Origin: Nitrospira sp.
GTDB taxonomy: Bacteria > Nitrospirota > Nitrospiria > Nitrospirales > Nitrospiraceae
Assembly: GCA_030123625.1 (NCBI GenBank)
Contig: CP126121.1
Span: 515,001 to 579,000 of the forward strand
Direction: 5' to 3'
DNA length: 64,000 bases
The stretch's first letter is position 1. Each line of letters opens with the position of its first letter. Position numbers and translations under genes: made by a program. This document shows positions 1 through 64,000 of this stretch, in pieces. The notes under the pieces were generated by a model, which ran no database searches, had not been told where the DNA came from, and saw nothing but the letters and a program-made list of their open reading frames with translations.

Positions 1-34
1 TAAACCTCGAAATCAGGACGAATGGAGATGTGCC

Positions 35-502
35 ATGTCATTTGATTTGCCGGACGTCATACTCGGACCAGGTCAAGGGCGGACCATTCATGTACCACAG
101 CATCCGATTACGTACAAAGCCAGGAAAGAAGAGACGAGAGGCGCATACGCCTTGCTCGAGGTGATTGTCGCGGGTGAGGGTCCCCCTCAGCACATCCATC
201 ACGCCGAGGAGGAGGCATTTTACATCCTGGAAGGGGAACTCAACGTCCAGGTAGGACAGCGGATCGTCAAGGGGACTGCGGGTTCCTTTATCCTGGTTCC
301 TCGAGGGACGGTTCACACCTACTGGAAGGTCGGATCGGCTCCGGCAAAACTCCTGGTGATTATTTCTCCTCCGGGGTTTGAGCAGTACTTTATCGATGTT
401 GTTGGCGACGAGGAAATAGACGATATGGCGACCTTCATCAAAAGAGGCATGGCTGTCGCTCAGAAGTACCACTTGGAGATCGTCGGACCGCCACGGGGAT
501 GA
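35..502 (+). CDS. Cupin-domain protein
   Basis: A 155-residue single-domain cupin. The first cupin motif is visible as HIHHAEEEAFYILEGEL (about residues 53-69) with His and Glu metal ligands, and the second as PRGTVHTYWKV with its conserved His. Such proteins bind a divalent metal in a small beta barrel; substrates vary and cannot be assigned here. No signal peptide, so cytoplasmic. The stop overlaps the ATG of the next reading frame (ATGA), but that frame is a chimeric relic, so the coupling may be accidental. Family assignment is sure; function is unknown. Confidence 0.85.
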   Translation: MSFDLPDVILGPGQGRTIHVPQHPITYKARKEETRGAYALLEVIVAGEGPPQHIHHAEEEAFYILEGELNVQVGQRIVKGTAGSFILVPRGTVHTYWKVGSAPAKLLVIISPPGFEQYFIDVVGDEEIDDMATFIKRGMAVAQKYHLEIVGPPRG

Positions 503-999
503 GCGAGGGATCTTCGGCTTTCGAGAGGGACCATGCCGGCAGTCAAGCTCACGAGGCCCGCGACTCTACACTGCGAGTGAGATCGCCCAGAGTCAGTGAT
601 CGGTACAAGTGTTGCTGGCTCCTCATGGCCCTTCTGTTCGTCGCGGGAGTGATGAACCTATTCTGGATGGCGGCCATCACTCTCTTCATCCTGGCGGAAA
701 AGATTGTCCCGACCGGTGATCTCATCGGACGCATCGCGGGAGGGATGCTGATTGCCGGAGGAATCGTATTTATCATGGATGAAGTCGATGACCTCATCGC
801 AGAAGGTGACAAGGTGGTGGTGCGGTGGAGACTGCTTGGAACGCACAAAGGCGACTTCCGCGGCATTGCTCCCACAGGCCGGGCTATCGCGCTCAAGGGC
901 ATCGCCATCTACCGGGTGAAGGACGGTAAGCTGATGGAGCGTTGGGTTGTATCCGACCTGCATGGCCTGCTTGAGGAAATCCGAGGATCGAGCAGATGA
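499..999 (+). pseudogene. Chimeric relic: DUF2182 membrane fragment fused to a SnoaL-like C-terminus
   Basis: This 166-codon frame joins two unrelated partial genes. Residues about 35-94 (CCWLLMALLFVAGVMNLFWM and a second helix) look like the last membrane segments of the DUF2182 family of metal-binding membrane proteins. From about residue 95 on (DDLIAEGDKVVVRWRLLGTH, then IYRVKDGKLMERW) it reads as the C-terminal half of a SnoaL-like/ester-cyclase protein. Neither partner is complete: DUF2182 lacks its N-terminal helices and SnoaL its first strands. A deletion that fused two neighbours in frame explains this best. A functional novel fusion is possible but less likely. Confidence 0.6.
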
Positions 1000-1070
1000 C
1001 AGGCGTTTGTCGTATGTGGCGTATCGATGAAGTGAAGCGACTGAAGAAAGTCGTATGCGGGTGGAGTTGA

Positions 1071-1430
1071 GGTGATGATGCGGATCTTCGGGCGCTTTCG
1101 ACGATTGACGGACTGGCTGGTTGGTGGACGGAAGAGACCAGTGGCGCGACGGGGATTGGGAAAACCATCACCTTCCAGTTTCGCAATCCAAAGGGCGAGG
1201 TCATAGGTGCGTTCGATATGGAAGTGATGAAGCAAGAGCCCAAGCTGGTTCAGTGGACGTGCCGTAAAGGTCCTGCCGAATGGATCGACACGGAAATCAC
1301 CTTCGACTTGAAGCAGGAGAACGATCATGGCCATGAGAACCGCCACCATGTGAACAAGGCCTCATCTCATGTCGTGGCGCACGCGTTCATCAATAGCTTA
1401 AGGAACGATCGAGGTTTGTTTCAGTTCTGA
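1071..1430 (+). pseudogene. Truncated SRPBCC (AHSA1-like) protein relic
   Basis: Reading from 1071 gives a conserved SRPBCC core: STIDGLAGWWTEETSG, then TITFQFRNPKGEVIGAFDME and VQWTCRKGPAEWIDTEITFD. An in-frame TGA sits immediately upstream (1068-1070) and the usual N-terminal strand with its ATG is missing. After ITFDLKQENDH the sequence leaves the family and the C-terminal helix is absent. It is therefore broken at both ends. An internal ATG (1218) could express 70 residues, but these lack most of the fold. Family recognition is good; activity is not expected. Confidence 0.6.
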
Positions 1431-1445
1431 CAATGGAGGAGCGAC

Positions 1446-1949
1446 ATGACGAAACGACCGGCGAAAAACACGGTTTGTCTTTGGTACAACCACGATGCCG
1501 AGGAGGCGGCGCGGTTTTATGCCAAGACTTTTCCCGATTCATCTGTCGGCGCCATCCACCGCGCGCCGGGAGACTTCCCGTCCGGCAAGAAAGGGGATGT
1601 CTTGCTTGTTGAGTTCACGGTGATGGGCATTCCCTGCATCGGCCTGAATGGCGGACCGGAGTTCAAGCACAATGAATCGTTCTCGTTCCAGGTCGCCACT
1701 GACGATCAAGAGGAGACCGACCGCTACTGGAACGCCATCGTTGATCACGGCGGCGAAGAAAGCGTATGCGGCTGGTGCAAGGATAAATGGGGCGTGTCCT
1801 GGCAGATCACCCCCGTGGCGCTGACCCAGGCGATCAGCGATCCTGACCCCGCCGCAGCCAAGCGCGCCTTCGATGCGATGATGGAGATGGGAAAAATCGA
1901 CATCGCGAAGATCGAGACGGCGCGCAAGGTGAAGAACTCTAAGGATTGA
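1446..1949 (+). CDS. VOC-fold protein, PhnB / 3-demethylubiquinone methyltransferase-like
   Basis: 167 residues covering a full PhnB-type vicinal-oxygen-chelate domain: NTVCLWYNHDAEEAARFYAK at the start, FSFQVATDDQEETDRYWNAI in the middle, and the typical CGWCKDKWGVSWQITP segment. Ribosome-binding site GGAGG lies just before the ATG. The basic C-terminal tail is common in this family. Members are often annotated as methyltransferases, but no methyltransferase fold is present; the true ligand is unknown. A decayed paralogue of its C-terminal half lies at 6033-6359, so the family has expanded locally. Confidence 0.85.
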   Translation: MTKRPAKNTVCLWYNHDAEEAARFYAKTFPDSSVGAIHRAPGDFPSGKKGDVLLVEFTVMGIPCIGLNGGPEFKHNESFSFQVATDDQEETDRYWNAIVDHGGEESVCGWCKDKWGVSWQITPVALTQAISDPDPAAAKRAFDAMMEMGKIDIAKIETARKVKNSKD

Positions 1950-2187
1950 GTCACCTAGCCGGCGGACTCGCATAGCAGCGGCATACGCAACGCTAGAGGT
2001 TTCGCGAGTTGTATCTGACCGTGGTTTGATTGAAAAAAATGTCGTCATGCTTGAAACTTTACAGGTTGTCACTGCCGTTGTCGTCAGTATTGCGATGGCG
2101 CTTTCTGTGAAGGTGAATGACCGGCTCACGCTCGATTTCGACCAGGACGAGATGAAACGGCATAAAGTCACGATGAAAGGAGAAACC

Positions 2188-2643
2188 ATGGCAACTCATG
2201 TCAACCCGATTCCAGATGGATTTCACACGGTGACCCCCGTCCTGACTGTTCAAGGAGCCGCGAAGTTGATCGATTTTTTGAAACAAGCCTTCGATGCAAA
2301 GGAGATATACCGCCTCGATGGCCCAAACGAGACCGTCATTCACGCCGAAGTCAAAATCGGCGATTCAATGGTCATGGTCGGCGAGACTACGGATCAGTGG
2401 AAACCGATGCCGGCGACAGTGGCGCTCTACGTGAAGGATACGGACGGGTGGTACCAGCGAGCACTGAAAGCCGGAGCGTCTTCTGTCCGAGAACCGAGCG
2501 ATCAGTTTTATGGAGACCGCAGCGCGGGCGTCAAGGATTTTGCCGGCAACCATTGGTGGATTCATACTCACATCGAAGATGTGCCGCCGGGGGAGATCAA
2601 GAAACGCGCGGAAGCATGGATGAAACAGCAGAAGAACAGCTGA
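2188..2643 (+). CDS. VOC-fold glyoxalase/bleomycin-resistance-like protein
   Basis: 151 residues beginning MATHVNPIPDGFHTVTP, the usual start of this VOC subfamily, with later motifs EVKIGDSMVMVGE and YGDRSAGVKDFAGNHWWIHT. The start at 2188 is chosen because AAAGGAG lies 6-7 bases upstream and because upstream codons (an in-frame extension to 2026) do not belong to the family. Two half-domains of the betaalphabetabetabeta type are expected. Cytoplasmic; substrate unknown. It lies 15 bases before the phosphosulfolactate-synthase-like gene and may be cotranscribed with it. A short relic of a similar N-terminus is at 10576-10608. Confidence 0.85.
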   Translation: MATHVNPIPDGFHTVTPVLTVQGAAKLIDFLKQAFDAKEIYRLDGPNETVIHAEVKIGDSMVMVGETTDQWKPMPATVALYVKDTDGWYQRALKAGASSVREPSDQFYGDRSAGVKDFAGNHWWIHTHIEDVPPGEIKKRAEAWMKQQKNS

Positions 2644-2658
2644 TAAGGAGCCGTACGT

Positions 2659-3501
2659 ATGACGCGCAACGCGCAACCCGATTCGAAACGGGCCTGTTCT
2701 TTTCTCAAGATGAACGAACATCCGCCCAAACCTCGGACGAGCGGCATAACTGAAATCCGAGGACCGTACTATACGGTGATGGGCAAACGCTACCTAGAGG
2801 ATGTCTTGGAAACGATGGGGTCGTACGTGGACGCGCTGAAATTTGCCGGTGGCTCCTTCAGTCTGATGCCAGCGAACGTGGTGAAGGAACTGATCGCAAT
2901 CTGCCATCGTCATGATGTCCAAGTATCGACCGGAGGGTTTATCGAATATGTCCTTACTCAGGGTCCCGAGGCCGTTGAGCAGTACATTCTCGAGTGCAAG
3001 GAACTGGGCTTCGACATCATCGAGATTTCGAGCGGCTTCATTACTATTCCTCCTGACGATTGGTTGCGGCTCATTGAGAAAGTCCACAAAGCTGGTTTGA
3101 AGGCCAAGCCCGAGGTCGGCATTCAGTTTGGTGCAGGCGGTGCGACGACGGCCGCGGAACTGGAGATCGAGGGTACGCGTGATCCGCAGTGGGCCATCCT
3201 CCTGTCGCGCCGGTTCTTAGAGGCGGGCGCGTACATGATTATGATCGAGTCTGAAGGTATCACGGAGAACGTTCGCGTTTGGCGTACAGACGTCATCGCA
3301 AAGATCGTCGACGCGCTGGGGATGGAACATCTCATGTTCGAAGCCGCCAATCCAGAGGTGTTTTCATGGTATGTCAAAAATTATGGACCGGACGTGAACC
3401 TCTTTGTCGATCACAGCCAGATCGTACAGCTTGAGTGCCTCCGGGCCGGCATCTGGGGCACTAAAAGTCTTTGGGGACGAGTCGTGACATACAAGGGGTA
3501 G
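2659..3501 (+). CDS. Phosphosulfolactate synthase-like (ComA/HSA32-type) protein
   Basis: 280 residues with the ComA TIM-barrel signature: DALKFAGGSFSLMPANVVKE, VQVSTGGFIEYVLTQGPE, GFDIIEISSGFITIP, AKPEVGIQFGAGG, AGAYMIMIESEGITE and HLMFEAANPEVFSWYVKN. In methanogens ComA adds sulfite to phosphoenolpyruvate for coenzyme M; in plants the homologue HSA32 is a heat-stress protein. No other coenzyme M gene is nearby, so a stress or sulfonate role is as likely. AAGGAG precedes the ATG. The first 25 residues are non-conserved and an internal Met start is possible. Confidence 0.85.
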   Translation: MTRNAQPDSKRACSFLKMNEHPPKPRTSGITEIRGPYYTVMGKRYLEDVLETMGSYVDALKFAGGSFSLMPANVVKELIAICHRHDVQVSTGGFIEYVLTQGPEAVEQYILECKELGFDIIEISSGFITIPPDDWLRLIEKVHKAGLKAKPEVGIQFGAGGATTAAELEIEGTRDPQWAILLSRRFLEAGAYMIMIESEGITENVRVWRTDVIAKIVDALGMEHLMFEAANPEVFSWYVKNYGPDVNLFVDHSQIVQLECLRAGIWGTKSLWGRVVTYKG

Positions 3502-3505
3502 GAAG

Positions 3506-3745
3506 ATGTTCCCTCGAGCGATCGTCCGCCGGTACGTGGGGCTGTGGATCGCCGTCGCCCTGTTGTGTGCGGGACTCCTCGGGTTTGTTGAATACCGGCG
3601 CAGCATCTGCACGGTCATTGGAGGCGGTCATAGCGGCTTGAATCGAGTGGGACCGAGTGATGAATCTTTCATGGCTGCCACGAATCACTGCGTTCGTAGT
3701 TGTTCTCTCGCTCTACGGTTGTATCCACACCGCTCCTTTTCGTAA
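3506..3745 (+). CDS. Possible small membrane protein
   Basis: 79 codons starting 4 bases after the previous stop, with GGTAGGAAG upstream. The N-terminus has one plausible transmembrane helix (LWIAVALLCAGLLGF) after a basic segment. The last 30 codons overlap the start of the alpha/beta hydrolase in another frame and look non-coding. Either a short real membrane peptide whose 3' end was disrupted, or chance. No family recognised. Confidence 0.25.
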   Translation: MFPRAIVRRYVGLWIAVALLCAGLLGFVEYRRSICTVIGGGHSGLNRVGPSDESFMAATNHCVRSCSLALRLYPHRSFS

Positions 3746-4829
3746 CGAGAGCAGTGATCTTACGCTCCCTCGCACAAGCACGGCTGAAGAGATCGAGCCG
3801 ATCGGACGCTCTGAGTATCTTACTGTGGATGATGCAAAACTCTATCTGTTGACGCGCGGCAAGGATCGGCACGCCCCTGTCTTACTCTGGCTGCATGGCG
3901 GCCCTGGCGGAGCAGAGCGACCCTTATTCCGCTATTTCAACAGTGAGCTCGAAAACCATTTTGTCGTGGCCTATTGGGATCAACGCGGCGCTGGACGCTC
4001 GTTCGACGCGGATGCCGATCCACATCAGTTGACCGTCTCACGTCATCTTGCAGACTTGGATGCCGTCGTGGATCATCTCAGGAAAGTCCTCCGCCATGAC
4101 ACGATCGCGCTGATTGGTCATTCGTGGGGAGGGATGCTTGGGTTGCTGTACGTGCAGCAACATCCCGAAAAAGTATCTGCATTCGTTGCCGTGGCTCCGT
4201 TGATCGTCCCACTCAGGGCACAACAGGCGGAGTACAATTTCGTTTCGACCGAGGCGAGGATACGGAAGGAGGAATCGGTTCTGACGCGCTTGCAAGGAAT
4301 CGGCCCGCCAGCCTACGACACCCATGATCGCCTCTTGGAGCTGGAAGATCTGGCGGACAGATATGGCATGGTGTGGCACCGAAAACCATGTAAGATCTGC
4401 GTGGTCTTGAAGGGCTTGGTGACAGGTCTCGTGACCCCGTTTGAGCTCATGTCCATCCATCGCGGCATTCATACCTCGCTCGACGCGATGACACCGGAGC
4501 TACTAGGCCTGGACCTCGCGCGCACGGTGCCCTGTGTCGACATTCCTGTATGGTTCTTCCTCGGACGGCATGATCGACATGTAGACTCACGCATAGCGGC
4601 GAACTACTTCGACTCGTTGCATGCGCCGTATACGCATCTACTCTGGTTCGAAGAGTCCGCCCATAACATACCGTTCGAGGAACCCGAGAAATTCAATAGA
4701 GTCATGATCGAGGAGGCTCTTCCAGGAGCAACGGGATCAAAGAGCTGCGCCTGGAGGTTCTACGAGCTGCATCCTCCCGGCAATCGCTGTTTGATAGAGC
4801 GTCTCTACATCGACTGCATGGCACTGTAA
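3660..4829 (+). CDS. Alpha/beta hydrolase lipoprotein, proline iminopeptidase-like
   Basis: 389 residues. A lipoprotein signal (ITAFVVVLSLYGC) places it on the envelope. The hydrolase core shows the oxyanion motif LWLHGGPGG, the strand VAYWDQRGAGRSF, the nucleophile elbow IGHSWGGM (Ser), and late Asp (FLGRHDRHVD) and His (EESAHNIPFE) candidates. This order fits the prolyl iminopeptidase/S33 group. ATG 3660 is preferred over the adjacent GTG 3657. The last 30 residues after LPGATGSK look unlike the family and may reflect a shifted stop. Substrate unknown. Confidence 0.8.
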   Translation: MNLSWLPRITAFVVVLSLYGCIHTAPFRNESSDLTLPRTSTAEEIEPIGRSEYLTVDDAKLYLLTRGKDRHAPVLLWLHGGPGGAERPLFRYFNSELENHFVVAYWDQRGAGRSFDADADPHQLTVSRHLADLDAVVDHLRKVLRHDTIALIGHSWGGMLGLLYVQQHPEKVSAFVAVAPLIVPLRAQQAEYNFVSTEARIRKEESVLTRLQGIGPPAYDTHDRLLELEDLADRYGMVWHRKPCKICVVLKGLVTGLVTPFELMSIHRGIHTSLDAMTPELLGLDLARTVPCVDIPVWFFLGRHDRHVDSRIAANYFDSLHAPYTHLLWFEESAHNIPFEEPEKFNRVMIEEALPGATGSKSCAWRFYELHPPGNRCLIERLYIDCMAL

Positions 4830-4836
4830 GGCGGAA

Positions 4837-5082
4837 ATGAGCGAACAATTGAGACTCAAAACCCTTTGTGATCGAGACGGCATGGAAGCCGCCAGGCAAT
4901 GGGCTGAATGGGCGGCCCGACTCTATCGCAATTCCATCGAGAGTCCCGCTCATTTTGCGTCTCAGGCAGATTGGAAGCCCCGCTTTGAAGACAGCATCCG
5001 GAACTTGTCGATGTTCGCGGAACAGGGACGAATACAGCCGGCAGAGGTCATCCATCAGGATCAACGTCGATCACCGGATTGA
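4837..5082 (+). CDS. Small conserved-looking protein of unknown function
   Basis: 81 residues, rich in Arg, Glu and aromatic residues, mostly helical in appearance (DRDGMEAARQWAEWAARLYR). AAGGCGGA precedes the ATG, and it follows the hydrolase by 7 bases, so the two are probably cotranscribed. No signal peptide or membrane segment. I do not recognise the family. Confidence 0.5.
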   Translation: MSEQLRLKTLCDRDGMEAARQWAEWAARLYRNSIESPAHFASQADWKPRFEDSIRNLSMFAEQGRIQPAEVIHQDQRRSPD

Positions 5083-5127
5083 CGATACTCGCGGCAAGCT
5101 CCAAAGGGTTCTGCGCGAGGTTGTTCC

Positions 5128-5559
5128 ATGGCATTGAAGATGTTCAGCTTTGCCGGTCTCCTCTTTACAGCGCTCGCGCTCGTCCCGGCCATGGCTCATG
5201 TGCTGGAGTTGCCGAATAAGATGTCTCTTTCTCGGGAGAACTATTTGACCGTGCAGCAAATATATCGGGGGTGGGCACTTGTGGGATTCATCGTGGGTGC
5301 CGCGCTCATCTCCACACTGGCACTGACGATCGGACTCCGGAATCATCCGACCGTCTTCGCTTTGGCGCTGACCGCGTTTCTCTGTATTGCAGGCACCCAG
5401 GTTATTTTCTGGACCTTCACCTTTCCGGTCAACCAATCCACTCACAACTGGACCAGGTTGCCGGAACAGTGGGAGGAGTTGCGTCGGCAATGGGAGTATT
5501 CCCATGCCGCAAGCGCCGGACTGAATTTCATCGCGCTGATTATTCTCGTGCTCGTCTGA
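5128..5559 (+). CDS. DUF1772-like small integral membrane protein
   Basis: 143 residues with four predicted membrane helices: FSFAGLLFTALALVPAMAHV, WALVGFIVGAALISTLALTI, FALALTAFLCIAGTQVIFW and LNFIALIILVLV. The order and the intervening NWTRLPEQWEELRRQWEYSH match the DUF1772 (anthrone oxygenase-like) group. A GAGG element lies before the ATG. Some members are oxygenases, but no function can be given here. Last gene of the 3.6-5.6 kb plus-strand run. Confidence 0.7.
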   Translation: MALKMFSFAGLLFTALALVPAMAHVLELPNKMSLSRENYLTVQQIYRGWALVGFIVGAALISTLALTIGLRNHPTVFALALTAFLCIAGTQVIFWTFTFPVNQSTHNWTRLPEQWEELRRQWEYSHAASAGLNFIALIILVLV

Positions 5560-5678
5560 ATCCTTATCTATCTGACGAGACGTCCCTTACGATGAGAGAT
5601 AACACAACGGTGTTCTTTTAGGGCCGAACTAGGGTATTTCCCGGCTTCCATGGAAGAACAAACGACTTATGCTATATC

Positions 5679-5790
5679 CAACAGGACCGGCAATGGAAAT
5701 ATTGTGAAGGCATAACGGAAACGTTATGTGCATGATATAAAGTTGCAAGTTCTGGGAGCTCCGCTTTCGAAAGAAAACGGAGCTTTTTTT
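5679..5790 (+). ncRNA. Candidate structured RNA, copy 1 (with its own terminator)
   Basis: Begins CAACAGGAC and ends in the T-run after the terminator. Helix 1 pairs 5683-5693 with 5743-5753 (nine pairs, a two-base internal mismatch). Inside it CAAT/ATTG makes a small hairpin, and CATAACG (5711-5717) pairs perfectly with CGTTATG (5722-5728) around a GAAA tetraloop. A terminator hairpin follows at once. The same layout and about 45 bases of near-identical 3' sequence recur at 63462-63576 on the other strand. The start of the next gene lies 24 bases downstream, so it could be a leader or an independent small RNA. Confidence 0.6.
5757..5790 (+). terminator. Intrinsic terminator of structured RNA copy 1
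   Basis: AGCTCCG (5757-5763) pairs with CGGAGCT (5778-5784) and is followed by a run of seven T. The loop contains the palindrome CTTTCGAAAG. A near-identical hairpin is at 63466-63495 on the minus strand. Confidence 0.8.
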
Positions 5791-5813
5791 ATTTATTGTC
5801 GGAGGCAAACGCT

Positions 5814-6008
5814 ATGACCATCACGCAGGCGGCTGAGTTGCGGGTGAAATGGAAACAGCAGGCTGATCCTTCCAAGTGCGAACACCTTAACCTTGAATTG
5901 GAATGGAGCGAAGGCGGGTATCCGACGGGGTATTATAACTGCATCGTGTGCGGAGAACACGTGGCCACGAAACGGCCCGGTGAGGATGCCTCAACCAAGA
6001 TTATCTAG
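5814..6008 (+). CDS. Small Cys/His protein (possible zinc knuckle)
   Basis: 64 residues starting at ATG 5814, chosen because GGAGG lies 9 bases upstream; a TTG six codons earlier lies before that site. It holds a CEHLNLE segment and a CIVCG pair spaced about 30 residues apart, which could bind one zinc ion. No membrane segment. It sits directly behind the terminator of structured RNA copy 1, which might control it. Family not recognised. Confidence 0.55.
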   Translation: MTITQAAELRVKWKQQADPSKCEHLNLELEWSEGGYPTGYYNCIVCGEHVATKRPGEDASTKII

Positions 6009-6032
6009 CCTTACCCATCATGCCGGCAGGCT

Positions 6033-6359
6033 GGAGAATTCACGCTGGTTCTCGTTCCAGGTCGCGACGGCCGATCAGCCGAAACCGACTGCTACTGGAA
6101 TGCCATCGCCAATTGCGGCGGCAAAGCGAGCGCATGCGGTTGGTGCAAGGACAAATGGGGCAGGTCATGGCAGATCACACAGGCGGCGCTGACCAACGCC
6201 ATCACCGACCACGATCCCGCCGTCGCCGAGCGCGCCTTCGATGCGATGATGAAGAGGACAAAGATCGACATCGCCGCGATTGAAGCCGCGCAAGGGGTGA
6301 TCGCCATGCGAACGACGAAATCCGATAAACCACGTCCCAAGAAACGAGTTGCGACATGA
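6033..6359 (+). pseudogene. Relic of a PhnB-like VOC gene (C-terminal half, frameshifted)
   Basis: The sequence encodes FSFQVATADQ and then, one frame over, TDCYWNAIANCGG, CGWCKDKWGRSWQITQAAL and a basic tail, closely following the intact paralogue at 1446-1949. The change of frame at about 6077 corresponds to loss of a single base after GATCAG. The N-terminal half is missing, so it is a 5'-truncated, frameshifted duplicate. Its TGA overlaps the ATG of the TPR gene. Confidence 0.75.
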
Positions 6360-8074
6360 CATTGCCGGGCCCTCTCCATCTATACTTTTTACTGGTCATA
6401 TGTCTGATCACGATGCCGGTGGCCCCCACCACCGCTCACCAGGCCGCCCAATCTCCATCCGACCCGGCCAAACAGGACGAGTTGGGAACGGTTGATTTCC
6501 CGACTTCCACCCGATCGAGAGAAGCTCAAGCACATTTCCTGCGCGGTGTCGCCGCCTTGCATTCATTCTGGTATCCGATAGCGCTTGAGGAATTTCGCGC
6601 GGCCACCAAGATCGATCCCAACTTTGCCATGGGCTACTGGGGGGAGGCCATGGTCCATAATCATCCGCTTTGGGGTGACCCACAGGAGACTGAAGCGGCG
6701 CGCCGGGCTCTTGCACGGATCTCCATGACACCGGAACTCACAGCCCGTGAACGGGCGTACATCGAAGCAGTCAGCGTTCTCTATGGTGAAGGGAGTAAAT
6801 CTTCGCGCGATCGGGCCTATGCTCGGGCAATGCAGAAGGTGTATCGCGACTATCCCGACGATATCGAAGCCGCATTGTTCTATGCCCTGGCCCTCCTGGG
6901 AAACGCCGGAGGCGGTCTGGAGGGATCGCAGAAACGCCTGCTCGCCGGCATGATCGCCTCGACCGTGTTGGGGCAGAAACCTCATCATCCCGGAGCGGCT
7001 CACTATGTCATTCACGCGTATGACAACCCCAAGGATGCTCATCGTGCCCTCGACGCCGCACTCCTCTATGCCGACATCGCCCCCGCCGCTCCGCATGCGC
7101 GGCATATGCCCGCTCATATCTTCGTTCAACTGGGCATGTGGCCGGAAGCAGTCGCGTCGAACCTGGCGGCTTGGGAGGCGTCGGACGCATGGGTCATGCA
7201 GAACGGGTACTCCCCGAGCAAACGCGATTATCACAGCCTGCAGTGGATGCAGTACGCCTACCTGCAATTGGGTCGGTACGAAAAAGCCGCGAGTTTATTG
7301 GACACCATGAGAAAGAGTTGGGATGAATCCCCTAAGAACCAGCTGCGCAGTCTGTCCGACGGCGGCTATATCTTGGCCAGGATGGCGGCATCCTATGTGG
7401 TCGAAACGCAACAGTGGGACAAGGCTGAAACGATCCTCGGCCGGGCGCTTCCACCGAGCACCGGGGAATCGCCGGAAGCCGACAAGTCTTCCAGAGCGTT
7501 TGCGACTCTCGCTCAGACACCTATCATATTCGCCCGCGGGTTTGCCGCGGCAATGGACAGGGCTGCGCTCCAAGCTCAAGAAAGCATCACGGCGTTGCGG
7601 GCGATCAGCAGAGAGCCCGGTCCAGACTCCATGCCGTCCATGAACGAGCTCCGTCACTCCGCTGAACTTCAGGCCATGAAGATCGCCGCCGCGCTCGACA
7701 TGGCGCAAGGGAAGCACGATGCCGCGATCAGAAAGATGGAGCAGGCGGCGGCGCTTATCGATGCGGCGCCCCCGCCGTCCGGGCCGCCGCCGTTGATCAA
7801 GCCGGTCCACGAATTATTCGGTGAAATTTTGTTGCGGGCCGGCCGGCCCGACGCCGCTGCGAAGCACTTTGACAAGGCGCTTGGCCGTTACCCAGCTCGA
7901 GCTCGTTCTCTGCTGGGAGCGGCGGCGGCCGCGACGCAAAACGGAGACTCCCGCCAGGCGCTGACACTGTATTCGAAGTTCATCGACCAATGGCAGCACG
8001 CCGATCCACAGTTGGCCGAGCTTCAGGAGGCGCAACTGTACTTTCAGCAGAGTCGGGCGGAAGGCGAGCATTGA
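6356..8074 (+). CDS. Secreted TPR-repeat protein
   Basis: 572 residues with an N-terminal signal segment (LYFLLVICLITMPVAPTTA) followed by helical repeats. Family-typical phrases include HSFWYPIALEEFRAATKIDP, GAAHYVIHAYDNP, and APHARHMPAHIFVQLGMW. Between 60 and 560 there are roughly eight or nine TPR-like helix pairs. Probably periplasmic, serving protein contacts; no enzymatic motif. Starts at ATG 6356 inside the stop of the VOC relic. The family is widespread but uncharacterised. Confidence 0.8.
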   Translation: MTLPGPLHLYFLLVICLITMPVAPTTAHQAAQSPSDPAKQDELGTVDFPTSTRSREAQAHFLRGVAALHSFWYPIALEEFRAATKIDPNFAMGYWGEAMVHNHPLWGDPQETEAARRALARISMTPELTARERAYIEAVSVLYGEGSKSSRDRAYARAMQKVYRDYPDDIEAALFYALALLGNAGGGLEGSQKRLLAGMIASTVLGQKPHHPGAAHYVIHAYDNPKDAHRALDAALLYADIAPAAPHARHMPAHIFVQLGMWPEAVASNLAAWEASDAWVMQNGYSPSKRDYHSLQWMQYAYLQLGRYEKAASLLDTMRKSWDESPKNQLRSLSDGGYILARMAASYVVETQQWDKAETILGRALPPSTGESPEADKSSRAFATLAQTPIIFARGFAAAMDRAALQAQESITALRAISREPGPDSMPSMNELRHSAELQAMKIAAALDMAQGKHDAAIRKMEQAAALIDAAPPPSGPPPLIKPVHELFGEILLRAGRPDAAAKHFDKALGRYPARARSLLGAAAAATQNGDSRQALTLYSKFIDQWQHADPQLAELQEAQLYFQQSRAEGEH

Positions 8075-8191
8075 GACTGAGTCGTCTTTGGGCCTTTCTC
8101 GGATCGGACAAGACTGCGTCCCATCATCCACGCGCATCCCTATGACGGGGCCCCGACGGCTTCAGAGAGGGTCGAATAAAGATGCTTCGCA

Positions 8192-8677
8192 TTATTCAAT
8201 GATCCAGATTGCCAGGCCCTTCGCATCATGCAGGAGACGGTCCGTTACACCGCCACCGAATAGGCGCCTCATCCGAGACGTTCCGCTGCGTCCTACGACG
8301 ATGGTGTCATGCCGTCCCAGCCGAGCTTCTTCCAGAATGGTCCCCGCCACATCATCCTCATGCCCGAATTTCATGTTCACGCGACTCACATCAAAGCCCG
8401 ATCTCGCAAGCGCCTCACACGCTTGCTTCAAGACCTGACACTCCGCCTCTCGTTCTCGCTTCAGCCATGTTTCTTGCTCCTCATGCAACTGCATGCTGAG
8501 TTGCGCTTCGGTCTCCGGATTTTCCGATCCTCCATGCTCCAACAGCGCACGAGGCATCGGCTTGAGCACATGGAAGAGCGTGACCACAACATCTCGACTA
8601 TCTCGAAGGAGCGACCCGACATATCGGGCTGCCCGTTGAGCATTTTCAGATTCGTCGATGGCGAGCAGCATGCGCAT
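8192..8677 (-). CDS. Universal stress protein (UspA family)
   Basis: 161 residues, starting MRMLLAIDESENAQRAARYV, a classic Usp first strand and helix. The C-terminal IVVGRSGTSRMRRLFGGGVT fits the G-2x-G-9x-G ATP-binding loop, so this is probably the ATP-binding subtype. A charged, Gln/Glu-rich central helix (QLHEEQETWLKRER) is longer than in short Usps. Cytoplasmic stress protein. Divergent from the monooxygenase, with about 270 bases between the starts. Confidence 0.85.
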   Translation of the reverse strand: MRMLLAIDESENAQRAARYVGSLLRDSRDVVVTLFHVLKPMPRALLEHGGSENPETEAQLSMQLHEEQETWLKREREAECQVLKQACEALARSGFDVSRVNMKFGHEDDVAGTILEEARLGRHDTIVVGRSGTSRMRRLFGGGVTDRLLHDAKGLAIWIIE

Positions 8678-8948
8678 GATGAATCAATGTTGCCTCATAC
8701 CGTTTCGTCTCCAGCCATACCCCACGCTTCTCCTTCTCTCGCTGTCGCGCGCCAAACAGGATGCGAACAATCTCAGTTCGTGGCGACATCATGCTATCCA
8801 TCGCCGTAATGATGACGGAACTGGTGCTATCCCTGGAAGTCTGACTCACGCCGAGGTGGTATTGAGATTCGGAGGTACCGGCCTGTCGCATGACATTGTT
8901 CCGCATGTCAACATGTACAATAGGGAACCAAGGGGATCAATAGAATCG

Positions 8949-10478
8949 ATGACAAATCGCCTTGTCTTGATCATCGGGGCCGGGCCCACCGGTCTCGCGC
9001 TCGCCCTTTGGCTGACCCGACTCGGTGTTGCGGTACGGATCATCGACAAGACCGACGAGCCGGGCACCACCTCTCGCGCGTTGGCGGTTCAGGTCCGCAC
9101 GTTGGAGCTCTACCGCCAGTTGGGAATGGCTGATTCGCTCATAACGAGAGGCGTCAAGATTGCGGGCGTCAATCTCTGGGTAAAAGGCGCCAAGGCGGCG
9201 CGGGTGCCGTTTCAGGGAATTGGAGAGGGATTGAGCCCCTACCCCTTCGTGTTGGTCTTTCCGCAAGATATCCACGAACGATTGCTGATCGAACGGTTGG
9301 ATGCCTTGGGAGTGAAGGTGGAGCGCGGGACGGAGCTGATCCGTTTCGATGAACAGGCTGACGGCGTGCAAGCCATGCTCAAACGGAAGGCCGGCGACGA
9401 AGAAGTCTGCGAAGCCGCCTATCTCGCGGGCTGCGACGGGGCGTCATCGACGGTGCGCGAACATCTTGCCGTCGGCTTTCCCGGTGGAACCTATGGAGGG
9501 CTTTTTTTCGTCGCCGACGTAGAGGCGGACGGGCCGACGACCGATGGGGAACTGCACGTCGATCTGGAGGAAGCCGATTTCGTGTTGGTTTTTCCCCTAA
9601 AGGGAAAAGGCCGCCTGCGTCTGGTCGGAACCGTGCGCGAGCCGCCGAACGGCACACCGCACGCGCTGACCTTCGAGGATGTGAGGGGTCGTGCCGTCGA
9701 GCACCTCAAACTCGATGTTGTCAGGGTGAATTGGTTTTCGACGTATCACGTGCACCACCGTGTCGCATCCCGTTTCCGGAAGGGACGCATATTCCTACTT
9801 GGAGATGCCGCCCACATCCATAGTCCGGTGGGTGGACAAGGAATGAACACGGGCATCGGCGATGCCGTGAACTTGGCGTGGAAGCTCGCGGCAGTGCTGA
9901 GGAGCGATGCAGCGGACCATCTGCTCGATACTTACGAGGCGGAGCGGATCGCCTTTGCGCGGCGGCTGGTTGCGACCACCGATCGCGTGTTTACGATCGT
10001 GACTCAGCGCGGCGTTATCGCTCGGTGGATACGTACCAAGCTCGTTCCACTCATGGCTCCATTGCTCTTCCGAGTCGCTTCGCTTCGTCGCTTTTTCTTT
10101 CGGACCGCCTCGCAGATCGGCGTCAATTATCGCCACAGCCCACTGAGCGCGGGTCACGCCGGATCCGTGCATGGAGGCGATCGTCTACCCTGGGTCGAGA
10201 CGGAGCCGGGAACGGGCAATTTCGATCCGCTCACTTCGCTCGTGTGGCAGGTGCACGTGTATGGAGAACCACGACCCGGTATAGCCGATGTCTGCCGAAA
10301 GCTGCAGCTCCCGCTGCATGTTTTTCCGTGGCACCCGGCAATGAAGCAGGCCGGTTTGAAGCATGGGTCCCTCTATCTCATCAGGCCGGACGGCTATGTC
10401 GCCCTCGCCGATCCAGAATCCGATCCCGAACGGTTACATCGTTATTGTGATGAACGTGGCGTTCGGTATAGCTGCTGA
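8949..10478 (+). CDS. FAD-dependent class A monooxygenase (phenol hydroxylase/TfdB type)
   Basis: 509 residues. Dinucleotide-binding GAGPTGLALALWLTRLG at the start, the DG motif GCDGASSTVRE at about 160-170, and the GD motif LLGDAAHIHSPVGGQGMN near 290 together define a class A flavoprotein hydroxylase. A thioredoxin-like C-terminal region typical of phenol hydroxylases follows. The start at 8949 puts the nucleotide fold at the N-terminus; the in-frame stretch upstream is not family-like. It would hydroxylate an aromatic or polyketide-like substrate with NAD(P)H and O2; substrate unknown and no pathway genes nearby. Confidence 0.85.
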   Translation: MTNRLVLIIGAGPTGLALALWLTRLGVAVRIIDKTDEPGTTSRALAVQVRTLELYRQLGMADSLITRGVKIAGVNLWVKGAKAARVPFQGIGEGLSPYPFVLVFPQDIHERLLIERLDALGVKVERGTELIRFDEQADGVQAMLKRKAGDEEVCEAAYLAGCDGASSTVREHLAVGFPGGTYGGLFFVADVEADGPTTDGELHVDLEEADFVLVFPLKGKGRLRLVGTVREPPNGTPHALTFEDVRGRAVEHLKLDVVRVNWFSTYHVHHRVASRFRKGRIFLLGDAAHIHSPVGGQGMNTGIGDAVNLAWKLAAVLRSDAADHLLDTYEAERIAFARRLVATTDRVFTIVTQRGVIARWIRTKLVPLMAPLLFRVASLRRFFFRTASQIGVNYRHSPLSAGHAGSVHGGDRLPWVETEPGTGNFDPLTSLVWQVHVYGEPRPGIADVCRKLQLPLHVFPWHPAMKQAGLKHGSLYLIRPDGYVALADPESDPERLHRYCDERGVRYSC

Positions 10479-10909
10479 GCTCAGAGATATATGTTGATCT
10501 GTTCCGTCATGAAGTTGGAGATCTGCCACCGCAACGCTTAATGAGACGGCATGTGTCACATGGAGGAAGACCCTCGCAACCCACGTCAATCCGATTCCCG
10601 AAGGGTATGAGACCGGTCCAGACAAGGACCGCTCCGTTCATCCTGAAGGGTCTCGAAGAAGACATGGATGTGTTCCGCAGCCTGCTAGAGGATTGCCTAG
10701 CTGTATGGAACAGGAGTGATCTGTTGTGGTAAAGAAAACCGGAGTTGATGGCAGTTGCTCGATACACACCCGGTTGTAGACATCAAGCAAACTGTCGAAC
10801 CGAGACCGAAAGAATGACCATGACCTCATCGCGTTGCGGAAGCCGGTGTCGCGCCTCTCGAACATCTCGAACATCATCTGCCTCATAAGCGACTATCTCC
10901 TTGCATCCC
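10479..10909 (+). other. Gene-poor gap with a short VOC relic
   Basis: No complete gene seen. Bases 10576-10608 read ATHVNPIPEGY in one frame, matching the N-terminus of the VOC protein at 2188; it has no start codon and diverges directly afterwards, so it is a relic. The rest shows nothing recognisable. Confidence 0.5.
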
Positions 10910-11704
10910 ATGAATCGGATTGACCGGCACAGATTGACGAATTTCGATGCCGTCTTGTTCGACATGGACGGCGTCATCACCGAGACGGCCGTCTTGCATG
11001 CCGCCGCCTGGAAGCGACTGTTTGATGAGTATTTGAAAAAACTCGCCGCGTGCACAGGATCCCTCTATGAGCCGTTCGATCCCGCAAGAGACTATCGACT
11101 CTATGTAGACGGCAAATCGCGATACGACGGAGTAAAGGACTTTCTGAAGTCGCGCAGCTTAACTCTTCCGCCCGGCTTGCCCGACGATGGCCCCGATCGG
11201 GAAACGATCTATGGGTTGGGAAACAAGAAAGATACATACTTTGACGAGTGCTTTCGCGAGACCGGTGTGGTCGTGTACCCCGGCACGGTGCGGTATCTTC
11301 ACGCGGCAAGGGCCGCCGGTTTGAAAACAGCCGTGGTGTCGTCCAGCCATCATTGCCGTGAAATTATCCGGAGTGCCGGCTTGGCACCGCTGTTTGAAAC
11401 ACACATCGACGGACACGAGATCGATCGTCTTCATCTTCACGGAAAACCGGCTCCGGATACGTTTCTCGAAGCGGCCCGGCGTGTGGGTGTGTTGCCGGCA
11501 AAGGCGATCGTGATCGAAGATGCCCTGGCCGGGGTCCAGGCCGGACGGGCCGGTGGTTTCGGTCTTGTGATCGGCGTCGATCGAGAGAATCAGGCTGAGG
11601 CGTTGCGACAACAGGGGGCGGATATCGTCGTGACCGATTTGGCGGAGCTGCTGCCGTCGGAACCGGAAACCAAGCCCTTTCCCGCGCCGCCGGCAAAGAA
11701 CTGA
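10910..11704 (+). CDS. HAD-superfamily hydrolase, beta-phosphoglucomutase-like
   Basis: 264 residues with all HAD motifs: nucleophile VLFDMDGVITET (motif I), VVSSSHHC (motif II Ser), the Lys in HGKPAPDTFLEAA, and VIEDALAGVQAG (motif IV Asp). A large helical cap with YVDGKSRYDGVKDFLKSRS lies between I and II, the cap type of beta-phosphoglucomutase and sugar phosphatases. It ends 21 bases before the GH65 phosphorylase, a classic pairing in which the phosphorylase gives beta-glucose 1-phosphate and the mutase makes glucose 6-phosphate. ATG 10910 chosen over an upstream TTG. Confidence 0.85.
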   Translation: MNRIDRHRLTNFDAVLFDMDGVITETAVLHAAAWKRLFDEYLKKLAACTGSLYEPFDPARDYRLYVDGKSRYDGVKDFLKSRSLTLPPGLPDDGPDRETIYGLGNKKDTYFDECFRETGVVVYPGTVRYLHAARAAGLKTAVVSSSHHCREIIRSAGLAPLFETHIDGHEIDRLHLHGKPAPDTFLEAARRVGVLPAKAIVIEDALAGVQAGRAGGFGLVIGVDRENQAEALRQQGADIVVTDLAELLPSEPETKPFPAPPAKN

Positions 11705-11724
11705 ACGGCGCTTCCGATAATCCT

Positions 11725-14136
11725 ATGCTCCATCGACCTCGATTCCACCCACCGCCTCATATCTACCCTCCGGATGAGTGGAACCTCATCGAGAAACGGT
11801 TCATGCCCGCCTTGCTCGAGCAAGGCGAGACCATGTTTGCGCTCGGAAACGGTTATCTCGGTATGCGAGGGTGCTTCGAAGAAGGAGGACCGATCGGCCA
11901 GAACGGCACCTTTATCAACGGCTTTTATGAGAGCTGGCCGATCATCTACCCCGAAGAGGCCTACGGCTTGGCGACGACAGGGCAAACGATCGTCAATGCG
12001 ACCGACACCAAGATCATCAAACTGTACGTGGACGATGAGCCGTTTTGGCTTCCTCATGCCAATGTCAGGAGCTTCAATCGACGATTGAATATGCAGTCCG
12101 GGACACTGGACCGCGACATCCTCTGGGAAACGCCGGCGGGAAAGCGGGTCTCGATCACATCGCGTCGGCTGGTGTCTTTCGAACACCGTCATCTCGCGGC
12201 CATCTTCTACCAGGTCACGATGCTGGATGCGGCCGCTCCGGTCGTGCTCTCCGCCGAAATGATCGCGAACGAGCCCGCGCCAAGACGAAACAACCATGAT
12301 CCCAGGCAATCGAAAGTGTTTGTCGAAAAAGTCCTGCATCACCGGATCAGTTATGCGAAAGACCGACGGATCGTCCTGTGTCACGCCACGAACAAAAGCG
12401 GAATGATACTCTCTTGCGCAATCGATCACGTGTTGGACACATCCTGCGGGACGACGTGGACGACTCATTACACGGAAGATGCGGGTCAAGTGGTCGCGAC
12501 CATCGATGCAAAGCCCGGCCAGACGATCACCCTGGTGAAGTACATGGCCTACCATACGAGCCATACGGCGCCTCCGGAGGAGATGTGCGCGCGCGTGGAA
12601 CGTACGCTGGACCGGGCGGTCGCCGAGGGGTTTCCCGCTCTGCTTGCGGGCCAAGAACGGTATATGGATGATTTCTGGCAACGAAGCGATGTCACCGTCG
12701 CGACGAATCCGGCGCGAGCCAAGGCTTCCACGACCGCCGTCCAGCAAGCCATCAGATTCAATCTGTTCCATACCCTACAGGCGGCCGCGCGCGCAGAGAA
12801 CACGGGGGTGCCGGCGAAGGGGCTGACGGGGGGCGCCTATGAAGGGCACTACTTCTGGGACAGCGAAATCTATGTGTTGCCGTTTTTGATCTACACCGCC
12901 CCGCGGATCGCCAAAAATCTGCTGCGGTTCCGTCACGGCATGTTGGATAAGGCGCGCGAACGGGCGCGGCAGTTGAATCAACGAGGAGCCATGTATCCGT
13001 GGAGGACGATCAACGGCGAGGAGGCGTCGGCGTATTATGCCGCAGGGACCGCACAGTATCACATCAATGCCGACATTATGTATGCGCTGAAAAAGTACGT
13101 GCAGGCGACCGGCGATGAGGAATTTCTTTTCGATGAAGGGGTGGAGATGTTGGTCGAAACCGCCAGGTTATGGCTGTCGCTCGGTTTCTATTCGTTACGC
13201 CAGGAAGGCAAATTCTGCATTCATTGTGTGACCGGTCCCGATGAATACAGCACGATGGTCAATAACAATGTCTACACCAATTTGATGGCCCGCGAGAATC
13301 TCCGATACGCCGCCGAGACGGTGGAAAAGGTGCGCGAACGGCGGCCGGATTTATTCACCGCGCTGGAGCACAAGACCCGGCTGGAGGCCTCGGAGGTGGC
13401 GGATTGGAAGCGGGCCGCCGACCTGATGTATGTGCCTTACGATGAACGCCTGAAGATCACACCGCAAGACGATAAATTCCTGGAAGAAGAGCCGTGGGAC
13501 TTCAAACACGTGCCGCCGGAAAAGTATCCGCTGCTGCTCTACTATCATCCGCTCACCATCTATCGGTATCAGATCATCAAACAGGCCGATCTCGTGCTGG
13601 CCATGCTGCTGCTCGGCCATGAGTTCTCCCCGGAGCTGAAGCGACGCAACTTCGAATTTTATGACCCCAGAACCACCGGAGACTCGTCGCTCTCACCCTG
13701 CATCCAAAGCATCATGGCCGCCGAAGTCGGCGACATGACGAAGGCGTTGACGTATGCACGAGTGGCGACGTTGATGGATTTGGGCGATGTCGCGGGAAAT
13801 GTCAAAGACGGCTGCCATATTGCCGCCATGGGAGGAGTGTGGATGGTGTTCGTCTATGGCTTCGCCGGTCTGCGCGACTATACCGGCAGACTCAGCTTCC
13901 GGCCGGTCTTGCCGGAACAGTTGGACTGTCTCCGATTCAGGCTTACGTTTCAAGGACAGAGCCTTGAAGTCGATGTCGACCCGGATGCCACTCGCTACAC
14001 GCTGAAAGCCGGCAGTGGGCTGGCGTTGAATCATGAAGATCAAGAGATTCGGCTCTCGCCCGCTGCGCCGTCCGTTGTACGACCGAATAGGAAATCCTCA
14101 GACGGCGGAGATGAACCACGCGAGGTTCGCCGATAG
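11725..14136 (+). CDS. Glycoside hydrolase family 65 disaccharide phosphorylase
   Basis: 803 residues, the usual GH65 size. N-terminal beta-sandwich with FALGNGYLGMRGCFEEGG; catalytic (alpha/alpha)6 barrel with GGAYEGHYFWDSEIYVLPF, and the general-acid motif CVTGPDEYSTMVNNNVYTN with Glu507. Later motifs: KQADLVLAM and YDPRTTGDSSLSPCIQ. These enzymes cleave trehalose, maltose, kojibiose or nigerose with inorganic phosphate and inversion, giving beta-glucose 1-phosphate. The specific substrate cannot be told. Cytoplasmic, in an operon with the HAD protein. The last 30 residues are basic and non-conserved. Confidence 0.9.
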   Translation: MLHRPRFHPPPHIYPPDEWNLIEKRFMPALLEQGETMFALGNGYLGMRGCFEEGGPIGQNGTFINGFYESWPIIYPEEAYGLATTGQTIVNATDTKIIKLYVDDEPFWLPHANVRSFNRRLNMQSGTLDRDILWETPAGKRVSITSRRLVSFEHRHLAAIFYQVTMLDAAAPVVLSAEMIANEPAPRRNNHDPRQSKVFVEKVLHHRISYAKDRRIVLCHATNKSGMILSCAIDHVLDTSCGTTWTTHYTEDAGQVVATIDAKPGQTITLVKYMAYHTSHTAPPEEMCARVERTLDRAVAEGFPALLAGQERYMDDFWQRSDVTVATNPARAKASTTAVQQAIRFNLFHTLQAAARAENTGVPAKGLTGGAYEGHYFWDSEIYVLPFLIYTAPRIAKNLLRFRHGMLDKARERARQLNQRGAMYPWRTINGEEASAYYAAGTAQYHINADIMYALKKYVQATGDEEFLFDEGVEMLVETARLWLSLGFYSLRQEGKFCIHCVTGPDEYSTMVNNNVYTNLMARENLRYAAETVEKVRERRPDLFTALEHKTRLEASEVADWKRAADLMYVPYDERLKITPQDDKFLEEEPWDFKHVPPEKYPLLLYYHPLTIYRYQIIKQADLVLAMLLLGHEFSPELKRRNFEFYDPRTTGDSSLSPCIQSIMAAEVGDMTKALTYARVATLMDLGDVAGNVKDGCHIAAMGGVWMVFVYGFAGLRDYTGRLSFRPVLPEQLDCLRFRLTFQGQSLEVDVDPDATRYTLKAGSGLALNHEDQEIRLSPAAPSVVRPNRKSSDGGDEPREVRR

Positions 14137-14280
14137 GGAACGGGCCTTGAGTGAGAACCAACTTGCGTCGAATCGGCAAGAGGTTCCACCGGCGCACATC
14201 AGCTGCCCCAAGCCGCCATCCTCTCTCATCACGCATCGCGAAGGTGATGGCCCTCGTATCGAAGGGCGGCCTCCATCCAT

Positions 14281-15144
14281 CTATCGATCCGATACCGGTG
14301 GGACGGCAATGTCCACCACCTTGTTCTCATTGTCCACGAGAAGAATGACCGATTCTCCCTTGCGAAGACTAGAGAGCCGCCCCTGCATGATTTCACGAAC
14401 TTCGAACGGCCGTTCTCCATCGCCGGTCTTAATGGTGATACGATCGCCGTTCAACGGCTCGACGACCGTCCCGTCAACCTGCCGGTTGGCCCCCTTGATC
14501 GACGACCTGTCTTCCGAGCGCTTCTGCGCGTCCTTCGCCGCATCGAGGCTGGCAAACGTCGCGTCGGTTATTTTGTTCGTTTCATCGATCAGGAAGAGCA
14601 TCGGTGTCCCGACCGGGATGGAGCCCAGTTTGCTCCGCGCCTGAGACCTCACCTCAAATGATTGTTCCTTTCCGTCTTTGCTCCTGATGACCACCCGTTC
14701 CTGACCTACCGGCATCGTGTCTGCGATGGTGCCCTGGACGATCTTGTGGTCGTGGGACGCATACCCCACCGGATGGTAATCGACGATCAGATTCTGCCCG
14801 TTGACGGTGATGACCAAGTCATCGCCTGGCTTGATCTCGGGAAAGTTCTTTTCCTCAGCCGGTTTCAATGGAAGAAATCGCGGCTGCACTTCGCCGATGT
14901 TGACCTTAATCTGATCCGACGTGACCGCTTCGACCCTGCCGAAGACCGTTTGGTCCCCTTGCAAGAGCTGCCGGTCACCCATCTGGTCCACTTTCGTTGC
15001 CTGCGCCTGGTGCTGCTGGTTGTGGGGCGCAGATGCCTTGGTGACCCGCCGATCGGTCTGATTCCTATTCTGCGCACAGGCGCTGCCAAGCAACGCCATG
15101 GATAGGATGACGGCGACGGTTGATGTGAGTCTCATCTGATGCAT
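14281..15144 (-). CDS. Lipoprotein with three related beta-rich repeats
   Basis: 287 residues. A lipobox (MALLGSAC) follows a short signal peptide. The mature part holds three related units of about 60-70 residues: VFGRVEAVTSDQIKVNIGE, VQGTIADTMPVGQERVVIRS and VDGTVVEPLNGDRITIKTGD, the latter two ending in LIDETNKITD and LVDNENKVVD. They resemble small beta-barrel repeats of the DUF5666 sort. Predicted to be anchored in the outer or inner membrane. Function unknown. A similar single-repeat secreted protein is at 23341-23745. Confidence 0.75.
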   Translation of the reverse strand: MHQMRLTSTVAVILSMALLGSACAQNRNQTDRRVTKASAPHNQQHQAQATKVDQMGDRQLLQGDQTVFGRVEAVTSDQIKVNIGEVQPRFLPLKPAEEKNFPEIKPGDDLVITVNGQNLIVDYHPVGYASHDHKIVQGTIADTMPVGQERVVIRSKDGKEQSFEVRSQARSKLGSIPVGTPMLFLIDETNKITDATFASLDAAKDAQKRSEDRSSIKGANRQVDGTVVEPLNGDRITIKTGDGERPFEVREIMQGRLSSLRKGESVILLVDNENKVVDIAVPPVSDR

Positions 15145-15738
15145 GGTCTCTCCTTTGCTGAATTTGAATTGCGCAGTCTACACCCGGTTTATTCTCTTCC
15201 CTGAAACGACCATGGGGCCGGCCGAGCGGCTCAATTCGCATGGAACGCATATCAAACTGAACGGGCTCATCACGCAGATGCAGTTCACGCAAGATATATA
15301 CCTCAGTGCGTACAAGTGGACCGACGCCCGATGTTGCAGGAAAGGCCATGGCAGAAAAGCGTCTTTTGTAGAGCATGTCCTGGTTGGCCGTATTGGGGAA
15401 ACTATGAGGACAAATTGTCCGGGAGAGGACAAGGCATCCGCATTGAAAGAGAGTGGTTCATTCGTCTTTGGCATAGGCTTGGGGCGTAGGCTGGCCAAGA
15501 AATCACTGGTCCGAACTAATTCATTGAACGAGCGTCACGCCATCCATCGCCGAACGATGAGTCTCTGAGGGATACACCTAGTTGGCGTCTCCGGTAGATC
15601 TGCGCTCATTCTTGACCAATCCAGCTCCTCTCCACGCAGAATTCAGAAAGTCAATACTCAGGATTCATCGATGCGCCGAGGTCTATAGATTGCAGTCTAG
15701 CAGCACAGATCTCGTCTCGACGAAACCCAGGAGGTCAT
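15145..15738 (+). other. Intergenic region between divergent genes
   Basis: About 590 bases between the minus-strand lipoprotein and the plus-strand thiamine-diphosphate enzyme. No reading frame here has recognisable content. AGGAGG at 15730-15735 serves the downstream ATG. It should hold both divergent promoters; none is clear by eye. Confidence 0.4.
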
Positions 15739-17496
15739 ATGGCAAGCAAGAAAACGGTCGCAGACATGTTGATGGAACGATTGATCTCATGGGGAGTCGA
15801 TACAATATTCGGATATCCGGGAGACGGTGTAAACGGATTGTTTGAAGGGCTGCGAACGCATCAAAAACGGATTCAATTTATCCAGGTCAGACATGAAGAG
15901 GCGGCCGCATTCGCCGCCTGCGGCTATGCAAAATTCACACGCCGGCTGGGTGTGTGCCTCGCGACGTCGGGTCCGGGAGGGCTTCATTTGCTCAACGGCC
16001 TTTATGATGCGAAATACGACGGCCAGCCGGTCTTGGCCATTACCGGGCACACCTTCCATGACTTGATCGGTACGCATTTCCAACAGGACCTCGATCTGGA
16101 CAAGGTTTACACGGATGTCGCCGCGTTCAATCAGCGCGTGATGGGGCCCGCGCATCTGTACAACGTCGTGGATGAAGCGGTGAAGGCCGCCGTGAGTCAA
16201 CGAACGGTGGCGCACATCACCATTCCGAAAGACATACAAGATTGGACGGAGGATGGCCATCGTTCGGCGATGAACGTCGCACAGCACAGCGGCGACATCA
16301 CGGATGAGTCCTTGCCGCTCCCACCGGCATCCCGCCTGAAGAAAGCCGCTGAGGTCATCAATGCGGGATCGAAGGTCGCGATTCTCGTCGGACAGGGTGC
16401 CTTGGGCGCCCGCGCGGAAGTCCTCGAGCTGGCCGAGAAAATCGGTGCGCCGATCATCAAAGCGTTGTTGGGCAAGGCCGTCATCCCCGACGACCATCCT
16501 TATACGACCGGCAGCCATGGGTTGTTGGGCACGGCGCCCTCGTCGGAAGCCGTGGATGAATGCGACACCCTCGTCATCATCGGCAGCAGTTTTCCCTATT
16601 ACCAGTTCTATCCCAAACCGGGTCAGGCGCGCGGCGTGCAGATCGACATCAATCCGAATCGGATCGGGTTGCGGTATCCCGTCGAAGTCGGCCTGATCGG
16701 CCGAAGCGCGGATGTCCTCGCCGCGTTGCTGCCGCTGATCGAGCCCAAGAAGACACGCCGATTCCTGGAATCCATCCAAGCGAAGATGCGGCAATGGAAC
16801 GATCTGATGGAGGAACGGGCAAGTAGGACGGATCTTCCCATGAAACCGCAGGTGGTCCCCCATCAACTCAATCAGTTCCTGAACGACGATGCGATCATTT
16901 GTTGCGACAGCGGCACGGTTACGACGTGGGCGGCCCGGCACATCAAGATCCGGGGCACCATGCAATTCGCGGCCTCCGGGACGCTGTGTTCGATGGCCAA
17001 CGCCTTGCCGTACGGCATCGGCGCAGCCGTCGCTTATCCGGGACGACAAGTCGTCTGCTTCGTCGGCGACGGCGGTCTCGCCATGCTCATGGGCGACCTC
17101 GTCACCCTGGTCAAATATCAATTGCCCGTCAAAATCATCGTGATCAAAAACAACTCATTGGGTCAGATCAAATGGGAACAACTCGCGATGGAGGGACATC
17201 CTGAGTTCGGCGTGGAACTTCAACCGATCAACTTTGCCGGTGTGGCGCGCGATTGCGGTTTGGCAGGGTATACCGTGGACCGGCCGAACGAGGTACCGGC
17301 CGTACTCCGGGAAGCGTTCGCCTATCCCGGTCCCGCACTGGTCGAGGCTGTGGTGGATCAGAATGAGCCGCCGATGCCGGGCAAGATCACGACCAAGCAG
17401 GCGTTGGCTTTTGCGGAGTCGTTGGCGAAAGGCACGAAGGACCGGTGGGAGATCATCAAGACGGTCGTGGAGAACAAGATCCGCGAAGTCGTGTAA
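15739..17496 (+). CDS. Thiamine diphosphate-dependent enzyme, pyruvate oxidase/PoxB-like
   Basis: 585 residues with three domains: N-terminal Pyr domain (GVDTIFGYPGDGVNGLFEGL, catalytic Glu in VRHEEAAAF near 53), central nucleotide-binding-like domain (VAILVGQGALGA), and C-terminal PP domain with the diphosphate motif FVGDGGLAMLMGDL to IVIKNNSLG. This layout fits pyruvate oxidase, pyruvate:quinone dehydrogenase and acetolactate synthase; VRHEEAAAFAACGYAKFT and the overall text resemble PoxB-like proteins. AGGAGGTCAT before the ATG is a strong ribosome site. It lies 31 bases upstream of the FAD/Fe-S oxidase, so both may act on pyruvate/lactate-type acids. Confidence 0.85.
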   Translation: MASKKTVADMLMERLISWGVDTIFGYPGDGVNGLFEGLRTHQKRIQFIQVRHEEAAAFAACGYAKFTRRLGVCLATSGPGGLHLLNGLYDAKYDGQPVLAITGHTFHDLIGTHFQQDLDLDKVYTDVAAFNQRVMGPAHLYNVVDEAVKAAVSQRTVAHITIPKDIQDWTEDGHRSAMNVAQHSGDITDESLPLPPASRLKKAAEVINAGSKVAILVGQGALGARAEVLELAEKIGAPIIKALLGKAVIPDDHPYTTGSHGLLGTAPSSEAVDECDTLVIIGSSFPYYQFYPKPGQARGVQIDINPNRIGLRYPVEVGLIGRSADVLAALLPLIEPKKTRRFLESIQAKMRQWNDLMEERASRTDLPMKPQVVPHQLNQFLNDDAIICCDSGTVTTWAARHIKIRGTMQFAASGTLCSMANALPYGIGAAVAYPGRQVVCFVGDGGLAMLMGDLVTLVKYQLPVKIIVIKNNSLGQIKWEQLAMEGHPEFGVELQPINFAGVARDCGLAGYTVDRPNEVPAVLREAFAYPGPALVEAVVDQNEPPMPGKITTKQALAFAESLAKGTKDRWEIIKTVVENKIREVV

Positions 17497-17527
17497 GCGC
17501 AGCCGGATCCTCGAGCGGGATGTGAGC

Positions 17528-20500
17528 ATGCAACTGACTCAGATCGAACGACTGCAAGATATCGCGCGACGTACAGAGCTAGGGGCAGGGGCGGTACACC
17601 TCCACAGGCCTCCGGATGTCGATACGGACGGATTGGCTGCGGACCTCCGCAGGGCGATCGAGGGCGAAGTACGCTTCGACGCCGGCAGCCGTGCCCTCTA
17701 TGCCACCGATGCTTCCAATTATCGGCAAGTCCCCATCGGAATCGTCATTCCGCGCCATGCCGACGATGTGATCGCGGCGCTGGCGATCGCGCGCCGGTAT
17801 GGCGCGCCGATTCTGGCGAGAGGCGGCGGCACCAGCATGGCGGGCCAGAGCTGCAATGTGGCGCTGGTCGTCGATTTCTCCAAATACATGCATCGACTGC
17901 TGGCGTTGGATCCCGCACGCAAGCAGGCGCGGGTGCAGCCTGGGCTCGTGCTCGATAATCTCCAATCCGCGGCGAAGCCGCATCGGCTGATGTTTCCACC
18001 TGACCCGGCGACACATGACCATTGTACGCTCGGCGGCATGATCGGAAACAATTCTTGCGGCACGCACTCGGTCATGGGCGGCACCACCGCCGATAATATC
18101 GAGGCTCTGGACATCCTGACCTACGACGGCCTGCGGATGAAAGTCGGCAAGACCTCTCCTGAGCTCCTCACCCGCTTGACGTCGGAGGCGGGCCGGCGCG
18201 GTGATATTTTTCGCGCGCTCCGCACGTTGCGGGACGTGTACGAGCCGGACATCCGCGCCCGCTTTCCCAAGATTCCTCGGCGTATTTCCGGCTACAACCT
18301 CCCCGCCCTCCTCGAGGAACAGGGATTCGATGTCGCCAAGGCGCTCGTGGGATCCGAGTGCACCTGCGCGGTTGTGCTGGAAGCGACTGTGCGGCTGATC
18401 GACAGCCCGCCTGCGCGGGCGCTTGTCGTCCTGGGCTATCCGGACGTGTATCGAGCGGGTGATCATGTCGTCGAAATCCTCGACCATCGGCCTCTGGGAC
18501 TCGAGGGGTTCGACGGTGTCCTGGCCGAAGACCTGAAGCGGATGAAAGGCCCCGTGAAGGGACTGGGGTTGCTTCCGGAGGGTCACGGGTGGTTGCTGGT
18601 CGAATTCGGCGGGGAAACGCAGCCTGAAGCCGATGAGCAGGCCGAACGTTTCATCCGCGCGATGTCGAAACATGGCGACTGGCCCACGACACGATTGTTT
18701 TCCGATCCGGCACAACAGGAGGCCGTCTGGGCGGTTCGAAAATTCGGCTTCGCCGCCGCCAATGTTCCGGGTCACCGCATCGGATGGACCGGCTGGGAAG
18801 ATTCAGCCGTGCCTCCCGATCGTGTCGGCTCCTATCTGCGCGAGCTGCGCCGCTTATTCGATAAGTATGGATATGAAACGACGCTGTTCGGACACTTCGG
18901 GCAAGGCTGTATCCATACCCGTATCGATTATGACCTTGCGACGCACGACGGCATCACGGCCTTTCGATCGTTCCACGAAGAGGCGTCCGACCTGGTCTTG
19001 CGCTACGGCGGCTCCTTATCCGGCGAGCATGGCGACGGCCAATCCGTCGCCGAGTTCCTGCCGAAAATGTTCGGCGTCGAATTGGTCCGTGCATTCGAGC
19101 AGTTCAAGACCATCTGGGATCCGCATTGGCGAATGAACCCTGGGAAAATCGTCAAGCCTTACCGCGTCGATCAAAATCTCCGGTTAGGCGCCGACTACAA
19201 CCCTCCCCACGTCGACACACATTTCCATTATCCGCACGATGAATACAACTTCGCCCGCGCTGGTCTCCGCTGCATCGGCATCGGAGAGTGCCGGCGTGAA
19301 CACCGAGGCACGATGTGTCCCAGCTATCGCGTCACGCGGGAAGAAATGCACTCCACGAGGGGGCGCGCGCGGCTCCTCTTCGAAATGCTGGAAGGCGATC
19401 CGATTCGAGATGGATGGCGAGACGATCATGTCCACGCAGCGCTCGACCTCTGCCTTGCCTGTAAAGGTTGCAAAGGAGATTGCCCTGTCGGCGTCGATAT
19501 GGCGACATACAAGGCCGAATTCCTTTCGCACTACTACGCGGGACGGTCGCGGCCGATCAGCGCCTACTCCATGGGGCTGATCCATGTCTGGGCTCGCCTG
19601 GCTTCTTTGGCTCCTCGCGCAACCAATTTCCTGACCCAGACACCGGGCATCCGCCGGCTCATCAAGCGATTAGGCGGGATATCGCCGCATCGTTCCTTGC
19701 CCCCGTTCGCAACACAACCCTTCACGGAATGGTTCGCGCATCGCGGCCCCTCGCGGCTCGGCCGAATGCGCGTGGTGCTGTGGCCCGATACGTTCAACAA
19801 TTATTTTTATCCGCGAACGGCGAGAGCCGCCGTCGAAGTCCTCGAAGCGCTGGGCTGCCATGTCATCGTTCCTCAGACTCCTCTCTGCTGCGGTCGGCCG
19901 CTCTACGACTTCGGCATGCTGGTCCGGGCGAAACGCCAATTACGGGAGATCCTCACGGCGCTGAGGCCGGAAATTGAAGCCGGCACGCCGATCGTCGGAC
20001 TGGAGCCGAGCTGTGTCGCGGTGTTCCGCGACGAACTGCCCAACCTGTTTCCCCACGACTTGAATGCGGAGCGTCTCTCTCGGCAAACTCTCACCCTGGC
20101 CGAGTTCATCGCGCGCAAGGTTCCGAACGTCCATCTGCCGATGCTGCAAGCCAAAGCGATCGTGCATGGGCATTGCCACCAAAAGGCCGTGATGAAAATG
20201 GACGGGGAAGAACAGGTGCTCGAGAAGTTGGGACTGGACTTTGCAATTCTCGATTCGGGGTGTTGCGGAATGGCCGGCTCATTCGGCTTCAAGCAGGAGC
20301 ATTACGAGACCTCGCTGGACATCGCTAATTTAGCGCTCTTGCCGGCCGTTCGGAAGGCCGCAAAAGACACGTTGGTCATCGCCGATGGATTCAGTTGCCG
20401 CGAGCAGCTTCGCCAGACGACCGACCGGCGAGGCCTACATTTTGCCGAAGTGTTGCACCTGGCCTTTCAGAAGTCCGCTGAACGGGGACATGGATCAACA

Positions 20501-20677
20501 TCGCGGAACGGGTCGTCATTACGCTATCCGGAGCGTTCTTATTTCAAACAGAACTGTCTTGATTCACCTGAGAACGCCATCTGGGACGGCAAGCGCCCCG
20601 GCATGGGACTCATCATCGGAGCCACGACCCTGCTCATCGGCATGGCCCTGATCAGATCGCGCAGGGGCTCGCGCTGA
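17528..20677 (+). CDS. FAD-linked oxidase fused to Fe-S and CCG domains (YdiJ/D-lactate dehydrogenase-like)
   Basis: 1049 residues. FAD-binding PCMH domain (about 45-290): LARGGGTSMAGQSCN, PDPATHDHCTLGGMIGNNSC. C-terminal FAD-oxidase domain up to about 560, with GSLSGEHGDGQSVAEFLP. Two 4Fe-4S-type Cys clusters follow: CIGIGECRREHRGTMCPSY and CLACKGCKGDCPVG. The glycolate-oxidase-like heterodisulfide module has CCGRPLYDFG, GHCHQKAV and SGCCGMAGSFGF. Such enzymes oxidise 2-hydroxyacids such as D-lactate or 2-hydroxyglutarate into the quinone pool. Unusually, the end carries a single membrane helix (GMGLIIGATTLLIGMALI) that could anchor it. ATG 17528 chosen; GTG 17522 is possible. Confidence 0.85.
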   Translation: MQLTQIERLQDIARRTELGAGAVHLHRPPDVDTDGLAADLRRAIEGEVRFDAGSRALYATDASNYRQVPIGIVIPRHADDVIAALAIARRYGAPILARGGGTSMAGQSCNVALVVDFSKYMHRLLALDPARKQARVQPGLVLDNLQSAAKPHRLMFPPDPATHDHCTLGGMIGNNSCGTHSVMGGTTADNIEALDILTYDGLRMKVGKTSPELLTRLTSEAGRRGDIFRALRTLRDVYEPDIRARFPKIPRRISGYNLPALLEEQGFDVAKALVGSECTCAVVLEATVRLIDSPPARALVVLGYPDVYRAGDHVVEILDHRPLGLEGFDGVLAEDLKRMKGPVKGLGLLPEGHGWLLVEFGGETQPEADEQAERFIRAMSKHGDWPTTRLFSDPAQQEAVWAVRKFGFAAANVPGHRIGWTGWEDSAVPPDRVGSYLRELRRLFDKYGYETTLFGHFGQGCIHTRIDYDLATHDGITAFRSFHEEASDLVLRYGGSLSGEHGDGQSVAEFLPKMFGVELVRAFEQFKTIWDPHWRMNPGKIVKPYRVDQNLRLGADYNPPHVDTHFHYPHDEYNFARAGLRCIGIGECRREHRGTMCPSYRVTREEMHSTRGRARLLFEMLEGDPIRDGWRDDHVHAALDLCLACKGCKGDCPVGVDMATYKAEFLSHYYAGRSRPISAYSMGLIHVWARLASLAPRATNFLTQTPGIRRLIKRLGGISPHRSLPPFATQPFTEWFAHRGPSRLGRMRVVLWPDTFNNYFYPRTARAAVEVLEALGCHVIVPQTPLCCGRPLYDFGMLVRAKRQLREILTALRPEIEAGTPIVGLEPSCVAVFRDELPNLFPHDLNAERLSRQTLTLAEFIARKVPNVHLPMLQAKAIVHGHCHQKAVMKMDGEEQVLEKLGLDFAILDSGCCGMAGSFGFKQEHYETSLDIANLALLPAVRKAAKDTLVIADGFSCREQLRQTTDRRGLHFAEVLHLAFQKSAERGHGSTSRNGSSLRYPERSYFKQNCLDSPENAIWDGKRPGMGLIIGATTLLIGMALIRSRRGSR

Positions 20678-20875
20678 CGCGACCGATACCTTGAATGATC
20701 GCTGTCCCCAGAGAGTCCGCTCGCCCAGGAACTGAGCCGTGAACCGGCGATGAGCTAAGAACCATCGACGCCCTGGGTCTAAAGATGGCACTATAGGATT
20801 TAACATTGATGAGCGCGGTGGCCGGCAACGATCACGCGCTTTCGTTTAATTCCGTTTCATCCATGGAGGAGGATT

Positions 20876-21100
20876 ATGATGATGATCTCGTTACGAACCG
20901 AGTGCGGCATCGTGCTCGCGAGCCTGATCCTTTCATTGTGCATCAACGGATGCTCAGCTTGGACGCCGGGTCATCCCACCACGCCGGAGGCCTCCAAGGG
21001 GACGGACCTGACCCCCAGGCCGGCAGGCACAGACTCAGGAGGAAACTTAATTCCCCAAAAACAGGTCAATCGGCATAATCCTGCACCGGAACGATATTGA
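20876..21100 (+). CDS. Small lipoprotein
   Basis: 74 residues: signal peptide SLRTECGIVLASLILSLCIN followed by GC at a lipobox (CINGC), then a Pro/Gly/Thr-rich disordered tail. GGAGGAGG lies 5 bases upstream of the first of two adjacent ATG codons. Predicted envelope-anchored; function unknown. An overlapping 90-codon frame from 20806 has no such features. Confidence 0.65.
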   Translation: MMMISLRTECGIVLASLILSLCINGCSAWTPGHPTTPEASKGTDLTPRPAGTDSGGNLIPQKQVNRHNPAPERY

Positions 21101-21463
21101 CTCGGCCTACATCGCCTTACGGCTTGCAGCTGGCCATCGGCGGACGGAGCATCGCCCCTGACCTATTCTCGCGATCACCGTCCGAAAGGCAGAAAACTGA
21201 ACATGGCAATGCGAACGGTTCTTGCGGACGATGAAATGACGCTTTCGATAGCGAATAAAAACAAGGACAGCCCTTCCCTCGTGCAGACACTTTGCCTTAC
21301 GCAAAGCGTTTCTAAAAAGTGTATGCCGCAATTGCACAAGAAAACCCGTCGATCCTCGTGTGGTGAGGTCGGCTACCATGCAAATGCTCCCAAGGTATGG
21401 CCTTTGCAATTTTCCACATATCGTCGCGCGATGGGCGCGCGCCATAACTTTGAGGAGGAGGTC
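21101..21463 (+). other. Intergenic region upstream of the crystallin-like gene
   Basis: About 360 bases. The downstream frame stays open back to 21203, but that part is not protein-like. A GAGGAGGAGG ribosome site marks the true start at 21464. No other signal recognised. Confidence 0.4.
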
Positions 21464-21850
21464 ATGATGATGAGACAAGCGTTCATATTGGCAGCATTGG
21501 TCGTTGTGGGTGCCATGCCGGCCTATGCCGCTGCAGACGTAGAGTTGAAGACTGTGGACAGGGCTTGTTGGGCGGAGATCTTCGAGGATACCGACTTCGA
21601 TTTGGCCGACCCGCATGTGAAAATCCAGGGCCCTATGGAGATGGCGTCGCTGAAAGACTTCAGCGGCCGAAATTGGAGCAATGAGATTGAAAGCATCATC
21701 GTCGGTCCCAATGCGGAAATCACGGCCTATCCGGATAAGAATTTCCAAGGCACTGAATTGGTATTGAAACCGAATAAGCGCATCAACGATTTGAGTCAAT
21801 TGAACATGAGCGATGACATCGAGTCGATGAAGATCTCTTGCGGCGGATGA
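21464..21850 (+). CDS. Secreted beta/gamma-crystallin-like protein
   Basis: 128 residues beginning MMMRQAFILAALVVVGAMPAYA, a cleavable signal peptide. The mature part contains the crystallin Greek-key signature: CWAEIFEDTDFD, then EIESIIVGPNAEITAYPDKN, FQGTELVLKPNKRINDL and DIESMKISC. One full calcium-binding-type motif pair is likely, with two Cys that could form a disulfide. Bacterial homologues are periplasmic and may stabilise the envelope or bind calcium. Start set by the strong GAGGAGGAGG site. Confidence 0.75.
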   Translation: MMMRQAFILAALVVVGAMPAYAAADVELKTVDRACWAEIFEDTDFDLADPHVKIQGPMEMASLKDFSGRNWSNEIESIIVGPNAEITAYPDKNFQGTELVLKPNKRINDLSQLNMSDDIESMKISCGG

Positions 21851-21915
21851 CCTATCACAAGCAAGATCGGGGTCTGAGTTTTCAGACAAGCGGATTCGGC
21901 ATGTGAAACATGCGA

Positions 21916-21964
21916 GCAGGACGGCGGGAGGAAACGTCAGGCCGTTTCCCGACCGCCTTCCTGC
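21916..21964. terminator. Long hairpin between convergent genes
   Basis: Arms 21916-21936 and 21943-21964 pair over about 20 bases with few mismatches around a six-base loop. It sits between the convergent crystallin-like and YihY genes, as expected for a bidirectional terminator. There is no good T-run on either side, so termination strength is uncertain. Confidence 0.5.
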
Positions 21965-22011
21965 AATCAATTCATATGACTGCGTATAAATGACAAAGAA
22001 AGTTTTCGTAA

Positions 22012-22944
22012 TCAGGCGGCTTCTTCATGCTCATAATCGCGGTGAGCTCGTGCCGAGGCCGCTTTCTCGATCTCCGCGTTGACCTCACCTCCGACCAGGA
22101 GCACCATCCCGCTCCAATAGAGCCACAGCATCAGGACGATGACGCCTGTGATGGAGCCATAGACCTTGTTGTAGTTGCCGTAGTTATCGACATACAGTTT
22201 GAATCCAAAAGAAACAACCAGCCACATCGCCACAGCAAAGGCCGATCCAGGCGACACCCACCGCCAATCTTGGTCGATGTCCGGACACACGTAATAAATC
22301 ACGCCGACGACGAGCAACATGATGCCGACGACGACCGGCCATTGCAGGAGATTCCATGCCACGATGAAAACCCGTCCCAACCCGACCCAATCGGCGATCC
22401 ATGCGCCGATGCCGGGTCCATATAGCACCAGGGTCAAGGACAGAATGACAAACCCCGCTAATCCGATCGTGAGCACGATCGCGATGAGGCGCACCTGCCA
22501 AAATGGGCGGCTATCCGTCTTGACTCCATACACCACATTCAACGCGTCCATGATCGCCGTCATGCCGCTCGACGAAGCCCAGAGCGCGCCCAATCCGCCG
22601 AGCGACAGTATATTGGTGCCGCTGCCCTCGGCGACTTGCTTCAAGAACCGCTCGACCATGGAAAGGGCGTCGTTCGGCAGGACCTGACGCAAATAGCTCA
22701 TCAGTTCGGGCATATAATTTTCCACTGAGAAGACGCCCATAAGCGCCGTGAGGACCAATAACATAGGAAACAGCGCGAGCAGGATGTAGTACGACAGCTG
22801 GGCGGCACGTCCCAGGACTTCGTCCTCTAGGCTCTCATGCCACAGCCGTCGCCCCAGTTCATAGAAGGAGAGCCCTCCGAGCTTCCAGGGATTGTACGCG
22901 GGCGATCGGCTGGTGAGCGACGAGTCGGCAGAAGTTCGATTCAT
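22012..22944 (-). CDS. YihY/virulence factor BrkB family membrane protein
   Basis: 310 residues with six membrane helices. Family text is clear: LSYYILLALFPMLLVLTALM near residue 50, LGALWASSSGMTAIMDALN, then four further helices and a C-terminal AEIEKA tail. Members were once called ribonuclease BN but are integral membrane proteins of unknown activity. Its ATG overlaps the stop of the small upstream gene (22941-22944), so the two are translationally coupled. Confidence 0.85.
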   Translation of the reverse strand: MNRTSADSSLTSRSPAYNPWKLGGLSFYELGRRLWHESLEDEVLGRAAQLSYYILLALFPMLLVLTALMGVFSVENYMPELMSYLRQVLPNDALSMVERFLKQVAEGSGTNILSLGGLGALWASSSGMTAIMDALNVVYGVKTDSRPFWQVRLIAIVLTIGLAGFVILSLTLVLYGPGIGAWIADWVGLGRVFIVAWNLLQWPVVVGIMLLVVGVIYYVCPDIDQDWRWVSPGSAFAVAMWLVVSFGFKLYVDNYGNYNKVYGSITGVIVLMLWLYWSGMVLLVGGEVNAEIEKAASARAHRDYEHEEAA

Positions 22945-23174
22945 GCGCGCCTCTCAAATCCCGGAAGGATGGCTTTGAAGAACGCGTTCTGAACCGGTTT
23001 CTCGATAACCTGCCAGGTACTGGCGTGAGGGTTCTCGACAGGTCCCGACACATCGCCTTTTGTCGCAACTTCGTCGCGCGGAACGTTCTCCCATAACGAC
23101 ATCACACCGTCGACGATCGTCCTATACAGCTTTTGGGACAGAGTCTTGTCGCGGTGAGACTGACGGCTGTCCAT
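22941..23174 (-). CDS. Small soluble protein coupled to YihY
   Basis: 77 residues from ATG 23174 (MDSRQSHRDKTLSQKLYRT); a start at 23204 would add ten non-conserved residues. No membrane segment. A central helix (LYRTIVDGVMSLWENVP) and a C-terminal PGFERRA precede the overlapping start of the YihY gene. Family not recognised; the coupling suggests an accessory role. Confidence 0.5.
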   Translation of the reverse strand: MDSRQSHRDKTLSQKLYRTIVDGVMSLWENVPRDEVATKGDVSGPVENPHASTWQVIEKPVQNAFFKAILPGFERRA

Positions 23175-23340
23175 TGAACCACCGAGATAGCATAGTTGGA
23201 GCACGAGCTAGATATTCCGGTATGTCGATTCAGCTATACCGCTCATAGTGCAGTGCGAGCTTCGACCCGCCCGGCCGAGAGAGGTTGCCGGGGATAGTCC
23301 GGCGCGCCCCCCTTCTATCTATAAAAATAATAATTCCTGG

Positions 23341-23745
23341 TCACGGATTGCAGTCACCCGCGACATGCTCAGTTCGGCGATCCGTCCCTCTGTTCCCTCG
23401 AATCCACAGGGCATGATTGTTCTTATCGATATTCGCCGAAATGTGATCTCCTTTCTTGATCGGAGATTGTTCCGTCTTCTCGTCGGTCTTCACGCTCACT
23501 TCTTTGCCTCCCTTTTCCTTCACGACGTAAGTCGAGCCGTCTACGCGTATGACTTCACCGAATACGACATGGCTGTCCCGCGACGCAGCTTGTTCGGCCT
23601 GCATAGCATTTGTTCCTTCTGCTACTTCGCATGGAGTTTCCTTTAGCTGGTCTGCTGCTGACGCTATGTCCCCGACCTGCGGCATACTGAATAGAAATAA
23701 TAGAATTCCGCCCGATAACACTCGCATCACTTTTGAAGTCATCAT
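23341..23745 (-). CDS. Secreted small beta-barrel protein, DUF5666-like
   Basis: 134 residues. Start at 23745 is fixed by CCAGGAGG just upstream. Signal peptide VLSGGILLFLFSMP precedes a mature domain with VFGEVIRVDGSTYVVKEKGG and IKKGDHISANIDKNNHALWI, similar to one repeat of the lipoprotein at 14281-15144. Predicted periplasmic; function unknown. Confidence 0.65.
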   Translation of the reverse strand: MMTSKVMRVLSGGILLFLFSMPQVGDIASAADQLKETPCEVAEGTNAMQAEQAASRDSHVVFGEVIRVDGSTYVVKEKGGKEVSVKTDEKTEQSPIKKGDHISANIDKNNHALWIRGNRGTDRRTEHVAGDCNP

Positions 23746-24056
23746 AATGCCTCCTGGTTGATAGCGCCGGCCTCTTCGGTGACGCCTGATCGACTTGTGG
23801 GGCGACATCCCTCCCAGATCGCCCGTATAAAATTTTGCCGATCGATCGAACCACCATCATCGGCTTATTAAAAACTCGGACTTGATGTCTTCATGCGGAG
23901 CAGCTTTTCCTTCCGCACAGCAGTTATTCACACGAACAGGCTCTCACCGATGTATTGATTGTCCCCTCAAGTCTGTCGCAAACCTACTGGTGATTTCCCT
24001 CGTATTCAGTAAGTATTCTCGTCCTTCATCGAGGAGCGTCCCGACACTATAAGGCA

Positions 24057-24072
24057 AGGCACGGCTTTTGCG
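24057..24072 (+). promoter_or_regulatory. Sigma-54-type promoter
   Basis: AGGCACGGCTTTTGCG: GG (-24) and GC (-12) are exactly 12 bases apart and 14 of 16 positions fit TGGCACR-N4-TTGCW. It lies 50 bases before the ATG at 24122. Confidence 0.65.
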
Positions 24073-24121
24073 AATTTTTTAGGATTAAGACGTGATAACT
24101 CTTCACATCACACAGGAGGCG

Positions 24122-24439
24122 ATGATGGATAACGACAGAACTTCAGACAAGCTGGCGGGAGCGGCTAAAACAGTGGCTGATGAAGGCATGAACACGGTTG
24201 AGACTGCGGTGAATACCGCTATAGACAGCACAAAAGATGCTGTGCATGAGCTGCGAAACGAGGCGATGGAAGCCGTCAACCAAACCGTCGACCGAACAGT
24301 GGGCAGTGTGAAGGAGACCTTGGAACAACAGCGCCCGCGATTCGAGCAATACATTGCAGCGCATCCTTGGATCATGCTGGGAGGGTTAGTGATTCTGTGG
24401 TACTTGCTGACCGGAAGACGCGAAACTTTAAACCGGTAG
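24122..24439 (+). CDS. Membrane-anchored amphipathic helical protein (YqjD/DUF883-like)
   Basis: 105 residues. About 70 residues of Ala/Thr/Val/Glu-rich amphipathic helix with heptad-like spacing (TVADEGMNTVETAVNTAIDS) are followed by PRFEQYIAAHPWIMLGGLVI and one C-terminal membrane helix. This is the layout of the YqjD/ElaB/DUF883 stress proteins. AGGAGG precedes the ATG pair and a sigma-54-like promoter lies 50 bases upstream, so expression is probably conditional. Identity by architecture rather than by diagnostic residues. Confidence 0.7.
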   Translation: MMDNDRTSDKLAGAAKTVADEGMNTVETAVNTAIDSTKDAVHELRNEAMEAVNQTVDRTVGSVKETLEQQRPRFEQYIAAHPWIMLGGLVILWYLLTGRRETLNR

Positions 24440-24847
24440 CACTATCGCTGATCCACGCCGTTGGGTGACCATGAAAGCGCAGCGGTGGCGACGCGACATT
24501 CGCAGGGAGCGGTAGCACGTCAAGCGACGCTCGGCATACCGGCATGCAGGTCACGGACATTACCCGATGTCCGGCGTCTATCCGGCAGTTGTCGCAGCAA
24601 CCACAATCTCTCGGAACTCGCGTCGGTCCTCTAACCGGTACAACAATATCCCCCAGGCAGTCTTCCATCTCGTCCGGCATGTCCCGTCTCTCGTACATAG
24701 CTTTCGAGCGAGTCCGGCAAGGCGTAATGGACGACGACACGCAAGTCGCGTTTGTCGATGCCGAGTCTCCGACCAGCTGTCCTCTGATGGACAAGGTGCG
24801 CAAGTATCAGTGGAGTTCGTCACGGCTGATTGCATCACGCGAGGTGT
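24440..24847 (+). other. Gene-free stretch
   Basis: About 400 bases between the amphipathic-helix gene and the ROK kinase. Frames are open on both strands (for example 24544-24987 plus) but none shows a recognisable domain, ribosome site or signal. I see nothing else in it. Confidence 0.35.
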
Positions 24848-25741
24848 TTACCCAACTGTTTGAGCGGAATGACGGGCGTTATCCCGAGATCCAGAGCGCG
24901 GTCCATGATCGGCTGTTCGATTCGCGAGCGGACTCACATCCCGCCACAGCGCGATCCCGCCGACTAATCCATTCAGGTTGGAAATGATCGTGGCATTGGC
25001 CGGAAGCAGGGAAATATCCACTTTCTTTGAATTGCCGCCGCCGATGTAGAGGCGTGTGAAATGAAATCTTTCTTCGAGTCGGCGAATGAATTTTGCCAAG
25101 CGCCGGTTCCACTGCTTCTTCCCGTTCTTCTGCAAGACCTCATGTCGTAATTTGGCTTTGCCGAATTCGAGGTTGGGCACAAGATGTCCGTCGGTGAATA
25201 GGGACGTGCCGACACCGGTACCCAACGTCACGACCAACTCGACTCCTTTTCCGGCAATCGCTCCGAAACCCTGCACATCGGCATCATTCGCCGCTCGAAC
25301 CGGTCTCCTCAACCGTGCTTGCAATATCTCCGCGATGTTAAAGTCCTTCCACTCTGGGGCAAGGTTGGGAGCTTGTCGAACGATGCCGTCCACAATGATG
25401 CCGGGAAACCCGACCGATACCCTGTCGAATGATTCAAAATTTTCAACCAATGCGACAATGGCATCCATGACCTCACCGGGCATGCCGGAAGAAGGGGTGT
25501 CCCGGCGAACCCTCCGACCGACGAGATCTCCTAATTCGTTGAGGAGGACAGCCTTGATTCCACTCGCGCCCACGTCTACGACGAATGTTAAGAGGGAGCG
25601 AGGCTTAGCAGATAAGTTCTGATTGTGTTTGCGCGGCGGAACCGGCCCCGATGATTGTTTACGTTGTAATGGAGCAGCTTTGTTTCGGTTCCGCATAGAG
25701 GCCGTGTCGATTATTCCCGTTGACTGTTGCGGATGATCCAC
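24848..25741 (-). CDS. ROK-family kinase, polyphosphate glucokinase-like
   Basis: 297 residues. Phosphate-binding loop LTFVVDVGASGIKAVLLN, VSVGFPGIIVDGIV, the sugar-binding NDADVQGFGA and the adenosine-site VTLGTGVGTSLFTDGHLVP are all present. The CXCGXXGC zinc motif of repressors and many ROK kinases is absent, as in PPGK-type glucokinases. Likely phosphorylates glucose from polyphosphate or ATP, which would complement the GH65/HAD pair at 10.9-14.1 kb. The start is a GTG; Met16 at 25696 is an alternative because the first 45 residues are low-complexity. Its C-terminus (RSGSRDNARHSAQTVG) looks non-conserved. Confidence 0.8.
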   Translation of the reverse strand: MDHPQQSTGIIDTASMRNRNKAAPLQRKQSSGPVPPRKHNQNLSAKPRSLLTFVVDVGASGIKAVLLNELGDLVGRRVRRDTPSSGMPGEVMDAIVALVENFESFDRVSVGFPGIIVDGIVRQAPNLAPEWKDFNIAEILQARLRRPVRAANDADVQGFGAIAGKGVELVVTLGTGVGTSLFTDGHLVPNLEFGKAKLRHEVLQKNGKKQWNRRLAKFIRRLEERFHFTRLYIGGGNSKKVDISLLPANATIISNLNGLVGGIALWRDVSPLANRTADHGPRSGSRDNARHSAQTVG

Positions 25742-25849
25742 GAGCCCATTCCCGACAATGAAGCATCGGGATAGGATGCCCGATCATCCATACATAACAC
25801 ACCACTGTTCACGTCTATCCGGCATCGTCCCATGCGGAACCGGAAGCCA

Positions 25850-26581
25850 TTATTGTATCCCCGCCTGACTCAACTCGATTTGCTTCATCCATTGGCGCAA
25901 TGCTTCGAGATGGCGGTCTTCTTCTTCCAAGGCTCGGCGGAAATCGGCGGCCATATCGCCCTGGCCCATCTGTTGAGCCAAGTCGATAAGAAGCGCCCAT
26001 CCGTCGTTGTCCGCCAGCTCCGCGACATGAATCGCATGGAGGCTCTGTCCGATGGTCATGCGCGGATCAGTGATGATTTGCATCAACCCGACCGACGCGA
26101 CGGCATTCGTGTCGGCCTTGGGTGTCACGCACGTCGGGTCGGCTCCCAGCTGGCGCAACGCATCCCAGCAGATGCCGATGTGCGCCGCCTCCTCGGCGCG
26201 GAATTGCATCAGCTGCTCCATGGAGACCATCGTCGCTTCATCCTTCCGAACCATGAATTTGCCCATCAACGCGTCATACAGCCTCGTGCCGGTTCGTTCG
26301 AATGCGAGCCGTCCTCCGAGACAGTCGATGAGCACCTCGGCATGTCTCCCCATCAGCTTTTGCATGCCCGCCTTCGCCGCTCCCTTTACCGTGCCGGGTA
26401 CCGGCACGGTACCGATCGGCTCAGCATCGATGAAATAGGGCGTACGAAATCCTGCGAGGGTCTCTTCGTTGCCGGTGGAACTCGGTGGAAACTCGCGCAC
26501 GGCTACGGTCATCTCTTCGGCGCCTTTGGGCGACATATCGATTCCGGTTCGATTCATTCCCATTGATTGGGGACTATCCAT
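25850..26581 (-). CDS. Ferritin-like domain protein
   Basis: 243 residues. After an extended N-terminus, four long helices carry ferritin-like metal-ligand candidates: QFRAEEAAHIGICWDALRQL (EXXH) and RALEEEDRHLEALRQWM (EXXXH-type), plus HAIHVAELADNDGW. The arrangement matches uncharacterised ferritin-like proteins with a di-iron or di-manganese site. Cytoplasmic by lack of signal. It lies behind a related-looking ferritin-like gene (26712-27890) on the same strand, pointing to a metal/oxidative-stress unit. Confidence 0.65.
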   Translation of the reverse strand: MDSPQSMGMNRTGIDMSPKGAEEMTVAVREFPPSSTGNEETLAGFRTPYFIDAEPIGTVPVPGTVKGAAKAGMQKLMGRHAEVLIDCLGGRLAFERTGTRLYDALMGKFMVRKDEATMVSMEQLMQFRAEEAAHIGICWDALRQLGADPTCVTPKADTNAVASVGLMQIITDPRMTIGQSLHAIHVAELADNDGWALLIDLAQQMGQGDMAADFRRALEEEDRHLEALRQWMKQIELSQAGIQ

Positions 26582-26599
26582 GTGTTCCTCCTTGGTGGT

Positions 26600-26699
26600 T
26601 GTCTGGTTTGTTTGGTTTATTTGGTTTGTCTAGTTTGTTTGGTTTAGTCTCTCTGAATCTTCGAACCAGATAAACCAGAAGAACCAAACCCACGAAATA
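26600..26699. repeat. Short tandem TTGGTTT-type repeats with an inverted counterpart
   Basis: Bases 26600-26646 consist of about five degenerate 8-9 base units around TTTGGTTT. From 26664 to 26699 the complementary sequence AACCAGA/AAACCAGAAGAACCAAAC follows, so the two halves can fold into a long imperfect hairpin. It fills the 130-base gap between two same-strand ferritin-like genes and may act as an attenuator or simply be slippage-grown sequence. Confidence 0.55.
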
Positions 26700-26711
26700 A
26701 ACAATCCCTCA

Positions 26712-27890
26712 TCATGCCGCTTCCTTCAGCCATCGCTGAGCCATGAGTTCTCCTCCGGCGCTCCACTGCCAGCCGGCCGCTACGGTCTGCGTGGGAGACC
26801 CGTCCTGATTCATCTGCCGGCGATAGGCCAGCGACCGCTCCGGTTCCCGGCTCTTATTGACAAACGTTGGTCCGTCGACGCGCAGATTGAGTTCGTCGCG
26901 CAACACCTGACGCACATATTCGCGGTTGCTTTTATAGGCTATCGGCTCCGGTAGCGTCGCGGGCAAGAACTCCGCCGGATCGCGTCGCTCGATCTCTTTG
27001 CAGACATCGATGGCAAACTGAAGATGTCCGAGTTCATAGTCCAAAAACCGCTCCCAGATCGCCTTGATGTGCGGATGCTCTTCCTGTGTCACGCAGCTGT
27101 AGTAGTTGTAGACCTCGTTCGCTTCATGCAGCAGCCACTTCTCGATCCAGCTCTCCGACGCATCGATGATGGATTCATACTGCGTGACATGCTGCTCCTC
27201 GATCGATGCGATCTCCGCATACAGCTGCCTCGCCAACGGATCGGCGAACCAAGGTCCATAATGCATGTAGTAATCATGTGTTTGATGCTCACCCGCCAGT
27301 ATCGTGTAAGCATGAAGCTTGGTGAGCGGTTGAGCGGTCGTCCGGTCATAGGGGTTCCTTAGATCGTCCAGTGGATCGCGATGTTCTTCCACAGTGGGTC
27401 TGCCGGGCACGATATCGGTGTACCCTTGCGTGATCGTGTTGGCATCGATGCCTTGGAGTCGATCGAGCAAAGCCGAATAGCGGTAGAGGTGGTCGAAATC
27501 TTCCAAAAGTCCGTAGCGGAGGACCTGAGCGATATAGGGATCCGGCTCCACTCGCGCCAAGGAGGCGGTAACTTCGACCGCCACCTGCTCGTACCCGATG
27601 GTGGTTTCAAGAGGAGACTGATCGGCAGGCAGCAGCCAATTGACCATCGTTTGTTGGTGTTGCTCTTTCCGCCGCACCTTGGCCAGCACCCCTTGAAGTC
27701 CCCGGTTCATGCGCGCGCAAGAATGTCCGAAGCGAACCGCTTCCGATTCGATGCCGTTCATCAAGATAATCCTCACGCGGGTGAAGGCATCCACGTTCAT
27801 TTTGCTGATCGGTTTCTGCACGAGATCCTTCCAGGTAAATTTCTGCTGATCGATCGGCGTGCCTTTATCGGTTAATAAATTGACGGCCAT
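26712..27890 (-). CDS. Large ferritin-like protein of unknown function
   Basis: 392 residues, helical throughout. Candidate ligand motifs occur several times: EHQTHDYYMHYGPWF, EIASIEEQHVTQYE, LLHEANEVYNYYS and LDYELGHLQFAIDVC, a pattern of Glu/His pairs typical of ferritin-like bundles. AGGAGG is just upstream of the ATG. No signal peptide. No specific family name can be given. It is the upstream member of a two-gene ferritin-like unit. Confidence 0.65.
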   Translation of the reverse strand: MAVNLLTDKGTPIDQQKFTWKDLVQKPISKMNVDAFTRVRIILMNGIESEAVRFGHSCARMNRGLQGVLAKVRRKEQHQQTMVNWLLPADQSPLETTIGYEQVAVEVTASLARVEPDPYIAQVLRYGLLEDFDHLYRYSALLDRLQGIDANTITQGYTDIVPGRPTVEEHRDPLDDLRNPYDRTTAQPLTKLHAYTILAGEHQTHDYYMHYGPWFADPLARQLYAEIASIEEQHVTQYESIIDASESWIEKWLLHEANEVYNYYSCVTQEEHPHIKAIWERFLDYELGHLQFAIDVCKEIERRDPAEFLPATLPEPIAYKSNREYVRQVLRDELNLRVDGPTFVNKSREPERSLAYRRQMNQDGSPTQTVAAGWQWSAGGELMAQRWLKEAA

Positions 27891-28122
27891 AAGACCTCCT
27901 TGAAGACTCGTTCATCATCTGCGTTTGATTTCCGTTTCAATCATGCATGGCTCACATGGCTCGTTATCTTCGCTTTCTCAATGTCGCAATCCAACCGGTG
28001 AGTTCCTCGTATCCGCCAGGGAGTCCCTCATCGACAAAACTCAGTCGATCCGTTCTTATCCGGCATGGCAGAACCACGACTTCTCCGAAGACCGCCATCC
28101 AACCTCCACGACACGGCAATTA

Positions 28123-28650
28123 TTATTTTGGACTTACCCCCAAGTCATCGGCGATGTTCTTGGCGATTGTCAGATGTTCCTTCAACACCGGCAGCGTCGC
28201 GATTACCCACTGCTTGACGTTGGGATCCTTCAATTGTTTCCCGGTGTGTTCGAATTCCGCCACATCTTTCACGTGCTCTTTCACCATATAGGCGATGTAG
28301 GCGCGATCGAACTCTTTCCCCGCGAGCTGTGCGAACCTCTCCGCTTGCTCCGTCTCCTCCGGCACCATGGGGGCAGGCAGGTTGATCCCTTGTTTCAATG
28401 CCAGTTGTTTAACTTCCATGGCGGCCTTTTGATGATCTTCGATCATGCGTTGGCCGAATTGCTTGACCTTGGCGCTTTCCGCCCGATCAGCCGCCATCCG
28501 TCCGAAAGCAATCTCTGCCTCTTGGGAGCCGGATACCTTCGTCAAAAAGTGCTTCTCCTCCGCTCTCTCGAAATCCGCCGCCGCCATGCCCGCAACCATA
28601 CATGCGGCCAACGCCGCCGTCCAAATTATGCCGGTGTTCCTCTGCATCAT
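28123..28650 (-). CDS. DUF4142 protein, secreted
   Basis: 175 residues from ATG 28650, which GGAGG precedes. Signal peptide (IIWTAALAACMVAGMAAA) and then the DUF4142 ferritin-like four-helix pattern: FLTKVSGSQEAEIAFGRMA, VKQFGQRMIEDHQKAAMEVK, GKEFDRAYIAYMVKEHVKDV. The His in DHQKA and KEHVKD is characteristic. Periplasmic; members respond to stress and biofilm conditions. A lipoprotein paralogue is at 29448-29993 on the other strand. Confidence 0.85.
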   Translation of the reverse strand: MMQRNTGIIWTAALAACMVAGMAAADFERAEEKHFLTKVSGSQEAEIAFGRMAADRAESAKVKQFGQRMIEDHQKAAMEVKQLALKQGINLPAPMVPEETEQAERFAQLAGKEFDRAYIAYMVKEHVKDVAEFEHTGKQLKDPNVKQWVIATLPVLKEHLTIAKNIADDLGVSPK

Positions 28651-28695
28651 CGTGTCCTCCATTAATAAATATTAGAATTGTGTCATTCACGATCA

Positions 28696-28917
28696 CTATG
28701 TCCGCTCATCTGTTCGGCTTGTCGCAGCTCTTTCACTGGTAATCGCACCTGCGCTCCTTCGGCTTTCTTGGACGACATGGCATGCCGGGAGTCTCGATGA
28801 TCCCTCCGACTGCCCCATTCCGTTCGACGAGGGAGCGGCGCACGCCAGGACACCATCTACTGTGGTCACAGGCGCCGCCGCCGATACCTTAAAGAATTGC
28901 CTTCTTGATAGACCCAT
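28696..28917 (-). pseudogene. Tat-signal stub, formate-dehydrogenase-like N-terminus
   Basis: 73 codons starting MGLSRRQFFKVSAAAPVTTV, a twin-arginine leader of the type found on formate dehydrogenase alpha subunits (SRRxFFK). After about 32 residues the similarity stops and no Fe-S or molybdopterin sequence follows. GGAGG-like AGGAGG lies upstream of the ATG. It is either a 5' stub of a deleted redox enzyme or a very small Tat substrate; the former is more likely. Confidence 0.5.
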
Positions 28918-29447
28918 GGAAATACCTCCTGCGTGATGATGGTTCTAAGACGGACAGAGGCTTATTCGTTGTAAACGGTGATATCCCTCGTATTCGACAG
29001 GTCACACTGACTTTTCATCGGTGCTTTCCAGATACATTGCAAGACGCTGACCAAACATTTGCTTCTTTTTACCGGCCAGCGGCGCGGCTCACGACACAAT
29101 GGTTTTCCAGGGAAGACCTGAATAACTTTCGATTTGGGTCAACTATTGGGGAAACGCTGGTGATTTGATCGGTCTCTTTCCAGAACTTGAATTAATCAGA
29201 CCTTCCCAGGGATTTAACCTTCTGTCCTTTATCTGGACAAAGTGCGCGATTCGAAATGTTTGAATCTGCTCTTACTAAAGACCGATTTCATATTGGGGCC
29301 TATCTCTTTTACAGAACAGTGGACTCGCGCTGCCTGTGATCACGCTTTTTACGCATGGCACATATTCTGCTGGCAGATAAGTAAGTATTCTAAGGTTGGA
29401 CAATTCTACAGATCGGTACGGAACAGTCGACCACAAGGAGGATTTTC
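28918..29447 (+). other. Long non-coding interval upstream of a DUF4142 gene
   Basis: About 530 bases without a credible gene. It contains a 19-base block (28978-28996) matching 18 of 19 bases of 23989-24007, an inverted repeat TGTCC-N7-GGACA at 29223-29239 that could be an activator site, and the sigma-54-like promoter at 29356-29371. Confidence 0.45.
29356..29371 (+). promoter_or_regulatory. Sigma-54-type promoter
   Basis: TGGCACATATTCTGCT matches 15 of 16 consensus positions with correct 12-base GG-to-GC spacing. It lies about 77 bases before the DUF4142 lipoprotein ATG. The identical 16-mer recurs at 31893-31908. Confidence 0.75.
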
Positions 29448-29993
29448 ATGAAACCAACAATGACTGTCGTCGTTACAATCACCGCCGGTATCCTGTTTTC
29501 AGGCTGTTCGTTAGTCCAACATGCTATGCCCGGGTCCACCATGTCGAATGCTGAAATTCTTGGCATCCTCAATACCATCGATCACAACGAGATCGATGCC
29601 GGGCAACTGGCCCTGCAGAAAGCGTCCACGCCGGAAGTACGTTCGTTTGCTTCTCGTATGGTGAGCGAACATGAAATGATGATGCAGAACACCGGCCGGT
29701 TGGCCTATCGTTTGAACGTGCAGCCCCAAAAGCCGGCTCTCGCCTCTACGATGGAGGATACCCACCGGGACGCAATGGAAACTCTCGGTACCAAATCCGG
29801 CTCTGACTTTGATAAAGCGTACATCGCGTATCAGGTCAACATGCATGAACAGGCGGTCGGTCTTGTGGGCGATGTGATCGGCTCGGTGGAGAACCAGGAC
29901 CTTAAGCTGCATCTGCGTGAGACAAAACCGGATCTGCAGAACCATTTGGTCTCCGCTCAATCCATCGAGCGGCAGGTGGTCGCGCGACAGTAA
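29448..29993 (+). CDS. DUF4142 lipoprotein
   Basis: 181 residues. Lipobox ILFSGC after a short signal, then DUF4142 helices: IDHNEIDAGQLALQKASTPE, VRSFASRMVSEHEMMMQNTG and SGSDFDKAYIAYQVNMHEQ with the family His residues. AGGAGG precedes the ATG, and a sigma-54-like promoter stands upstream. Probably in the periplasm facing a membrane. Paralogous to 28123-28650, with a lipid anchor instead of a cleaved signal. Confidence 0.85.
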   Translation: MKPTMTVVVTITAGILFSGCSLVQHAMPGSTMSNAEILGILNTIDHNEIDAGQLALQKASTPEVRSFASRMVSEHEMMMQNTGRLAYRLNVQPQKPALASTMEDTHRDAMETLGTKSGSDFDKAYIAYQVNMHEQAVGLVGDVIGSVENQDLKLHLRETKPDLQNHLVSAQSIERQVVARQ

Positions 29994-30111
29994 GAATTCG
30001 TGAAGAGGAGACGGCCGAAAGCACTGTCCCCCTCTTCATTGCGGCGCAGGCGGCAGCGTGACGTGATAAGCAGCAGCCGTTCGTGAACAGATCGAGCGGT
30101 GGGCCTCGTCG

Positions 30112-30579
30112 TCACGCCATCATGAGCCTTGCCAGAACGATGAGCCACGCGGCCATGAAGACGATCGGCATCCATATCGGAGCCAGTTTTGCGAGTTGTA
30201 AAAGGCGTGGCGGTCCTTGGATAGGCGGGTACAATTTGCTGCTGGCATCTTCCGTCGCTTTCGCGCGTGAATAGCCCTCGTAGAGGGTGCGTAAATGTTC
30301 GATACTCCGAAGAGAGGAAATAATACTGACGTAGGTCAATGCCCCGGCCAGCAATGCGGCGATCGGGACAAGCCAAATCAACAACAGCTGCTCGGCCTCA
30401 AACAACGGATTCTTCGCTTCTTTCTGCGCGTTGAGCAGCGTTGCGTACGCGCCGAAGAAAAACGCTTGCGTGATGATCAGCCACGTGATGCGTTGATTCA
30501 CTAACTGATCATGATGTTCGATCTGCCCGCGAATCAGCCCATAGTATTCGGCCCGCGTTTGTTCTCCTGATTGATCCAT
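30112..30579 (-). CDS. Three-helix membrane protein of unknown function
   Basis: 155 residues: cytoplasmic N-terminus (EYYGLIRGQIEHHDQLVNQR), helices WLIITQAFFFGAYATLL and LLIWLVPIAALLAGALTYVS, a soluble loop with SIEHLRTLYEGYSRAK, and a final helix WMPIVFMAAWLIVLARL. Similar architecture occurs in small uncharacterised inner-membrane proteins. No family name. The downstream end faces the DUF4142 gene convergently; an imperfect hairpin at about 30001-30043 may end transcription. Confidence 0.6.
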   Translation of the reverse strand: MDQSGEQTRAEYYGLIRGQIEHHDQLVNQRITWLIITQAFFFGAYATLLNAQKEAKNPLFEAEQLLLIWLVPIAALLAGALTYVSIISSLRSIEHLRTLYEGYSRAKATEDASSKLYPPIQGPPRLLQLAKLAPIWMPIVFMAAWLIVLARLMMA

Positions 30580-30751
30580 GGAATGAATTATTGTCGGTCA
30601 ACGCATCCCGACAGATGCGCCTTACCGTCCATCTCCCTTGCCATTCCGTTGCCTCGACTCCTCGCGACTCCAAGGCGATTGCACCGAAAAACACCGGCCC
30701 ACCGTCACGCTTGAGGCGGTACGCTCGACCGCGTGGAAATGAGGGAGAACG

Positions 30752-31732
30752 CTACGTTCCGTCGCCTTCTTCCATCGCTTGATGAGTCAGCAATTCACGC
30801 GTCAACGTCTCCAGATCCTGATGCATCAATTGAATGATTGACTCCAACTCTTTCAACATGGCTTCTCGAATATGGAGATCGTCCGCATCATAGATCCCGC
30901 CCGAGCCGAACAAGAGCGATTTCAGTTTGTGCTCGCGTCGGGAGCCGGGTTCACCAAGGCGATCTTCCTCTTGCCAAGTCGCGATCAGCACATCGCGTAA
31001 ACTTCGCCCCTCTTGATCGCGGCTATTCGGCCATGTCAAGAACCGCCAGACCCGAGGAGGATAGTATTCTCGGCTCACATCACCGATCCATATTCGTTCA
31101 AGATGGTTATGCGGGTGCCTGAATTCTTGCCGCACCTTTGTAAAATTCGCCGATGCTCCGAATAGGATCTCCAACGTGCCTCCCATGACGGAAACGACAT
31201 TGATGGCGCGCGTCGGGATGCTGAATCCTCCCGTAATGGCGTCAATAAAGCCGCCGATCACGATGGCCAAGAGGGTTTGGGACATGCTGCGGGTGAATTG
31301 AATGTCTTTGAGCCGATCTTGCACTTCATCGGCTCGATGGACTTCACACTCCAATTCGGCGACGAGGCTCGACACCTCGAGCGTCGCAAGCTGAACCATG
31401 TTGAGCAGCTTCTGTCTGACACGCTCCACTTCAGCGGCGTCCTCGTGAGCATGTTCGAGAAGCGCCAGCCGATTGAGCAATGGGAGCACCTGCATGACAT
31501 CGGCGATATGTATTGCGATGGGGCTATAGTACTTTTTGGCTTCGCCATGTTTGGTGGCCTCGGTAGCAGAAGGGGCTGTGTCGGCATCTGAGAACGGCGT
31601 ATCCTTGAAGGCGGTCTCCCGTGGAGTACACCCTCGATCGAACGTGTACGTGGATTTGGGCGGTGGCAGTGTGGAGGTGCAGCCGTTCGCAAACAGATAG
31701 AGCGACAGGAGTAGCAAAACCAACTTAGGCAT
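30752..31732 (-). CDS. Large lipoprotein of unknown function
   Basis: 326 residues. Signal and lipobox LYLFANGC at the start. Residues about 65-150 form helices with heptad character (LLNRLALLEHAHEDAAEVER), then a hydrophobic segment LAIVIGGFIDAITGGFSIP near 155-175, and a C-terminal region with YYPPRVWRFLTWPNSRDQEG and ELESIIQLMHQDLETLTREL. No known domain seen. Faces the sigma-54-driven alcohol dehydrogenase divergently. Confidence 0.6.
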   Translation of the reverse strand: MPKLVLLLLSLYLFANGCTSTLPPPKSTYTFDRGCTPRETAFKDTPFSDADTAPSATEATKHGEAKKYYSPIAIHIADVMQVLPLLNRLALLEHAHEDAAEVERVRQKLLNMVQLATLEVSSLVAELECEVHRADEVQDRLKDIQFTRSMSQTLLAIVIGGFIDAITGGFSIPTRAINVVSVMGGTLEILFGASANFTKVRQEFRHPHNHLERIWIGDVSREYYPPRVWRFLTWPNSRDQEGRSLRDVLIATWQEEDRLGEPGSRREHKLKSLLFGSGGIYDADDLHIREAMLKELESIIQLMHQDLETLTRELLTHQAMEEGDGT

Positions 31733-31892
31733 TGTGCCATACCTTAGCCGCCGATGATGTTCCGGCCATCCTCGGAAAAACCCTTGTTCCGATGACAGAG
31801 AACATGAGGGCCAATCTGTCCCTCCGGAGACGATTGGTCCTTAGTCTTGTCATGAGCGTTGGTCATCCCTAGTAGAGAATGTTCCCTGCGAA

Positions 31893-31908
31893 TGGCACAT
31901 ATTCTGCT
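31893..31908 (+). promoter_or_regulatory. Sigma-54-type promoter
   Basis: TGGCACATATTCTGCT, identical over 16 bases to 29356-29371, with correct -24/-12 spacing; 67 bases before the ATG of the Zn alcohol dehydrogenase. Confidence 0.75.
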
Positions 31909-31974
31909 GCAATTCCTCTCAGTCGGAGAATGCTTCAATATCTGCTATGGAATCGGATAGAGAGGAGGACGAGT

Positions 31975-33207
31975 ATGAAAGCTGTCGTCTTTCACGCGGT
32001 CGGCGATATTCGAGTCGATGATGTACCCGAGCCTCAGCTTCAAGCGCCTACCGACGCAATTGTGCGAATCACCGCCAGTGCAATCTGTGGAACCGACTTG
32101 CACATGGTGCGCGGCACCTTGCCGGGGATGAAATCAGGGACTATCCTCGGCCACGAGGCGGTCGGCGTCGTGCAGGAAATCGGCCGGGATGTCCGTAACT
32201 TGAAGCCGGGCGATCGCGTCGTCATTCCTTCGACCGTCGCATGCGGTTACTGTTCATACTGCCGGGCGGGCTATCACTCACAGTGCGACAATGCCAACCC
32301 CAATGGACCCTCAGCCGGCACCTGTTTCTTCGGCGGACCGGCGCAAACCGGCCCCATCAATGGGCTGCAGGCCGAGTACGCCCGCATCCCCTTCGCGAAT
32401 GCCGGTCCGGTGAAACTACCGGACGACCTCGACGATGACCGAGCCATCATGCTGTCCGATATATTCCCCACCGGCTACTTCGGCGCGGATATCGCCGAAA
32501 TCAAACCGGGCGATACCGTCGTCGTATTCGGCTGCGGGCCGGTGGGTCAGTTTGCGATCGCCAGCGCCAAGTTGATGGATGCGGGAAGGATTTTAGCGGT
32601 CGACTGCATCCCTTCGCGTTTGGACATGGCGCGCGAACAGGGCGCTGAAGTCATTAACTTCAATGATGAGAACCCGGTCGACACGATCAAGAATCTGACC
32701 GGCGGTATCGGCGTGGACCGAGCCATCGATGCAGTGGGGGTCGATTCCGTGAGCGCCAAGCAAGGCCAGGCCGCCGAAGAGGCCGAGCAGATGGCTCAGC
32801 AGTTTCGGCAAGAGGTTCAGCAGATCGCGTCCGACACCAATCCTCAAGGAGACAACTGGCACCCGGGCGACGCTCCTTCGCAGGCGATCACCTGGGCCGT
32901 CAAAGCCCTCGCCAAAGCCGGTACGCTGTCGGTCATCGGTGTCTATCCTCAAACCGACCGGTTCTTTCCGCTGGGAACAGCGATGAACAAGAATCTTTCT
33001 CTGAACATGGGGAATTGCAGCCATCGCAAATATATCCCCACCTTGATTGATATCGTGCGCAGTGGAAAAATCGACCCGGCCAACGTGCTGACACAGGTCG
33101 CGCCGTTGAGTTCAGCCATTGAGGCATATAAAGCGTTCGACAGCCGTCAACCGGGATGGATGAAAGTGGAGTTGAGGCCGAATGTCGCTATGGCGGAAGC
33201 AGTCTGA
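31975..33207 (+). CDS. Zinc-dependent alcohol dehydrogenase (formaldehyde dehydrogenase-like)
   Basis: 410 residues. Catalytic zinc site in ICGTDLHM and GHEAVG; structural zinc motif CGYCSYCRAGYHSQC; Rossmann motif VVVFGCGPVGQFAI. An insertion with QAAEEAEQMAQQFRQEVQQI before WAVKALAKAG is typical of the glutathione-independent formaldehyde dehydrogenase-like subgroup of medium-chain dehydrogenases. GAGGAGG is at 31962-31968. Cytoplasmic NAD(P) enzyme; substrate unknown. Control by the upstream sigma-54-like promoter would link it to the nearby stress genes. Its stop lies 3 bases from the convergent TPR gene. Confidence 0.85.
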   Translation: MKAVVFHAVGDIRVDDVPEPQLQAPTDAIVRITASAICGTDLHMVRGTLPGMKSGTILGHEAVGVVQEIGRDVRNLKPGDRVVIPSTVACGYCSYCRAGYHSQCDNANPNGPSAGTCFFGGPAQTGPINGLQAEYARIPFANAGPVKLPDDLDDDRAIMLSDIFPTGYFGADIAEIKPGDTVVVFGCGPVGQFAIASAKLMDAGRILAVDCIPSRLDMAREQGAEVINFNDENPVDTIKNLTGGIGVDRAIDAVGVDSVSAKQGQAAEEAEQMAQQFRQEVQQIASDTNPQGDNWHPGDAPSQAITWAVKALAKAGTLSVIGVYPQTDRFFPLGTAMNKNLSLNMGNCSHRKYIPTLIDIVRSGKIDPANVLTQVAPLSSAIEAYKAFDSRQPGWMKVELRPNVAMAEAV

Positions 33208-33210
33208 GGT

Positions 33211-34266
33211 TTAACGGCCGTTCAGATCTTTGTGAAGATTGTCCTTCCAGCGATGAGTCCTGTCCAAGCTGGAACGAACCTGCAGCGTCTCGGAGGCGTT
33301 GGGTCCGAATACTTTTTCCTGTATAGTCAACGCAGCTTGATAGAGCGGGATGGCGAGATCCGGGCGGTTATGCTTCTCATAGAGCCGCGCCATCGCGTTG
33401 AGCGAGTTCACGACCAACGGATGGTCGCGACCAAAAACCTTTTCTCTGATGTCCCTCGAACGGAGGAACAAAGGGATCGCGAGTGACAAGTTGTCGGAGT
33501 ATAAACTGACGGCCACGTGATGAAGACTGTCCGCAATGGCAGGATGGTCCGGTCCCAACAGCCCATCGCGAATGACCCATGCGCGAAAGAACAATGGACC
33601 GGCTAAGGCTCGGCCTTGCTGTTGTTCGAATAATGCGCTCGCGACCAGATCCAAGGTATCGGCCACATGAAGATCATTGGCTCCCTTCGTCGACGTGTAG
33701 ATGGTCAGCGCCCGGCGAAAGATCGTTTCCGCTCCGGCGAAATCGTCTTGCTTGAACCGAGTGGCTCCCCACTTATTGAGGAGCGCCGCCAGATCGAGGT
33801 TGACATCCGTGTCGGCGGTTCGATCCAGCAGCCCGACAGCCATCGCGTATGCTTTTTCCGCCTCCGACCAGTTCCCGACCGATCTCGCATGGTCTCCTCG
33901 TGCTTCATGCCCCGCCCAGCCGATTTCATCAGCCACGGGAAATAAACCGACGCACATCGTCGTCAACGGCAAGAGCAAGGCGCGTTTGTCGGCAACCGTT
34001 CGCAGCTCCAAACGGTCATCTATTGGAAAGCAGGCATTCTTTCCTCCGGGAGACACGGAGCTGTATGCCATGGACTTATCGCTCTCCGTATCGGCCGCCC
34101 ACATACTATCGATAGCTGGATGAGAAACCGCCGAATGGTTTTCTTGAAGCAGCACATCGGCGAAAGATATCGATGAAGCCAAACAACCGCACATAACGGC
34201 GCTCAGGCATGAGAGAAGCCGGATACGGCTCAACCGCCGCTGAACACTTGTTTGTGTGTGTCCCAT
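33211..34266 (-). CDS. Secreted TPR protein (TPR_12/kinesin-light-chain-like)
   Basis: 351 residues from Met at 34266; a start 18 bases further up is possible. N-terminal signal LSCLSAVMCGCLASSISFAD. Four TPR units follow from about residue 120, with repeated phrases such as DFAGAETIFRRALTIYTST, SLAIPLFLRSRDIREKVFG and DLAIPLYQAALTIQEKVFG. These resemble NB-ARC/kinesin-light-chain TPRs and suggest protein binding in the periplasm. No catalytic domain. Confidence 0.75.
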   Translation of the reverse strand: MGHTQTSVQRRLSRIRLLSCLSAVMCGCLASSISFADVLLQENHSAVSHPAIDSMWAADTESDKSMAYSSVSPGGKNACFPIDDRLELRTVADKRALLLPLTTMCVGLFPVADEIGWAGHEARGDHARSVGNWSEAEKAYAMAVGLLDRTADTDVNLDLAALLNKWGATRFKQDDFAGAETIFRRALTIYTSTKGANDLHVADTLDLVASALFEQQQGRALAGPLFFRAWVIRDGLLGPDHPAIADSLHHVAVSLYSDNLSLAIPLFLRSRDIREKVFGRDHPLVVNSLNAMARLYEKHNRPDLAIPLYQAALTIQEKVFGPNASETLQVRSSLDRTHRWKDNLHKDLNGR

Positions 34267-34454
34267 GCCCGAACTCTTGGTCACTTGTACTAGTATAACC
34301 CAACCTTTTCATACTGTGATGAAAGACGAGGTAAACATAACTAGGAGTTCCCCTGGCGCAATAGTAAAAAGTGCAGAAAGAAAGTTGGTCGAACTGCAAA
34401 TCCGGATTCGAGAGTAAGCGCCATTGCTTTTACCTCCCTGAACACGGGCATTTC

Positions 34455-34489
34455 CCAACATATGGAATCCTTAGTCTTCCATATGCTGG
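34455..34489. promoter_or_regulatory. Inverted repeat, probable operator
   Basis: CCAACATATGGAA and TTCCATATGCTGG form 13-base arms (12 of 13 pairs) around a 9-base spacer, about 160 bases before the molybdoenzyme gene and in the otherwise gene-free 34267-34648 interval. No T-run follows, so an operator is more likely than a terminator. Confidence 0.5.
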
Positions 34490-34648
34490 AAGACACGGAC
34501 TACTGGTCATATGCAAACACAGCAAGGGACATGCCGAGATGTATTGAGTCCTAAAACGGTAGCATGATCATCAGACGATGCGGCTGTGAGAGCAGGCGCA
34601 ATTTTAATATCTACAATATCGGATCGGCCAAGGACAAGGAGTAGAACG

Positions 34649-37519
34649 ATGCAGACACGTAACAGCATTGCCGATATCTGGGGAGCCCGCACGCCCTATC
34701 ACGGCCACTGGCCTGCGCGAGTCGATGAGCGGACGTTGGAGGCTCCGGATCGCTGGGTTCCGTCCGCCTGCGTACTTTGCTCGTTCGGCTGCGGCATCGA
34801 TATCGGCGTGAAGAACGGCCGCATCGTCGGCGTTCGCGGTCGTGAATTTGATCGGGTAAATCATGGCCGCCTTGGCCCCAAGGGTCTTCATGGCTGGGTC
34901 GCCAATCATTCAGCCGATCGACTGACGGTGCCGTTGATCCGCCGCAAGGGCGAATTGCAACCCGCGAGCTGGGACGAAGCCATGGATCTCATCGTCCGCC
35001 GGTCGAAAGAATTGATCGACCGTCATACGGCCCACTCCATTGCGTTCTACACGAGCGGCCAATTGTTTCTGGAGGAGTATTACACGCTGGCGATTATCGG
35101 CAAGGCCGGCATCGGCACGCCGCACATGGACGGCAACACGAGGCTCTGCACCGCGACGGCCGATTTTTCGCTGAAAGAATCCTTCGGCACAGATGGACAG
35201 CCCGCGTCATACGACGACATCGACGTGACGGACGCCATCATGGCGGTCGGCCACAACATCGCGTCGCAACAGACCGTGATGTGGATGCGAATTCTCGATC
35301 GGCGCGCCGGGCCCAATCCGCCCAAACTCGTCGTCATCGATCCCCGCCGGACGGAAACGGCGAAGCAGGCCGACGTGCATCTGGCATTGAAGGTCGGCAC
35401 GAACGTCGCCCTGCTGAACGGTCTGCAACATCTCCTCATTAAGTTCGGCTGTATCGATCGTTCCTTCATCGAGGACCATACCGTGGGCTTCGAGACACTG
35501 GCGCGACTCGTCTCGACCTGGACGCCGGACCGCGTCGAACGGGTAACCGGCGTGTCCGAGCGCGATCTGCGAAAGGCCGCGGCGATCATCGGCGAGAGCC
35601 CGACTGTGCTCTCCACCGTGCTGCAGGGCGTCTATCAATCGATGCAGGCCACGGCAGCCGCCGTGCAAATCAACAACATCCATTTGCTGCGCGGCATGAT
35701 CGGCAAGCCGGGCGCCGGCATCTTGCAGATGAACGGGCAGCCGACGTCGGAGAACACCCGGGAGTGCGGCGCGGACGGCGACATGCCGGGCTTCCGCAAT
35801 TGGGAGAATGAAACCCATATGCAGGAGGTGGCCGACATCTGGAATGTCGAGCGGCACACATTGCCGACGTACGCGCCGCCGACTCACGCGATGCAGATGT
35901 ACCGCTATGCGGAAGAAGGGACGATTCGGATGTTATGGATCAGCGGAACGAACCCGGCAGTGTCCCTCCCGGAATTAAGCCGCATCCGCAGCATCCTGGA
36001 CATGAACAGTCTTTTCGTGATCGTCCAAGATGCCTTCCGGACGGAGACGACCGAGTATGCGGACATCGTGCTTCCCACCGCCCTCTGGGCCGAAAAGACC
36101 GGCTGCTACACCAATGTCGATCGGACAGTGCATCTGTCCGAGAAGGCGATCGAACCGCCGGGTCAGGCGATGTCCGACTTCGACATTTGGCTGGACTATG
36201 CGCGACGGATGAATTTCTCGGACAAGGACGGCACGCCGCTCATCAAGTGGCGCACACCGGAAGAATGTTTCGAGGCCTGGAAAATCTGCTCGAAAGGACG
36301 GCCCTGTGACTACAGCGGCATGACCTATGCCAAGTTGCGCGGGCATGCCATTCAATGGCCGTGCAATGGCGAGGCGCCCGGCGGCACGACGCGGCTCTAT
36401 TCGAACCATCGGTTCAACACGCAGGCCGATTACTGTGAAACCTACGGCCATGATTTGACGACCGGCGCCGCCTATACACCGGAGGAATACCGTGCGCGCG
36501 ATCCTCAGGGCCGTGCGCAATTTCACGCGGCGGAGTTCCAACCGCCGCACGAGGAACCGGACGACGACTACCCCTTCTGGGTGACGACGGGGCGCATCGT
36601 CTATCATTTTCACACCAGAACGAAGACGGCCCGGTCGCGCGAATTGAACAATGCGGCGCCCGACGCCTTCGTGCAGATGCATGAGGACGATGCCGCGGAG
36701 CTCGGCGTGCGTGAAGGCGATTGGGTCCAAGTGGAGTCTCGCCGCGGCCAGGTGACGGCGCGCGCCACAATCGGCGACATCTTATCCGGGCACCTGTTCA
36801 TCCCGTTCCATTACGGCTATTGGGACGATCCCGGACGCATGCGGGCCGCCAACGAGCTCACCGTCACCGAATGGGATCCGGTGAGCAAGCAACCCTATTT
36901 CAAGCATGCCGTGGCGCGGGCGAAGAAAGTGTCCGGCTCGCCGACCGTGGAAAAGATCTCGGAGATCACCGCATCGGCCATGGGTCGGATGAAGGCCGCG
37001 GCAACCGAATTGATGGACACACCGGGCAAGGTCGCCAAAGCCATTGCGACCGCCGGGGACGAACGGCCCCTCAACGTTTTTCTCGGGATGACGGTTCAGA
37101 GCGAGCGCCAGTTGGCCGATGCCTTCCGGCAGGTCGGCCACAAGCATATGGCGGAGCCGGACATCCATGCGACGTGCCTGCTTATGGCCTCCTGGAGTCA
37201 GGGGCAAGCCGAAGCGCTGAAACCGTTCATCGCCGCCTATCACAAAACCAGGAGCGACAATCCCGACGGCTCGGCGACAAATTTATTCGACGGTCCGCGC
37301 AGCGGCGGTCTGGGACTCTTGCGGGATTTGCACGACCTTTGGTTGTCGGCGAATAACGTTCACCTCGGCTACGAAGCAGTCAAGCAAGCGGCCAAAGCTT
37401 TGCGCGATCAGGCGCTCGTCGAAACGTGCGAACGGTCTCTTCACGGCACGGACCGCCAAATCGCCTGGCTACGCACGCGCATCGACCAAGCCGCACCTCA
37501 GACGCTTGTGGTGTCGTGA
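34649..37519 (+). CDS. Molybdopterin oxidoreductase (nitrate reductase/formate dehydrogenase superfamily) with helical C-terminal extension
   Basis: 956 residues; AAGGAG before the ATG. An Fe-S motif CVLCSFGC (Cys41, 44, 48) is followed by GRLGPKGLHGW, where the usual fourth Cys is Gly76. The molybdenum ligand is most likely Cys167 in GNTRLCTATA, as in NasA/NapA-type enzymes. Further motifs: VVIDPRRTETAKQADVHLAL, GMIGKPGAGILQMNGQPTSE, and ADIVLPTALWAEKTGCYTN. The C-terminal domain with ANELTVTEWDP ends near 765. About 150 residues of helical sequence follow (LGLLRDLHDLWLSANNVHLG, VETCERSLHGTDRQIAWL), resembling a ferritin-like bundle. No Tat signal, so cytoplasmic. Substrate unknown. Confidence 0.85.
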   Translation: MQTRNSIADIWGARTPYHGHWPARVDERTLEAPDRWVPSACVLCSFGCGIDIGVKNGRIVGVRGREFDRVNHGRLGPKGLHGWVANHSADRLTVPLIRRKGELQPASWDEAMDLIVRRSKELIDRHTAHSIAFYTSGQLFLEEYYTLAIIGKAGIGTPHMDGNTRLCTATADFSLKESFGTDGQPASYDDIDVTDAIMAVGHNIASQQTVMWMRILDRRAGPNPPKLVVIDPRRTETAKQADVHLALKVGTNVALLNGLQHLLIKFGCIDRSFIEDHTVGFETLARLVSTWTPDRVERVTGVSERDLRKAAAIIGESPTVLSTVLQGVYQSMQATAAAVQINNIHLLRGMIGKPGAGILQMNGQPTSENTRECGADGDMPGFRNWENETHMQEVADIWNVERHTLPTYAPPTHAMQMYRYAEEGTIRMLWISGTNPAVSLPELSRIRSILDMNSLFVIVQDAFRTETTEYADIVLPTALWAEKTGCYTNVDRTVHLSEKAIEPPGQAMSDFDIWLDYARRMNFSDKDGTPLIKWRTPEECFEAWKICSKGRPCDYSGMTYAKLRGHAIQWPCNGEAPGGTTRLYSNHRFNTQADYCETYGHDLTTGAAYTPEEYRARDPQGRAQFHAAEFQPPHEEPDDDYPFWVTTGRIVYHFHTRTKTARSRELNNAAPDAFVQMHEDDAAELGVREGDWVQVESRRGQVTARATIGDILSGHLFIPFHYGYWDDPGRMRAANELTVTEWDPVSKQPYFKHAVARAKKVSGSPTVEKISEITASAMGRMKAAATELMDTPGKVAKAIATAGDERPLNVFLGMTVQSERQLADAFRQVGHKHMAEPDIHATCLLMASWSQGQAEALKPFIAAYHKTRSDNPDGSATNLFDGPRSGGLGLLRDLHDLWLSANNVHLGYEAVKQAAKALRDQALVETCERSLHGTDRQIAWLRTRIDQAAPQTLVVS

Positions 37520-37756
37520 CATCGGTAATGGGTGGCGCGCCATGAGTGGACAGTGAACAGAATGGGAATCGGCCGGCCGGTAAACAAAAGCGTATGGCAT
37601 TGTGCACAATGAAGGCCCATCGCCCGAGCGAGCGACCGGCACACGGTTCACACGACGGCACTGATGGCCATGATATGAAGCGATTGTTTCATGGAAGGCA
37701 GGCGGAGCGGAACTCGTGCATGAGGGGACAGAGTCTCCTGTTCACTCACGATATTA

Positions 37757-37954
37757 TTAAGGAGGTTGAAGCGGGCCGTTCCATTCTCCGATAAAGCGTT
37801 CAAGTGGAATGGTCCCGGCGACGCCCGGGACAATAACCTGCTCTTCGTCGATCGTGACCACGTTCAAGAGGTCGGCTAATACATCGTCGATGGGCTCAAA
37901 CGATCCTTTAAACCAATATTTTCCAGGTGATGATGGGGTAGTTGAAGACCACAT
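37757..37954 (-). CDS. Possible small protein downstream of the DUF2892 gene
   Basis: 65 codons with coherent composition (KYWFKGSFEPIDDVLADLLN, IPLERFIGEW). It follows the DUF2892 stop by 32 bases on the same strand. The ATG has no clear ribosome site. Family not recognised; listed because the sequence reads as protein rather than as a shadow. Confidence 0.35.
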   Translation of the reverse strand: MWSSTTPSSPGKYWFKGSFEPIDDVLADLLNVVTIDEEQVIVPGVAGTIPLERFIGEWNGPLQPP

Positions 37955-37986
37955 CGCTCGAAATAATCGGCGGAAGTACTGTGAGT

Positions 37987-38445
37987 TCAGCGGTTCATCG
38001 CGGCCAAGATACGCCCGGCTTTCTGCTCATCAATGGTTTGCGCTGTCGGCAAGTCGTCGAAGTCTCCTCGGAGGACTTTCAACGCGTACCGCTCGGAGGC
38101 GATTTCTCTCGCTGTCCGAAAGCCCAATCGCCGGAAAATCGGGACGGGAGGACACCAGCCTTGCACGGCATGCTGCAGCAGAAATCCTGCCACCACCCCG
38201 GGAAGCACGAAGAATCGGCGGCTTGCCCACGCTCCAAGCCCGAGGCCCAAGAGGGCAACTGAGGCGGCATTGGCTTCCAATGTCCGTTCCATGTCCCATT
38301 CTTGGTCCAGCTCTTCAAGGCGCCGACTGATTTCATCACGTCCTTGCCGTCCGATGGAAGAGATGCTCTGTGCTGTTCGTCTTCGGATCCGTTCGTTGAC
38401 GGCTTCATCGGTATGTTGCTCGACTCGGATCGTCGTCGGGATCAC
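37987..38445 (-). CDS. DUF2892 membrane protein
   Basis: 152 residues. The core (about 50-125) carries the DUF2892/YgaP-like signature: MERTLEANAASVALLGLGLG, RRFFVLPGVVAGFLLQHAVQ, GWCPPVPIFRRLGFRTAREI, with two membrane helices. The N-terminal 45 residues are charged and helical. Inner membrane; function unknown, sometimes tied to sulfur-transfer proteins. It borders the restriction-modification relic, which was cut just upstream. Confidence 0.75.
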   Translation of the reverse strand: MIPTTIRVEQHTDEAVNERIRRRTAQSISSIGRQGRDEISRRLEELDQEWDMERTLEANAASVALLGLGLGAWASRRFFVLPGVVAGFLLQHAVQGWCPPVPIFRRLGFRTAREIASERYALKVLRGDFDDLPTAQTIDEQKAGRILAAMNR

Positions 38446-38497
38446 AGTTTTCCCCTTCCGTCGCCCACGTGCGCCATCTTGTCTTGCCTACCAGAGA

Positions 38498-38668
38498 CTA
38501 AGTATACGTCCGTGGCTCCGGCATGACACTGGGGATGCCCCTTAACGCTTCCAGATATCTTTCCTTCGGCTCTTCCAGGCGGCGCTGTCTGAACAATTCC
38601 TTGGCTTGTTCAACATCCCGAAGAATTTCTTGCCGAGACCACTTGCGGGCATCCTTCGGCCATCCCAT
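38498..38668 (-). pseudogene. 5' stub of a XamI-type restriction endonuclease gene
   Basis: A 56-codon frame starting MGWPKDARKWSRQEILRDVE and continuing AKELFRQRRLEEPKERYLEA. This resembles the N-terminus of XamI-family restriction endonucleases, which normally run several hundred residues and sit directly after an Eco57I-like methyltransferase, as here. After about residue 43 the sequence departs and stops. The ATG follows the restored methyltransferase stop (TGAATG). The catalytic domain is gone. Confidence 0.6.
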
Positions 38669-38745
38669 TCAAGCGATTCCCATCCTGCGCAACCGTTCAA
38701 GATGTGGAATCGGGAGCCGCATCACTTCTCCTGGCTCGAACTTTG

Positions 38746-40221
38746 TCAACCCGCCGGCATAGGTTCACCCCCCACAAGGCTGACATTCTCATTCAGCCAA
38801 CGGATAATCAGCGCCAAATCGTCTTCAGAGAGCGAAATGCGAGGATAGAGTCCGTGGGCAATGTTCAGAATCCTGGCTCCGCATACGTTACGGACAAACA
38901 CCGGAGCACGGCGAGCCAGGTAGGTCATTAGTATTGGAGCAGGAGCCCTCAGATTGACCCGCCACCACGGCCTGCGATGCGCCGCGATATAGCCGTCCTT
39001 CGCTCCTTGAGACTGTGCCCACGCGATAAATGTTTTGATGCGTCCACGTTCTTGCGTCGAAAAGCGACGAAAGTCATCGGGAAGATCCACGACCCGCCGG
39101 AGTTGACCGGCATCCGTGAGCCGGGAACCGGAGGCTTGAATGAGTTCTGTCGCGCGCGTAACGGTGGGGATCAAGACGGAAGCCGGCAGCCCTTCCGCCT
39201 GCTCAGCCGCTATCCATATCTTGTTCATGCCGGTCACCTGCCCTCGGTGCACCTCGAGCAACTCTCCAAGCCGGATAAAACCATTTTTCTCTGAGTCGTT
39301 TTGACGGATCAGACGCGACCATTTGTCTTGGCTTTCAGCACGCGAGAAAGAGACATTTATGCCGCCCTGCAAGTTCCCAAGCCGGGCGGGAGATTGAACA
39401 CGGCGTATCTTCAGTGAACGACGGCGAGAACCAATTTTAAAACACACAATGGCCGCGCTCGTCATCGCATCGGGGAAGACCTGCGATGCTGTATCGATAC
39501 GATGAAGTGATTCCCCGCCCATACCGTTCATCAACAGAGCACGGGCGGTGGAGCCATAATTCACGTCGAGCCATTCCGATGCCGTGATGAAGCAACCATA
39601 GTCGCCCGGGACCACGAGTTGACGAGTCTTGAGAAGAAAATGCAGGTGGAGCCCGGCCAATGCACTGCCGGGCAATCCATATGCTTGAAAGGTCTCGGTA
39701 TACCAATGCTTCCAACACGGTTCAATATCATGATGACGAACATATGGGGGATTGCCGATAAACAATGTTCGACCGGCGGAAGGCAAATGGACCGAGCGGT
39801 AATCATCTACGATGATCGAAACACGCTTCGTGAGCCCTGCGATGGCGACATTCGCGCGTAGAAGATTTACGATATAAGGATCTTTTTCAACGGCAATGAT
39901 GTGAGCATCCGGAAAGACTTGAGCGGCGCCTAGGACAAAGCGACCTGAGCCAGCGCCGGGATCGATGATACGTTCAAAAGTTACCCCTTGAGCATTGGCC
40001 CATCCCACCATGGCCCGCACCACGTGAGGCGGTGTGAAGGTCGCCCCCTTGGCACGCCGCTGTTCTGCCGGCACAATTCGGCTATAGACCTCCCCAAGCA
40101 CGTTACGCTCTCCCGATAGCGGGCTCCTATGGTGCAATCCATCCTGTGGGTGGCTACGGTGGGACTTGAGCAAGCGGCCTGCTAGACGAAGGAGAGAATC
40201 TTGAGTTGCCGGAAAAACCAT
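38746..40221 (-). CDS. Type II N6-adenine DNA methyltransferase, Eco57I/XamI-like (3' frameshift)
   Basis: 491 residues to the in-frame stop. SAM motif I IIDPGAGSGRFVLGAAQ and catalytic motif IV FIGNPPYVRHHD identify an amino-methyltransferase; a target-recognition region follows (LGELLEVHRGQVTGMNKIWI). The frame ends GGEPMPAG, but one frame over the typical family ending continues as YAGGLTKFEPGEVMRLPIPH to a stop at 38669, so one base appears lost near 38760. The catalytic part is intact and the enzyme may still work. Its partner endonuclease is only a stub, making this an orphan methyltransferase. Confidence 0.8.
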   Translation of the reverse strand: MVFPATQDSLLRLAGRLLKSHRSHPQDGLHHRSPLSGERNVLGEVYSRIVPAEQRRAKGATFTPPHVVRAMVGWANAQGVTFERIIDPGAGSGRFVLGAAQVFPDAHIIAVEKDPYIVNLLRANVAIAGLTKRVSIIVDDYRSVHLPSAGRTLFIGNPPYVRHHDIEPCWKHWYTETFQAYGLPGSALAGLHLHFLLKTRQLVVPGDYGCFITASEWLDVNYGSTARALLMNGMGGESLHRIDTASQVFPDAMTSAAIVCFKIGSRRRSLKIRRVQSPARLGNLQGGINVSFSRAESQDKWSRLIRQNDSEKNGFIRLGELLEVHRGQVTGMNKIWIAAEQAEGLPASVLIPTVTRATELIQASGSRLTDAGQLRRVVDLPDDFRRFSTQERGRIKTFIAWAQSQGAKDGYIAAHRRPWWRVNLRAPAPILMTYLARRAPVFVRNVCGARILNIAHGLYPRISLSEDDLALIIRWLNENVSLVGGEPMPAG

Positions 40222-40386
40222 CGGCTCTCAATCGCTCAGCACTTGAAAGGAGTTTCGCAATAAGGAAGAAGTTCGATGCAGTATGCAGAGGACCGGATTT
40301 AATGTCAAACAAGAAGTAACCAATGGCTACACCTAAGTTGTGATTCCTTTTGAGCCCATATCTACTCAAGGACATTCGTTATTATG

Positions 40387-40402
40387 TGGCATTTCCATTG
40401 CA
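40387..40402 (+). promoter_or_regulatory. Sigma-54-type promoter
   Basis: TGGCATTTCCATTGCA keeps GG and TTGCA with exact spacing; two mismatches to the consensus. 64 bases before the ATG at 40466. Confidence 0.6.
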
Positions 40403-40465
40403 CAAGTTTTGTAAGATTCTTCAAACTCGAAGCAACCCACAATTCCATCATCATGAGGTGCGATT

Positions 40466-40819
40466 ATGGCCAGGAAGAAACCGTCATCCGATGCACGTCC
40501 CGGAGCCGGTCCGAAAGGACGGCGTGTCAGAAATCCCATCGAAGAACGGAGCCCGAGGAACCAAGCGACCGGCGGGTATGATCCTGAGGACTATCATGGT
40601 TCCGGTCCCCTCCCCGTGGGCAATGCTCCGGTTCATCCGCAGCAAACCGGAGGCTCCAGCATCCCGATCGGCGCTGAATCAAACCCAAGTCCCGTCGGGA
40701 ACCCTGGCGATGTGCCGAATACCGACTCGCCATCCGGTTCAGGCCTAAACCGTGAAGCGCTGGGCGACAGCGTGGAACCGGATGAAGCCCTGAAGAAAGC
40801 ATCGAAAACAGCCGCGTAA
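40466..40819 (+). CDS. Disordered hydrophilic protein
   Basis: 117 residues, mostly Pro, Gly, Ser, Asn and charged residues (MARKKPSSDARPGAGPKGRR, HPQQTGGSSIPIGAESNP), with no hydrophobic core. A GAGGTG site precedes the ATG and a sigma-54-like promoter lies upstream. Such proteins are often desiccation- or stress-linked, which here is inference from composition and promoter. Ends in a short Lys/Ala helix. Confidence 0.5.
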   Translation: MARKKPSSDARPGAGPKGRRVRNPIEERSPRNQATGGYDPEDYHGSGPLPVGNAPVHPQQTGGSSIPIGAESNPSPVGNPGDVPNTDSPSGSGLNREALGDSVEPDEALKKASKTAA

Positions 40820-40938
40820 GATATGTCTTTCAGTGGCTGTCATCGATTCATTTGGGAAAAGCGTGACCGTGGAGTCAAGGATTTCGGTACGGATCTCAGA
40901 AGTGCGGGCAGTCTCTTGGAGATTGTGATGATTGCCCC

Positions 40939-41199
40939 TCAAGGATGCAGAGAACGGATGATTCTTCCGAAGAAAGGAAACGACATGACGCCCTCATTCG
41001 TCGTTCGGTTGTTCACCTTTCTCAAGCGGCCCAGCCGGCCGTTCAAGTAGGCGTTCAAGGTCTCTTTGTCGCGTACGACTTTGCCGTCCGGATGGTAGTA
41101 AGCAAAACTTTTTCCCCGCCACCGTCGGGAAATGCCGGGTTGCCGGACATCGACATAGTGTAGACCCGCTGTATCGAACTCAAAGGGTACGGTTTTCAT
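40939..41199 (-). pseudogene. Stub of DNA topoisomerase IB
   Basis: 86 codons. Residues 8-50 read AGLHYVDVRQPGISRRWRGK and SFAYYHPDGKVVRDKETLNA, the N-terminal signature of bacterial (poxvirus-like) topoisomerase IB. After that the sequence is unrelated, and the catalytic domain with its Tyr and Arg/Lys/His residues is absent. A 5' fragment left by deletion. Confidence 0.65.
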
Positions 41200-41594
41200 T
41201 GCTTTGGCTGCTTAAACGGCAAGAAGCCGACCAATACTTTTTCGAGAGTCAATTCAAAGAACACATCCCAGTTCATAATATCCTAATTCTCGACATTCCT
41301 GTCCCCATCACCACCTAGTGATTCCCCGAGCGGCAGACGAGCGAATTGTCCACTGTTTTCTTATAACTGGAGGTGAGTTCACCAGACGCACCCGGGTGGG
41401 ATCCCTGTTGACTCCTTCGCTCGATCTTGATCGCACCAGCGAGTCGATGAAGAGACGCAGTGTCTTTTGGAAGGACAGATTGGGGAGACCATCGGTACTG
41501 TCCCTGTTCCGATCTTGAATGCGCGCAAGGCGCATCTTATTGTCGCCTCAACGCTTTCCGCCACAAACGCCGCCGCGAGCCAACTGTGTGTCCG
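41200..41594 (+). other. Gene-free stretch
   Basis: About 395 bases between the topoisomerase stub and the PepSY gene promoter. Open frames exist on both strands but none contains a recognisable motif. Nothing further seen. Confidence 0.35.
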
Positions 41595-41610
41595 TGGTCT
41601 CAAGTTTGCT
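41595..41610 (+). promoter_or_regulatory. Weak sigma-54-type promoter
   Basis: TGGTCTCAAGTTTGCT has a perfect TTTGCT -12 box and GG at the right distance, but positions 4-7 of the -24 box do not fit. 57 bases before the PepSY gene. Confidence 0.4.
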
Positions 41611-41666
41611 TCGACAGCTTTACCATTAGCGAAAGTCACCATTATTACTTCAAGCCGGAGGACATT

Positions 41667-41942
41667 ATGCGTTACCTTGCCTTGCCGTTCGCATTGGTAC
41701 TTTGTACTCTAGGCGCCTGTAGCAGTCAGGATAAAATGGCGCGATCCGCCAATATTTCCATGTCGGATGCCGTTCGCACGGCCGAAGCATCTATTCCCGG
41801 ATCACGGGCGAAGAAAAGTCACGTGGAAAAAGAGGGCGATCGTACCGTGTACGAAGTGGAATTGGCCGACAATCAAAACAACAGTCGAACTGTCTGGATC
41901 GATGCCTATAGCGGCAGAATCATTAAGAAGACGGAACCGTAA
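41667..41942 (+). CDS. PepSY-domain lipoprotein
   Basis: 91 residues. Lipobox TLGAC after signal sequence LALPFALVLC; the rest is one PepSY domain: ISMSDAVRTAEASIPGSRAK, VYEVELADNQNNSRTVWIDA and YSGRIIKKTEP. PepSY domains inhibit peptidases or act in envelope sensing. CGGAGGA precedes the ATG, and a weak sigma-54-like element is upstream. Confidence 0.85.
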   Translation: MRYLALPFALVLCTLGACSSQDKMARSANISMSDAVRTAEASIPGSRAKKSHVEKEGDRTVYEVELADNQNNSRTVWIDAYSGRIIKKTEP

Positions 41943-42070
41943 CGTCCACCCCGGGCTTCTGGTGGAGCCGAAAGCGTGGGGGACCTGGGCCAAATCGCAT
42001 TGTAACTAGGTAACGAGGTCTTGATAAAACCGGCCTGGCGAACTTCTTTATCGCTTCAAGCCATAGAGTA

Positions 42071-42991
42071 ATGACTCAGGTGAGGCGCCTGCAACGGGTC
42101 TTTCTGGGACTCGGGCGGCAGACTGCGTGGTCTCACTCTGGAGAGATATTGGAAATTCGAACGCTATACGATGGAACCGGAGCCCCGCCCTCTCCGTGTC
42201 TGACGAGAGTCCTGCGCGAAGCGTATGACGGCGAATTGTGCTTCAGCGATGCATCGAATAGACCGCTGATCGTCGGCAATTTTGTTCAGACATTGGACGG
42301 CATGGTCTCACTGAGGATTCCCGGCAAATCGGGAGGCGCAGAGATCAGCGGGAGAAATGAAGAGGATGCGTTTATCATGGGGCTGCTGCGCGCCTATGCC
42401 GACGCGGTCATGTTCGGAGAAGACACCTTTCGGAACGCGCCCGGGCATGCGTGGACCGCCGGCTTTGTGTGTCCAACCTTCGACAAGGAGTTTCAGGCAT
42501 TTCGGAAGCATATCGGTAAGGACTCCCTCCACCCTGTCAACGTCGTGGTCAGCGGCAGGGGCCATGCCGATCTCGATCAACCATTGTTTAGGCGCGAAGA
42601 GATCCGCAGTCTTGTGCTGACGACCGAACAAGGCGCCGCACGTCTGCATGGACGATACGGGAGCTCCTTACCGGCCGCTGTCCACGTACTTCCCGGCGAC
42701 ACGGTACTCAATCCATCCGATATGGCCGCATTGCTTCATGCCGACTATGGAGTGCAGCTGCTGCTCCATGAAGGAGGGCCGATGTTGTTTTCGTCTTTCC
42801 TGAGGCAAGCGTTGATTGACGAATTGTTCCTCACCGTGGCGCCTCAAATCATCGGGCGGGGCCGGACGGGAGAACGACCGGCCTTTTCCGGCCCGCTTGG
42901 GTTAGCCCCTGAACAAGCGATCTGGGGAACGCTGCTGTCCGTGAAACGGGCAGACAAAAGCGGCCATCTCTTCCTGCGCTATCGACTTTGA
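42071..42991 (+). CDS. RibD C-terminal/dihydrofolate reductase-like protein
   Basis: 306 residues. A RibD_C domain spans about 65-306: PLIVGNFVQTLDGMVSL, EEDAFIMGLLRAYADAVMFG, VVVSGRGHADLD, LLLHEGGPMLFSSFLRQALI and DELFLTVAPQIIGRGRTGER. It has no deaminase domain, so it is a stand-alone reductase, probably NADPH-dependent. Whether it serves riboflavin synthesis or another pteridine-like substrate cannot be told. The first 60 residues are less conserved. Confidence 0.8.
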   Translation: MTQVRRLQRVFLGLGRQTAWSHSGEILEIRTLYDGTGAPPSPCLTRVLREAYDGELCFSDASNRPLIVGNFVQTLDGMVSLRIPGKSGGAEISGRNEEDAFIMGLLRAYADAVMFGEDTFRNAPGHAWTAGFVCPTFDKEFQAFRKHIGKDSLHPVNVVVSGRGHADLDQPLFRREEIRSLVLTTEQGAARLHGRYGSSLPAAVHVLPGDTVLNPSDMAALLHADYGVQLLLHEGGPMLFSSFLRQALIDELFLTVAPQIIGRGRTGERPAFSGPLGLAPEQAIWGTLLSVKRADKSGHLFLRYRL

Positions 42992-43071
42992 TCGCGAGTA
43001 GATCCTCGATCGCGATGATGCCGTGAATGTTGCGAGAGGATGGCGACGTGCTTCAGCGCATCGGCCGGAGT

Positions 43072-43245
43072 TCACCATGCATCTACCGCGAACGACTTCC
43101 GACAGATCGTACAGACATAGATCTGCACATCTTTGTCAGCCTCGCTTATTTTCGATTCAACTTTCACGAGAGTGTGATGGTCACATTCATTCGGAGCCCT
43201 GCTCTCTTGCTGCGGTGTCGATCCTGTTTCGTCAGATTGACTCAT
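43072..43245 (-). CDS. Small zinc-binding-type protein
   Basis: 57 residues from MSQSDETG. It contains NECDHHTLVKVES and YVCTICRKSF, so one Cys-His and one CXXC pair could bind zinc. Ribosome site weak; ATG 43260 is an alternative. Family not recognised. Confidence 0.45.
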   Translation of the reverse strand: MSQSDETGSTPQQESRAPNECDHHTLVKVESKISEADKDVQIYVCTICRKSFAVDAW

Positions 43246-43287
43246 GATACCCGGCACCAATCATGATTATATGAAAACCGTCGGGCT

Positions 43288-43677
43288 ATGAGAAAACGAC
43301 CAATTCGAGAGCCGACTCCGAAGAAGGCTCCTCTTAAAGAGCCGCCGGCACCCAAGAAACCTCCCATTAAAGAACCGCCACGACGGAAGGGCCTTCCGCC
43401 GATCGGTGATCCGCCGAAGAAACGCCGACCCCCAAATAGTTTCAAGACCTTCTTCCTTGAGCGATCACCTCTTCTTGAGTTAACGACTATTGAACTTACT
43501 GCAAGGGTGATTCCACTCGGCGGTTTTCGTGCTTGTAAAGGCGTTCGGCATATCTGCCCAACTAAGAAACCGGTTGCCATCGGACAATGTATCTTACCCG
43601 TGACCGATTGTCCCATCCCTATTAGTCATGGCACTTCTACTGCAACCTCCGATGCGGCGCTGCGGCAGTCGTCATGA
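43288..43677 (+). CDS. Pro/Lys-rich basic protein
   Basis: 129 codons. Residues 1-50 are a repeating KEPP/KKPP pattern (PIREPTPKKAPLKEPPAPKK), seen in short basic proteins of several proteobacteria and relatives. The remaining 80 residues are unlike the first part and may be read-through after a lost stop. No clear ribosome site. Low confidence in the 3' end. Confidence 0.35.
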   Translation: MRKRPIREPTPKKAPLKEPPAPKKPPIKEPPRRKGLPPIGDPPKKRRPPNSFKTFFLERSPLLELTTIELTARVIPLGGFRACKGVRHICPTKKPVAIGQCILPVTDCPIPISHGTSTATSDAALRQSS

Positions 43678-43796
43678 ATATTCATGAATATGTAGACCGG
43701 CCAAGCCTGAAACGGAACCATGTACAAGGACACAACGGCTGAGGAATACGGTATGCAGGCAATGGAGGACGGAGAGCGATCAACGGCGGATGTCGT

Positions 43797-44435
43797 ATGG
43801 AAGCCTTCAAGAATCGACGAGAAGCAGGGCAGAGACTGGCCCGCCGGCTTGAACAGTACGCCGGACGGGAAGATCTCCTTGTGCTGGCACTTCCCCGTGG
43901 CGGAGTGCCGGTCGCGTATGAAATTGCCCGGAGCCTGCGGGCGCCCCTCGACGTCCTCGTCGTCCGAAAACTCGGCGTTCCTGGACATGAGGAATTGGCG
44001 ATGGGTGCCATTGCCGGTGGAGGCATCCGCGTCCTGCATGATGCGGTGATCCATGCCGCCGGGTTGCCACCCGCCGTCGTCGATCAAGTGACGCACGATG
44101 AAGAGCGCGAACTGCTCAGACGGGAGGAGGTCTATCGCGGCTCTCGTCCCGCTCTTCCTGTCGAGAACCATGTGATCATCTTGGTCGATGATGGACTGGC
44201 GACCGGATCCACGATGCGGGCCGCCATCGCGGCGATACGCCGACGCCGACCCGCCTCTATTATCGTGGCGGTTCCTGTCGCTGCTCCGGAGATCTGTGAG
44301 GAGCTTCGCGACGAGGCGGACGAAGTCTATTGCGACATGACTCCGGCTGCCTTTTTCGGCGTGGGTCAATGGTATGAGGACTTTTCACAGACGACGGACG
44401 AAGAAGTGCGGAGTCTCCTGGAACAAGCATTCTAG
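43797..44435 (+). CDS. Phosphoribosyltransferase-domain protein
   Basis: 212 residues. Type I phosphoribosyltransferase fold with the PRPP loop [20 protein letters not shown] and upstream LVLALPRGGVPVAYEIA, plus the subfamily text [20 protein letters not shown] and WYEDFSQTTDEEVRSLLEQ. Proteins of this group often occur fused or adjacent to dienelactone-hydrolase-like proteins; a broken copy of just that type lies at 58806-59876. Substrate unknown. The start lacks a good ribosome site. Confidence 0.8.
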   Translation: MEAFKNRREAGQRLARRLEQYAGREDLLVLALPRGGVPVAYEIARSLRAPLDVLVVRKLGVPGHEELAMGAIAGGGIRVLHDAVIHAAGLPPAVVDQVTHDEERELLRREEVYRGSRPALPVENHVIILVDDGLATGSTMRAAIAAIRRRRPASIIVAVPVAAPEICEELRDEADEVYCDMTPAAFFGVGQWYEDFSQTTDEEVRSLLEQAF

Positions 44436-44619
44436 TTCGCCGGGGACAGCCCGCATGATTCATGAACGCTTACTGCAACCGCCGATACGCCGCTGAGACA
44501 AGCCGTCATGCGGCATGTCGGCGGGCGGCTCGCCTCTTAGACGCATATACCGCATCGACGCGGTATCCGAGTGACGACCGACGGCCATCTGAGTTGCTCA
44601 GAGCGCGCCGCTCGCTGCC

Positions 44620-45549
44620 TCACGCGGCTTTCGATTTCAGGTATCGTGTCGTTAAAGACTCGGCTTCAATATAAATCTGAGTAATGTCCGGATATTGTCG
44701 CCTGATCTGTTTTTCCATCCGATCAACCGCCTCGGTGACCTCTGCGGCCGAAAGACCGGCATGAAACTGTACGTCGAGAGCCAGGAGGATTTCGTGCGGT
44801 CCGAAGTACATCGTCAAAGGAGGCTTCGTCAACTCGACCGCCGGATCGGCTTTTGCGATCATCTGAATTCCATCGAGCATCTGTCGGTCCACCCCCTCGC
44901 CGATCAAGAGTCCTTTACTTTGCGAGGCCAGGAACACCGCCACACAAGCCAACAATACTCCGATGGCCATTGAGGCGCCTCCGTCGAAGTAAGGATTGTG
45001 CAACCGGCTTGCGAGCACAATTCCCAGCAAGGCGATCACGATGCCGAGGAGAGCGACGGAATCTTCCAACAGGACGGTATACGTCGTCGGATCCTTGCTG
45101 GTCTCGATCGCCTGGAACAGTCTCTGCCCGTTTCGCTGACTCCGAAATACCTTCCACGCTACCGACCACGAAACGGCTTCGAAGATGAACGCAACGGCCA
45201 AGACCGCGTAGTTCCATGCTTCGTTCTGAATCGGGCTCGGATGGAGGACATGGAGAATACCCTCGTAGAAAGACATCCCGCCCCCGACGGCAAAAATCAA
45301 AATGGCGACGATCAAGGTCCAGAAGTACAATTCCTTTCCATGCCCGAAGGGATGCGCTTCGTCGGCCGGCCTTTTGCTCATTCGTAGACCGAGCAAGAGG
45401 AGAGCCCCGTTGCCGGTATCGACAAGCGAATGGATTCCCTCCGCCAGCATCGCGGAACTTCCTGTGAGGGCACCGACAAGAAATTTGATCGCCGCGATAC
45501 TCAGATTCCCGGCAATAGCCGCCAGCACCGCCGTTTTGGTTTCGAGCAT
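44620..45549 (-). CDS. Cation diffusion facilitator (CDF) transporter
   Basis: 309 residues with six membrane helices and a cytoplasmic C-terminal domain. Helix 2 has AEGIHSLVDTGNGALLL (HXXXD), the loop HPFGHGKELYF, and helix 5 TVLLEDSVALLGIVI carrying the second acidic site. The C-terminal ferredoxin-like part is present (HEILLALDVQFHAGLSAAEV). Expels divalent metals such as Zn, Fe or Mn in exchange for protons; metal not assigned. Starts 2 bases upstream of the sugar dehydrogenase stop. Confidence 0.85.
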   Translation of the reverse strand: MLETKTAVLAAIAGNLSIAAIKFLVGALTGSSAMLAEGIHSLVDTGNGALLLLGLRMSKRPADEAHPFGHGKELYFWTLIVAILIFAVGGGMSFYEGILHVLHPSPIQNEAWNYAVLAVAFIFEAVSWSVAWKVFRSQRNGQRLFQAIETSKDPTTYTVLLEDSVALLGIVIALLGIVLASRLHNPYFDGGASMAIGVLLACVAVFLASQSKGLLIGEGVDRQMLDGIQMIAKADPAVELTKPPLTMYFGPHEILLALDVQFHAGLSAAEVTEAVDRMEKQIRRQYPDITQIYIEAESLTTRYLKSKAA

Positions 45550-45551
45550 GA

Positions 45552-46685
45552 TTAGGGTTCACTATAGGTGATTCGATAGATCACGCCGGCCGAATCGTCT
45601 GAGACCAGCAGAGCACCATCCGGCATGACAAGGACGTCGGCTGGACGTCCCCATGCCTTTTGGCCTTGAAGCCACCCCTCCGCAAAAACCGAGTATCGCG
45701 TCCGCCCTTGCTCATCCCGTGACACAAGTGTGATCCGATAGCCGATTTTCTCGCTCCGATTCCAAGACCCATGTTCGGCGATAAAAATTTGATTCCGATA
45801 TTCCTGGGGAAACATGGTGCCGGTGTAAAAACGCATGCCCAGGGAAGCGACGTGAGGATCCAGTTCGGCGGCAGGTTCCGTGAATTCCCGGCACGCCTGT
45901 TTGCGGCCGTACTCAGGATCCGCGATCGTTTTCCCATGACAATAGGGATAGCCGAAATGCAGCCCCGGCTTCGTCGCATGGTTGAGTTCGTCCGGCGGTT
46001 GATTGTCACCGAGATAATCCCGACCGTTGTCGGTGAACCATAAGTCGTGGGTGGTCGGGTCCCAATCGAAGCCGACTGTGTTCCGGACCCCACGCGCGAC
46101 GATTTCATATCCGCTCCCATCAGGATTCAGCCTGCCGATGAGCGCATAGCGATCGGGATCAGGTTCGCAGATATTGCAGGGCGCTCCCACCGGCACATAG
46201 AGTTTGTCATCGGGACCGAAGGCGATAAATTTCCATCCATGACTGGTGTCTTTGGGGAAGCGGTCCGCGATGACCGTGGGCGGCGGCACATGTTTCAATC
46301 GTGTATCGATATCGTCGAACCGCAAGATACGGTCGACGGCGGACACATACAGCGAACCCTTCCGATAGGCCACGCCCGCCGGCATATGCAACCCGCGAGC
46401 GATCGTCAGCACTTCGTCGGCGCGCTGATCGCCGTTCTTGTCCAGCACAGCATAGACCTCGCCTTTGTCCCTTGTCCCGACAAAGAGGGTGCCGTCTTGC
46501 CCGAGCGCCATACCCCGCGCATTCGGAACATTGTCCGCATAGACGGCGATGGCAAAGCCGGGAGGAAGTTTGATCGTATCGAGAGGCAGAGGGCCGGCTT
46601 CGGTCCGGTTCCCACAGTGAAACAGCATCAGCGAAGCAGAGATCAGCCCGACGACACGACTCATCACGACATGGTGAGCGCTCAT
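45552..46685 (-). CDS. PQQ-dependent sugar dehydrogenase (sorbosone/glucose dehydrogenase-like)
   Basis: 377 residues. Lipoprotein-type signal LISASLMLFHC, then a six-bladed propeller: LPPGFAIAVYADNVPNARGM, GTLFVGTRDKGEVYAV, HGWKFIAFGPDDKLYVPVGA, GVRNTVGFDWDPTTHDLWFT and DNGRDYLGDNQPPDELN. A late IFIAEHGSWNRSEKIGYR segment is typical. Oxidises aldoses in the periplasm using PQQ. It overlaps the permease gene by 4 bases and is the last gene of the PQQ transcription block, so cofactor and enzyme are made together. Confidence 0.85.
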   Translation of the reverse strand: MSAHHVVMSRVVGLISASLMLFHCGNRTEAGPLPLDTIKLPPGFAIAVYADNVPNARGMALGQDGTLFVGTRDKGEVYAVLDKNGDQRADEVLTIARGLHMPAGVAYRKGSLYVSAVDRILRFDDIDTRLKHVPPPTVIADRFPKDTSHGWKFIAFGPDDKLYVPVGAPCNICEPDPDRYALIGRLNPDGSGYEIVARGVRNTVGFDWDPTTHDLWFTDNGRDYLGDNQPPDELNHATKPGLHFGYPYCHGKTIADPEYGRKQACREFTEPAAELDPHVASLGMRFYTGTMFPQEYRNQIFIAEHGSWNRSEKIGYRITLVSRDEQGRTRYSVFAEGWLQGQKAWGRPADVLVMPDGALLVSDDSAGVIYRITYSEP

Positions 46686-47203
46686 GATGACTTCCTCATG
46701 AATAGGTTAAAGATCCACTGTCCCAACAGCCCCATAATGGGAGGAACCAAGAGAGCGGGCAAACACCGCGCAATGGTCAACCGCCACCCCAGCAGAGGAG
46801 CTTCATACGTGAGTATTCTGAGGGGGCTGACCAAGGTTTTGGCGGTAATCAAAGCGATCAACGCTCCGGGCGGCACTCCGGTTTTCCAGAGACTCGCCGC
46901 CAGGGGAAACAAGAGATAGGGCCCACCGGGAATCACTAAGCCGGCCATCCACCCCACAAAAATCCCACGTGTCGAGGTCTCGGTCCCCAGCCACGCGGTG
47001 ATCTGAGCCGGGGAGATCAGCACATCGACAAACCCGGCAATAAGGAAGCCCAACAGCAATTCGACCCAGACGCTCTCGAATAGCCGGCCGCTCGCATGGA
47101 GCCCCTGCAGCGGCAACGAGCGATCTCTTGTAAACGCGAACACACCGATAGACACGAACAGCACAAGCAACATGATCAGACTGCCGTTCATACGTCGTGT
47201 CAT
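46682..47203 (-). CDS. Permease-like membrane protein (DUF318/YraQ-like)
   Basis: 173 residues with four or five membrane helices: LIMLLVLFVSIGVFAF, VELLLGFLIAGFVDVLISPA, GWMAGLVIPGGPYLLFPLAA and LPALLVPPIMGLLGQWIF. The LLLGFLIAGFVDVLIS and IPGGPY phrases resemble half of a DUF318 permease. It overlaps both pqqE (ATGA) and the sugar dehydrogenase, so it belongs to the PQQ operon. It might move the cofactor or a substrate; that is inference. Confidence 0.6.
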   Translation of the reverse strand: MTRRMNGSLIMLLVLFVSIGVFAFTRDRSLPLQGLHASGRLFESVWVELLLGFLIAGFVDVLISPAQITAWLGTETSTRGIFVGWMAGLVIPGGPYLLFPLAASLWKTGVPPGALIALITAKTLVSPLRILTYEAPLLGWRLTIARCLPALLVPPIMGLLGQWIFNLFMRKSS

Positions 47204-48303
47204 CGTGAAGAACGCCCTTGACCGGTCCGATACTCGAACAGGACAGGGAAGTCGGTCATGCAGCCGGCGTGAACTCTTGCCGACTCAATGCGGTCATGGC
47301 CGGGAGCGAGAGAGCAGGCGGGGTCGGTCATGCCGGCATCTCCGATGACATGGAAGGCTTGGCAGCGACAGCCTCCGAAGTCTTTGGCGCGGCGCTCACA
47401 GGTCCTGCAAGGATCGGGCAGCCAATCCTCGCCGCGGAATCGGTTGAATCCAGCTGAATGATGCCAGATATCCTCGAGCCGGCGCTGCGTGACATGCTCG
47501 AAACGCAATCCCGGTATCGTATGCGCCAGATGGCAAGGCAATGCGAGCCCTTCCGGATTGACCACGATGAACCGGCGCCCCCATCCCTCCATGCAGGATT
47601 TGGGGTACTCGGTGTAATAGTCGGGCATGACAAAGAGCACCTCCATGCTTCCACGAAGGCGTGCTTTGGCCTCAGCCGCAACGGTTCGCGCCCGCTCGAT
47701 TTGCTCCCGAGCAGGCAGAAGCGCGGCGCGATTCTGCAATGCCCATCCAAGATACTGCGCATTCGCCAACTCGAGCCGATCGGCGGAAACGCGTTCAGCC
47801 AGAGCGATGAATTCTTCGATTTCAGAGATATTCTCCCGATGGAGCACGACGTTCATGGTCAATGGAAGGCCCAGCGATGTGACCCAGCGCATGGCGTCGA
47901 GCTTGCGGTTGAACGCCGGCGCTCCGGCGATTCGGTCGGATAGGGACGGTCTCGTACTTTGAATGGATATTTGCACGCTATCCAGTCCCAGTACGCGAAG
48001 TCGGGAGAGCCGTCCGAACGTCAGCGGAATTCCGCTCGTGATGAGGTTCGTATACAGGTCGAGCTTGCGGGCCCCTTCGATAAGCAGTTCCAGATCATTT
48101 CTCAACAACGGCTCGCCTCCTGTGAGGTTGAGTTGAACCACGCCGAGTTCTTCGGCTTCATGAAAGACCCGAAGCCATGTGTCGGTGTCGATCTCATTCC
48201 CATGTTCTGCAGCATCCAACGGATTCGAACAGTAGGGACAGTGAAGCGGACACCGATAGGTGAGTTCGGCGATCAATGTATATGGGCGAAACTCGTTGTT
48301 CAT
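47200..48303 (-). CDS. pqqE: PqqE, PqqA peptide cyclase (radical SAM)
   Basis: 367 residues. Radical SAM motif CPLHCPYC (CX3CX2C), GGEPLLRNDLELLIEGARK, and the SPASM Cys set in the last third (CMEGWGRRFIVVNPEGLALP, PCRTCERRAKDFGGCRCQ). PqqE cross-links Glu and Tyr of PqqA using SAM and PqqD. It overlaps PqqD and the permease by 4 bases each, showing tight coupling. Normal family length. Confidence 0.95.
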   Translation of the reverse strand: MNNEFRPYTLIAELTYRCPLHCPYCSNPLDAAEHGNEIDTDTWLRVFHEAEELGVVQLNLTGGEPLLRNDLELLIEGARKLDLYTNLITSGIPLTFGRLSRLRVLGLDSVQISIQSTRPSLSDRIAGAPAFNRKLDAMRWVTSLGLPLTMNVVLHRENISEIEEFIALAERVSADRLELANAQYLGWALQNRAALLPAREQIERARTVAAEAKARLRGSMEVLFVMPDYYTEYPKSCMEGWGRRFIVVNPEGLALPCHLAHTIPGLRFEHVTQRRLEDIWHHSAGFNRFRGEDWLPDPCRTCERRAKDFGGCRCQAFHVIGDAGMTDPACSLAPGHDRIESARVHAGCMTDFPVLFEYRTGQGRSSR

Positions 48304-48581
48304 GACATACCTTGAAGCAGGCCGCGGTCGGAAAGGACATCAAGAAACCCAGACACCTGCCGCTTGATCTCGTCAGGCGACACGTCATCATAGGCTCGGG
48401 TCAATTGCTCCACCATGTCATCGACCGTCCATTCACCCGTGCAAAGACGCGCGATGGCTGTGGCGGTATGGTTCAGCTCAAGCCCCGTTTCGGGGTACAA
48501 GAGCAGGTGGCGGCCGGTACGCCGATCGAACCGAAGGCGGGCTTTCGGACTAAGCCGAGGCCTGACTGTGGTGAGAGTCAT
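48300..48581 (-). CDS. pqqD: PqqD, peptide chaperone
   Basis: 93 residues, typical size. RRTGRHLLLYPETGLELNHT, IARLCTGEWTVDDMVEQL and VSGFLDVLSDRGLL match PqqD. It binds PqqA and delivers it to PqqE. Its start lies inside the end of pqqC (32-base overlap) and its stop overlaps pqqE. Confidence 0.93.
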   Translation of the reverse strand: MTLTTVRPRLSPKARLRFDRRTGRHLLLYPETGLELNHTATAIARLCTGEWTVDDMVEQLTRAYDDVSPDEIKRQVSGFLDVLSDRGLLQGMS

Positions 48582-49317
48582 GAGCAGTCTGCTGTCGTCC
48601 TGATCCCGTTTCGATATACGCCATAGAAAGGTGATCGAGCATGGCCCACAGAATATCGGCCTTTTTGACCAAGGCCCTCACACATTTTTCTTGAAGAGCA
48701 TAGGTGGTCGCGTGCCGAACCACGAATTCGACGGCCTGATTCGAATCGAGCGTTGCACGAGAGATGCGCAGCTGAAAATACTCCAGAGACTCCGGGCGCA
48801 CCCAGGGATAATGTTGTTTCCACGCTTCGAGGCGCCGCGCCATGAGGGAAGGCGCAAACAATTCCGTGAGCGAGGAGGCCACGGCCTCCAGCAGCGGAGC
48901 CTCGCGGACGAACCGGACATATTCATCACACGCGAGCCTGACTCCCGGAAGTACGTATCGACAACTCCTCACTTCGTCGGCGTCGAGCCCCACGCCTCGT
49001 GCCAACTCAACCCATAGTGCGAGTCCCCCTTCTCCTTCCTGTTCGCCGTCATGGTCCCGGACGCGGCGGAGCCACATCCGCCGGAAAGTCGGGTCCTCGG
49101 ATTTCGCAACAATGAGGGCATCCTTGATGGGAATTCGCGTTTGATAGTAATAGCGGTTCAGTACCCACTGTCGGAGCTGAGTTGCCGTCAATTTCCCGTC
49201 GTGCATCAGCTCATGGAACGGGTGCCGGTCATGGTAACGACGAGAACCTTCCCGCTTGAGCCATTCAAGAAAGGCATCCTTTGAAAGCCGATCACGAGAG
49301 GGGTCTTCCTTCATCAT
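48550..49317 (-). CDS. pqqC: PqqC, final oxidase of PQQ synthesis
   Basis: 255 residues from ATG 49317; 49314 is the adjacent alternative. All-helical PqqC text: YHDRHPFHELMHDGKLTATQ, LRQWVLNRYYYQTRIPIKDA, RVRDHDGEQEGEGGLALW, and VRHATTYALQEKCVRALVKK. The enzyme carries out the eight-electron ring-closing oxidation with O2, cofactor-free. The start overlaps the pqqB stop (ATGATGA), so translation is coupled. The C-terminus is slightly extended. Confidence 0.95.
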   Translation of the reverse strand: MMKEDPSRDRLSKDAFLEWLKREGSRRYHDRHPFHELMHDGKLTATQLRQWVLNRYYYQTRIPIKDALIVAKSEDPTFRRMWLRRVRDHDGEQEGEGGLALWVELARGVGLDADEVRSCRYVLPGVRLACDEYVRFVREAPLLEAVASSLTELFAPSLMARRLEAWKQHYPWVRPESLEYFQLRISRATLDSNQAVEFVVRHATTYALQEKCVRALVKKADILWAMLDHLSMAYIETGSGRQQTAHDSHHSQASA

Positions 49318-50243
49318 GACAATCGGATCTCCATTCCGTCCCATGCGACCTCCCATCCTGCCGCCTCAACGAGTTTTCGTTCGTGAGAATCCTCTCTTAA
49401 CATCGGATTGGTGTTATTGATGTGGATGAACACACGACGAAGAGCGGTAATCTTCGAAAGCATCGAAAGGCTTCCCTCCGGTCCCCCGACGGGCCGATGC
49501 GCGAGATCTTCCGCCGATTTCTCAAGGAAGCCCGGCGCGGACAGTTCATCGCTCGACCAAAACGTCCCGTCGAACATGACGCAATCGGCTCCTTCGAGCG
49601 CGTTGAGTACCGAGGACGTGATCCGGCCGACGGCGGGGAAATAGGCCAACACTCTCCCACTGGTCGAGTGGCGAAACCGAAGTCCCACATTCAGGTCCGC
49701 CTCACCGGCTGAAACAAGCCCTTCCAAATGGATCGGAGGTTTGCCCGGAACGGCCACGGCCGTCACCGTCAGCTCCGACGGTCTTCCATCCGCATGCAAC
49801 ACCGGTTCTTCAACATCGAGCTTCAACGTCCGCCATGTGACCTGTTCGGCGAAACGCTGGAGCGTCCGATACAAGACGTTGCCTTCAGTGAATCCGCGAT
49901 GCACGGAATCGGTCGCATACAGGACGAGCCGTTGATGCTCTCGGAGCGAGAGGAGCCCTAAACAGTGATCCAGATCTCCGTTGGTCAAAAAGATGGCTTG
50001 GATCGGCGTAGAACGGGATCGACGGGGATGGAGGGGGCCGAAGCGTTCGATCTGAGCGCGTATGTCCGGAGAGGCGTTGACGAGAAACCACTTACCATCG
50101 CCCGCGCTGAGACCGACGGACTCCTCTGTCCGAGGGCTTGCGGCGATCAGTCCTTTCCGCACCCCTCCGCAATTCACACAGGCGCAGTTCCACTGTGGGA
50201 ATCCGCCTCCGGCAGCCGACCCTAGAACCCGCAGAATCATCAT
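49314..50243 (-). CDS. pqqB: PqqB, metallo-beta-lactamase-fold protein
   Basis: 309 residues. LGSAAGGGFPQWNCACVNC is the PqqB N-terminal signature with its zinc-type Cys pair; the fold continues with AIFLTNGDLDHCLGLLSLRE, GKPPIHLEGL and RVFIHINNTNPMLRE. PqqB hydroxylates the Glu-Tyr intermediate. A GGAG site lies upstream. It follows pqqA by 14 bases. Confidence 0.95.
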   Translation of the reverse strand: MMILRVLGSAAGGGFPQWNCACVNCGGVRKGLIAASPRTEESVGLSAGDGKWFLVNASPDIRAQIERFGPLHPRRSRSTPIQAIFLTNGDLDHCLGLLSLREHQRLVLYATDSVHRGFTEGNVLYRTLQRFAEQVTWRTLKLDVEEPVLHADGRPSELTVTAVAVPGKPPIHLEGLVSAGEADLNVGLRFRHSTSGRVLAYFPAVGRITSSVLNALEGADCVMFDGTFWSSDELSAPGFLEKSAEDLAHRPVGGPEGSLSMLSKITALRRVFIHINNTNPMLREDSHERKLVEAAGWEVAWDGMEIRLS

Positions 50244-50257
50244 ATCTCCGCCCGTTG

Positions 50258-50395
50258 CTATTCTTGACGAGTGGCGATGATCGGCGTTGCCTTCGATGAT
50301 TCGTTCACGTCGGGGCCGTCTCGGAAATCATCTTGATACGAATTGATCTCGGAGTCCATTTTTACTTCCGCGAATGATGGAGTTTCCCAGTCCAT
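50258..50395 (-). CDS. pqqA: PqqA precursor peptide
   Basis: A 45-codon gene read from the minus strand: MDWETPSFAEVKMDSEINSY, with the cross-linked pair Glu16 and Tyr20 in the EXXXY motif. AAAGGAG lies 8 bases before the ATG, and pqqB starts 14 bases downstream. The core matches PqqA, but 25 residues follow the Tyr (QDDFRDGPDVN and onward), so this precursor is longer than the usual 22-30 residues. Confidence 0.9.
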   Translation of the reverse strand: MDWETPSFAEVKMDSEINSYQDDFRDGPDVNESSKATPIIATRQE

Positions 50396-50437
50396 GTGCC
50401 GACTCCTTTTTTTGGTTATTGGCTGCTTTCTAACCGG

Positions 50438-52207
50438 CTATGGAAGCGCGAATACAAATAAGGCATCTCCGCGAGGCGAACCGATTAAGTCGGGTGAAAA
50501 CCCCTTCATCCATCCGCCCCATCCAGCCGGCACCGCGACATATTGTTTCCCTTTGACGCTGTAGGTCATCGGACTGCTGTGAATGCCGCTGCCGGTTTGA
50601 AATTGCCACAGCAATTTGCCGGTACCGGCATCGAATCCATTGAATTCGCCCGTCGGCTGACCGGCGAACAAAACATCACCCGCCGTCACCAAGAGCGAAC
50701 TCACCATCGGTTTGTGATAGTTCCACGTCCAGACCTCTTTGCCCGTGAGATCGTAGGCTTTGACGTGGCCGGCCTGAGCCTGCCCCATGACGCTCGCCTC
50801 GCCGCCCCAATAGGGTAAGCCCTCGCGGAATTCGGCCGGTTTGAGTGTGAAGGTTGCGCAGGCGTCAATAACGGGGGTGTACAACAGTTTCGTTCGAGGA
50901 CTGTAGGCTGCATGCACCCATTCCTTTCCTCCGGCCGGGCCTGGACAAATGACCGTGCCTTCAGGAGTCGGCGTCTTTCGTACGGTCACCCGTCCCTTTT
51001 CATCAATCCTCCCCCAGGTGACTGCGACAAACGGAGTCGCGCTCATCAGTGCGCCGGTGGTCCGATCAAGAATGAACAGATGGCCGTTGCGATCGAAATG
51101 CGCCAGCAGCTTTTTGCCGCCTTCATCGACGAGGATATTCTCGTTCACCCCCGAATAATCCCAGACATCGTGCGGAGTCCACTGGTAATGCCACTTTAAG
51201 GAGCCGTCGTCCGGATTGAGCGCCAATACCGAATCGGTATACCAGTTGTCGCCCGGTCTGACGCTTCCATCAAAATCAGGACCGGGGTTGCTCGTGCCCC
51301 AGTACAATATGTCCGCCTCCGGATCATAGGTCCCTGTGACCCAGGCAGTGCCGCCGCCTCGTTCCCAGGCTTGACTTTCTTTCGGCCAGGTATGCGATCC
51401 CGGTTCGCCCGGCTTCGGCACATTGTAGCGGCGCCATATCCGCCTTCCACTATGGAGATCGAAGGCATCGATATGGCCTCTGACTCCGAATTCGGCGCCT
51501 GAGTTGCCGACGATGACGAGGTTTTTCACGATAAGGGGAGCCATTGTGGCACTTTCTCCGGCTCGAATATCGACGAAGGGTCTGCTCCATAACGATTTCC
51601 CCGAGGTCGCATCAAGGGCGACGAGATATCCGTTTTGCGATGCAAAAAATACTTTACCGCGGGCGACCGCGACGCCTCGATTCACATTTCCGCAGCAAAG
51701 AGGCGTATCCAGCGGAATTTCATGTTTGTATCGCCATAGTTCTTGTCCGGTCTCCGCATCGAGCGCCCACACATAGCCGTCCCACCCCGACAGGAACATG
51801 ACCCCGTCCACCACGAGCGGCGACGATTCAAAGGCATACGTGGCGGGATTGGCAGTCAGCCCGATTTGTCCGGATTGAAACACCCATGCCGGCCGCAGGC
51901 CTGTGACGTTCTCCCGCGTAATCTGGTTCAGCGGGCTATAACGCCAGCCATCATAGGCTCCATAATAGGTGAGCCAATTGTGAGGCTCCGAGCGCGCGCC
52001 GGCGATGCGCGCGGAGGTCACATCATGGGCAACGGGCGGGGCGGAGCCTTTCGCGTTGCTGAGAGAACCGAGAGGCCGACTGCCATCGGCCATCGGATAA
52101 TCCTGACGTGATGCTCCGCATGAAACCGTGAGGAAAAGACATGTTGCCGCTATGACGAATGTGGTCATGCAATCGATGTCGCGTGATGTCATCAGTATGC
52201 GCCTCAT
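50438..52207 (-). CDS. PQQ-dependent alcohol dehydrogenase (Ca-type), lipoprotein
   Basis: 589 residues. A lipoprotein-like signal (AATCLFLTVSC) precedes an eight-bladed propeller with repeated tryptophan-docking sequences such as DAETGQELWRYKHEIPLDT and DATSGKSLWSRPF. The vicinal disulfide Cys171-Cys172 (PLCCGNVNRG) and catalytic Asp350 in TPHDVWDYSGVNEN are present. Position 352 is Ser, whereas lanthanide-dependent XoxF enzymes have Asp there, so calcium is expected. No cytochrome c domain is fused. The ATG overlaps the cupredoxin stop (TAATG). Oxidises alcohols or aldehydes in the periplasm; substrate unknown. Confidence 0.9.
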   Translation of the reverse strand: MRRILMTSRDIDCMTTFVIAATCLFLTVSCGASRQDYPMADGSRPLGSLSNAKGSAPPVAHDVTSARIAGARSEPHNWLTYYGAYDGWRYSPLNQITRENVTGLRPAWVFQSGQIGLTANPATYAFESSPLVVDGVMFLSGWDGYVWALDAETGQELWRYKHEIPLDTPLCCGNVNRGVAVARGKVFFASQNGYLVALDATSGKSLWSRPFVDIRAGESATMAPLIVKNLVIVGNSGAEFGVRGHIDAFDLHSGRRIWRRYNVPKPGEPGSHTWPKESQAWERGGGTAWVTGTYDPEADILYWGTSNPGPDFDGSVRPGDNWYTDSVLALNPDDGSLKWHYQWTPHDVWDYSGVNENILVDEGGKKLLAHFDRNGHLFILDRTTGALMSATPFVAVTWGRIDEKGRVTVRKTPTPEGTVICPGPAGGKEWVHAAYSPRTKLLYTPVIDACATFTLKPAEFREGLPYWGGEASVMGQAQAGHVKAYDLTGKEVWTWNYHKPMVSSLLVTAGDVLFAGQPTGEFNGFDAGTGKLLWQFQTGSGIHSSPMTYSVKGKQYVAVPAGWGGWMKGFSPDLIGSPRGDALFVFALP

Positions 52208-52785
52208 TACGGCCTTGGTTGCTTCGGCCGATCGAGCTTCGTCTCAGCCGGCACGTCCCCGCGGACAAGAATAAGACCGAGCATGCCCCGTCCCGCATGA
52301 TTCGCGACCGGACATCCGAACCAATAATATCCGGGTCCGTCCAAACGCAGTTTCGTTTTCCCTCGCCGATGAACGGGCAAGAAAAGGAATTCCCGATCAC
52401 CATTGCTCGGCATTAAGGCGGCATGAGGCAAGATATCCTCGTTCACGAATTCGATCTCGAGTTCTCCCGCCCGAGGCATGACGATGATGGCGGGGTTCCA
52501 CATCAACTGACCTTCCGGGATACGAATTTCATCCCGCATGACGCCGTCCTCCTCCAGCCGTGCCTCTGAGAGGCCTCCATGCGGAAAGAGCCGTCCCACA
52601 ATCTCTTTGTTTTGACGATCGACGTTGGGTAATTCGTTCAGGAGAGCCGCCACCTCGGGAGTGACTTGTTTTAACACGCTGGGGCGAAAGAGTTTGACAT
52701 ATTCACAACCTTCGAGGACGAACGCCAGGAGACCGACTACCAGCACGGATAAATTTTTTGTTGAGAACATACGAATCTGTTTCAT
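52207..52785 (-). CDS. Cupredoxin-like lipoprotein, probable electron acceptor
   Basis: 192 residues. Lipobox VLEGC after a short signal, then a cupredoxin barrel from about 80: IEFVNEDILPHAALMPSNGD and YYWFGCPVANHAGRGMLGLI. The His, Cys, His and Met spaced this way are the type 1 copper ligands. Directly before, and translationally coupled to, the PQQ alcohol dehydrogenase, which lacks its own heme, so it most likely takes electrons from it. First gene of the 52.8-45.6 kb PQQ block. Confidence 0.75.
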   Translation of the reverse strand: MKQIRMFSTKNLSVLVVGLLAFVLEGCEYVKLFRPSVLKQVTPEVAALLNELPNVDRQNKEIVGRLFPHGGLSEARLEEDGVMRDEIRIPEGQLMWNPAIIVMPRAGELEIEFVNEDILPHAALMPSNGDREFLFLPVHRRGKTKLRLDGPGYYWFGCPVANHAGRGMLGLILVRGDVPAETKLDRPKQPRP

Positions 52786-52945
52786 TTCTCGATGAGACTA
52801 CATCGTACTTCTCCATCGTCTTCCCTGCGGTCACTGAGCATTCAGGTCGGACGCTCCATGATCCCTCACTTGCCCATTATTGAGACCCTGCATGGTCGGA
52901 CCGCCATGATGAGACCCGGAGTCGCTCCCCATACCGCACTCAATT

Positions 52946-53392
52946 TCATATGGCTTTCGCCGTTGCGACGAGACTTGCCGCGGACAAATCCTGAAGCATG
53001 GCGGTGGTCTTGCCGTCGAAGTGGTCCTCTCGATCGTCGAGCGCCTCACGTTTCGTCACATGCACAATGCCGTCTTTGTGTTCCGGCGGACTGTAGATCG
53101 TGTAGAGCTTCAAGGTCTCTTGTCCTGAATTCAAAATATTGTGCTCGGTTCCCGACGGTATGACCACCGCTGTGCCGTCTTCAAGCGGATACTCCACCCC
53201 GTTCAGATACGCCGTGCCACGCCCTGCTTCCACCCTGATGAATTGATCCAACCGATGTGTTTCTGTCCCGATATCTTCTCCCGGCTTGAGGCTCATCAGG
53301 ACTAATTGGCTGTGCTCAGCCGTGAACAATACCTTGCGAAACATGTCGTTCTTGAGGGTCGCTTCTTCAATATTCGTAATGTAGTGAGCCAT
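52946..53392 (-). CDS. Cupin-domain protein
   Basis: 148 residues. Cupin motif 1 GEDIGTETHRLDQFIRVEAG and motif 2 PSGTEHNILNSG with conserved His and Glu, so a mononuclear metal site is likely. Starts MAHYITNIEEATLKNDMFRK, common in a group annotated as cupin of unknown function. Cytoplasmic. The upstream sequence on this strand has GGAGGA. Substrate unknown. Confidence 0.85.
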   Translation of the reverse strand: MAHYITNIEEATLKNDMFRKVLFTAEHSQLVLMSLKPGEDIGTETHRLDQFIRVEAGRGTAYLNGVEYPLEDGTAVVIPSGTEHNILNSGQETLKLYTIYSPPEHKDGIVHVTKREALDDREDHFDGKTTAMLQDLSAASLVATAKAI

Positions 53393-53723
53393 GGTCGGAT
53401 TCCTCCTCTCGGAAGGGGAAGGCGATCGACTTGTAGCGGGATTCCGGCGGATTCGATACTGGTGCTCCCCCTAGCATTGCACGGGACACAACGCGGCTTA
53501 CCGCACCTATTTATTTTTGTCTCCGGCTTCATTCTGTAGTGGCTCGAACGGCGACTCACGCACCGGCTCTATTGGAGAGCTGAGGTCTTCGGAACTTTGC
53601 GATCGTCGCGATCAGTGCGTCGTCCTGGAGCCGAGTGGTATAGGCAATATCTCGTGTAAACGAGCGGAAGGGAACCGGACCCGTGCGTCCCTCATCAAGC
53701 AAGTTAACGGACGATATAGCATC
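53393..53723 (-). other. Intergenic region
   Basis: About 330 bases between the SlyD-like gene and the cupin gene, both transcribed leftward. It should hold the cupin promoter. No hairpin or open frame of interest seen. Confidence 0.35.
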
Positions 53724-54413
53724 TCAGATGCCATAGGATCTCCTGTGCGAGAAAAGGAGGTTAAAGTCCAGCCCGTCGGCAACATCGCCGTCGTCAGGTT
53801 GAAAATTCTGCTCACCATCCGAAGGAATTTCGACGTTTAAAATCCTGACATCGATCACCACGTGTCTCCCTGCCAATGGATGATTAAAATCGAGTTCGGC
53901 CATGGGCCCAACAAGATCGACCACGACGAACGGAATGCCCTCTTCCGTCACGAAAGCCATTCCTGGCTGCACATCGGCTGGCAAAAGATCCTTGCTCACC
54001 TCCACTCTTTTCGATGCATCATAAGGGCCAAACGCCTCGTCGGAGCTGAGATCAATGTGTTTTTCCTCGCCTTTTTTCATGCCGGTGAGCGCTTTCTCAA
54101 CGTTGGGCAATAAATCATGATGACCCTGTTCAAATAGACCGAGATTATTGGGAATAGTCAGATCAGATTCCGGAATCGTAATCGTATATTCCATGTACAC
54201 GATGGCTCCGTCCGTAACCGGAGGATTTCCGCCCGCATTCTTCTGTACGGAGCTGCCTGACATCAGAGTGGGAACCATTTGAGAACATGAGAGTTGCGGC
54301 CCCAATGATGGTTTAGTGACGAATATCAGAGGGAGAATCAAAAGGTTCATCATGATCGCGCTTGCCAGTACAGCCGATCGGCTGCAAGGCATCGCAGATT
54401 TGAAAATTTGCAT
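53724..54413 (-). CDS. FKBP-type peptidyl-prolyl isomerase (SlyD-like), exported
   Basis: 229 residues. CAAGGAGG precedes ATG 54413. An N-terminal signal anchor (LASAIMMNLLILPLIFV) leads into a SlyD-type domain: VYMEYTITIPESDLTIPNNL, GLFEQGHHDLLPNVEKALTG, the insert-in-flap region with KRVEVSKDLLPADVQPGMAF, and DFNHPLAGRHVVIDVRIL. It catalyses proline isomerisation and acts as chaperone; the signal puts it in the periplasm, unlike cytosolic SlyD. The His-rich tail of SlyD is absent; an acidic tail is present. Confidence 0.85.
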   Translation of the reverse strand: MQIFKSAMPCSRSAVLASAIMMNLLILPLIFVTKPSLGPQLSCSQMVPTLMSGSSVQKNAGGNPPVTDGAIVYMEYTITIPESDLTIPNNLGLFEQGHHDLLPNVEKALTGMKKGEEKHIDLSSDEAFGPYDASKRVEVSKDLLPADVQPGMAFVTEEGIPFVVVDLVGPMAELDFNHPLAGRHVVIDVRILNVEIPSDGEQNFQPDDGDVADGLDFNLLFSHRRSYGI

Positions 54414-54455
54414 AAATCCTCCTTGAACCAACACCCAGCGTTCGCTAAGGCAGGC

Positions 54456-54731
54456 CTAGGAAACGCTCAGTTCGTGTTCGAATGCTCGAGAGTCAACGGG
54501 CGAGTCGTGTGTGCACTTGATCGCCCGATGGTGATAGGACTGAACCCAGTACGTCCTGTCGGCATCCAACCGTATACGAACGTGCCCTGTCCGGCTCAGG
54601 TGATCAATGGCCAGGAATACCTGATTCCACGTGATGCCCGGACAGAGATCCATGACCTCTTCCAGTGGGCACTCTGTACCCAATTGTTCCAGTGCTGTTT
54701 GGATTCGATCACGCAGGATCGTCATGGCCAT
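54456..54731 (-). CDS. Small winged-helix-like protein
   Basis: 91 residues. RIQTALEQLGTECPLEEVMD and LCPGITWNQVFLAIDHLSRT followed by GHVRIRLDADRTYWV read as helix-helix-wing, the shape of a small winged-helix DNA-binding domain. GGTGATGT is before the ATG. It lies 42 bases upstream of the SlyD-like gene on the same strand. Regulatory function is inference. Confidence 0.55.
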   Translation of the reverse strand: MAMTILRDRIQTALEQLGTECPLEEVMDLCPGITWNQVFLAIDHLSRTGHVRIRLDADRTYWVQSYHHRAIKCTHDSPVDSRAFEHELSVS

Positions 54732-55174
54732 ACATCACCTCCGTCTCCTCGTTGTTGTAGAGGCTCCATCAATGCATCGGCCCTACCATAGAGTAGGGAG
54801 GAACCCACATAAACTAGGAGATGCCCCGGTCTCCGTGAGCACACTCCGATCGAGTACTGGCTCGATTCTGTGACGGCAAGGGTTTACCTGACGTGATGCA
54901 TGACACGGGTAGGAAATGTCCTCAACTCACAGGGGAATCGGCAGGCCCTCGCAGGACATTGGCAGATGTAATATCACGACGGTCAATACGAACTCGACAC
55001 GAGCTCGACGAACTCCGATGTTCGTCGATGCAGATTATTTTTTAAGATGACGAGCGGCCTACCGAGCGCATTACGGATAAGCCATCTACATAATAGTTTT
55101 CATAGTTTGCCATCATCATGAGCCAGGGATCATCCGAGCTACAGAGAATCCGCTTTCTTTGCTACGAAGAATGT
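54732..55174 (+). other. Intergenic region between divergent genes
   Basis: About 440 bases. Possible promoters for both sides; AT-rich near 55030-55110. The downstream frame is open from 55118 but its first 19 codons do not look like protein. No other structure seen. Confidence 0.35.
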
Positions 55175-55546
55175 ATGGATCTCAAACATCCAAATCCGGA
55201 TCCGGGGTTCTGGATCGAATCTGCTGTGGCTCGACTGTCAGTAGTCATGATGTCCATGATCTTGTTTATGGTGGAACCGGCCTTTTCGGCTGATATTCCT
55301 TGCCGCCTCAAAGCGAACTCGGAATCCGTCGAAGTCCAGATTGTGGTTGGAGGGAAAGAGTACTGGCATGGCACGATTCAAAAAGATGGAACCCAGCATG
55401 TCAGCATCCCGGAGGGCGCTTTTACCCTCGTGTCGAAGATGTACAACCCGAATTTGCGGACCTACGAGGATGTGAGGACGGAGACACACACCAGGGTCTG
55501 TCTGGAGCGCCCGGCGCTTTCTGTTCCGCTCTTTGCTGATCATTGA
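55175..55546 (+). CDS. Secreted protein of unknown function
   Basis: 123 residues from ATG 55175. A hydrophobic signal (VVMMSMILFMVEPAFSA) precedes a small beta-rich mature domain with CRLKANSESVEVQIVVGG and HVSIPEGAFTLVSKMYNPN, and two Cys residues that may pair. Predicted periplasmic or outer-membrane. Not recognised. Confidence 0.5.
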   Translation: MDLKHPNPDPGFWIESAVARLSVVMMSMILFMVEPAFSADIPCRLKANSESVEVQIVVGGKEYWHGTIQKDGTQHVSIPEGAFTLVSKMYNPNLRTYEDVRTETHTRVCLERPALSVPLFADH

Positions 55547-55624
55547 TTTCCTTAGCCTTTTCGTGGGATGGAGTCTTAGTGGGATGAGCGACATTGAACC
55601 GCATCGTAACAAATGAGGTGACAG

Positions 55625-56101
55625 ATGAACATTCGAGACATGATGACGACTAACCCTGCCTACTGCCTTGCTGATGACTCTGCCGTGCAGGCGGCCCGTA
55701 TCATGGTGGACAAGAAGGTGGGGATTGTACCGGTGGTGGAATCCTCATCACGACCTCGATTGCTGGGGGTCGTCACCGATCGGGACCTCTGTGTCACTAT
55801 CGTCGCGACCGACCGGCAACCGAGTGGGGTTAAAGTGCGAGAATGCATGACCGCGGACATCATTGCCTGCCGCCCTGACGACGATGTGCAACGGGCGGCG
55901 GATCTCATGTCCGAACATCAGGTGCGCCGCATCCCGGTCATCGATCAAGAAGGCCTTCTTCAAGGGATGGTGTCCACGGCGGACTTGTGGCAACGCTCGG
56001 ATGTGCCGCCTCAGACGACGCATCAGACGCTGAAGAAAGTCACCGAACCCACGGCGCAGGCCAGCAAGCCGAGAGCCAAGACATCAAAAAAGGCGGCGTA
56101 A
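55625..56101 (+). CDS. CBS-domain pair protein
   Basis: 158 residues with two CBS domains: MNIRDMMTTNPAYCLADDSA to LGVVTDRDLCVTIVATDR, and VRECMTADIIACRPDDDVQR to LQGMVSTADLW. Binds adenine nucleotides. The tail is Lys/Ala-rich (SKPRAKTSKKAA) like many soluble bacterial CBS proteins. GAGGTG lies before the ATG. Cytoplasmic sensor; partner unknown. Confidence 0.88.
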   Translation: MNIRDMMTTNPAYCLADDSAVQAARIMVDKKVGIVPVVESSSRPRLLGVVTDRDLCVTIVATDRQPSGVKVRECMTADIIACRPDDDVQRAADLMSEHQVRRIPVIDQEGLLQGMVSTADLWQRSDVPPQTTHQTLKKVTEPTAQASKPRAKTSKKAA

Positions 56102-56121
56102 CTGGCGGCATGGAGCGCAGC

Positions 56122-56454
56122 ATGTCGAGATATCTCTACCGCCTCTTTTTCCTACTCAGTCTTATGCTTGTCAGCATGGGATCACGGATGAGCATCGCGG
56201 TTGAGGGTGCACCGTCGGAGCAAGAACAGCATCGCAATACGGTGACCGGTGTGCTGGAACGGCTGGATCTGGACCACGGCAGAGGTGAACTGCGAACCGA
56301 CCTCGGCAAGCCGATTTTCTTTAACGTGGCTCAACCGGAACTCTTTCAGCGATTGACGGTGGGCAAGCGCGTCACCATTGAGCTGGATGCGGCAGGTCGG
56401 GCGGTGAAGGTGATTGCCGTACCTGCTCCAGAACTGGAACAGCCTCCATCATAA
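56122..56454 (+). CDS. Secreted small beta-barrel protein
   Basis: 110 residues from ATG 56122 with GGAG 7 bases upstream; ATG 56110 is an alternative. Signal peptide LYRLFFLLSLMLVSMGS. Mature part TGVLERLDLDHGRGELRTDL and RLTVGKRVTIELDAAGRAVK suggests a small barrel such as DUF1344-like or OB-type. Function unknown. It starts 20 bases after the CBS gene. Confidence 0.55.
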   Translation: MSRYLYRLFFLLSLMLVSMGSRMSIAVEGAPSEQEQHRNTVTGVLERLDLDHGRGELRTDLGKPIFFNVAQPELFQRLTVGKRVTIELDAAGRAVKVIAVPAPELEQPPS

Positions 56455-56486
56455 GCCCGCACGGCAAGACGGGCGAAGGAGCTTCG

Positions 56487-56885
56487 ATGCCGGAGCGAAA
56501 GACGATTCGACGAGCCAAGCAAAAAGCCGCGGAGGGCAAACGGCCCAGCACGCAGGCCGGAGAATTCGTGCGAGAAGAGATGGAGCACATCCGCAAAGGC
56601 AAACATGGGGCCAGATCCGCCAAGCAAGCGATCGCGATCGGCCTCTCAAAAGCGAGACGTGCCGGCGTGCCGTTGCCGCCACCGAAAAAGGGCAAGACCT
56701 CCGAAGCCACAAGAGTCAAAGCTGCCCGGGACTACCAAAAGGGCCAAAGAGGCCGTTCTCGCTCCGGATCTTCCCGGCGATCGAAAGCCACATCGGCTGC
56801 GCTGCGGCGTGAGGGCAGCGGTGCCGCCTCTCACCGTTCACTGGCACGACAAGCCAAACGAACAACCCGACGGCGCACTGGCTGA
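56487..56885 (+). CDS. DUF6496-like basic protein
   Basis: 132 residues. The N-terminal 65 residues (TIRRAKQKAAEGKRPSTQAG, EFVREEMEHIRKGKHGARSA, KQAIAIGLSKARRAGVPLP) match DUF6496. The C-terminus is Arg/Ser/Lys-rich and disordered, so it may bind nucleic acid. GAAGGAG precedes the ATG. Short and very basic; role unknown. Confidence 0.7.
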   Translation: MPERKTIRRAKQKAAEGKRPSTQAGEFVREEMEHIRKGKHGARSAKQAIAIGLSKARRAGVPLPPPKKGKTSEATRVKAARDYQKGQRGRSRSGSSRRSKATSAALRREGSGAASHRSLARQAKRTTRRRTG

Positions 56886-57019
56886 GGACATATCTTCTGT
56901 GCAGTGGCAAGTCCATGCACAGAGCACCGCTCTTATTCAATATTCAAGAATCCAGTTGCTTTGAGATCATCATAGATTCTATGGCCCCAACACCCGTCGC
57001 ATCAGCAGGAGGTGAGACG

Positions 57020-57649
57020 ATGAACCATCGCAAGCCATATCCGGTCAAGTCCTTCGATCTCCATGGACTGAACGGGATTTCCGATCGCACTCTGGAGACG
57101 CATTTCAAACTGTATGAAGGGTACGTCAAAGAGACGAACCGACTCAACGACGAAATCCGAGAGTTTTTGAAAGACGGCAAGGTCAACCACGAGGAGATGC
57201 CGGCCTATTCGGAACTCACTCGCCGTCTCGGCTTTGAATACAATGGGATGGTTTTGCACGAACTCTATTTCGCCAATTTGATCAAGGGAGAAGCAAAAGG
57301 ACCATCCAGAGGCTCAGCCTTCCTCGAGGCGGTCACGGAGAATTTCGGCAATTACGAGTTATGGAGAACCGGTTTCATGAGTGTGGGGAACATGCGTGGG
57401 GTGGGATGGGCCATCTGTTATCAAGATCCTGCCACCGGCTCTGTGTTCAACCATTGGGTGACACTCCATGAACACGGCAACGTGGCGGGATTCATCCCGC
57501 TCCTGGTCATGGACGTGTGGGAGCATGCCTATCTGCTCGATTATCGACCGGCTGAGCGGAATCGCTACATCGATGCTTTTTTCGCCAACATCAATTGGAA
57601 GGCGGTCGATGCCCGTACCGCGGGCGCCATGGCTCATGTCGGAGTTTAG
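57020..57649 (+). CDS. Fe/Mn superoxide dismutase-family protein
   Basis: 209 residues. Metal ligands of the family are visible: His28 (THFKLYEGYVKE), the His in MVLHELYFANL, Asp and His in LLVMDVWEHAYLLDYRPAER. The text KSFDLHGLNGISDRTLETHF is typical of a branch without the usual first residues. No signal peptide, so cytoplasmic. GGAGGTG lies before ATG 57020. Metal and dismutase activity cannot be proved from sequence; residues normally conserved for Fe versus Mn were not compared. Confidence 0.85.
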   Translation: MNHRKPYPVKSFDLHGLNGISDRTLETHFKLYEGYVKETNRLNDEIREFLKDGKVNHEEMPAYSELTRRLGFEYNGMVLHELYFANLIKGEAKGPSRGSAFLEAVTENFGNYELWRTGFMSVGNMRGVGWAICYQDPATGSVFNHWVTLHEHGNVAGFIPLLVMDVWEHAYLLDYRPAERNRYIDAFFANINWKAVDARTAGAMAHVGV

Positions 57650-57730
57650 TGAGAGGCTTCATTGACGCTTCGGGCGAAGACGATTCACGAATGTGAACCG
57701 GCGGCCGAACAGAATCTTGCGCGTCCGCTC

Positions 57731-58693
57731 ATGACCGTGCTGTTCAGCGGCACCGCTCACCCGGTTTTGGCTCAGTCCATCGCACACGAGGCCGCGATTC
57801 CGCTGGGCTCCTGTGCGATTGAACGGTTCCCTGATGGCGAACAACGTGTCACATTGTTGGAATCGGTTCGGCAGCGCCAGGTGATCCTGGTGCAGCCGCT
57901 CTCGCCGCCGGCAGTCAATGATCACCTTATGGAGTTGTTGCTCTTGGCCGATGCCTGTCGCCGCGCGGCGGCTGCCTCCATTCTCGCCGTCATACCGTAC
58001 TTCGGGTACGCCAGAAGCGATAAACGGCACGGGCATCGAGAAGCAATCGGCGCACGAGTCGTGGCGGATCTCCTTGAAACCGTCGGCATCCAGCACATCG
58101 TCACGATGGACCTTCATGCTCCTCAGATCGAGGGTTTCTTTCATCGACCGGTGGATTGCCTCACCGCCGTGCCGGCTTTGTGTCAGGCTCTGAGTCTCCG
58201 CCTTCCTGCCCATCGAAGAGCGGAGCTGGTGCTTGTGTCACCGGATGCCGGACGAGTCCACATGGCCTCTGACTATGCCTCGCGACTTGGTGCGCCGGTG
58301 GCCGTCGTGCATAAACGGCGAACCAGTGAAGGAACAACCGCCGTGACGCATCTTGCCGGCGACGTGAAGAACAAGTCCTGCGTCATCATCGACGATCTCA
58401 TTTCAACCGGGAGCACGATCGTCCAGGCAGCGAATGTCCTCCTGAAAGCGGGTGCAAGACCCGAAATCGCTGTCGCCGCAACCCATGGTATTTTTGTCCC
58501 CGGCGCTCAAGAGCGGCTGCGCGAAGTAGGGATCAGCGAGCTCTTCGTTATGGATACTCTTCCGATAGCCGCGCAGCACTGGCCCCAATTGCAGGTGGTG
58601 TCGAGTGCTTCGTACTTCGCGGGAATCCTCGCCCGGTTCATGGGCGAAGGGTCGCAGACGCCTCAATCGACACCGGAGCGGCGGACGTCATGA
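57731..58693 (+). CDS. Ribose-phosphate pyrophosphokinase-like protein
   Basis: 320 residues from ATG 57731. The first residues MTVLFSGTAHPVLAQSIAHE fit the standard PRPP synthetase start (LFSG...); an upstream TTG at 57662 would add 23 residues foreign to the family. AVIPYFGYARSDKRHGHREA, the PRPP-binding VIIDDLISTGSTIVQAAN and VSPDAGRVHMASDYASRLGA are present. Makes PRPP from ribose 5-phosphate and ATP. As it lies among accessory genes, it is probably a paralogue rather than the essential copy. Confidence 0.85.
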   Translation: MTVLFSGTAHPVLAQSIAHEAAIPLGSCAIERFPDGEQRVTLLESVRQRQVILVQPLSPPAVNDHLMELLLLADACRRAAAASILAVIPYFGYARSDKRHGHREAIGARVVADLLETVGIQHIVTMDLHAPQIEGFFHRPVDCLTAVPALCQALSLRLPAHRRAELVLVSPDAGRVHMASDYASRLGAPVAVVHKRRTSEGTTAVTHLAGDVKNKSCVIIDDLISTGSTIVQAANVLLKAGARPEIAVAATHGIFVPGAQERLREVGISELFVMDTLPIAAQHWPQLQVVSSASYFAGILARFMGEGSQTPQSTPERRTS

Positions 58694-58805
58694 CGGGATG
58701 AGTCGTCGAGGTTTCGCGAGTCAGTTTTCCGACAGTTCCATCGCTTTGCTTTTTCACTTTAACTTGGCGACTCATCTTCCTCGATAGCGATATCTGCGCC
58801 CGATA

Positions 58806-59396
58806 TTACAAGAGGTATTGTCCGTACCACTCGACTGCAACACGCGCCACCTGTTCCATTGCGCCGGGCTCTTCGAACAGATGCGTGGCGCCGGGGATGA
58901 TTTCCAGTTTCTTTTGCCCAGGGAGCACCTGAAAGGCCTGTCGGTTCAGCTCGATGACAGGCGCGTCGTCTCCGCCGACGATCAGCAGCGTCGGAGCTCT
59001 CACGCGGGACAAAAAAGAGGCGGCGAGATCCGGGCGTCCGCCGCGTGAGACGACGGCTCGCACGTGATCGGGACGGGCTGCGGCCGCGATCAAAGCGGCG
59101 GCGCTTCCGGTGCTCGCGCCGAAGAAGCCCAGCGGCAGCGCCGACAGTTCCGCATGGAGGCCGTACCAGTCGGTCAGTCCGATAAGCCGCTCGGCGAGCA
59201 TCTCGATATTGAACCTGAATTCCATCGTGCGAAGATCAATCTGTTCTTCTTCTAGTGTCAACAGATCGACCAAGAGCGTCGCAAAGCGATCCTGCTGTAG
59301 TCATAGCGATTGCGAGGACTATGCCGGCTGCTGCCGCTGCCATGGGCGAAGAAAACCAAGCCCCTCGCATGCTCGGGGATCGCGAGGTCGCCGACA
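58806..59396 (-). pseudogene. Dienelactone-hydrolase-like domain, broken near its N-terminus
   Basis: From 59273 down, 155 codons are intact: IEMLAERLIGLTD, LGFFGASTGSAAALIAAAAR (nucleophile Ser in GAST), VVSRGGRPDLA, PTLLIVGGDDAPVIELNRQA and PGATHLFEEPG with His. The preceding part ([20 protein letters not shown]) lies in another frame with a small deletion after PRNRY. Usually this hydrolase joins a phosphoribosyltransferase in one protein; here it is separated by an esterase fragment. The C-terminal part could still be expressed from its own ATG, but without the N-terminal strands. Confidence 0.7.
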
Positions 59397-59404
59397 AGAT
59401 CCGC

Positions 59405-59563
59405 GATATTGCGCCACATCCACGTTGGAAATCGCTTGAAGTCCCCGAGCGCTTCGTCGGCCGACCGATCGATGCTCCGCCGCTGACATACCGGTGGACG
59501 CGATAGGCGTCGGGCCAATCTGCCTCGGCTGCGACGGCGGCAAAGCCCTTTTCGTTAATGAGC
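59405..59563 (-). pseudogene. Erythromycin-esterase-like fragment
   Basis: In one frame this reads [20 protein letters not shown], then (shifted) [15 protein letters not shown], the conserved central motifs of erythromycin-esterase-like proteins ([22 protein letters not shown]). Only about 50 residues remain, wedged between phosphoribosyltransferase and hydrolase relics. It shows that a three-gene cluster has collapsed by deletions. Confidence 0.6.
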
Positions 59564-59876
59564 CGCTTCGGTGGAGCCGGTGGCCAATCCGTCGTCCACC
59601 AACACGACGATCCGATTTTCAAGAGACAGCAGAAGATGGTCGCCGCGGTACGCTCGCTCACGCCGGAGCAGCTCCTCCTGCTCGTGTGCCGCCACGACCT
59701 CAATGACCGAGTTGGGCAACCCAGCCGCCCGATGACTTCATCATGAAGCACGCGAATCCCGCCGCTCGCAATCGCACCCATCGCCAATTCTTCATACCCA
59801 GGAACGCCGAGCTTTCGCACGATCAGTACATCGAGCGGCACCTCCAAGGACTGCAGAAACGCACGTCTGAGTACCC
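59560..59876 (-). pseudogene. Phosphoribosyltransferase relic
   Basis: Starts inside the domain with [20 protein letters not shown] and [20 protein letters not shown]; then, one base lost near 59730, continues in another frame as [20 protein letters not shown] and [14 protein letters not shown], where it ends. The N-terminal 35 residues and everything after the PRPP loop are missing. An intact homologue is at 43797-44435. Confidence 0.7.
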
Positions 59877-59880
59877 CTTT

Positions 59881-59977
59881 CCCTGTTTCATAAGTGGTAA
59901 AGTGGTAACTTCTGAAACAACTCCCGAAGCCGCATTAAACCTGCCGCCTGACTGTTGCAGAAGCCTGTTGCAGGCTC
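59881..59977. repeat. Diverged direct repeat, left copy
   Basis: Shares an extended match with 61171-61254 in the same orientation: CCTGTTTCATAAG, then AACTTCTGAAACA and TGTTGCAGAAGCCTGTT after a gap of about 9 bases. It also contains the small palindrome AGCCTGTTGCAGGCT. It marks the left edge of the segment with the secreted protein and the ParD/ParE pair. Confidence 0.55.
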
Positions 59978-60070
59978 CCCGCTAGGGCTCAGCCGAGTGG
60001 CAATGCTCTAGGTAGCTCCTAAGATATCGTCGTGAGATATAGCACGCGGTATGCGTTATGGAGGATGACC

Positions 60071-60382
60071 ATGAAGATATGGGTAGGGATTTGTCTCTGT
60101 TCCTGTGCGGTAATAAGCATGGAGCTCGCGACTCCGTTATCAGCCTCTGCTGATGATCCCAATAAGACGGAGACAGGGCGCAGTGCAGCATGGTGCCAGC
60201 TCCATGCCTGTGAGATGTATGGCAAAGTGATGCCGTTCAAATGCGAAGGTGAAGCGGTAGTAAATTGCTCTACGCATAGGTCTCTGGAGACCTCGAAATC
60301 ATCTTCACCCTCCACTTCACAATCCACCAAGCCCACCACAACGGACGTTCCGCCACGAGTTAAAGAACAACACACCCCGTAA
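60071..60382 (+). CDS. Secreted small protein of unknown function
   Basis: 103 residues; GGAGG is 7 bases before ATG 60071. Signal peptide IWVGICLCSCAVISMELATP, then a domain with four Cys (WCQLHACEMYGKV, FKCEGEAVVNCSTH) that could form two disulfides, and a Ser/Thr/Pro-rich tail (SSPSTSQSTKPTTTDVPP). Predicted exported. Not recognised. Confidence 0.55.
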   Translation: MKIWVGICLCSCAVISMELATPLSASADDPNKTETGRSAAWCQLHACEMYGKVMPFKCEGEAVVNCSTHRSLETSKSSSPSTSQSTKPTTTDVPPRVKEQHTP

Positions 60383-60624
60383 AGCTTTAATTCTAACTAC
60401 GCGCTCCGTATCGCTCTCCTTTCAAAGCGAAACTTGAGCAGACGTGCTGCTGAAGAGATGATGCCGGAGGGGTGACACCGTGCACGGCGCACCGTGTCCA
60501 ATTCAGATGCACCATCACAGAAGCGTGACCGTGCGCCAATTCCCGCTGCATCATTGCCCTATCTTTCTACTTGGCATGAATATTATTTATGATACTTTTT
60601 GGTATTCACACAGGAGCGTTAATT

Positions 60625-60876
60625 ATGTCCAAAAACACCAGCCTCACCTTAGGCGACCATTTCACTGACTTCATCGCCACTCAATTACAGGACGGTCGTT
60701 ATGGCTCAGCCAGCGAAGTTGTACGGCAGGCGTTGCGGTTGCTTGAAGAACGTGAACAGAAACTAGCGGCTCTGCGCCAAGCCCTTATTGAAGGTGAAAA
60801 TAGTGGCAAGCCTAAAAAGCTCAATATGAAAAATATCATCCGAACCACCAACCGTCGCGCGGGTCTGGATGTTTGA
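60625..60876 (+). CDS. ParD-type antitoxin (ribbon-helix-helix)
   Basis: 83 residues. SLTLGDHFTDFIATQLQDGR, YGSASEVVRQALRLLEEREQ match ParD/CopG antitoxins: a ribbon strand followed by helix-turn-helix. CAGGAG is upstream. Its end overlaps the toxin start by 8 bases, the usual coupling, though the toxin frame is broken. May still act as a DNA-binding autorepressor. Confidence 0.85.
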   Translation: MSKNTSLTLGDHFTDFIATQLQDGRYGSASEVVRQALRLLEEREQKLAALRQALIEGENSGKPKKLNMKNIIRTTNRRAGLDV

Positions 60877-61163
60877 TATTGTTCTCCATCCTCGTGCGGA
60901 AACCGACCTTGCCGACATTTGGCAATTTACCTTTGAAACGTGGGGGCAACCCAAGCCAACACGTATCTTGAACAACTGGATTTGGGATTTAACCAGTTGG
61001 CGAAGAATCCCAACTCGGTAAGCCCTGCGACGAGATCCGCCCAGGCTACCGCTGTCTACACCTCAATCGCCATATAGCCTATTACCGCCTTCGAGCCAAT
61101 CAGATTATCATCGTTCGTGTGCTTCATGAACGCATGGATACATCGCAGCATCTTGACGATTAG
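60869..61163 (+). pseudogene. ParE-type toxin with two frameshifts
   Basis: Starts MFDIVLHPRAETDLADIWQF, continues one frame over as QANTYLEQLDLGFNQLAKNP and then in the third frame as LGKPCDEIRPGYRC, IAYYRLRANQIIIVRVLHER and stop at 61161. Both shifts are single-base losses (near 60948 and 61015). Assembled, it is a full ParE of about 97 residues. As read, the toxin stops early, so it is inactive or the sequence has errors at these sites. Confidence 0.8.
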
Positions 61164-61170
61164 CCACCTT

Positions 61171-61254
61171 CTCCTGTTCCATAAGAATAACTTTTGAAAC
61201 ACTTCCAGAACCCCCTTAAACACTACTGCTTGCCTGTTGCAGAAGCCTGTTTCA
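61171..61254. repeat. Diverged direct repeat, right copy
   Basis: Same orientation as 59881-59977; matches at CCTGTTCCATAAG, AACTTTTGAAACA, CCTTAAAC and TGTTGCAGAAGCCTGTTT. A third, shorter trace (TTGTTTCATAAGAGG) occurs near 62505. Confidence 0.55.
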
Positions 61255-61301
61255 CATTAGTCGCTCAAACGCTTTTAAGCGAGTATGTGGTAACCAGTTC
61301 T

Positions 61302-61919
61302 TTATATTTCCCACATTCTCTGTCGTGCCTCAGCCGCGAAATCATTGGCCTGTCCTCGAAACGCCTGCATGCTGCCCTCGATGGCGGTGAGCGTTTGTTG
61401 ACACATCACGCGGTTGTCTTGTTTGGCCACGTGCAGCGTTTCCCAGGTCTCCTGAATGGGATTTGTCCGAAGCCGCTCGCGAAAATCGGTCGCCCACTTC
61501 GCCCGCCGTGCGAGAGAAACCCGCAATCGGTACAGCCTCAACAGGCGTTCAATGCTGTGGATGATGGTCGGGGTCGTCGTGGCTCCGTGCAGAAACCCCA
61601 GGGCGCCTGCATCAATGGCGCGTTGCACGTGGGCGATTTCCTCTCGCTCCGTCGTGACAATAAAGGGCGACCAAGAATGGTGCCGCTGATTGAGGCGGAG
61701 CAAGGCATACTGATCGCGTGACGCAAGGCGCTGCGGACAGATGACCACCTGGTAGCAATGTAACGGTATGAACGACACGGCGTTCTCAAACGAGGGACAG
61801 ACCTCCACCAGAACGGATGGAAAGTAGCGAAGGATGATTTCGCTGAGCGCCGGAGCAGGTTCAATGAGCAGGATGGATGAGGATGGGAGTGATGCGGGCA
61901 CCACGGCCGCCTTTCCCAC
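61302..61919 (-). CDS. Pseudo-receiver regulator-like protein
   Basis: 205 residues. SILLIEPAPALSEIILRYFP and VQRAIDAGALGFLHGATTTP, IIHSIERLLRLYRLRVSLAR follow the response-regulator receiver pattern, but the acidic pocket is reduced to one Glu and the phospho-Asp position reads VVICPQ, so phosphorylation is not expected. A C-terminal helical region (about 135-205) follows without an HTH motif. Linked to the coiled-coil gene 35 bases upstream on the same strand. Role likely regulatory; not proven. Confidence 0.6.
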   Translation of the reverse strand: MGKAAVVPASLPSSSILLIEPAPALSEIILRYFPSVLVEVCPSFENAVSFIPLHCYQVVICPQRLASRDQYALLRLNQRHHSWSPFIVTTEREEIAHVQRAIDAGALGFLHGATTTPTIIHSIERLLRLYRLRVSLARRAKWATDFRERLRTNPIQETWETLHVAKQDNRVMCQQTLTAIEGSMQAFRGQANDFAAEARQRMWEI

Positions 61920-61954
61920 AGGGTCGGCGGTCGGGCCATCCAGGAGGCCGCTGA

Positions 61955-62353
61955 CTATGTGTCGTGATTTATGATGGTAGTCTGCGCTTGTTCCCCAAGC
62001 GTGTCAACACGGGTAACCCTCGACAATACCGTCAGCGTTTTTTCGATCTGGCGGAAGGTATCAGACTCATCGAACAGCATCAGACGACGGTGACTTTCTA
62101 GAAGCTGCTTATAAGTGCTCTGACAGAGAAGCAGTGTGGTCTCCAAGGATTGTGCAAGTTCAGCGGTGTAGTGCACCACGGATCCAGTCTTGCGCCGATC
62201 GCCGTTCAGCTTCTCTAAGCGTTGTTGAAGGGTACTGAAGGTGGCTTGCAGTTTTGCGATCCCCAACTCGGTATCGAGGGGGTCGATGAACGTGAACGGC
62301 TGACGCTCGTCACCGTCACCCTTGTGTCGTGGAATTCGGTGGAAGGAAGCCAT
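61955..62353 (-). CDS. Coiled-coil protein of unknown function
   Basis: 132 residues. Long amphipathic helices with heptads: GIAKLQATFSTLQQRLEKLN, AELAQSLETTLLLCQSTYKQ and DTFRQIEKTLTVLSRVTR. No signal or membrane segment. Probably cotranscribed with the pseudo-receiver protein, and might interact with it. No family recognised. Confidence 0.5.
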   Translation of the reverse strand: MASFHRIPRHKGDGDERQPFTFIDPLDTELGIAKLQATFSTLQQRLEKLNGDRRKTGSVVHYTAELAQSLETTLLLCQSTYKQLLESHRRLMLFDESDTFRQIEKTLTVLSRVTRVDTLGEQAQTTIINHDT

Positions 62354-63110
62354 GTCGGGTTATTTTAAATATTTTAACTGCAAAGGCAAGTGGAACCGCT
62401 GACAGGGTAAATCGCGTACACTCGCCGGAGAGCCAGTCGATCGGCTAACGCGGTGGAAATTTTTCCCTCGACGAGTCCCGCCACATTTTTCACTGCCTTC
62501 TCTTGTTTCATAAGAGGACGCACCGCGCTTTGCGCCGTGCGAAGGAAACCCGCGCACCGTCGCTTACGCATAAGAGCTTGAAGCCCCAGCATTACCTGGA
62601 AAACGCCTGTGGATGTTAATGAGCCGCCCCTTCCTTACAGAGGGTGAGGAGCCGGTCTAACGCCCGTTCTCTTGTGAGATGTTCGATGGTCGATGCCATA
62701 TCAAAGAGGGCACTCCTTCTCGATAGGCAGGAGATGTTGCATACTCGTGTGAACGGCTTGCAGGGTTCGTTCGAAAATAGCGAGTTTCTCCCAATTCTCC
62801 TTCAGCCTTCTGATCATGGGGAAATGCTGCCATGTGTTCCTGGAATCATGATACCGCTCGTTCCCGCGAAGCCAGCAATTGAAGAAACTGATGATGCCAC
62901 AGCGCCAGGTTGACTGTCTGGACAGCCTGAACTTCGCAAAGTGTATGGACGGGCGTGAGGGGTGATTTTGGTGTCCGGGTGGGAGTCTGGTCGGTAAAGC
63001 GTGGGAACGAACCGATACCCATCATCAGTTACTTACCACAGAATGGTCGAATCTGTTCCTTGGTGTCCTTCCTTAATATCAAGTGGAAATCTTCTTACCT
63101 CATAATAATA
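62354..63110 (-). other. Decayed stretch with a possible relic gene (62616-62908)
   Basis: About 750 bases without an intact gene. The minus strand of 62616-62908 reads as broken protein: LALWHHQFLQLLASRERAV, then RRLKENWEKLAIFERTLQAV and MASTIEHLTRERALDRLLTL with shifts between frames. The family cannot be named. The rest shows nothing recognisable apart from a short trace of the direct repeat near 62505. Confidence 0.4.
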
Positions 63111-63389
63111 TTAAGGCGAACTAGGCGGTGGCCCTGCTGGAGGAATCGGTGTCGGTCGGGGCGGCGGCACCGGTGATGGCGGCAGGGGTTTGGGTGGCGG
63201 TGACGGTACCGGAGCCGGTGGTAACGGTTCTGGATTAGGAGTCGGCACGGGTGGAATCGGTTGCGGAGGCAAGGGATCGACGGATGAGGACGAGGTACCT
63301 GATACGTTCGTGCACTGGATAGAAGCGCTTGGCATATCGCCGCTGGTCACCGTCATCAGCATCATGAACCCAGCGAGACTGTTCAGCAT
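63111..63389 (-). CDS. Proline-rich secreted protein
   Basis: 92 residues from Met 63389. A weak signal-like segment (SLAGFMMLMTVTSGD) leads into about 55 residues of PXP repeats (VPTPNPEPLPPAPVPSPPPK). The composition is consistent with a cell-envelope spacer. It starts 77 bases downstream of structured RNA copy 2 on the same strand. The opposite-strand Gly-rich frame is a mirror of the Pro codons. Confidence 0.4.
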   Translation of the reverse strand: MLNSLAGFMMLMTVTSGDMPSASIQCTNVSGTSSSSVDPLPPQPIPPVPTPNPEPLPPAPVPSPPPKPLPPSPVPPPRPTPIPPAGPPPSSP

Positions 63390-63461
63390 TGTGCCTCGAT
63401 GATTCTTGTCACAACCGGACACCCCCTATTCATCTTGGAACCTGGTCCGTGACCGATCGAA

Positions 63462-63576
63462 TAAAAAGCTCCGCTCTCTTTCGAAAGCGGAGCTTCCCAG
63501 GACTTACAAGTTTTTTCGTTATGGCCTCTCACGTTTCCGCGGGAGATTCACAACGTTGTTCTTGTAAGTCCTGTTG
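63462..63576 (-). ncRNA. Candidate structured RNA, copy 2 (with its own terminator)
   Basis: On the minus strand it starts CAACAGGACTTACAAG. Helix 1 is a perfect 13-base pairing of 63561-63573 with 63498-63510. An inner AACAA/TTGTT hairpin and a second hairpin (63526-63545; eight-base stem with one C-A and one G-U pair, GAAA loop) follow, then a terminator. Bases of the GAAA hairpin stem differ from copy 1 while pairing is kept. Lies between the acyltransferase gene and the proline-rich gene. Confidence 0.6.
63466..63495 (-). terminator. Intrinsic terminator of structured RNA copy 2
   Basis: Ten-base perfect arms 63466-63475 and 63486-63495; on the minus strand the hairpin is followed by TTTTTAT. 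Nearly identical to 5757-5790. Confidence 0.8.
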
Positions 63577-63673
63577 ACTCTACGTTAACGTCTTTCTCCT
63601 TCAGCTCCTACGGGTAAAGTCCCTAGAACGTATTGAAATGTCCTACCACGTATTCCGGACGGATCATTGGGAT

Positions 63674-64000
63674 TCAATCAGGCGATCGGGGACGAGCCGC
63701 ATCTGATCCCAGTGCGGCAACGTGTGTGTGGAGGGCATCGGTGATGCGCTCATGCGACCGCGTTCCCTTTCCCTGTCGCTCCAGCTCTGAAGGCGAAAGC
63801 GGCAGGCCGAACCGTACGGTCATGGGGCGGAAGCGCGGAAACCATGCGCCCATGGGAAGCGCGTGGTGTCCTCCCCCGATCCACACCGGCACAGCCGGCA
63901 CCGAACGAGCTTGCAACAACAGTCCGACTCCTGACTGGAACGGTTGGAGCCGCCCGTCCGGTGAACGGCCTCCTTCAGCGAACCACACCAGGGGATGACC
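63674..64000 (-). CDS. 1-acylglycerol-3-phosphate acyltransferase (PlsC-like), partial
   Basis: 109 codons reaching the window edge. The visible end has PLVWFAEGGRSPDGRLQPFQ, the PlsC block III motif (FPEGGRS type), then GVGLLLQARSVPAVPVWIGG. The catalytic NHX4D motif lies beyond the window. Transfers acyl chains to lysophosphatidate in the inner membrane. Stop at 63674. Confidence 0.8.
   Translation of the reverse strand, partial: GHPLVWFAEGGRSPDGRLQPFQSGVGLLLQARSVPAVPVWIGGGHHALPMGAWFPRFRPMTVRFGLPLSPSELERQGKGTRSHERITDALHTHVAALGSDAARPRSPD

Follow-up and report, generated by a model that had tools for sequence, protein, structure and literature searches.

Short structured RNAs of a predicted, hitherto uncatalogued family in nitrite-oxidising Nitrospira

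The genome of a Nitrospira sp. (G000) carries at least five copies of a short gene that we predict, from sequence comparison, to encode a folded RNA; the genes form a family, not catalogued before, in these nitrite-oxidising bacteria. Two of the copies lie in the 64,000-nucleotide stretch analysed here (the window) and three lie elsewhere in the genome. The repeated unit of ~165 bp consists of a promoter, a rod-like RNA core of ~75 nt and an intrinsic terminator, and very probably represents an autonomous, intrinsically terminated small RNA (sRNA) gene with a predicted product of ~115 nt. The initial annotation of this DNA had called the RNA duplicated, which understates its copy number, and had missed the multi-copy family, the common promoter and the stress-island setting.

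Fold and covariation

Both copies marked in the initial annotation were present with the features listed for them, copy 1 at window positions 5679–5791 (plus strand) and copy 2 at 63459–63576 (minus strand). In each, three helices stack into a rod that ends in a GAAA tetraloop, and a second hairpin with a T-run follows directly. Both fold strongly: the minimum free energy was −47.1 kcal/mol for copy 1 (shuffle mean −22.1, z = −8.15) and −63.1 kcal/mol for copy 2 (shuffle mean −25.5, z = −10.99), well below the shuffles, with 0 of 200 equalling either value, and z was still −6.5 and −7.9, respectively, when the terminator was removed.

Fold and covariation place the structured core of copy 1 at 5679–5754 (+). 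Within it, helix H1 pairs 5682–5687 with 5749–5754 and 5690–5694 with 5742–5746, loop A (GGAA, 5695–5698) lies opposite 5739–5741, H2 pairs 5699–5706 with 5731–5738, H3 pairs 5710–5717 with 5722–5729 and the GAAA tetraloop occupies 5718–5721; the intrinsic terminator hairpin and T-run, conserved in the RNA family, follow at 5755–5791 (+). On the minus strand, the core of copy 2 (long H1, H2, H3 and GAAA tetraloop) spans 63495–63576 and scored 109.1 bits with our first covariance model (R1, below), and its terminator, located by the fold, spans 63459–63496. Helix 3 differs in sequence between the copies and keeps its pairing, as had been noted from the outset. The element TTGTGAA had been placed between helices; TTGTG is instead the 5′ strand of H2, and only the AA stands in the junction.

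Aligning further copies gave strong covariation, which supports the earlier reading that structure is kept by selection while sequence varies. In a model-fitted alignment (A3), double changes occurred in 36 of 38 pairs, 92% of cells paired, and the covariation score was 0.452 versus 0.239 ± 0.007 when shuffled and at most 0.105 with slid partners. Because A3 leans towards structure, 45 copies were additionally aligned with MAFFT alone; from this alignment, RNAalifold gave the same helices, with compensatory changes in 24 of 30 pairs. The core alignment (A5) scored 0.427; shuffling lowered this to 0.245, and sliding the partners to 0.121 or less. Alignments A3 and A4 used unaltered DNA; for A5, and for the second covariance model (R2) trained on it, one inserted base was removed from each of two copies (L058 and L063) and one flanking base was added to three others.

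Conservation peaked in the unpaired parts, at 1.79 bits in the GNRA loop and 1.67 and 1.54 bits in the sides of loop A; outer helix 1 had 0.63 bits. The tetraloop was GAAA in 52 cases, GAGA in 4, GCAA in 3 and GTGA in 1, variants which indicate that GNRA, and not one fixed sequence, is kept. That this is a real, conserved RNA is, in our judgement, almost certain.

Copies and boundaries of the gene unit

Searched at the nucleotide level, 59 related genomes yielded nine matching sites, spread over four genomes within the genus and including three in G000. At E ≤ 0.001, model R1, built from eight copies in unaltered DNA, had 57 matches distributed over 14 of the 79 genomes searched from the genus Nitrospira, so the additional copies that the initial annotation had proposed looking for do exist. 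G090 held 14, G091 held 9 and G000 held 5, those outside the window being C1:647173–647285 (+), 4162382–4162498 (−) and 2167826–2167943 (−). At the level of the phylum, R1 also gave clear matches in g12, g17 and g24 and a weak one in g14, all further genera of the family to which Nitrospira belongs, and reached two genera from a different family, one strongly (G367, 4.7e-15) and one weakly. R2, which models the core without its terminator, recovered the same copies, including that in G367 (2.3e-16). Most genomes of the genus are without the RNA, which is therefore not essential to the lineage. Scanning 84,980 species genomes for the pattern gave 84 matches, and only Nitrospira records scored above 24 bits as this RNA; two pattern matches in viral contigs did not score as this RNA.

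Multi-copy, hairpin-rich, intergenic and clustered sequences might be a dispersed repeat or a mobile element of the MITE or REP kind, and 12 of the 14 copies in G090 do lie inside 550 kb, a concentration equalled in 0 of 20,000 draws of random placement. The boundaries of the unit, however, are a promoter and a terminator. We examined 40 loci whose flanks are unrelated, 30 of which have a scorable motif. Their information content was ~0 upstream of the promoter motif, which lies 45–53 nt before the RNA, and was back to zero about 10–20 nt beyond the RNA 3′ end, past the T-run. What is conserved is thus promoter, RNA and terminator, which fits a gene rather than a transposable element. The plasmids and phages searched held no match to the RNA, and its helices covary between copies that are only 56–88% identical within one genome, the opposite of recent mobilisation. 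We consider a mobile element highly improbable.

Degenerate or tandem extra RNA copies were also seen, in L086 at about 2580–2762 (−) and in L155 at 678–786 (−); some of these have the promoter without the terminator, and we read them as decaying paralogues.

The RNA might instead be a cis-acting leader or attenuator of the gene downstream. A small ORF (window 5814–6008) starts within 23 nt of the T-run of copy 1, and in one genome a terminator-less core behind the same promoter (L060:4171–4296) runs straight into a Shine–Dalgarno (SD) sequence and ATG. Neighbouring genes showed no orientation bias, however (downstream, 20 co-directional and 18 opposite; upstream, 19 and 20; the same 40 loci), which argues that the RNA is not a leader, and no downstream gene is common to the copies. 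The terminator was present at 42 of the 43 R2 matches within the genus at E < 1e-4, all 42 coinciding with R1 matches that include it, and the sole R2-only match is a degenerate copy (G016:C77:2638–2714). When the mRNA leaders of eight genomes were searched with the core model, the matches were nearly all sRNA genes, degenerate copies and the one terminator-less leader. A leader role is, in our view, very unlikely, and our results side with the preference first expressed for an autonomously terminated small RNA: the unit has its own predicted promoter, with motif and −10 at a fixed distance, and its own intrinsic terminator.

Two observations concern the ORFs just mentioned. The whole L060 element (4171–4401; G007:C29 at about 58866–59096) consists of the promoter, a shortened terminator-less core, SD and ATG, and a 35-aa ORF; it is apparently an sRNA unit turned into promoter plus leader. 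The small protein encoded at window 5814–6008, just after the copy 1 terminator, has CEH and CIVCGE motifs that look zinc-ribbon-like by eye, and had no Pfam match.

Promoter class and stress-island setting

The predicted promoter reads TTAGGGRnTTTyCCCAGTACC, 17–19 nt, TAnnnT, and at 49 of 59 copies its motif exceeded the 99% point of the null. At copy 1, the motif (a putative activator/−35 site) lies at 5628–5649 (+) (ACTAGGGTATTTCCCGGCTTCC; position weight matrix (PWM) score 12.0, versus 7.8 at the 99% point of shuffled upstream regions). The −10-like hexamer TATGCT (TAnnnT) follows 18 nt past it at 5668–5673 (+), a spacing common to the RNA and protein genes, and transcription would be expected to start near 5680. 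At copy 2, on the minus strand, the motif lies at 63606–63627 (TCTAGGGACTTTACCCGTAGGA; PWM 14.8), with TAACGT at 63582–63587, again 18 nt past the motif.

We scored promoters with a PWM that holds no −10 information, as an IUPAC pattern with three mismatches was too insensitive. In 295 kb of island DNA, at loci picked for holding the RNA so that the count is not an estimate of regulon size, the PWM marked 42 sites; reversing it gave 11, permuting its columns 1–8, and dinucleotide-shuffling the DNA 3. Setting aside the sites flagged as RNA genes left 36, a few of them RNA genes nevertheless; 25 of these 36 have TAnnnT 17–19 nt downstream, against about two expected by chance. In the stress islands around the copies, about 20 protein genes also have a promoter of this class. 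Genes behind motif sites encode DUF4142 (L064), OsmC, glgC-like and holin-X-like proteins and, in another genus, a small secreted protein without a Pfam match (L229). Sites with both motif and −10 upstream of protein genes include L064:2793–2814 (−), L059:5803–5824 (−), L243:9008–9029 (−), L242:5835–5856 (+), L242:10062–10083 (+) and L229:4709–4730 (+). We propose motif plus −10 as a candidate stress regulon promoter of Nitrospira, and it is quite likely that an activator-dependent promoter of this class is common to the RNA and the stress genes.

Within the motif, the dyad TTAGGG-N5-CCCAGTA is centred near −42, a position that would be typical of class II activators; its half-site spacing presumably differs from that of the DosR box. 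HisKA_3 histidine kinases with receiver domains adjoin copies at four loci (L237, L238, L239 and L241), and because such kinases adjoin several copies, the activator is plausibly a two-component response regulator. At L240, however, the receiver proteins adjoining the copy lack a DNA-binding domain, and a regulator of the Crp type (L240:595–1245) is encoded nearby.

Genes around the copies encode Usp, DUF4142, hemerythrin, OsmC, CBS and DUF1328 proteins. Between the two window copies lie genes for a universal stress protein, GH65 and HAD sugar enzymes, two DUF4142 proteins, BrkB, a zinc alcohol dehydrogenase, a CBS-domain protein and PRPP synthase, and the region may represent a stress or dormancy island. 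DosR-type regulons also contain Usp, Hsp20 and CBS genes. Given that its promoter class is common to nearby stress genes, the RNA is probably a stress regulator.

Two further features of these regions were noted. The window contains a formate-dehydrogenase-like ORF at 34586–37519, and a small secreted protein family recurs beside RNA genes (L238:11212–11526, L229:4785–5114 and about ten other loci), with the pattern AADPMxEKEA...IKGTLMxIEGEYYxIKDxDG and no Pfam match.

Known RNAs and possible modes of action

Among 4227 Rfam families, none reached its gathering score in the window, and only tRNAs did so in 20 loci with copies, which upholds the initial view that the RNA is unlike known riboswitches. 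None of the three outcomes that the initial annotation had named as refuting it (no further copies, no covariation, a known Rfam family) was therefore seen. Sub-threshold matches were weak; the best, to GcvB (30.5 bits versus a cutoff of 42), covered the whole RNA length in one copy and probably reflects mostly terminator similarity. Our literature search of open-licence papers found no sRNA study of Nitrospira and no matching Nitrospira sRNA.

As the best explanation overall, we propose, and on balance think probable, an autonomous sRNA gene family that is driven by a stress activator, binds protein and sets dose by copy number. An activator, plausibly a two-component response regulator, would switch on many copies together with stress proteins; the RNA would act by binding a protein through its conserved tetraloop and internal loop; and copy number would set the dose, as RsmX/Y/Z or CsrB titrate CsrA. 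Protein binding, taken as a step by itself, is suggested by the conservation of the loops and seems to us quite possible.

One candidate partner is CsrA/RsmA itself. The GGAs of loop A and the apical loop, ~22 nt apart, could together hold one CsrA dimer, and many copies would titrate it under stress. GGA is found in both loops in 44 of 69 aligned copies, with a modal spacing of 22 nt, and in at least one loop in 61; CsrA is encoded in 64 of 77 genus genomes, with one copy in G000; and the RNA, like RsmX/Y/Z, is multi-copy and appears activator-driven. Eight of the 69 copies have GGA in neither loop, however, and the ANGGA consensus is not matched, A and G being about equally frequent at the −2 base before GGA (in loop A, G 24 and A 21). 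The apical GGA lies inside the GNRA tetraloop with one G paired, and the GAGA, GCAA and GTGA variants retain GNRA and lose GGA. The presence of CsrA does not track that of the RNA, so that co-occurrence is uninformative; the promoter differs from the GacA box; and no CsrB/Rsm clan model reached its gathering score (RsmY, 17.9 bits versus 57). Because the −2 position shows no preference for A over G, and copies that have lost GGA still keep GNRA, we do not place the RNA in the CsrA-titrating family; CsrA is a possible but half-fitting partner, and titration of it is unlikely.

The resemblance to CsrB/CsrC and RsmX/Y/Z (Rfam clan CL00106) lies in several free-standing copies per genome, an activator-type promoter, GGA in loops and an intrinsic terminator, and the Nitrospira RNA would also act by protein titration. 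Those RNAs, in contrast, carry many GGAs and ANGGAN hexaloops, whereas the Nitrospira RNA has two GGAs, a GNRA tip, a rod fold and no GacA box. Another stable stress-regulon sRNA is DrrS/MTS1338, which is DosR-regulated in Mycobacterium tuberculosis (PMC5360333); it has one copy there, whereas the Nitrospira RNA has many.

The paralogues could alternatively be trans-acting antisense sRNAs that pair with different mRNAs without Hfq. Being free-standing, terminated, stress-linked and diverged between paralogues, they resemble sibling sRNA families such as OmrA/B, LhrC and Qrr, whose members are likewise under a common regulator. Those siblings, however, carry single-stranded seeds and usually need Hfq. 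The Nitrospira RNA is almost wholly paired, with no long unpaired conserved stretch that could serve as a seed, and Hfq was not detected by PF17209 in 19 Nitrospirota genomes, including G000, whereas control genomes matched. These two observations favour protein binding through the loops of the rod over antisense pairing. We hold antisense action without Hfq to be improbable.

Returning to protein binding, a more specific and more tentative proposal is that the RNA belongs to a new protein-binding class, read by its partner at the GNRA tip and at the GGAA/AAAA internal loop. In Nitrospira lacking Hfq, this RNA might be the arm that sets the dose in a stress regulon under activator control, its copies increasing to 14 as a stress island grew.

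In soils and treatment plants, Nitrospira are the principal nitrite oxidisers, and their post-transcriptional regulation appears little described. Through this RNA, which covaries, is present in many copies and has a defined promoter class, the stress regulon of bacteria that are hard to grow would become directly accessible, and a covariance model of the RNA is ready for use in annotation. The family may also inform RNA regulation where Hfq is not detected.
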